Virus record (IMG/VR): IMGVR_UViG_3300025326_000225
Location: 1 to 21,962 of that record
Length of the DNA stretch: 21,962 nt
Source of the DNA: a virus
Strand: one strand, 5' to 3'
Shown here one piece after another: positions 1 through 21,962 of this stretch. The notes under the pieces are model-generated. The model had not been told where the DNA came from, searched no databases, and worked only from the letters and a program-made list of their open reading frames with translations. How positions within the stretch are numbered: the stretch's first letter is position 1; every line of letters starts with the position of its first letter. Position numbers and translations under genes: made by a program.

Positions 1-1
1 T

Positions 2-169
2 TTGCATACCTTGGGAAACGACGAAATCAAAGCAACAATTATGGCTTTGATTTCTGCTTCTGTTGCTCATATGGATTTACTAGCACGCCAGGAAGACAAA
101 ACCATTTTTGAGACGATTGAATGGTTTCGTATAAATATAATGGAGGACGGTAGCAATGGCAGAATCTAA
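2..169 (+). CDS. 3' end of an unidentified small protein (partial)
   Basis: An open frame enters from the left edge and closes at a TAA at 167-169, giving at least 55 residues. The visible part looks helical: LGNDEIKATIMAL, then a stretch rich in Ala, Leu and His, then ETIEWFRINIMEDG. It overlaps the next gene by 14 bases, and the next gene's Shine-Dalgarno (GGAGG at 142-146) lies inside it, as is usual in compact phage operons. The family is not recognised and the true start is outside the window. The coding call rests on residue composition, frame and the overlap pattern. Confidence 0.6.
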   Translation: MHTLGNDEIKATIMALISASVAHMDLLARQEDKTIFETIEWFRINIMEDGSNGRI

Positions 170-518
170 AGGTTTTGACCTGGGGCAGCTCCTAGGAGAA
201 ATTATGAAAGCGGAACTAACGAAAAAGGCTGCTTCTCCCCCGGAAGCTCCCAAGGAAGAGAGTCGAGCCCCTGAAGAGATAATGATGCGAGTCCAGCGCG
301 GGGAGGAACTGTCACGCCGCTGGTACTTGTCTACTGCTATTAGTTTGATGTCGGACGAAAAGAGCTCGGAGGGAATGAACTACTCCTGGCAAGACATTGT
401 TGTTATTGCCGAGAAGATTCGTGCATATGTCGAGGGCGGGGTGTTCGTTGATACAGGGTACGCCTGGCAGGGAGTTCCTAAGATGACGGAAGACCCTATG
501 GAAACGTTAGGTAACTGA
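156..518 (+). CDS. Hypothetical phage protein, 120 aa, helical
   Basis: The ATG at 156 follows GGAGG at 142-146 with a 9-base gap, so the start is well supported. The N-terminal helix (GFDLGQLLGEIMKAEL) is followed by a Pro/Glu/Lys-rich linker at about residues 25-42 and a second helical part with RGEELSRRWYLSTAISLM. The C-terminal third contains SWQDIVVIAEKIRAYVEGG. No signal peptide, membrane segment or catalytic motif is visible. The stop overlaps the next ATG (TGATG at 516-520), so the two genes are probably translationally coupled. I do not recognise the family. Confidence 0.75.
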   Translation: MAESKGFDLGQLLGEIMKAELTKKAASPPEAPKEESRAPEEIMMRVQRGEELSRRWYLSTAISLMSDEKSSEGMNYSWQDIVVIAEKIRAYVEGGVFVDTGYAWQGVPKMTEDPMETLGN

Positions 519-754
519 TGAATAGACCAGATTTTAACGACGGCCCTGTTCAATTAGGGTCCGCGATGTTGAAGCTAGTTGAATACGTTCAGTCTCAGCA
601 GTTCACGAGGATAATCTGTCTCGGGCTCGCTGTGGTCAGTCACGGTATGACTAATCTTAGTGCCAACGAGGTAACGCCGTCCAGCGACCGTGGTATCATC
701 GGGCGCGCAGCGGCGTTCCATAACTTTGTGTTCAACGGTACTAACAACAGTTAG
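518..754 (+). CDS. Hypothetical phage protein, 78 aa
   Basis: Its ATG overlaps the preceding stop (TGATG), which suggests translation by re-initiation; no strong Shine-Dalgarno is seen. A central segment, IICLGLAVVSHGM, is hydrophobic but short and interrupted, and the C-terminal half is polar with Asn and Ser. It could be a small helical protein. It lacks a convincing transmembrane helix, so it is not called a holin. No family is recognised, and the coding call rests on coupling and tight packing with its neighbours. Confidence 0.6.
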   Translation: MNRPDFNDGPVQLGSAMLKLVEYVQSQQFTRIICLGLAVVSHGMTNLSANEVTPSSDRGIIGRAAAFHNFVFNGTNNS

Positions 755-772
755 GAGAGGACCACCACCACA

Positions 773-976
773 ATGATTAAAATTGTACTAATGCCTTTGG
801 ATGGTCAGGTTTCAAGTGCTGAAATAGTCTTACCGGCCACAGCTATGATTACTCATTCTGAATACGGTTACGAATATTTTGACCAGAAGAATAATCGTAC
901 GGTGTTTTTCCCGTGGCACCAAATCAAAAAAATCACTACTTACCATGGAATCAAGGACGTGGCTAATGGCGACTAA
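773..976 (+). CDS. Hypothetical small beta-rich protein, 67 aa
   Basis: The ATG at 773 is preceded by AGGAGAGG at 753-760 with a 12-base gap. The protein alternates hydrophobic and polar residues: MIKIVLMPLDG, SAEIVLPATAMITH, and the closing strand RTVFFPWHQIKKITTY. The pattern 'FFPWxxIxxI' is common in small beta-barrel proteins of phages, where a strand after a Pro-Trp pair packs against the barrel. That resemblance is by eye, and no function is proposed. The 3' end overlaps the following gene by 11 bases. Confidence 0.65.
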   Translation: MIKIVLMPLDGQVSSAEIVLPATAMITHSEYGYEYFDQKNNRTVFFPWHQIKKITTYHGIKDVANGD

Positions 977-1532
977 TAGAGTGGTTAGGTCGCGCGTCGG
1001 TGCAGTTACCAGTAAAACTGTCCGTACGCCAGCTAACCCTGTAGAAAAGAAAGCCCCTACGCCCGAGGGCGACGACAGAGCACGACGTAAGGCGATGGAA
1101 GCTCCGAAACACGAGGGGCACTGCTTTGTCGATTTTGACCACTCGACGCTTCAGACGAACGCGGAAAGAGAGCTTTACCCTACCGAGGTTCAGTTACCCG
1201 GTAGTTCGGTAAAGGCCAGAGTTCTTGTCTGCCTGCATCACAAGGTAGAGATGGAAGCGCTACAGGCAGACAAGTTGGAAGCGGCGCGAACAATGAGTAT
1301 CGCGCCGTACGGTCGTTGCCACGTGTGCGACGACCCGGTAGGGCTCAGGGACGAGTCGACTCCACTTCCCTCTAAGCCGGGAGAAACTGTTCCCGTTAAC
1401 TTCTGGGAAAGGATGGACAAGTTAGAGCACGTTGTTCATTTGCAGTGCCGCCGAGGTTACCGAGAAAAGGTGGTCGACGAAGACGGCAACGAGTCGAAGT
1501 GCGGATGGCACAAAAAGATTGTGTTGGTGTGA
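966..1532 (+). CDS. Cys/His-rich hypothetical protein, 188 aa, probable zinc binder
   Basis: The frame is open from 879, but the ATG at 966 (MATNRVVRSRV) is preferred because it gives only an 11-base overlap with the upstream gene and lies behind AAGGA near 950. The N-terminal 45 residues are basic and disordered-looking. Further on come CLHH, then CHVCDD near residue 115, HLQC near 160 and CGWH near the end. These paired Cys/His residues with wide spacing suggest one or two structural zinc sites, perhaps treble-clef-like. No nuclease signature is certain and the family is not recognised. The next gene starts one base after its stop. Confidence 0.7.
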   Translation: MATNRVVRSRVGAVTSKTVRTPANPVEKKAPTPEGDDRARRKAMEAPKHEGHCFVDFDHSTLQTNAERELYPTEVQLPGSSVKARVLVCLHHKVEMEALQADKLEAARTMSIAPYGRCHVCDDPVGLRDESTPLPSKPGETVPVNFWERMDKLEHVVHLQCRRGYREKVVDEDGNESKCGWHKKIVLV

Positions 1533-1533
1533 C

Positions 1534-1725
1534 ATGCATCCTTCTACAGAAGCTATTCTGAAGTTTTTTGAATACAAACACCTACCACCGCACTTGCAGG
1601 CAGTGTCCAAGCTTGCATGTCTTATGGCTCATGACATGGCCGAGAGGTTGGAAGGACCAGAACTTACCGCCGGTCTCAGGAAGCTGTTAGAGGCCAAGGA
1701 CTGTTTTGTGAGGGCGGCACTCTAA
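1534..1725 (+). CDS. Short helical-hairpin protein, actinophage HPST family, Acb2/Tad1-hairpin-like
   Basis: A longer frame is open from 1432, but the ATG at 1534 fits: it follows the previous stop directly and begins MHPSTEAILKFFEY, the conserved start of a short family I recognise from many actinobacteriophages. Conserved pieces are HLPPHLQAVS near residue 16, GPELTAGLRKLLEAKD near residue 40 and VRAAL at the end. The layout is two amphipathic helices joined by a Gly-Pro turn, which resembles the helical hairpin of Acb2/Tad1 proteins, phage sponges that bind cyclic-nucleotide signals of CBASS and Thoeris. The family identity is fairly secure. The sponge role is inference from the resemblance; no binding residue is assigned. 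Confidence 0.75.
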   Translation: MHPSTEAILKFFEYKHLPPHLQAVSKLACLMAHDMAERLEGPELTAGLRKLLEAKDCFVRAAL

Positions 1726-1860
1726 ATGATTGAGTGTGCGTGCGGGGCAGAGTTTGATCCGATTTTTTATCGGTGGCTCTGCCCCGCTTGTGGTATGAAG
1801 AACTCTTGTTGCGAAGGTGAGGCAGCTCCAATATCCCAAGATGAAAGGGAAGAATGCTAG
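1726..1860 (+). CDS. Zinc-ribbon mini-protein, 44 aa
   Basis: The ATG follows the previous TAA without a gap. The protein opens MIECACGAEFDP, continues with WLCPACGMKNSCC and ends in an acidic tail. The CxC and CxxC pairs, 12 residues apart, form a plausible zinc ribbon, with two more cysteines shortly after. Small proteins of this kind are usually structural zinc knuckles that bind nucleic acid or a partner; neither can be told here. It overlaps the next gene by 7 bases. The coding sequence contains a perfect 11-bp inverted repeat, listed separately, so the region may also act as an RNA structure. Confidence 0.65.
   Translation: MIECACGAEFDPIFYRWLCPACGMKNSCCEGEAAPISQDEREEC
1742..1787 (+). 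promoter_or_regulatory. GC-rich stem-loop inside the zinc-ribbon gene
   Basis: GCGGGGCAGAG at 1742-1752 is the exact reverse complement of CTCTGCCCCGC at 1777-1787, giving an 11-bp perfect stem. Inside it CCGAT (1759-1763) pairs with ATCGG (1769-1773) around a five-T loop. No T-run follows the outer stem, so it is not a standard intrinsic terminator. Its role is unknown; attenuation, mRNA processing or control of the downstream genes are options. Confidence 0.55.
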
Positions 1861-2156
1861 AAGTTACATGGGACGGTAGAAGGTACCGTCTTACGTACAA
1901 TGGTATTGATCTCAGTGACGAGGTCACAAGTATTTCGTTTTCTGAGATGAGTCCGCGAGATATACCTGAAGTGGTTATTACTGTTCGTCCAGATAAATTG
2001 CGGATAGACATCTCGGACAAGAATTCTAAAATAGGAGTTCAAGTCCATGGGCAGACACAGCAAGCCAACCAGTCATCCGTTAATACCAGCAACAGCGATA
2101 TTAGGAACTGCGATTGCTACGACCGTAGCGTTTGCGCCAACCCCAGTACATGCTAA
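1854..2156 (+). CDS. Small beta-domain protein, 100 aa, 3' end overprinted by the lysin gene
   Basis: The ATG at 1854 lies 7 bases inside the zinc-ribbon gene. Residues 1-65 form a compact beta-looking domain with alternating strands (MLEVTWDGRRYRLTYNG, then VTSISFSEMSPRD, then PEVVITVRPDKLRIDI). The remaining third is polar, with Asn/Ser/Gln and several Cys, and has a different composition. This tail lies where the frame overlaps the lysin start by 110 bases, so it is read in a second frame from the lysin signal-peptide codons. The folded part is credible as a gene. Whether the tail matters, and what the protein does, cannot be told. Confidence 0.65.
   Translation: MLEVTWDGRRYRLTYNGIDLSDEVTSISFSEMSPRDIPEVVITVRPDKLRIDISDKNSKIGVQVHGQTQQANQSSVNTSNSDIRNCDCYDRSVCANPSTC
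2033..2037 (+). promoter_or_regulatory. Shine-Dalgarno fixing the lysin start
   Basis: AGGAG ends 9 bases before the ATG at 2047. It supports a start that yields a signal peptide and hence a long overlap with the upstream gene. The next in-frame candidate, the ATG at 2203-2210 region (MSAFRVN), lacks such a site. Confidence 0.7.
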
Positions 2157-3306
2157 TGTTCCTTTCGATGAGCCACGTACTAATGGCGATACCAATCCTA
2201 TAGACATGAGTGCTTTTCGTGTCAATGCGATGGCTCCCGTATCTCATCATAGCGACAAATCCTGTAGATCATTTTTTACTACTCGTCTCATTAATCAACA
2301 TTTACAAGATGTAAGAACGATTCAGACGGCGCTGAATTGGAACTTATACGATTCTGGCCTGATTGACGGTCAGTACGGTCCAATTACATCTAATGCTGTT
2401 ACTAGATTTCAGACTGATCGTCATATTGAAGTTGACGGGGTAGTCGGCCCTGAGACATGGGGTGCGTTAGGGCTTATAGATTGGTGTGGTCCTACCACTC
2501 AACCGTTACCGTCATCTCCTGCTCCTGCACCGTCTGGGGCTGTTACGGCACGTGGAATAATTTCTGATGCTCAAATTGCTCAGGTTGCACGTAACGCTGG
2601 TTTGGACGGATGTCGAGGCGTTCCTCTTGGTACATGGGTAGCTATTGCATTGGCGGAGTCTGGTGGCAATACCAATGCACATAATCCTAATGGCGAAGAC
2701 TCGCGGGGACTATGGCAGATTAATATGAGGGCTCACGCTAGTTGGGTGGGTAGTAATAATTTATTTGATCCAAATTATAATGCTGTAGCTGCAAAACGTG
2801 TTTGTGACATGCAAGGACCTACTGCTTGGAGTGTCTACAGTAATGGTTTGTACCGTCAGTACCTAACACGTGGTAACACAGCAGCATCTAGCGGGGGTAG
2901 TATTGCGCCAGCTAGTATCCAAGCTCAGCCCTCGGCACCGTCTCAGGTATCTAGTGGCGCCCAAGCAGCTATCGCGTTCGCCAGAGCGCAGTTAGGCGAT
3001 AGGTATGTTTTTGGTGGTACGGGGCCAGATGCTTGGGATTGTTCTGGTTTGATGCAAGCTGCTGCTAGGGCTGGTGGGGTTAGTTTGCCAAGAACTACTT
3101 TTCAGCAGATTAATTCAGGACGTGCTATTTCTGTTAATAATTTGCTTCCTGGTGACTTAGTATTTGCGAATGGGGTTAATCATGTAGGGATGTATATTGG
3201 AAACGGACAAATTATACATGCTCCCAATTCTCGGAGTGTTGTCAAAATTTCTCCGTTGAATAACGGGTATAATTATGCGTCTAATGGAGCACGGCGAATT
3301 TTTTAG
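2047..3306 (+). CDS. Secreted three-domain peptidoglycan hydrolase (PG-binding, lysozyme-like, NlpC/P60)
   Basis: This 419-residue lysin cuts cell wall by two predicted activities. Residues 1-36 look like a signal peptide: a basic start (MGRHSKP), a hydrophobic core (IPATAILGTAIATTVAFA) and a VHA-N cleavage site. Residues about 84-142 are a PG_binding_1 domain (LIDGQYGPITSNAV, VDGVVGPETWGAL). A Pro/Ala/Ser linker follows. Residues about 170-272 are a lysozyme-like transglycosylase domain, with catalytic Glu204 in ALAESGGN and RGLWQIN. A second linker leads to an NlpC/P60 peptidase (about 303-419) with Cys332 (DCSGL), His379 (NHVGMY) and His391 (HAPN). An endolysin that leaves by the host Sec pathway is the simplest reading; a virion-associated lysin is the alternative. 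No holin is visible nearby. The domain calls are strong. Confidence 0.93.
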   Translation: MGRHSKPTSHPLIPATAILGTAIATTVAFAPTPVHANVPFDEPRTNGDTNPIDMSAFRVNAMAPVSHHSDKSCRSFFTTRLINQHLQDVRTIQTALNWNLYDSGLIDGQYGPITSNAVTRFQTDRHIEVDGVVGPETWGALGLIDWCGPTTQPLPSSPAPAPSGAVTARGIISDAQIAQVARNAGLDGCRGVPLGTWVAIALAESGGNTNAHNPNGEDSRGLWQINMRAHASWVGSNNLFDPNYNAVAAKRVCDMQGPTAWSVYSNGLYRQYLTRGNTAASSGGSIAPASIQAQPSAPSQVSSGAQAAIAFARAQLGDRYVFGGTGPDAWDCSGLMQAAARAGGVSLPRTTFQQINSGRAISVNNLLPGDLVFANGVNHVGMYIGNGQIIHAPNSRSVVKISPLNNGYNYASNGARRIF

Positions 3307-3317
3307 GAGTAGTGGGC

Positions 3318-3512
3318 GTGTCCGGACTTAGTAGTCGAGAAGCAGTGACTTGGCGTAATGGTCATGCTAAGAAATCTCTTAAATTGATTTATGACTTACT
3401 CGCTAAGCGTGTGGACGAGCTTCTGGACGACTCGTACAGTAAAACTGAAATATTGCATATTTTACGTGATCTTCAGAGAACAACAGATAAGGCTATAGAT
3501 CAGAATCAGTAA
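3318..3512 (+). CDS. Hypothetical helical protein, 64 aa
   Basis: Two in-frame GTG codons are possible. GTG at 3318 is chosen because AGGAG at 3305-3309 lies 8 bases upstream, while GTG at 3312 is only 2 bases from it. The protein is mostly helical and charged: REAVTWRNGHAKKSLKLIYD, then LAKRVDELLDDSYSKTEILH and a short closing helix. It may be a small coiled-coil or helical-bundle protein. It has no signal peptide or catalytic motif. It sits between the lysin and dCTP deaminase genes. No family is recognised. Confidence 0.65.
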   Translation: MSGLSSREAVTWRNGHAKKSLKLIYDLLAKRVDELLDDSYSKTEILHILRDLQRTTDKAIDQNQ

Positions 3513-3531
3513 TTCTTATTGGAGGCAGGCT

Positions 3532-4116
3532 GTGTCCGTACTATCTAACTATCACATATACGATGCGGTACGTAGACAAGAGGTTAGGATTCTTCCGTTT
3601 GACCCGAATATGATACAGCCTGCTTCCTACGATGTGCATCTTGGCGATAGCTTTGTTGTCTATAACAATATTTTTAGTGATAGCTACCCTGTGGACCCAC
3701 TTAGGAACGTGCCTACAGGAAAATATTTAGAAGGCTTAGATAGTATTATTATTAAATCAAAAGAATTTGTACTAGCGACTACCTTAGAGATTCTTGGATT
3801 AGATAATAATATTGTTGCACGAGTTGAGGGAGTTTCTTCTCTTGGACGTCTTGGACTAGCTGTTCATACCACTGCGGGGTATATTGATCCAGGGTTTCAT
3901 GGTCAAGTTACATTGGAATTATTTAACATGGCCCCGTACGCACTAAAGCTTACTGCCGGTATGAGAATTGCACAATTTGCATTCGAGCGATTGACTGGGC
4001 CGAGTAAGGGGTACGAGGGTAGGTACCAGTCGCAGATGGGGGTAACCAGGTCTCGATACAGTTCGGCCGACTACAGGACTAAGAATGATGTTGAACCGAA
4101 AGCTGAGTATTTGTAA
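3532..4116 (+). CDS. dcd: dCTP deaminase, probably bifunctional dCTP deaminase/dUTPase
   Basis: This 194-residue enzyme converts dCTP towards dUTP and, in the bifunctional subfamily, on to dUMP, the precursor of dTTP. The core motif at about residues 98-131 matches the family: VEGVSSLGRLGL with Ser102, Ser103 and Arg106, then HTTAGYIDPGFHG, then VTLELFN with the catalytic Glu129. AGMRIAQFAFERL and the C-terminal YQSQMGVTRSRY fit the nucleotide-binding tail. The pattern is closer to the mycobacterial bifunctional enzyme (EGKSSLGRLGL) than to E. coli Dcd, except that the residue before SSLGRLG is Val rather than Lys or Arg. It starts at GTG 3532 behind GGAGG and overlaps terL by one base, so it is probably co-expressed with packaging genes. 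The family is very secure; bifunctionality is inferred. Confidence 0.93.
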   Translation: MSVLSNYHIYDAVRRQEVRILPFDPNMIQPASYDVHLGDSFVVYNNIFSDSYPVDPLRNVPTGKYLEGLDSIIIKSKEFVLATTLEILGLDNNIVARVEGVSSLGRLGLAVHTTAGYIDPGFHGQVTLELFNMAPYALKLTAGMRIAQFAFERLTGPSKGYEGRYQSQMGVTRSRYSSADYRTKNDVEPKAEYL

Positions 4117-5597
4117 TGGTGGTGACAACTACTAATGCTAAATTCGTCGAGGATTTAGAAAAGAAGAAGGTACCTTGGATTCTTGGACGTTGGCCACAAA
4201 CCAACGAAGAGTTATGGATGTTCGTCAGAACAGTATGGGGAGTGGAGATTCCCTACCGGGCGGTGTGCCCTAACCATGTTTCGCCTTTTCAGGCTTTTGC
4301 TGACGCTTACTTTGCTAGACACCCTGTCGCGATATGGGAAGGAAGTCGAGGGTTCTCCGGAAAAACTTTTACCCTTGGACTTCTGGCTTGCACGGAGATG
4401 CTTACGCTCAAGTGCTTTGTTACTATTCTTGGTGGTTCGGCTGAACAATCGCTCCGTGTTCACGAAGCTATGCAGCAGTTTCTTGACAGTGATGCCACTC
4501 CTGCTTCTGTAAAGAACATGGTGGACATCATGACCCGCTTTGATACGAGGTTGTCGAATGGTGCCAAAGCACGTACTCTTATGGCGTCGCAGAAGTCGGT
4601 TCGTGGCCCGCACCCACAAAGGCTACGGCTTGACGAAGTCGATGAAATGGACTACGAGCTATTCAAAGCAGCACAGGGTCAGCCAATGCGGAGCAAGAGG
4701 CTACCTAATGTCGAGACACAGACAGTAGCCTCGTCGACTCACCAATATCCAGACGGTACGATGACAAAGCTCAAGCAAGATGCAAAAGAAAAAGGATGGC
4801 CGTTATATCGCTGGTGCTATAAAGAGACTAGTGACATGGCGCACGGAGGTTGGCTTTCGCCTAAAGAAGTGGCAAGGAAGCGTAAAGAAATCTCCAAAGA
4901 AATGTGGAAGATGGAATACGATTTGCTCGAACCTTCATTTGAAGGACGAGCAATTGACCCAGATTCCGTATCTGCTATGTTTGATACTGCTTTGGGTATA
5001 TATCGTGGGGTTCCTATGAAAAACCACGAGTTTGCGGAACCTCGTAGGGATAGGGACTATATTACGGGGGTTGACTGGGCGTCAGCTCAAGACTGGACAG
5101 TTGTTTGGACTTGGGACGTTACTAAATTACCGTGGGTTTGCGTTGCCTTTCAACGGTGCCAGAAGTTACCATGGCCTATAATCATTAAATTTGCTAGTAT
5201 GAGATTGGCTAGATGGGGCGGTAAGTTCATTCACGACGCGACTGGAATAGGTGGGGTGGTGAAGGATATGATTGATATTCCTTCAGGTATGACCCCGCGC
5301 GACGTCAAGGACGAGGTGCTTAGTCAAAAGAATCGTATGAACATGCTTTCGGAATATGTTGCCGCTATTGAGCGTGGCGACTTACGCTGCCCCCGAGTAA
5401 TATGGGCTTATGACGAACATAGGTTTGCCACTAACGAGCATCTTTATGGTCGCCTCCATTTACCCGACTCTATCTGTGCTGGTGCGTTGGCATGGAGTAT
5501 GCGTAAGAAGGGATTACGGCAGTCTCAGATAGCAGCTCCTGATATTAGTGACGCTACTAAACGAGACGGCGGAGTATCCCCGTGGAAGTTGGTGTGA
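4116..5597 (+). CDS. terL: Terminase large subunit (packaging ATPase and nuclease)
   Basis: TerL powers DNA translocation through the portal and cuts the concatemer. At 493 aa the length is typical. The ATPase domain holds a Walker A at about residues 75-84 (EGSRGFSGKT), a Walker B at 171-174 (RLDE) and a coupling motif near 205-208 (ASST). The RNase H-like nuclease follows, with Asp320 in TGVDWASAQDW, Asp374 in FIHDATGIGG and Asp451 in LPDSICAGALAW as likely metal ligands. The ATG overlaps the dcd stop (TAATG). No small terminase is obvious in the window; one of the small upstream proteins could play that part but I cannot assign it. The next gene begins directly after the stop. Confidence 0.95.
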   Translation: MVVTTTNAKFVEDLEKKKVPWILGRWPQTNEELWMFVRTVWGVEIPYRAVCPNHVSPFQAFADAYFARHPVAIWEGSRGFSGKTFTLGLLACTEMLTLKCFVTILGGSAEQSLRVHEAMQQFLDSDATPASVKNMVDIMTRFDTRLSNGAKARTLMASQKSVRGPHPQRLRLDEVDEMDYELFKAAQGQPMRSKRLPNVETQTVASSTHQYPDGTMTKLKQDAKEKGWPLYRWCYKETSDMAHGGWLSPKEVARKRKEISKEMWKMEYDLLEPSFEGRAIDPDSVSAMFDTALGIYRGVPMKNHEFAEPRRDRDYITGVDWASAQDWTVVWTWDVTKLPWVCVAFQRCQKLPWPIIIKFASMRLARWGGKFIHDATGIGGVVKDMIDIPSGMTPRDVKDEVLSQKNRMNMLSEYVAAIERGDLRCPRVIWAYDEHRFATNEHLYGRLHLPDSICAGALAWSMRKKGLRQSQIAAPDISDATKRDGGVSPWKLV

Positions 5598-5598
5598 A

Positions 5599-6144
5599 AT
5601 GGTAGCTGCTATATACGACATGTCAATTGAACAAGGCGCCACATTTGAAATGACTGTATATTCTTTACCGGCGTCCACTACCTTTGTACCAAGTGTTCTT
5701 GCCGAGGTGTTAGGGCGAGATCTTGTGGCGTCCAGACCTACCACAGGTAACTCTAAAGGAGACTTGTGGTATGACGCTACATTGACGCCTACAGCTCGTT
5801 GGTCGCGATGGAGTGGCACGGCATGGGCCAACGTGACACCTACCGATCTGACTGGCTGGTCAGCCCGACTCATGTTCAGGAAGACTTTCCAAGATGCTAC
5901 CGCAATTCTTTCGCTCACCTCACCGTCGGTATCAGGCAAGGGTTTGGATCTCGGCGGGCAAAACGGCTCTGTCACTATTAAAATCCCTGCTGCTGATACT
6001 ACTGCTGTTGACGCTACTTGGGCTGGTAATATCTCTGGTGTTTACGACTTGGAAGTCTTCGACACTAGCACCCCTGTAGTTGTTAATCGTATTGCGCAGG
6101 GTAAGTGGAATCTTGTCATAGAAGCGACAAGGCCAACACCATGA
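5599..6144 (+). CDS. Virion-associated beta protein, BppU-like layout, 181 aa
   Basis: The frame is open from 5548 inside terL, but ATG 5599, one base after the terL stop, is preferred; ATG 5620 (MSIEQGATF) is also possible. The opening 'MSIEQGATFEMTV' and the later DLTGWSARLMFRK, SVTIKIPAADT and SGVYDLEVFD follow the layout of short beta-sandwich phage proteins such as the BppU N-terminal type: 'query a quantity, apply the domain, return a strand-rich sandwich'. Residues about 45-82 look inserted and carry GDLWYDA and WSGTAWANV, a 'GDLWYD...W.G.AW' motif common in phage fibre proteins. It opens the virion-surface cassette. The function is not established. Confidence 0.7.
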   Translation: MVAAIYDMSIEQGATFEMTVYSLPASTTFVPSVLAEVLGRDLVASRPTTGNSKGDLWYDATLTPTARWSRWSGTAWANVTPTDLTGWSARLMFRKTFQDATAILSLTSPSVSGKGLDLGGQNGSVTIKIPAADTTAVDATWAGNISGVYDLEVFDTSTPVVVNRIAQGKWNLVIEATRPTP

Positions 6145-6632
6145 CAAATATTGTCTCTACACCGACTGCTCAGGTCGTCATTATACAATCAACCGGGGCC
6201 TCTTCTGTTATTTCTGCGTCCACTACTCCACAAATAGTGGTGTCAAATTTAACATCCCAAAATATTTTTCGGACAATTGAAATCAAGATAATTTCTGATC
6301 TTACTGCATTACTTACCGGTGATCTACTCACCTTCTGTATTCCGTCTGATTTTAACGGGATGAATTTAATAGATGCAGATGCTTATGTGACTACTGTGTC
6401 ATCTTCTGGACTTCCTACAGTACAGATAGTTAATGCGACACAAGGAAGCGTAAATATGCTCACTACTCCAATTACTATAGATGTGGGAGAAAAAACTTCT
6501 TATACTGCTGTTACCCCACCTGTAATTGATACGGCAAATGATGACGTGGCTACAGGAGACTTAGTGACTATTACTGTACCGACTAATGGCACGGGGGCTA
6601 AGGGGCTAGGCGTTATTTTGAGATTTGCCTAG
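6141..6632 (+). CDS. Beta-rich virion-associated protein, 163 aa
   Basis: The frame is open from 6105, but ATG 6141 overlaps the upstream stop (ATGA) and begins a clean beta-rich protein (MTNIVSTPTAQVVIIQSTG). Composition is rich in Thr, Ser, Ile and Val with few charged residues. Strand-like pieces continue to the end (GDLVTITVPTNGTG, then LGVILRFA). This is typical of small phage surface or decoration proteins. No catalytic motif or known domain is visible. It lies directly before a pair of small paralogous genes. Confidence 0.7.
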   Translation: MTNIVSTPTAQVVIIQSTGASSVISASTTPQIVVSNLTSQNIFRTIEIKIISDLTALLTGDLLTFCIPSDFNGMNLIDADAYVTTVSSSGLPTVQIVNATQGSVNMLTTPITIDVGEKTSYTAVTPPVIDTANDDVATGDLVTITVPTNGTGAKGLGVILRFA

Positions 6633-6640
6633 GAGTGGTG

Positions 6641-6844
6641 ATGGTAGACAGCAGAGCTGTAGGACGTTCGTCGGTAACTGAAGGGATAATTGTCAGAGCA
6701 GACGGAAAAGTAGAAGACTTAGGAATTTTGTCTCCTGACGAAAAACCTTTTCCGCCAGAATTTTTGACTTTAAGGGAGACAATAGAATACAAAGAGTCTA
6801 CTCAGACTGAAATAGATAAAGTAATAAGCGAGAAGGAAAAATAA
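6641..6844 (+). CDS. Small protein with a TRADGxVEDLG motif, 67 aa (paralogue of the next gene)
   Basis: AGGAG at 6631-6635 precedes ATG 6641; an upstream GTG at 6635 overlaps that site and is less likely. The core reads IIVRADGKVEDLGILS, followed by a Pro-rich stretch and a charged helix ending in KVISEKEK. The same core occurs in the adjacent gene (TVTRADGTVEDLGIIS), so the two are tandem paralogues. Such short strand-turn-strand proteins occur among phage tail-region genes, but no function is known to me. The stop overlaps the next start (TAATG). Confidence 0.65.
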   Translation: MVDSRAVGRSSVTEGIIVRADGKVEDLGILSPDEKPFPPEFLTLRETIEYKESTQTEIDKVISEKEK

Positions 6845-7020
6845 TGGGAAAAGCAAAAACTAAGGTTACGCTCGAAGCCACTGTTACTCGTGCAGATGGT
6901 ACAGTGGAGGATCTTGGCATAATTAGCCGAGAAGAGGTAGACAAGCTACCGGAGTGGTTTAGGGATCTTCAGAAGACTGAAGCGTTCAAAGCCCAGGAAG
7001 GGGTGATTGAAAATGGCTAA
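6844..7020 (+). CDS. Small protein with a TRADGxVEDLG motif, 58 aa (paralogue of the previous gene)
   Basis: This short gene starts in the TAATG overlap with the preceding gene and ends at TAA 7018-7020, overlapping the next ATG by 8 bases. It opens MGKAKTKVTLEATVTRADG, continues TVEDLGIISREEVDKLPEWF, and ends in a charged helix. Its VEDLGI core matches the upstream neighbour closely, which supports both as real genes that arose by duplication. The function is unknown; context suggests a virion component or assembly helper. Confidence 0.7.
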   Translation: MGKAKTKVTLEATVTRADGTVEDLGIISREEVDKLPEWFRDLQKTEAFKAQEGVIENG

Positions 7021-7405
7021 CGGAGATGTTGTAACGAACGTCGGTTTAGATGTTATTACAGATAGGTTAAAGTTTGCTGGTGTGGGAGGTGTTGCCGAGC
7101 CTAAGTTTGTTGCATGGGGGACTGGGACTACTACGCCAGCGGTTACTGATACTACTATTGAAACCGCTCCCGGTGAAGCGCGTACAGACGGGACAAGTTC
7201 ACAGCAGACTACTGATGTCACGGATGATACGTACAGAGTAGTAGGTACAATTACTGCTACTGCTACACGTGCCATTACTGAGGTTGGTTTATTTACTGCC
7301 TCGTCTGCTGGGTCGATGTTAGTACATAGTGTCTTCGACGTCATCAACCTGACTACGAACGACTCTATTACATTTACTCTTAACGTCGACTTCGACAACT
7401 CGTAA
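7013..7405 (+). CDS. Beta-rich structural protein, 130 aa, first of a tandem pair
   Basis: The ATG at 7013 is preferred over an upstream TTG at 7007; AGGAAGGGG lies shortly upstream. The sequence is an extended beta fold: MANGDVVTNVGLDVITDR, EPKFVAWGTGTT, then RVVGTITATATRAITEVGLF and a closing SITFTLNVDFDNS. It aligns along its whole length with the next gene. Proteins of this form (a conserved AWGTG near the start, then alternating strands, with ITEVGLFTA-like motif) are found among virion structural genes of several phages. The exact position in the particle is unknown. Confidence 0.75.
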   Translation: MANGDVVTNVGLDVITDRLKFAGVGGVAEPKFVAWGTGTTTPAVTDTTIETAPGEARTDGTSSQQTTDVTDDTYRVVGTITATATRAITEVGLFTASSAGSMLVHSVFDVINLTTNDSITFTLNVDFDNS

Positions 7406-7415
7406 GGAGGTTGAA

Positions 7416-7790
7416 ATGGCTGACGTAGTTACTAATGTTGGTGTTGACATTGTTACTGAGCGGATGCGTGCTGGTGGTATCGCAGAACCAAAGTTTGTAG
7501 CATGGGGTACGGGTGCTGGTACCGCTGCTGTCGCTGACACTACTTTATTTACTGAATCCGCTGAAGCACGCACGGACGGAACAAGCTCACAGCAGACTAC
7601 TTCTACTACGGATGATACTTACCGTGTCGTCGGAACAATTACCGCTACTGCCACTAGAGCTATTACTAACGCTGGGCTATTCACGGCGTCGTCTGCCGGT
7701 AGCATGTTGTGTAAGAGCGACTTCGCAACAATCAACCTTCTTACCAACGACTCGATCACATTTACGTTTAACGTCCAGTTCAACCAGTAA
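7416..7790 (+). CDS. Beta-rich structural protein, 124 aa, second of a tandem pair
   Basis: A strong Shine-Dalgarno (AAGGAGG at 7404-7410) precedes ATG 7416. The protein shares with its upstream copy DVVTNVG, EPKFVAWGTG, EARTDGTSSQQTT, DDTYRVVGTITATATRAIT, GLFTASSAGSML and a closing SITFTFNV. The largest difference is a three-residue gap near residue 20 and scattered substitutions. The DNA copies have drifted mainly at third positions, so the duplication is old. Both copies keep an intact frame and ribosome binding site, which argues that both are used. Perhaps they form a hetero-oligomer or occupy different symmetry positions. Confidence 0.75.
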   Translation: MADVVTNVGVDIVTERMRAGGIAEPKFVAWGTGAGTAAVADTTLFTESAEARTDGTSSQQTTSTTDDTYRVVGTITATATRAITNAGLFTASSAGSMLCKSDFATINLLTNDSITFTFNVQFNQ

Positions 7791-7802
7791 CGGGAGGTAG
7801 AG

Positions 7803-8240
7803 ATGCCTCACGTCTATACAGCTAGGAACACGGCGGCCCATTCGACTGCTATTACTATCCTTCAGTTGGGTACAGCCGCTGGCCATCCTATCGAGATACT
7901 TCGTGGGTGGGTTACTCAGGCCACTTCTACTACTAGTGCGCAGACTCATGTTCAGTTGTTGCGTGAATCAAACGCAATCACTGGTACTGGTGTGACTGAG
8001 ATAGAGCATGACACAGACGGACCAGCTTCTACTGTGACTGCGTTGCATACAGCTACAGCGGGCGGTACAGACGGAGACGTCATTATTCAGGAAGGGTTCA
8101 ACGTACTAAACGGGTGGTTATATCTTCCTGTTCCCGAAGAACGTATCTGGGTTCCAGTGTCTAGCTTTATATCAATAGCTTTCCCGGACGCTCCACCTAA
8201 CGTGACGTACGACTACGGTCTTACGTGGCGTGAATACTAA
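7803..8240 (+). CDS. Virion-associated beta protein, 145 aa
   Basis: ATG 7803 lies behind GGGAGG. The protein runs through strands such as AITILQLGTAAG, PIEILRGWVTQA and HVQLLRES, has a Gly/Thr-rich middle, and ends GWLYLPVPEERIWVP...YDYGLTWREY. Its layout (a strand with IEILRGW/IKLIEWG, a 'LLR' or 'LLEV' strand, a Pro-containing loop before W.P, and a final Trp-Glu strand) resembles the gene at 10253, so they are likely distant paralogues. No enzymatic motif is seen. A capsid- or tail-surface protein is the most likely role. Confidence 0.7.
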   Translation: MPHVYTARNTAAHSTAITILQLGTAAGHPIEILRGWVTQATSTTSAQTHVQLLRESNAITGTGVTEIEHDTDGPASTVTALHTATAGGTDGDVIIQEGFNVLNGWLYLPVPEERIWVPVSSFISIAFPDAPPNVTYDYGLTWREY

Positions 8241-8271
8241 AATTAGTTCGGTAGCGGAAGGGCGGTAGAAA

Positions 8272-9456
8272 ATGGCACTACAGACTCCTACCGCCTTGGA
8301 CTCTACCTTTACTCAAGCTACTGCTACTAACACCGCGACTAGTGGCTCGTTCACCGCGACCATAGATACTATGTTACTTGTTGCTATTGTTGCTACTGAC
8401 GACGCTGCTACTATCGGTGCTGTCACTATGACTAGCACTCATGCTGGTATAGATGACAACGATTGGGCTGGTCTTGAAGCTGAGATGGTCGGTGGCTCTG
8501 AAAGAATGATGGCAACACTGTATTGGGTTAATCCTACATCCACTGGCTCAGGGACAGTGACAGTCACATTGGGCACGACTGTTGATCGCTTCCATATACG
8601 ACCTTTGCAGATAACATCAGATGATCCAGCTAAGAGACCGACACATACTGGCGGCGGAGAAATAGCAGACGCTACTGCTGCTGGTTCAGCTTCATTTACA
8701 TTGTCTAGTGCTCCAGCTACCTCTTCATATGTTATCGGTTGTATAGGTTCTTGGAACGAGGGTGGGGACATTACAGCTGGTGCTACTTACACCGAACTTT
8801 TTGAAATGTTTGCCGGTACCATTGGTGAGGATAGAATAAATAGTCAAATTCAATATAGAACTTCTTCTACTAGTACGACATTAGACTGGGGCGGATTAAA
8901 CACTATAGCCAACTCTGGTGTTGGCTACGAGATACTGGAAGAAGATGCACCTGCTGGTGAGGCACCTGGTTATACCACTGAGAATCTATATGGTGCTACA
9001 GGGCCTAGTGCTAGTAACACTGGCGTAGATAGTACGGGTACATACTGGTCTGCGAAAACTAGAGGATTGTGCACTGGTGGCAGGTATTACAAGCAAGCAG
9101 CTACACCTACTGGTGCCGGCACGATGAAACTATGGAGTGGTGCTGGGTCAGAGCTAGCTTCGGCAGGATTTACTATTGGTGCGGGAGATCCAAACAGTGC
9201 CTGGTACGAAGTATTGTTCTCTACACCGATAGCGATAACTCCTTTCACTCAGTACGTCATTTCTGTGTCGTATTTTTCTAGCTTCTATCACGTGACTATT
9301 CCTTTCGCGCCACAAACAATAAGTGGCAATATACGAGATATGTCTTCACAGTATAACGCTACTGCGAACCTGTTTCCAAATACTGACGTTGGCAACAAAT
9401 ACTGGATAGACGTTCTGTTTTTAGCAGGCCCTATATCTTGCAACAGGTGGGGCTGA
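8272..9456 (+). CDS. Two-domain virion-surface protein with a DUF4082-like C-terminal module, 394 aa
   Basis: A start at ATG 8272 follows GGAAGGGCGG. Residues 1 to about 225 are an Ala/Thr/Ser-rich beta domain of the type seen again in the next gene (LLVAIVATDD early, a Trp/Tyr strand with LYWVNPTS, a GCIGSW strand late). After a linker near EEDAPAGEAPG, residues about 240-360 resemble DUF4082 modules: a conserved start (TTENLYGATGPS), GGRYYKQAATPTG, MKLWSGAGSELAS, WYEVLFSTPIAI and QYVISVSYFS. DUF4082 is found in secreted carbohydrate-related proteins, so glycan binding is plausible. Adsorption is inferred, not shown. Confidence 0.75.
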   Translation: MALQTPTALDSTFTQATATNTATSGSFTATIDTMLLVAIVATDDAATIGAVTMTSTHAGIDDNDWAGLEAEMVGGSERMMATLYWVNPTSTGSGTVTVTLGTTVDRFHIRPLQITSDDPAKRPTHTGGGEIADATAAGSASFTLSSAPATSSYVIGCIGSWNEGGDITAGATYTELFEMFAGTIGEDRINSQIQYRTSSTSTTLDWGGLNTIANSGVGYEILEEDAPAGEAPGYTTENLYGATGPSASNTGVDSTGTYWSAKTRGLCTGGRYYKQAATPTGAGTMKLWSGAGSELASAGFTIGAGDPNSAWYEVLFSTPIAITPFTQYVISVSYFSSFYHVTIPFAPQTISGNIRDMSSQYNATANLFPNTDVGNKYWIDVLFLAGPISCNRWG

Positions 9457-9457
9457 C

Positions 9458-10243
9458 ATGACTATCTCTATTGTTACAGGTGGGCAGACTACTGACCTGG
9501 GTCAAATAGACACGTCGTCGCCGTTCGGGAACAGGACTATCGTATTGCCGACTGGTCATGCGGCTAACGATCTGTTGCTTCTCGGTGCGGGTGTCAAAGA
9601 TTTTGCTACGACGATGACAGTTAATACTTTTACTGCTACTAGCACAATTACAAATGGTACTACTGCTGGGGGGCTTGACGTCGGTTCTATGCGGTGTAGT
9701 GCTTGGTACAAGGTTGATGACGGTTCGGAAACAGATCCGATAATTATTTTTTCTGCTGCTTATAACCCTATGATGGCTTGGAATTTGGGCTTGCGTTCTA
9801 CTATTATTGCCGATACATGGGTGGTGACTAACACTACTGCTACGGACGCGACCGCTACGGGTACGACGTTTAGTGCGACGGGAGCAGCGACACTAGGTTT
9901 TAATACTGGTGACTGGGTAGTTGTTTTTGCCTCATGTAAAACCGACGGGGCGGCTATGACCTCTGGTGCTATTACTGCTACAGGGGCTACGTTTGGTTCT
10001 CTCACAGAACAGATCTCTGACAATATTACTACGGCTGGTAATGACGGTGCATTTTACTGTTGGACCGGTGAGGTGTCTGCCGGTCCTGCTACTGCCGCTC
10101 CTGTATTCACCGCAACGATGGCTAGTGGTCTTTCGGACGGGTCGTGTATTATTTTACGTATTCAAGAACCTGTGTTGGGAGCACCGCTAGGTAGTTCTAA
10201 TATGGTAACCAAACAGGCAATTAACAGAGCGAGTTTTTGGTAG
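9458..10243 (+). CDS. Virion-surface beta protein, 261 aa, related to the N-domain upstream
   Basis: The ATG comes one base after the previous stop. The protein has few charged residues and many Thr, Ala and Gly. Recognisable strands include RTIVLPTGHAANDLLLLGAG, CSAWYKVDDGSE, GDWVVVFASCKTDG and CIILRIQEPVLG. The order (L-rich strand, Trp-Tyr strand, 'GDWVVVFAS' strand, Trp-containing strand, closing strand) parallels the N-terminal domain of the gene before it. Similar phage proteins are annotated only as minor tail or hypothetical. A tail- or capsid-surface sandwich is the best guess. Confidence 0.7.
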   Translation: MTISIVTGGQTTDLGQIDTSSPFGNRTIVLPTGHAANDLLLLGAGVKDFATTMTVNTFTATSTITNGTTAGGLDVGSMRCSAWYKVDDGSETDPIIIFSAAYNPMMAWNLGLRSTIIADTWVVTNTTATDATATGTTFSATGAATLGFNTGDWVVVFASCKTDGAAMTSGAITATGATFGSLTEQISDNITTAGNDGAFYCWTGEVSAGPATAAPVFTATMASGLSDGSCIILRIQEPVLGAPLGSSNMVTKQAINRASFW

Positions 10244-10252
10244 GGAGGTGTC

Positions 10253-10774
10253 ATGTCATTATTCATAGGGTTCAACTCGGCGCTGTCTGTTACTACGACC
10301 ATAGATGTCGGTACTAGCTATGCTGCTGGCGTCAAAGTAGCTTTGCAGCTCAATGTGCCGGACCAAGGGACTATAAAGTTGATTGAATGGGGAGTGAGTT
10401 TCAACGGGTCGGCTGCTGCTACTCCCGCACTTCTTGAAGTGGCGACCACAGATGCAGCTTCGACAATGACTACTGCACACTCGACGACGACAATTAAATG
10501 TCTTGACGTCCAGGCCGCTGCTGCACCCGCGTCACGCCTGACTATGGGGACGACCGCCACTGGATTCGGGCTCGGTGGCATCACGTCCAACACGACGCTC
10601 AGGCCACTGGACAGGCAGTACGTCGCTCCGACCAACCAGTACGTCAAGATGTGGCCGCTAGGGCGTGAGCCTGTCATAGGGAGCGCAGCAACGGAGTCCT
10701 TCCTTCAGTTCCGTATCAACACGTCGGCTACTGTGACGGCAATTCTTTATGCGGTCTGGGAAGAAAATATCTAA
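10253..10774 (+). CDS. Virion-associated beta protein, 173 aa
   Basis: GGGAGG precedes ATG 10253. Strand-rich pieces include GVKVALQLNVPDQG, IKLIEWGVSFNG, ALLEVATTDA, LRPLDRQYVAPTNQYVKMWP and TAILYAVWEENI. The shape resembles the 145-residue gene at 7803. The 3' half uses more G/C-ending codons than the 5' half, perhaps from recombination. The stop overlaps the next ATG (TAATG). Small proteins of this form are frequent in actinophage virion regions, usually without an assigned function. Confidence 0.7.
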   Translation: MSLFIGFNSALSVTTTIDVGTSYAAGVKVALQLNVPDQGTIKLIEWGVSFNGSAAATPALLEVATTDAASTMTTAHSTTTIKCLDVQAAAAPASRLTMGTTATGFGLGGITSNTTLRPLDRQYVAPTNQYVKMWPLGREPVIGSAATESFLQFRINTSATVTAILYAVWEENI

Positions 10775-11298
10775 TGCCTCTTATACCAGGTAACCTACTG
10801 TCTGAAGACGAGCAGTCTATTGAGACTAGTGTGGCTGCGTGGGATACTTGGTTTCCGGCGGCTTCGGCAGTAACTAGAGTATCTACCGTTGCTCATGACG
10901 GTACCTGGTCTCTTAGGGCTACAAGCAATGGTGTTGGGAATGACACTCTTTTTGGTCAAAATAGAAGTACAGTAGTCACTCCTAATACACAGTACACATA
11001 TAGTGCTTGGGTTTACACTACACTTAGTGGCCATACGATGCGCTTGGTTACTGACTATTGGCGATCTGACGAATCTACTTTTACTGAGTTCAAAGATGGT
11101 ACGTTCGTAGCAATTCTTCCTAGTACCTGGACTCAATTAGTTACTCATCATACTCCCATAGATGGGACTACCGCACGAGCACAACAGTATATTGCAGTAG
11201 GTACAACACCAATTTCCGGGGATTTTTTCTATGCGGACGAGATATTCTTTGGTATCTCAGGACCACCTTTGATATCTCGTAATAGCTGGACTAGTTAG
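10774..11298 (+). CDS. Carbohydrate-binding-module-like jelly-roll protein, 174 aa
   Basis: The pattern fits a CBM4/9-like or galactose-binding jelly roll. An N-terminal strand carries TWFPAASAVTRV, followed by the hallmark 'AHDGTWSLRATS', then TPNTQYTYSAWVYTT, a Trp strand WTQLVTHHTP, and a final FFYADEIFFG strand that usually closes a metal-bound sandwich. In secreted enzymes these modules bind sugars; in phages they often sit on fibres or capsids. No catalytic residue is seen. It lies directly before the first repeat protein and may dock on it. The domain call is fairly good; the ligand is unknown. Confidence 0.75.
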   Translation: MPLIPGNLLSEDEQSIETSVAAWDTWFPAASAVTRVSTVAHDGTWSLRATSNGVGNDTLFGQNRSTVVTPNTQYTYSAWVYTTLSGHTMRLVTDYWRSDESTFTEFKDGTFVAILPSTWTQLVTHHTPIDGTTARAQQYIAVGTTPISGDFFYADEIFFGISGPPLISRNSWTS

Positions 11299-11313
11299 TA
11301 AGGTGGTGAGGGC

Positions 11314-12723
11314 ATGACTAGGATAGGGCGTGGTTTTCCAGCGCGTCGCTATGTCCTCACCCAACAAGCTACAGCTCCTGCTGCTGGTGGCGCTGACACA
11401 CCTAAGAGTATTAACTACACTGTCACGGCGATACAGTCGAATACTACTGTTGTAGCTGTATCACATGGATATATAGCGTTAACTACACAGACTGTTCTTA
11501 CTGATGTCGGTCAGTTAATTGGGTATACAGTTACTGTAACTCAAACTAATCTTACCAATATTGGTGCTATCCGTAATTATGTAGTTAGCCTGCCACAAAC
11601 TAATTTTACTAGCGTTGGCCAATTAATTAATTATTCTGCAACCGTTTCTCAAACTAAGACAGTTGCAATTAATCATGCTTTAACTAAGAATTATACTGTT
11701 GCAGTCACTCAAACAAACACTACTGCCATTAGTAAGACTCTTGGTTATATAGTTACTGGGTCTCAATCTGTTCTTACTAATGTCAGTAAGATTAGGCCGT
11801 ATGTTGTCACCGTCACTCAAACTGTTACTGACACACAGAACAGAGTAAAGACTCTTAACTATTTGGTCACTGTTTCTCAGTCGAATACCGAGAATGTCAG
11901 TAAGACTGTAGGGTATGTTTCGGTAGTTACCCAATCTGGCGCCTTGAATGTTGGGAAGACTAGCGGATATATATCTACCGTCACTCAGTCGAGCACTTTA
12001 GACGTCGGTAAAGCCCGTGGGTATATAGCGACTGTTACTCAATCGGTCGCAACGCTTGTCTCACAAAGTGTCATCAAGAACTATACAGTAAATGTCTCGC
12101 AGACAAATACTGAGAATGTTGGCAAGATTCGTGGATATATCGTTCTACCCACTCAGTCTCACACCGATAACGTTAGCGTTATACACAATTATATAGTTAA
12201 TATCCCACAAACTAATTTCACGAATGTCGGTCAGTTACTTAATTACTCGGTAACAGTATCGCAAACAAAGACAGCATTTATTACCCATGCTCTAACTAAG
12301 AACTATGCTGTTGCCGTCACTCAGACAAATACTGAGAATGTTGGCAAGACATCAAGCTATGTGTCGACTGTAACTCAAACAAATATAGAAAGCATCTCTA
12401 TTGCTCATGTTTATCTTGCTATAGCCACTCAAACTAACACTACTAATATTGGTAAGACACTCGGATATGTCACAATTGCTACACAGACCAACACTGAAAA
12501 TATTGGGCACGCTTCTGTGTACGTCGTTAATGTGTCTTTGACGAAGACCAAGAGTGTAGGCGCGGTACATGGGTACGTCGCATTAACGTCACAGATGGTT
12601 ACAACGGCGGTTGGTCATACTTCTAGCTATACTGTGGTTGTCACACAAACTGTGTCTACATTGACAGAAATAGTAGTTGTGCCAATGCGTTCCCGCTTAT
12701 TCAACCCTGTCTACAGGATGTAG
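11314..12723 (+). CDS. 18-residue repeat protein A, putative fibre, 469 aa
   Basis: A 34-residue head (MTRIGRGFPARRYVLTQQ, then a linker ending GADTPKSIN) is followed by about 23 tandem units of consensus YxVxVxQTNTENVGKTxG. Each unit is 18 residues except four of 20 (starting at residues 107, 163, 237 and 311). The tail MRSRLFNPVYRM closes the protein. Every unit begins with Tyr and has an alternating hydrophobic strand, a Gln, a polar Thr/Asn turn, a short Val/Ile strand, and Lys then Gly/Asn. This suggests stacked beta coils (beta-solenoid) or a trimeric beta-spiral shaft. Cysteine is absent and charge is low. An elongated virion fibre is the likely role. A tape measure is unlikely because those are helical. 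Confidence 0.8.
   Translation: MTRIGRGFPARRYVLTQQATAPAAGGADTPKSINYTVTAIQSNTTVVAVSHGYIALTTQTVLTDVGQLIGYTVTVTQTNLTNIGAIRNYVVSLPQTNFTSVGQLINYSATVSQTKTVAINHALTKNYTVAVTQTNTTAISKTLGYIVTGSQSVLTNVSKIRPYVVTVTQTVTDTQNRVKTLNYLVTVSQSNTENVSKTVGYVSVVTQSGALNVGKTSGYISTVTQSSTLDVGKARGYIATVTQSVATLVSQSVIKNYTVNVSQTNTENVGKIRGYIVLPTQSHTDNVSVIHNYIVNIPQTNFTNVGQLLNYSVTVSQTKTAFITHALTKNYAVAVTQTNTENVGKTSSYVSTVTQTNIESISIAHVYLAIATQTNTTNIGKTLGYVTIATQTNTENIGHASVYVVNVSLTKTKSVGAVHGYVALTSQMVTTAVGHTSSYTVVVTQTVSTLTEIVVVPMRSRLFNPVYRM
11416..12681 (+). repeat. 54-bp coding repeat array A (about 23 units)
   Basis: The array encodes 18-residue units, four of them lengthened to 60 bp. Nucleotide copies have drifted strongly and protein conservation exceeds DNA conservation; many differences are synonymous. 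Stretches such as CAGACAAATACTGAGAATGT recur almost exactly, leaving scope for recombination between units. Confidence 0.9.
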
Positions 12724-12725
12724 TC

Positions 12726-13271
12726 ATGAAAATCTATGTCCAGTGGTCGCAGAGCCACCCACAAGACTATGTCGCCTACGACTCGTCTGAGTGGAGCAAT
12801 CTTCCGAATAAAGGAGAACCTCTCTCCGATGTTCGTGGTGGCAGCGACGACGACTACGGTTGGATAAACAGACTTAATGTTCAAGGTGTTAGTTTTCCTC
12901 ATGACAAGCTTGCGGTAGAAGAGATAGAAGACGGTGGTATACGTGTCTATGCATGGGAGGACGACAAAGAAGACTACGCTCCCGAAGACTACTGTGCTCG
13001 TATATGGACGTTTCTACCGTTATTTAAGGACCCGAGTGTCGGCGGATTATGGAATACCAAACAAAGTAGGGTAATATTTGCAGGATCTAATCTCTACGAT
13101 AGGTGGGTCGGGTTCGGTCCTGTAGAGAATACAGAAATACTACCGTGGTCTGACTGGACACCACCATCACTTGCTATCACTAGGTTTGGTATATGGCTTC
13201 CTTACGAGTTATACGTGGCTCATGTAGAGGCTGCGCCTAATAAAGACTTCAGAGAGTGGGCTGGTGAATAA
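12726..13271 (+). CDS. Acidic, Trp/Tyr-rich protein between the two repeat genes, 181 aa
   Basis: The ATG is two bases after the first repeat gene, and the stop overlaps the start of the second (TAATG). Unlike its neighbours it is acidic and aromatic, with no repeats: MKIYVQWSQSHPQDYVAYD, VRGGSDDDYGWINRLN, GGIRVYAWEDDKEDYAPEDY and FGIWLPYELYVAHVEAA. It looks like a compact globular domain. Fibre genes are often next to a gene for a folding helper or an attachment protein, so either is possible. The family is not recognised. Tight coupling to both repeat genes is the strongest functional clue. Confidence 0.75.
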   Translation: MKIYVQWSQSHPQDYVAYDSSEWSNLPNKGEPLSDVRGGSDDDYGWINRLNVQGVSFPHDKLAVEEIEDGGIRVYAWEDDKEDYAPEDYCARIWTFLPLFKDPSVGGLWNTKQSRVIFAGSNLYDRWVGFGPVENTEILPWSDWTPPSLAITRFGIWLPYELYVAHVEAAPNKDFREWAGE

Positions 13272-15823
13272 TGACCAAGACCTACTATCTGAGAAGCACT
13301 GTCGATCCGACTGGTGTCCATGCTGCTGATATCGAAAGAGCGCTTGGTACAACTGCTGGATCAAGTACAGCAACAGTTAGTTCTGTTCTTGGTGGTGGTG
13401 CTAGTACATTATCTTTTTGTTTAACCACTCCATCTAATGAACCCAATGTTGCAGATTGGCCAAGTGGTACATATCGATGCATATTTAATGCTAGTACGGC
13501 TGATGCTGATATTACATTTGGTCTCAGAACTGCTGGTTCTGCTGCTGGCCACTTTGCTCGTGTTAATTCTGGGCTTACGTCTGATCTTGAGACAACTACA
13601 CAAGCAGAGGCGCTGTTCAGTGGCACTGGTGTTAAGACAGCGACCGTTTCTTGGGATCCGTCGGCAGGTAGTTCTACGGACAGGTTTGAATGCTTAATAG
13701 CTGCTACACGGGCAGCAAGCCATGGTAACCAGACACTATCTATAGATGTCGACAACCCTAGTGCTGACGCTACTAACGGCGGTATAGCAGATGGCCCGTG
13801 GGTTGGGGCTACTGACACCCCTAAGACTGTCAATTATATTGTAACAGCTTCGCAAACTAATACAGAAAATGTTGGAACAATACGTGGTTATGTAGCTACT
13901 GTATCTGAAACAAATAATACAGAGGTTGGCAAAATACTAGGCTATGTAGCTCTAGCCACACAATCTAATACTACTAATGCTTCTAAAACTTTGAATTATG
14001 TGTCTACAGTTACTCAATCTGTTGTTACAGCTTTGTCCCATGGTTTAATCAAGAATTATATTGTCAATATTACTCAGACAAATATTGAGAATGTTGGCAA
14101 GGTATCTAATTATGTATCATTAGTAACTCAAACAAATATAGAAAATATTTCTTTTATCCGTAACTATACTACTATAGTCTCTCAATCTAACACTGAGAAT
14201 ATCAGTAAAACGCGCGGTTATATCGTTACCGTAATTAGCACTGTAGGTACACAATTTAATCCTGGCGAAGGGCCAACCGCATATAGCGCATTCCGAAAGA
14301 AGGTATTCGCCTACGACAAGAGTGGTACTTTCCGAGCATATAGCTATAGGTACGCACGTAACGAACTTATATTCTTCGTAACATCTACCGATACACCTAA
14401 GACACTTAACTATACAGTTAACGTCTCCCAAACCAACACGGAAAATACTAGTAAGACTATTGGATATACTTCGACAGTCTCACAAACTAATATTGAAAAT
14501 GTTAGTACATCAAAAAATTATGTTGCAACAACTACTGAATCAAACACTACTGACGTTGGTAAGATTAGAGCTTACGTATCTACAGTCAGTCAAACTGTTA
14601 CTGATACGGAGAATAGAGCAAAAACTCTTAATTATAATGTCAATGCAACTCAATCGAACACTGAAAATGTCGGAAAAACTAGTAGTTACCTAGCCACAGC
14701 TACTAGCACTGTAACAACTATGGTTGGTAAGACACGCGGCTACGTAGTTTTAGTTACTCAATCAGTCTCAACACTAGTTTCTCAGAATGTCGTTAAGAAC
14801 TACATAGTCAATGTATCTCAAACAAATACTGAGAATGCAACATTCTCACGAGCATACTTGGTACTTTCGACTCAAACAAATACTGAAAATGTTGGTAAGA
14901 CTAGAAGTTATTTAAGCACTATTTCTAACTCTGTTACTACGGATGCTAACAAGAGTCGTAATTATGTTGTTGCAGTAATCCAGACTAATACTAGAGTCGA
15001 GACTACTACTCTTACTTTAAATTATTCTGTTAATGTTAGTCAGACAAGCGCGCTAAACGCTGGCAAGATTAGAACTTACATCTCCACAATTACACAGTCT
15101 AATACTACTGCCGTCAGTACAACACATAATTATGTAGTTAATTTACCTCAGACTAATTTCACTAATGTTGGTCAGGTCCTTAACTATACTGTCAATGCTA
15201 CTCAGTCTGTCACTAAGATCCAGTCTCAGGGTAAGACTATTAACTATTCTGTGAATGTTTCACAGACTAAGAGTAAGGCAATAACTGATGCCGGTACAAA
15301 CTACACGGTCAATGTTTCCCAAACAGGAACTGTCAGTGTCGGTAAGATACGGGACTACATAACTCTTGTCAATCAATCCAACACTACTAGCGTCGGATTC
15401 TCTCGTGCTTATGCCTCTGCTGTGTCCCAAACAAATACAGAGACTACAGGAGTCAGTAAGACATATATATCTCAGATATCTTCGACGTTAAGAAAAAATG
15501 TCGGAAAGATCAGGGGCTATTCCTCTACTGTTTCCACAACTAATACTACTAACGTAGGTAAGATTCGTGTTTACGCTGCTAACATATCGCAGACTCACAC
15601 ACGTGCTTCTAATTATAATCGCACAAAGATATACTCTGTCGTAGTCAGTCAGAGTAATACAGAAGCAATGTCAATAGACAGAGATTATTTGACGATAGTT
15701 ACGAATACACCCACTACAGCGGTTAACAAGAGTAAGATGTATACTCTGACAGTAAACCAAACATCGACTAGCGTCGTATCCGGAAGTGACCCGCACTATC
15801 CTCAAATATTCATCATTCTATAG
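13271..15823 (+). CDS. 18-residue repeat protein B with N-terminal sandwich domain, putative fibre, 850 aa
   Basis: Residues 1-180 are a beta-sandwich-like head (KTYYLRSTVDPTG, TYRCIFNAST, FECLIAATRAAS). Then TDTPKTVN introduces seven tandem units of the same YxVxVxQTNTENVGKTxG type as protein A. Residues about 327-380 break the array with a basic aromatic insert (YSAFRKKVFAYD, FRAYSYRYARNEL) ending STDTPKTLN, and about 25 further units follow. Units of 20 residues start at 243, 435, 491, 565, 639 and 768; one of 19 starts at 659. The C-terminus HYPQIFIIL is hydrophobic. A long fibre or spike with an N-terminal docking or binding domain fits best. It is likely a relative and partner of protein A. 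Confidence 0.8.
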   Translation: MTKTYYLRSTVDPTGVHAADIERALGTTAGSSTATVSSVLGGGASTLSFCLTTPSNEPNVADWPSGTYRCIFNASTADADITFGLRTAGSAAGHFARVNSGLTSDLETTTQAEALFSGTGVKTATVSWDPSAGSSTDRFECLIAATRAASHGNQTLSIDVDNPSADATNGGIADGPWVGATDTPKTVNYIVTASQTNTENVGTIRGYVATVSETNNTEVGKILGYVALATQSNTTNASKTLNYVSTVTQSVVTALSHGLIKNYIVNITQTNIENVGKVSNYVSLVTQTNIENISFIRNYTTIVSQSNTENISKTRGYIVTVISTVGTQFNPGEGPTAYSAFRKKVFAYDKSGTFRAYSYRYARNELIFFVTSTDTPKTLNYTVNVSQTNTENTSKTIGYTSTVSQTNIENVSTSKNYVATTTESNTTDVGKIRAYVSTVSQTVTDTENRAKTLNYNVNATQSNTENVGKTSSYLATATSTVTTMVGKTRGYVVLVTQSVSTLVSQNVVKNYIVNVSQTNTENATFSRAYLVLSTQTNTENVGKTRSYLSTISNSVTTDANKSRNYVVAVIQTNTRVETTTLTLNYSVNVSQTSALNAGKIRTYISTITQSNTTAVSTTHNYVVNLPQTNFTNVGQVLNYTVNATQSVTKIQSQGKTINYSVNVSQTKSKAITDAGTNYTVNVSQTGTVSVGKIRDYITLVNQSNTTSVGFSRAYASAVSQTNTETTGVSKTYISQISSTLRKNVGKIRGYSSTVSTTNTTNVGKIRVYAANISQTHTRASNYNRTKIYSVVVSQSNTEAMSIDRDYLTIVTNTPTTAVNKSKMYTLTVNQTSTSVVSGSDPHYPQIFIIL
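13835..14218 (+). repeat. 54-bp coding repeat array B1 (7 units)
   Basis: Seven units, one of 60 bp, each coding Tyr-led 18-residue coils, follow the TDTPKTVN leader. The array ends where unit 8 runs into a non-repeat insert. Confidence 0.9.
14249..14410 (+). other. Non-repeat insert between arrays B1 and B2
   Basis: This encodes about 54 residues rich in Tyr, Phe, Arg and Lys, then STDTPKTLN. The same TDTPKT leader precedes the other two arrays (GADTPKSIN in protein A, ATDTPKTVN in B1), so this segment looks like the retained front end of a formerly separate array. Confidence 0.7.
14411..15793 (+). repeat. 54-bp coding repeat array B2 (about 25 units)
   Basis: Units of 18 residues with five of 20 and one of 19. 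Late units diverge most (RASNYNRTKI, STLRKNVGKIRG). Subtypes match array A: TVTDTxNRxKTLN, SVxTLVSQxVxKN and PQTNFTxVGQxLN occur in both proteins. Confidence 0.9.
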
Positions 15824-15835
15824 AAGGGAGGAACG

Positions 15836-17659
15836 ATGGCACCCAGGAAGAGGATCACGTCTCCTCCTACAGGTATGGCTACACTAACCGCTAATCCAAG
15901 TTCTAACGGAGTCAAGTCGTCGGGGTTATATTTAGACGCCACACCTAACGGCGATAAGGCACGAGACACTGCGCTTAGTGCTATTCAGGGTGGTACTGCT
16001 GTACCTGACATCAATATAGATCACTTTGCTGAGTATGGTCTCTCGGGTCTGAAGCGGATGGGTGGACTCATATATGAAGAGTTTCTGCCGCAACTCCGTA
16101 ATGAGAAAGCTAATCGAGTCTATCGAGAGATGGCTGAGAACGACCCTACAATTAGCGCTGTGCTATTTGCTATCGAGATGCACTGCCGTATGGTCGACTG
16201 GCGGGTAGATGCTGCTTCGGACAGTACAGAGGACGCCAAGAAAGCGCAGCACGTTCGCCAGTGCATGGATGACATGAGTCATACATGGTCTGACTTTATC
16301 TCTGAGTGCCTGACTATGCTTCCGTACGGATTCGCTCCGCATGAAATTGTCTACAAGATGCGTCGTGGACCGGAACAGAAAGACCCGTCTTTGCGGTCTC
16401 GATACGACGATGGTCAGGTCGGATGGCGCAAGCTACCACTCAGGGCACAGGACACTGTTGTCGAGTGGGTATTTGACGACGACGGTGGGGTAAAAGGGTT
16501 CTACCAGCGAGGTTACCCTGACTGGAAGCTGCGCTACATTCCTATCGAGAAGTCTCTCCTTTTCCGTACTACCTTCAGGAAGAACAACCCTGAGGGCCAC
16601 AGTATCTTACGTGGTGCTTATCGTGCCTGGTACTTTAAAAAGAGGATGGAAGAGATTGAGGCTATTGGTGCAGAGCGCGACTTGGCGGGTCTTCCCATGG
16701 TCACACTTCCCGCTGATATTTTTAATTCTACGCGCCCCGAAGATCAGGCTGTACTTGCTGCAATGCACACGTTTGTCAAACAAGTCAGAAATGATGAGCG
16801 CGCAGGTATTGTTTTCCCGATGGCGTACGATGACGCTGGTAATAAAATTTATGACTTCAGCTTAGTCTCTACTGCTGGGGCTAGAACTTTTGATACTAGT
16901 TCAATTGTTCAAAGATATGACGAACGTATTGCTATGACAGTTTTAGCTGATTTCGTGTTCTTAGGCGGGGTCAAAGGATCTTCTACCTCCGCCACTTCTG
17001 GTTCTTATGCAATGTCGACTGACAAGACAGACATGTTCAAGCAGGCCCTGACTTCGTGGCTGGACAGTATCGCGGACACATTTAATCGTCACGCGATCCC
17101 TAGATTATTTGAATTAAATCACTGGCCGCTAGATCAGTTGCCCAAAATAGCCTATGAGCCCATCAATGTACCAGATTTGGATACTATCGGTGCATTTATT
17201 TCTAATATGATGGCAGCGGGCTGGGCAGATATTTTGTCCGACCACGATCTCAGAAACTTCTTATTAAAGCGCGCGGAACTTCCTGTGCCGAACGACATGA
17301 CGGAAGACAAAGATCGCTTTGGAGATGTCGCAGAGGGCGAGACTCCTGACAAGGACGATGTCGTATTTGCCGGTCCGACTGGTGTGGTTCGTATTAAGCC
17401 TGACGGCAAGACAGAAGTTGACACCGCTATGGCCAACGAAATGATGGCAGGACGTCAGACGCAACCAGGAGCAGGTAGTAGGACTCAGGGGACGGTACGG
17501 CCCAAGGGAAGCCAGAAGGGCCAGGCTGGCGGTCCGCACGGGCCTGCTAAGAGTGGCACACAGAGTAGAGGGTCGGGAGTAGGACGTAGGCGGCAAATAA
17601 TAGCTAGACCTTCAGCAGGTGCAAGTCGTCGGCCTAACCCGAACGAGCGGAAGAGGTAA
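15836..17659 (+). CDS. Portal protein, DUF935 (Mu gp29-like) family
   Basis: The portal is the dodecameric ring at one capsid vertex through which DNA enters and leaves, and the docking site for TerL. GGGAGGAACG precedes ATG 15836. Family features include ENDPTISAVLFAIEMHCR near residue 100, then SECLTMLPYGFAPHEIVYK, the beta-hairpin region with VKGFYQRGYPDW, SILRGAYRAWYFKK, and VLADFVFLGG...GSYAMSTDKTDMF, a typical DUF935 stretch. Residues about 510-607 form an extended Gly/Gln/Arg-rich basic tail with little predicted fold. At 607 aa it is somewhat long for the family because of this tail. It begins the head operon, with the MuF gene starting directly after its stop. Confidence 0.92.
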   Translation: MAPRKRITSPPTGMATLTANPSSNGVKSSGLYLDATPNGDKARDTALSAIQGGTAVPDINIDHFAEYGLSGLKRMGGLIYEEFLPQLRNEKANRVYREMAENDPTISAVLFAIEMHCRMVDWRVDAASDSTEDAKKAQHVRQCMDDMSHTWSDFISECLTMLPYGFAPHEIVYKMRRGPEQKDPSLRSRYDDGQVGWRKLPLRAQDTVVEWVFDDDGGVKGFYQRGYPDWKLRYIPIEKSLLFRTTFRKNNPEGHSILRGAYRAWYFKKRMEEIEAIGAERDLAGLPMVTLPADIFNSTRPEDQAVLAAMHTFVKQVRNDERAGIVFPMAYDDAGNKIYDFSLVSTAGARTFDTSSIVQRYDERIAMTVLADFVFLGGVKGSSTSATSGSYAMSTDKTDMFKQALTSWLDSIADTFNRHAIPRLFELNHWPLDQLPKIAYEPINVPDLDTIGAFISNMMAAGWADILSDHDLRNFLLKRAELPVPNDMTEDKDRFGDVAEGETPDKDDVVFAGPTGVVRIKPDGKTEVDTAMANEMMAGRQTQPGAGSRTQGTVRPKGSQKGQAGGPHGPAKSGTQSRGSGVGRRRQIIARPSAGASRRPNPNERKR

Positions 17660-18337
17660 ATGGGAACTACTGCGCAGCTGATAAGACCGAAGGTATATAA
17701 CTTTTATCTTCGGAATCTTAAGGCTGCGCAGATTCCTACTCTTCAGAATGTTCAGCTGTATGTAAATCAATCAGTTATGCGTACTGTCTTGACAGACCAC
17801 CACGGGATGGTAGAACTTGACAGTGGATTTAACAAGAGTATTCAACTAGAAATACATAAGCTTTCGGAAGACATCACCCGTTGGTTGTATTCACAGCAAG
17901 AATTAGTTAAGCGAGAAGTACGGCGTAGCGGAGTGAAGGACCGACGACTACCACCTATGGTTGCCGGTCTTGACCGTGTCCAGGCTAGATCAGTCATAAA
18001 CACGTTCACTCGCTCGCCATACGCTGCTGACAGACAGGCAGCTATGTACAGACGTAGGCGAGCTCAGACGATAGCCGACACTGAGTCTGTCAAGTGGGAA
18101 GCTGTAGGCAAGCGTGCTGTCTGGAAAGCTGCTAAACAGCAGGGTTACTTACCTAGTTGGGCAAGAGTAGTATGGAAAAATTCAAAATGGGCAAGAAAAT
18201 GTGAACGTTGTATTATAATGAATAACCAGCCTGCATCTCCGGACGGTATGTTTGTCACGCCCGAGGGATTTGGTATATACTCTCCTCCATTACATCCTAA
18301 TTGTAGATGTGGTGTACAGCTTGAAGGAGGTGATTAA
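17660..18337 (+). CDS. MuF-like head morphogenesis protein (SPP1 gp7 type), 225 aa
   Basis: MuF proteins are minor capsid components bound to the portal that help assembly or are ejected with DNA. The C-terminal signature is clear: RRRAQTIADTESV near residue 132, RVVWKNS, then CERCIIMNNQ, and GFGIYSPPLHPNCRC near the end, the standard MuF-C Cys/His pattern. The N-terminal half is helical. GGAAGAGG in the portal tail supplies the ribosome site. At 225 residues it is shorter than typical SPP1 gp7 and carries no extra toxin or enzymatic domain. The perfect Shine-Dalgarno of the next gene lies in its last codons. Confidence 0.9.
   Translation: MGTTAQLIRPKVYNFYLRNLKAAQIPTLQNVQLYVNQSVMRTVLTDHHGMVELDSGFNKSIQLEIHKLSEDITRWLYSQQELVKREVRRSGVKDRRLPPMVAGLDRVQARSVINTFTRSPYAADRQAAMYRRRRAQTIADTESVKWEAVGKRAVWKAAKQQGYLPSWARVVWKNSKWARKCERCIIMNNQPASPDGMFVTPEGFGIYSPPLHPNCRCGVQLEGGD
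18324..18334 (+). promoter_or_regulatory. Near-perfect Shine-Dalgarno fixing a TTG start
   Basis: AAGGAGGTGAT matches the full anti-Shine-Dalgarno of 16S rRNA; its GGAGG core ends 8 bases before TTG 18339. It explains how a weak start codon is used and argues against any upstream start inside the MuF gene. Confidence 0.8.
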
Positions 18338-18338
18338 G

Positions 18339-19115
18339 TTGGCCGACGAAGAGTTTATATTGAAATTTACACCTGGCCCCTGTAGTTTGAATCGTTCTCC
18401 TAAAAAGAATTGGGTAGAAAATGCTGGGGGATTGCCAAACTATACGTGTCATGTAGCCAGGGCATTGCACGAGAAACGTGGCTTTTCTATTAGCCACGCT
18501 ATTGCTACTGCTGTATCGCAGAACAAGAAACGTATAGCTACCGGTAAGACGTCCGGAACTAAGGCACGGGCAGCGGGAGCTACAGCCGAGTGGGAAGCCA
18601 AGCGAGCTAAGTCCAAGGCGAAGACAGCAGCTAAGTTAGCGAAGACATTTGACGAAAGCCCTGTTATATTAGATGACATGCGCGACCCTGACTTTGACCT
18701 AAATCTGGCAGAGTTCCAACTGGACGTGCCTATTGCCAAGATCGACGAGGACAAGCGTCTCGCCTTCGGGTGGGCATCGGTAGCCAAGCGCAAGGATGGA
18801 ACGATCATCAGCGACCTCCAAGGCGACGAGATTCGTGATCTTGATGCTATGGAAGACGTCGCATATAAGTTTGTTACAGATTGTCGCGATGGTGGCGAAA
18901 TGCACGTACGCAAGGGGGTCGCTCAGCTCGTCGAGTCCTTCATGGTCACCCCGGAGAAGTTAGAGAAGATGGGATTACCGGAAGGCTCTCTACCGGTGGG
19001 GTGGTGGGTTGGGTACCGGGTCAATGACGAGGACGTCTGGAAAGGCGTCAAGGATGGTAAGTACACCCAATTTTCTGTCCACGGTAGGGGCCGCAGAACG
19101 ATCTTGGAGGACTGA
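18339..19115 (+). CDS. Prohead maturation protease, XkdF family, 258 aa
   Basis: XkdF-type serine proteases cleave scaffold and capsid during maturation. The TTG at 18339 is chosen for the near-perfect Shine-Dalgarno; the frame is open back to 18252 but that part only shadows MuF. Residues 10-70 carry a leader motif seen in phage proteases and scaffolds (NWVENAGGLPNY, then RGFSISHAIATAV). An Ala/Lys-rich helix follows. Residues 130-250 are the protease: RLAFGWASVAKRKDG, ISDLQGDEI, EMHVRKGVAQLVES with candidate catalytic His179 and Ser190, and PVGWWVGYRVNDEDVW. The family call is strong; the exact catalytic residues are inferred from the conserved pattern. Confidence 0.9.
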   Translation: MADEEFILKFTPGPCSLNRSPKKNWVENAGGLPNYTCHVARALHEKRGFSISHAIATAVSQNKKRIATGKTSGTKARAAGATAEWEAKRAKSKAKTAAKLAKTFDESPVILDDMRDPDFDLNLAEFQLDVPIAKIDEDKRLAFGWASVAKRKDGTIISDLQGDEIRDLDAMEDVAYKFVTDCRDGGEMHVRKGVAQLVESFMVTPEKLEKMGLPEGSLPVGWWVGYRVNDEDVWKGVKDGKYTQFSVHGRGRRTILED

Positions 19116-19118
19116 ACA

Positions 19119-19595
19119 ATGACACTTAGAAGTGGATTACGGGCAACGCTAGATCAGAGCGCCCTTGGATATAAGACGGTGGGCGAGCTTCATGCTCAGC
19201 TCGACACTCACGAGACTCAGCTTACGAATCTTGAAACTAACAATCCAACCGTTGTTGCTGTCACCGCTACCTCGGATGGCCTGACCACTGGGCTGATTCC
19301 AGCTACTGCTACGTACGTTACACTTACGTGTACTAACGCTGCACATATTGCTACATTACCTGCTGCTGCTATTGGTAAGACTATTACTCTTTATCTTGGT
19401 GGTGCTACAGCATCTAATATTCGTACCGCTGCATCAAGCAATATTAAGATTAACAATGCCGATGCTGATGGCGGTGCTGCTGACACAGCATTGCCGGCAG
19501 AGACATTAGTTACTTTTACAAAAGTTGCTACGGACGAATGGTTGACTAGCGCGGTTGATGGTCTTGGTGCATCAGTTACCTTATTGACGAGCTGA
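19119..19595 (+). CDS. Putative capsid-associated protein with coiled-coil start, 158 aa
   Basis: The start is ATG 19119, three bases after the protease. Residues 15-42 form a likely coiled coil (VGELHAQLDTHETQLTNLE), followed by a beta-rich, Ala/Thr-rich domain with TSDGLTTGLIPATATYVTL, IGKTITLYLGGATASN and LVTFTKVATDEWLTSA. Such helix-plus-sandwich proteins can decorate capsids or trimerise, and a position between protease and scaffold supports a head role. The family is not certain; a head-fibre-like protein is one possibility. Confidence 0.7.
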   Translation: MTLRSGLRATLDQSALGYKTVGELHAQLDTHETQLTNLETNNPTVVAVTATSDGLTTGLIPATATYVTLTCTNAAHIATLPAAAIGKTITLYLGGATASNIRTAASSNIKINNADADGGAADTALPAETLVTFTKVATDEWLTSAVDGLGASVTLLTS

Positions 19596-19601
19596 TGCGT
19601 T

Positions 19602-20930
19602 ATGCCTAAGTACGCACTCACCCCCGTGGAGTATGACGAGATATCTTTCGTTCATGCTGGCGCAAACCCAGACGCCGACATAGTTTTGGCAAAAGCGGAC
19701 ACTAGCAAAATGTGTCCTGACTCCGGTGACATGCATGCTGACGGTCCTATGAAAATGGCCGGAAAGAAAAAGAAACTTACTAAGACAGAGGCTCTTAAAG
19801 CAGTTGCCGATAAGGGTGGGTCTACAGAGGCTGGTGTTTACAAAACACAAGCTAATGTATATAGTTCTGTTTTAGATTTAGGATCTGATATACTCACCGT
19901 AATTACTAATGGTGGTACTAGGACAGATATAGCAAAACTTTTACAGGATCATGCGGACTTAGTGTCGCACGATGTCGATAACTGGTTAGATCCAAAAGTT
20001 TCTAAGTCCACAGATTACGATCCTGAAATAATTGAAACACTAAGAGATAGTCAAGAAGTTATTAATACCGTTCTGGCAAAGGCCGGACATAGGAGTGATG
20101 TCATGCCAATCACGGATGAGGAGAGGGCCGGTCTCCCGGACACGGTCAGGAAGTATTTAGAGAATTTAGAGTCTGTTACTAAGGACTCGGACGAGGAAAA
20201 GGAAGAGGAAGTCGACGACGAGACTGTTGAAGAAATTGACGACATCGAAGTTGATGTTGAATTTGAAGATGAGGAAGAGGACGAAAAGGTCCTTGCTTCT
20301 GTAGGTAAAAAAGTTAATAGGCCAAAAGTCAAGCGGATGAAGCTTGTTTCGGGTAATAAGAAGACTTCTGGTAATAGGACTTCTTCGGGCAGTAAGAAGT
20401 TTACTGGCGGTGCTGGTTTTGCTGGTTTCGGCAAGTCTGTCGAAGAGGCCGATGAAATCCTAAAGGGTATTACTGACCCTAGCACTCAAGAAATTGTCAA
20501 GGATCTCCTCGGCACTCAGAAGGCTTTACTCGCAGAAATTGAGAAGGGACAAGAAGAGAAGGAAGTTGCACGTTGGGTCGAAACGGCTAAGGCTTGGACT
20601 CATCTTCCTGGTAAGCCCGAGGACATCGGCGCTCAGCTTCGCGCTGTCGAGAAGTCCCTTGGTGAGGAAGCGGCCAAGAACCTCGCCGCTCAGATGGAAG
20701 CCGCACAGACGATGGCTAAGCAGTCTAACGTCTTCAAGTCGGCTGGTGTCGGTGGCGGAGAAGGTTCCGACACCAAGAACAAGATCGAGAAGGCGGTCGA
20801 AGCAGAAATCGAGAAGTTCAAGGCCGAAGGGGTCAGCGCGGAAGTCGCTAAGGCCAAGGCACAGGTTTCTGTGTTCGAGGCCCACCCCGAGTACTACGAC
20901 GAATATGTCGCCACGAAAGGGGTGAAGTAA
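19602..20930 (+). CDS. Scaffold-like capsid assembly protein, 442 aa
   Basis: The N-terminus holds VEYDEISFVHAGANPDADIVL, like the 'V.E.S.V..GAN..A.V.L' motif at the front of phage scaffold and protease proteins. Helical segments with Lys and Ala follow. A strongly acidic run (about residues 195-230) is next to a basic Lys/Arg/Ser-rich stretch (236-268). The C-terminal half is predicted helical coiled coil (LLAEIEKGQEEKEVARW, then NKIEKAVEAEIEKFKAEG) ending EAHPEYYDEYVATKG, typical for scaffolds. It is 442 residues, long for a scaffold, so the N-terminal part may be removed by the upstream protease. The scaffold role is inferred from composition and position before decoration and capsid genes. 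Confidence 0.82.
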   Translation: MPKYALTPVEYDEISFVHAGANPDADIVLAKADTSKMCPDSGDMHADGPMKMAGKKKKLTKTEALKAVADKGGSTEAGVYKTQANVYSSVLDLGSDILTVITNGGTRTDIAKLLQDHADLVSHDVDNWLDPKVSKSTDYDPEIIETLRDSQEVINTVLAKAGHRSDVMPITDEERAGLPDTVRKYLENLESVTKDSDEEKEEEVDDETVEEIDDIEVDVEFEDEEEDEKVLASVGKKVNRPKVKRMKLVSGNKKTSGNRTSSGSKKFTGGAGFAGFGKSVEEADEILKGITDPSTQEIVKDLLGTQKALLAEIEKGQEEKEVARWVETAKAWTHLPGKPEDIGAQLRAVEKSLGEEAAKNLAAQMEAAQTMAKQSNVFKSAGVGGGEGSDTKNKIEKAVEAEIEKFKAEGVSAEVAKAKAQVSVFEAHPEYYDEYVATKGVK

Positions 20931-20931
20931 A

Positions 20932-21312
20932 ATGGCTGTTTCTGTTCCTGGCTTAGTGATTTCGCTAGAAGCCAATAGCGATATGTCTGCTGACCAGTAC
21001 AAGCCAGTTAAGATGGTTGTTGGTACAGTTGATTTTCGAGTGGCTGTTGCTACAGGCGAAGCCGATTTAGTTGTCGGTGTTCTTCAGAATAAACCTTCTG
21101 GTGCTGGTCGTGCCGCTACGGTTCAGGTTTCAGGTGTTACTCGAATGATTGCCAGTGCTGCACTTAATGCTGGCACTCAGGTTGCGCCTGGTGCTAGTGG
21201 TCGTGTTGTTACTGCTGGTGCAACTGATATGCCACTTGGAATTTTACTTGACAGTCCAGGTGCTGCTGGTGATATCTGCTCTGTTCTTCTAATTTCTCAG
21301 TCGGTTGTCTAA
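20932..21312 (+). CDS. DUF2190-like capsid decoration protein, 126 aa
   Basis: This small beta protein has the DUF2190 layout: a first strand VSVPGLVISLEANSDM, KPVKMVVGTVDFRVAVATGE, ADLVVGVLQNKPSGAG, an AATVQVSGVTRMIASAAL strand, and a Gly/Ala-rich turn before MPLGILLDSPG. DUF2190 members are commonly annotated as capsid decoration or stabilising proteins and sit between scaffold and major capsid, as here. The start ATG 20932 is one base after the scaffold stop, behind GGGGTGAAG. The family is likely; the symmetry position on the capsid cannot be told. Confidence 0.8.
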   Translation: MAVSVPGLVISLEANSDMSADQYKPVKMVVGTVDFRVAVATGEADLVVGVLQNKPSGAGRAATVQVSGVTRMIASAALNAGTQVAPGASGRVVTAGATDMPLGILLDSPGAAGDICSVLLISQSVV

Positions 21313-21367
21313 GATCACTGAAGGGAGTGAATAGCTAATGCCTACAAACCCAACCCCCAGTGATCTT
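21311..21367 (+). promoter_or_regulatory. Stem enclosing the ribosome binding site and start of the major capsid gene
   Basis: AAGATCACTG (21311-21320) is the exact reverse complement of CAGTGATCTT (21358-21367). The 37-base loop holds the AAGGGAG ribosome site (about 21321-21327) and ATG 21338. The left arm overlaps the stop of the decoration gene and the right arm encodes residues 7-10 of the capsid protein. The stem could keep the start region single-stranded or allow control by a bound protein. Confidence 0.5.
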
Positions 21368-21962
21368 CACGTTGACGTTCCGTTAACCAACTTGTCGATT
21401 GCTTATTTTCAGGACGAGTCCAAGTACATCGCGGACAAAGTCTTCGGCAATATTCCGGTTCAGAAGCAGTCTGACTTGTTCTGGCGGTACAACAAGGGCG
21501 ACTGGTTCCGTTCGGACGCTCAGAAGCGCGCGCCTGGTGCCGAGTCGGTTGGCTCTGGCTGGAATGTCACCACGGACAGCTACTTTGCTGACGTGTGGGC
21601 CATCCACAAGGATGTCGACGACCAGACCCGTGCGAATGCCGACTCGGTGTTCAAGCTGGACTCGGACGCTACCAAGTTCGTCACTAACCAATTATTAATG
21701 CGGCGTGACTTACTTTGGTTGTCTACGTTCTTCACGACTTCTGTGTGGGACACGGATATTACGGGTGTTGCTGGTACTCCAACTGCTGGTCAGGTCAAGC
21801 AGTGGGACCAGGCAGGATCAACTCCTATCGAAGACGTTTATGCACAGGTTATTAATGTCGAGGAACAGACTGGGCACGCTCCTAACACCATGGTGATCGG
21901 TACTCGTGTGTGGCAGCAATTACAGAACCACGCGCAGATCATCGACCGGGTCAAGTACACCA
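21338..21962 (+). CDS. Major capsid protein (partial, 5' part)
   Basis: The ATG at 21338 begins a protein running off the right edge with at least 208 residues. Recognisable pieces of a common phage major capsid family are YIADKVFGNIPVQKQSD, WRYNKGDWFRSDAQKRAPGA, a VGSGWNVTTDSYFADVWA strand, HKDVDDQTRANAD, and the RRDLLWLSTFFTT helix. These match the E-loop-to-spine part of an HK97-fold shell protein. It is the expected next gene after protease, scaffold and decoration. Its ribosome site and start are enclosed by the stem listed above. The family is confident; the end is not in the window. Confidence 0.9.
   Translation, partial: MPTNPTPSDLHVDVPLTNLSIAYFQDESKYIADKVFGNIPVQKQSDLFWRYNKGDWFRSDAQKRAPGAESVGSGWNVTTDSYFADVWAIHKDVDDQTRANADSVFKLDSDATKFVTNQLLMRRDLLWLSTFFTTSVWDTDITGVAGTPTAGQVKQWDQAGSTPIEDVYAQVINVEEQTGHAPNTMVIGTRVWQQLQNHAQIIDRVKYT

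Follow-up and report, generated by a model that had tools for sequence, protein, structure and literature searches.

Two repeat proteins between terminase and portal

The window, by which we mean the whole stretch of DNA analysed here, is 21,962 bases long, a genome fragment from a tailed phage that has not been cultivated; its genes run in the order lysin, dCTP deaminase, terminase, a 10-kb cassette, portal, a Mu F-like protein, an XkdF-like protease and the major head protein. The cassette, bounded by terminase and portal and carried on one strand, contains the genes for two proteins, P0001 and P0002, that are built largely from a short repeat. The features are as follows.

4116..5597, + strand: terminase large subunit, the upstream border of the cassette
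5548..11298, + strand: remainder of the cassette, encoding small fibre-type proteins
7007-7405: match to a PHROG tail fiber family (phrog_4176) in the cassette
8272-9456: DUF4082 match in the cassette
10774-11298: CBM_4_9 match in the cassette
11314..12723, + strand: P0001, repeat protein, 469 aa, ~23 units
11416-12681, + strand: the 23 Y-led units of P0001 (residues 35-456)
within 11314..12723, + strand: short C-terminal PMRSRLFNPVYRM of P0001
12726..13271, + strand: 181-aa non-repeat ORF between P0001 and P0002, overlapping the P0002 start (TAATG)
13271..15823, + strand: P0002, repeat protein, 850 aa, ~32 units plus a non-repeat N-terminal domain and one insert
13271..13834, + strand: N-terminal non-repeat domain of P0002 (residues 1-188)
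13835..14218, + strand: first repeat block of P0002, 7 units (residues 189-316)
14219..14410, + strand: insert in P0002, ~64 aa (residues 317-380)
14411..15793, + strand: second repeat block of P0002, ~25 units (residues 381-841)
15779..15820, + strand: C-terminal tail of P0002, SGSDPHYPQIFIIL, identical in the related phage L008
15836..17659, + strand: portal protein (Portal_Mu), the downstream border of the cassette

The earlier note had placed the two reading frames correctly, at 11314-12723 and 13271-15823 on the + strand, but had called them adjacent giant proteins consisting almost wholly of about 23 and 33 repeats. The 181-aa non-repeat ORF (12726-13271) separates them, lengths of 469 and 850 aa hardly qualify as giant, and while the count of ~23 holds for P0001, P0002 has ~32 units and is only ~70% repeat once its 188-aa N-terminal domain and ~64-aa insert are set apart. 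The insert consists, in order, of a broken unit, a unique YSAFRKKVFAYDKSGTFRAYSYRYARN segment and a DTPKTLN re-entry motif. Searches of Pfam, phages and IMG/VR found nothing that matches the N-terminal domain of P0002, and the intervening ORF is an orphan with no relatives in the libraries or loci searched.

The neighbours of these genes are of fibre type, which fits the fibre reading of the earlier note, both in the window and in another phage, L010, whose cassette is syntenic with that of the window (terminase 96% and portal 94% identical). The L010 cassette encodes two tailspike-like proteins with BppL_N repeats and pectate-lyase-like domains, which match PHROG tail fiber/tail protein families, as well as a CBM-like domain; each of the two cassettes encodes carbohydrate-binding as well as jelly-roll-like domains. 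Judged by these matches, the interval from terminase to portal in L010 and the window group is a fibre module, and P0001 and P0002 belong by position to the fibre/tailspike class of a tailed phage. One further observation concerns a C-terminal VYRM ending that is common to P0001 (window 12682-12720) and a jelly-roll-like protein of L010 (3722-3772) and that could possibly serve as a docking tag.

An 18-residue tyrosine-led unit

Self-comparison of P0001 and P0002 gives a peak at lag 18 (mean BLOSUM62 score 1.17 and 0.57, respectively) that lies far above the maxima of 200 shuffles (-0.10 and -0.22), with additional peaks at lags 36 and 56. The unit is 18 residues long, with a regular minority of 20-residue units that often fall at every third or fourth position, and regular stretches follow the pattern LsssLsss, where L is 20 aa, to give a super-period of 74 residues. 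Over 58 units the consensus has Y1 (100%), V/A/I at position 5, Q7 (81%), [TS]8 (97%), N9 and T10, followed in the second half by N12, V/I13 (81%), [GS]14 (91%), K15 and R17, in agreement with the YxVxVxQTNTENVGKTxG and the Y-led 18-residue period that the earlier note had given for both proteins. The repeat proteins are rich in Thr (19%), Ser (9-12%) and Asn (8-11%). Tandem Repeats Finder detects no corresponding array at the DNA level, which indicates that the protein repetition is old and does not stem from recent expansion or an assembly artefact; the P0001 and P0002 genes do align in segments of 32-188 bases that are 73-91% identical in DNA.

Searches of Pfam, PHROG, NCBIfam and PDB sequences with P0001 and P0002 returned nothing past the cut-off, so the earlier impression that the repeat has no counterpart in named families stands; MAPKK1_Int and NF033849 matches fell far below the cut-off, look compositional and were rejected. 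PDB sequence searches were empty with single proteins and with profiles, as was tblastn against INPHARED phages and PLSDB plasmids, for which masking of low-complexity sequence is an improbable cause, since masked searches recover the window, L008 and L010 locally. The repeat is a sequence family new to the libraries searched, but the type of object, a phage fibre made of short beta repeats, is already known.

AlphaFold2 monomer predictions were of low confidence both for an 8-unit fragment (13 aligned rows, mean pLDDT 33.6, pTM 0.23) and for full-length P0001 (4 aligned rows, mean pLDDT 40.2, pTM 0.35), so that no fold is established. Both of these low-confidence models nevertheless place about one strand of 8-11 residues in each unit, 18 residues apart, plus a 2-residue bridge; in that of P0001 the strands fall at 346-356, 364-374, 382-392, 400-409, 418-427 and 436-445. 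The strand content fits the beta-rich repeat originally suggested. The earlier note had named a low-confidence prediction among the outcomes that would refute it. We do not take it as refutation: with alignments this shallow, and for a fibre that folds solely as an oligomer, low monomer scores are to be expected. The models speak, if weakly, against an obvious monomeric solenoid and would fit a fold requiring more than one chain. A structure search of the PDB with the models found nothing similar, and no solved or viral structure was reliably matched; Foldseek matches of such low-confidence models were set aside and are not used as evidence.

Signatures of known repeat folds were likewise sought. 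The left-handed beta-helix, raised in the earlier note on account of its 18-residue turn, finds no backing in tandem [LIV]-[GAED]-x2-[STAV]-x hexapeptides, which are not beyond chance: pairs numbered 0, 0 and 1 across the three proteins tested (P0001, P0002 and P0005), and single-hexapeptide counts were near shuffled values in P0002 and P0005 and mildly raised in P0001 (16 vs 9.1 +/- 2.8). Curlin repeats follow the pattern S-x5-Q-x4-N-x5-Q, and the window unit resembles that of curli CsgA in its x-x5-Q-x4-N spacing but differs in having neither Ser1 nor Gln18; the full pattern has 0 matches in the repeat proteins, and Curlin_rpt (PF07012) has none at E<=10, with a positive E. coli control. RTX nonapeptides (GGxGxDx[LIVFY]) also gave 0 matches.

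Relatives and divergence

The family is rare, with three distinct phages found in IMG/VR by scans that were seeded by exact short peptide patterns and may miss more distant relatives. One of the records, L009, is the same phage as the window and near identical to it; it has 35 and 27 additional bases at window positions 18902 and 20645, which are repeat-type indels or assembly differences and alter the protease and a scaffold-like ORF. In L008 the same repeat protein adjoins the portal gene, and in L010 the homologue P0003 (1340 aa) is strongly decayed (profile E=1.8e-10). In L008, L009 and L010 alike, the family gene lies immediately upstream of portal.

P0003 has periods of 18, 36, 20 and 38. 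It retains Y1, the hydrophobic residues at 3, 5 and 13, K15 and the 18/20 period, but the QTNTENVG loop sequence is gone, as expected if the fold depends on the strand and its spacing while the loops can vary freely. Its N-terminal domain also occurs as a stand-alone protein in the same L010 cassette, indicating that domains are shuffled. A PQ[IV]xx core terminates the portal-adjacent proteins of the window, L008 and L010 (P0003, 9954-9983), and also that of L017 (15267-15296), where the body is unrelated and beta-helix-like and the match is short and was noticed post hoc.

The portal proteins of the window and L008 are 95.4% identical (dN 0.03), whereas the aligned repeat gene is only 53.2% identical in amino acids (dN 0.39); its last 24 codons, in contrast, retain 95.8% amino acid and 94% nucleotide identity. 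The repeat gene thus diverges much faster than portal yet keeps a conserved end, the pattern of a receptor-binding module, and with a dN/dS of ~0.14 at a dS near saturation it changes fast under structural constraint. Among 10 aligned units Y1 is retained in all and Q7 in 90%, and the colinear partner is the best match for 7 of the 10, which speaks against rapid homogenisation of the array. No reverse transcriptase, and hence no sign of a diversity-generating retroelement, was found in the window, L010 or L008, all of which are fragments.

Other phages of the portal group carry repeat proteins nearby. In L034 and L035 a 20-residue repeat protein of phrog_14065 lies just upstream of portal (L034:454-1773, L035:8377-9696), and in L062 another (6265-7386) is found 1 kb upstream of terminase; these repeats are of the ATEVDLALAxGKAKAKAFTL and ETDTA type, with period z-scores of 11 to 26. 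A 1264-aa protein adjoining terminase in L061 (2817-6608) carries a weak fn3 match and jelly-roll-like segments ahead of the 18-residue Ala/Thr/Val repeat (TATAVLVISATG) with which it ends. The phrog_14065 proteins resemble P0001 and P0002 in that they contain short repeats, here of 20 residues, and are encoded at or close to the corresponding locus in phages with related portals, but there is no profile match in either direction, nor does the window repeat profile match the L061 protein, so the likeness is one of design rather than of demonstrated common descent. A genome scan with a capsid fragment found no match, and one with the portal alignment found a single one, a Patescibacteria bin with a distant portal; close upstream of that portal homologue, L018:2-2842 encodes a 947-aa protein that matches M14 carboxypeptidase and contains a repeat of 22 residues (GDVTITATPNSTLDYNINPEIT).

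A candidate host-facing fibre shaft

Their position in a fibre cluster, together with divergence far faster than that of their neighbours, suggests that P0001 and P0002 are probably host-attachment fibres. We think the odds moderately favour their being structural, host-facing proteins of a tail-fibre module, with a beta-structured shaft that is likely an intertwined homo-oligomer. In such a shaft each unit would contribute one beta-strand of 8-11 residues (Y1-x-V3-x-V5-x-Q7); after it the chain would make a polar turn (TNTEN), point one hydrophobic side chain inward (V13) and continue as a basic segment (GKxR). Units would stack along the axis into a long rod, most likely as an intertwined homo-oligomer, assumed to be a trimer, rather than as a free monomer. 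The last ~24 residues of P0002, as their conservation between the window and L008 shows, are the constant end and presumably the attachment end. The body of P0002 is the fast-changing part, and what it presents to the host is probably loops or domains of carbohydrate-binding type. The repeat and its period, the genomic setting, the homologues and the pattern of divergence are observed; the place in the virion, the oligomeric state, the fold and the binding of a host are inferred.

Comparable shafts exist. The triple beta-spiral of adenovirus-type fibres is also a viral shaft of short tandem beta repeats, and its ~17 residues per 15 A are close to 18, but in that fold a unit comprises a pair of antiparallel strands with a tight Gly/Pro turn (PMC7565637), whereas the unit here has 18 or 20 residues and, in the low-confidence models, one predicted strand. 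The beta-bracelet of the Orsay virus head fibre, a pentamer with an N-terminal coiled coil whose fold exists as an oligomer only (PMC7565637), is similar in that every repeat supplies one short strand and a loop and has hydrophobic positions pointing inward; it differs in its 8-residue unit and its (V/L)x2Vx4V consensus, which is not that of the window repeat. The tandem BACON repeats of crAss-like phages are likewise tied to tail genes and have been proposed to bind the host (PMC6949934), but there the repeat is a whole domain rather than an 18-residue unit, and P0001 and P0002 have no Pfam match.

Other readings of the same proteins have to be weighed. The position of the cassette immediately upstream of portal and head genes is unusual: among the 46 portal-group records with a detectable terminase, the two genes are mostly less than 3 kb apart, and the distance from terminase to portal reaches 5-10 kb in the window, L035, L017 and L070/L074. 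That makes a head-fibre role possible, with a similar rod attached to the capsid as a fibre or decoration protein, and a collagen-like protein in the terminase-portal interval of L017 points the same way; the neighbours, however, match tail fibre, BppL_N and pectate-lyase-like tailspike families, and we consider attachment to the head unlikely. Low AlphaFold2 confidence and the abundance of Thr, Ser and Asn would also suit largely disordered spacer arrays with no defined fold, but a strict Tyr every 18 residues with alternating hydrophobic residues, retained in P0003 despite the loss of its loops, a period constrained at saturated dS and a strand-rich prediction all make this quite improbable.

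The remaining alternative, to which we give a low probability, is a monomeric beta-solenoid with one coil per 18- or 20-residue unit, forming a short rod of ~110-155 A at 4.8 A per coil instead of a long oligomeric shaft. Solenoids commonly have coils of 18 residues, and in the best full-length model of P0001 regular strands recur at intervals of exactly 18, accompanied by short accessory ones; against it are a pLDDT that is low over stretches as long as 8 and 23 units, the absence of hexapeptide, curlin and RTX signatures, and the empty PDB fold search.

Returning to the oligomeric shaft, it is tempting to go further and propose that the Y-led 18/20 unit represents a new fibre architecture, an oligomer with one strand and a long polar loop per chain per layer that tolerates near-complete loop replacement between the window and L010, and that relatives exchange one shaft for another at or close to this locus, drawing on several sequence-unrelated families of 18-20-residue repeats, in some cases with a constant C-terminal tag. 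This is a speculative proposal that we hold to be somewhat unlikely in its entirety. Fibre shafts determine how phages reach and recognise their hosts, and few fibre folds are known; if the proposal is right, it would show phages swapping whole shafts while one end stays constant, and protein design would gain a new stable repeat in the form of an 18-residue unit that is simple, has an invariant tyrosine and lets its loops change freely.
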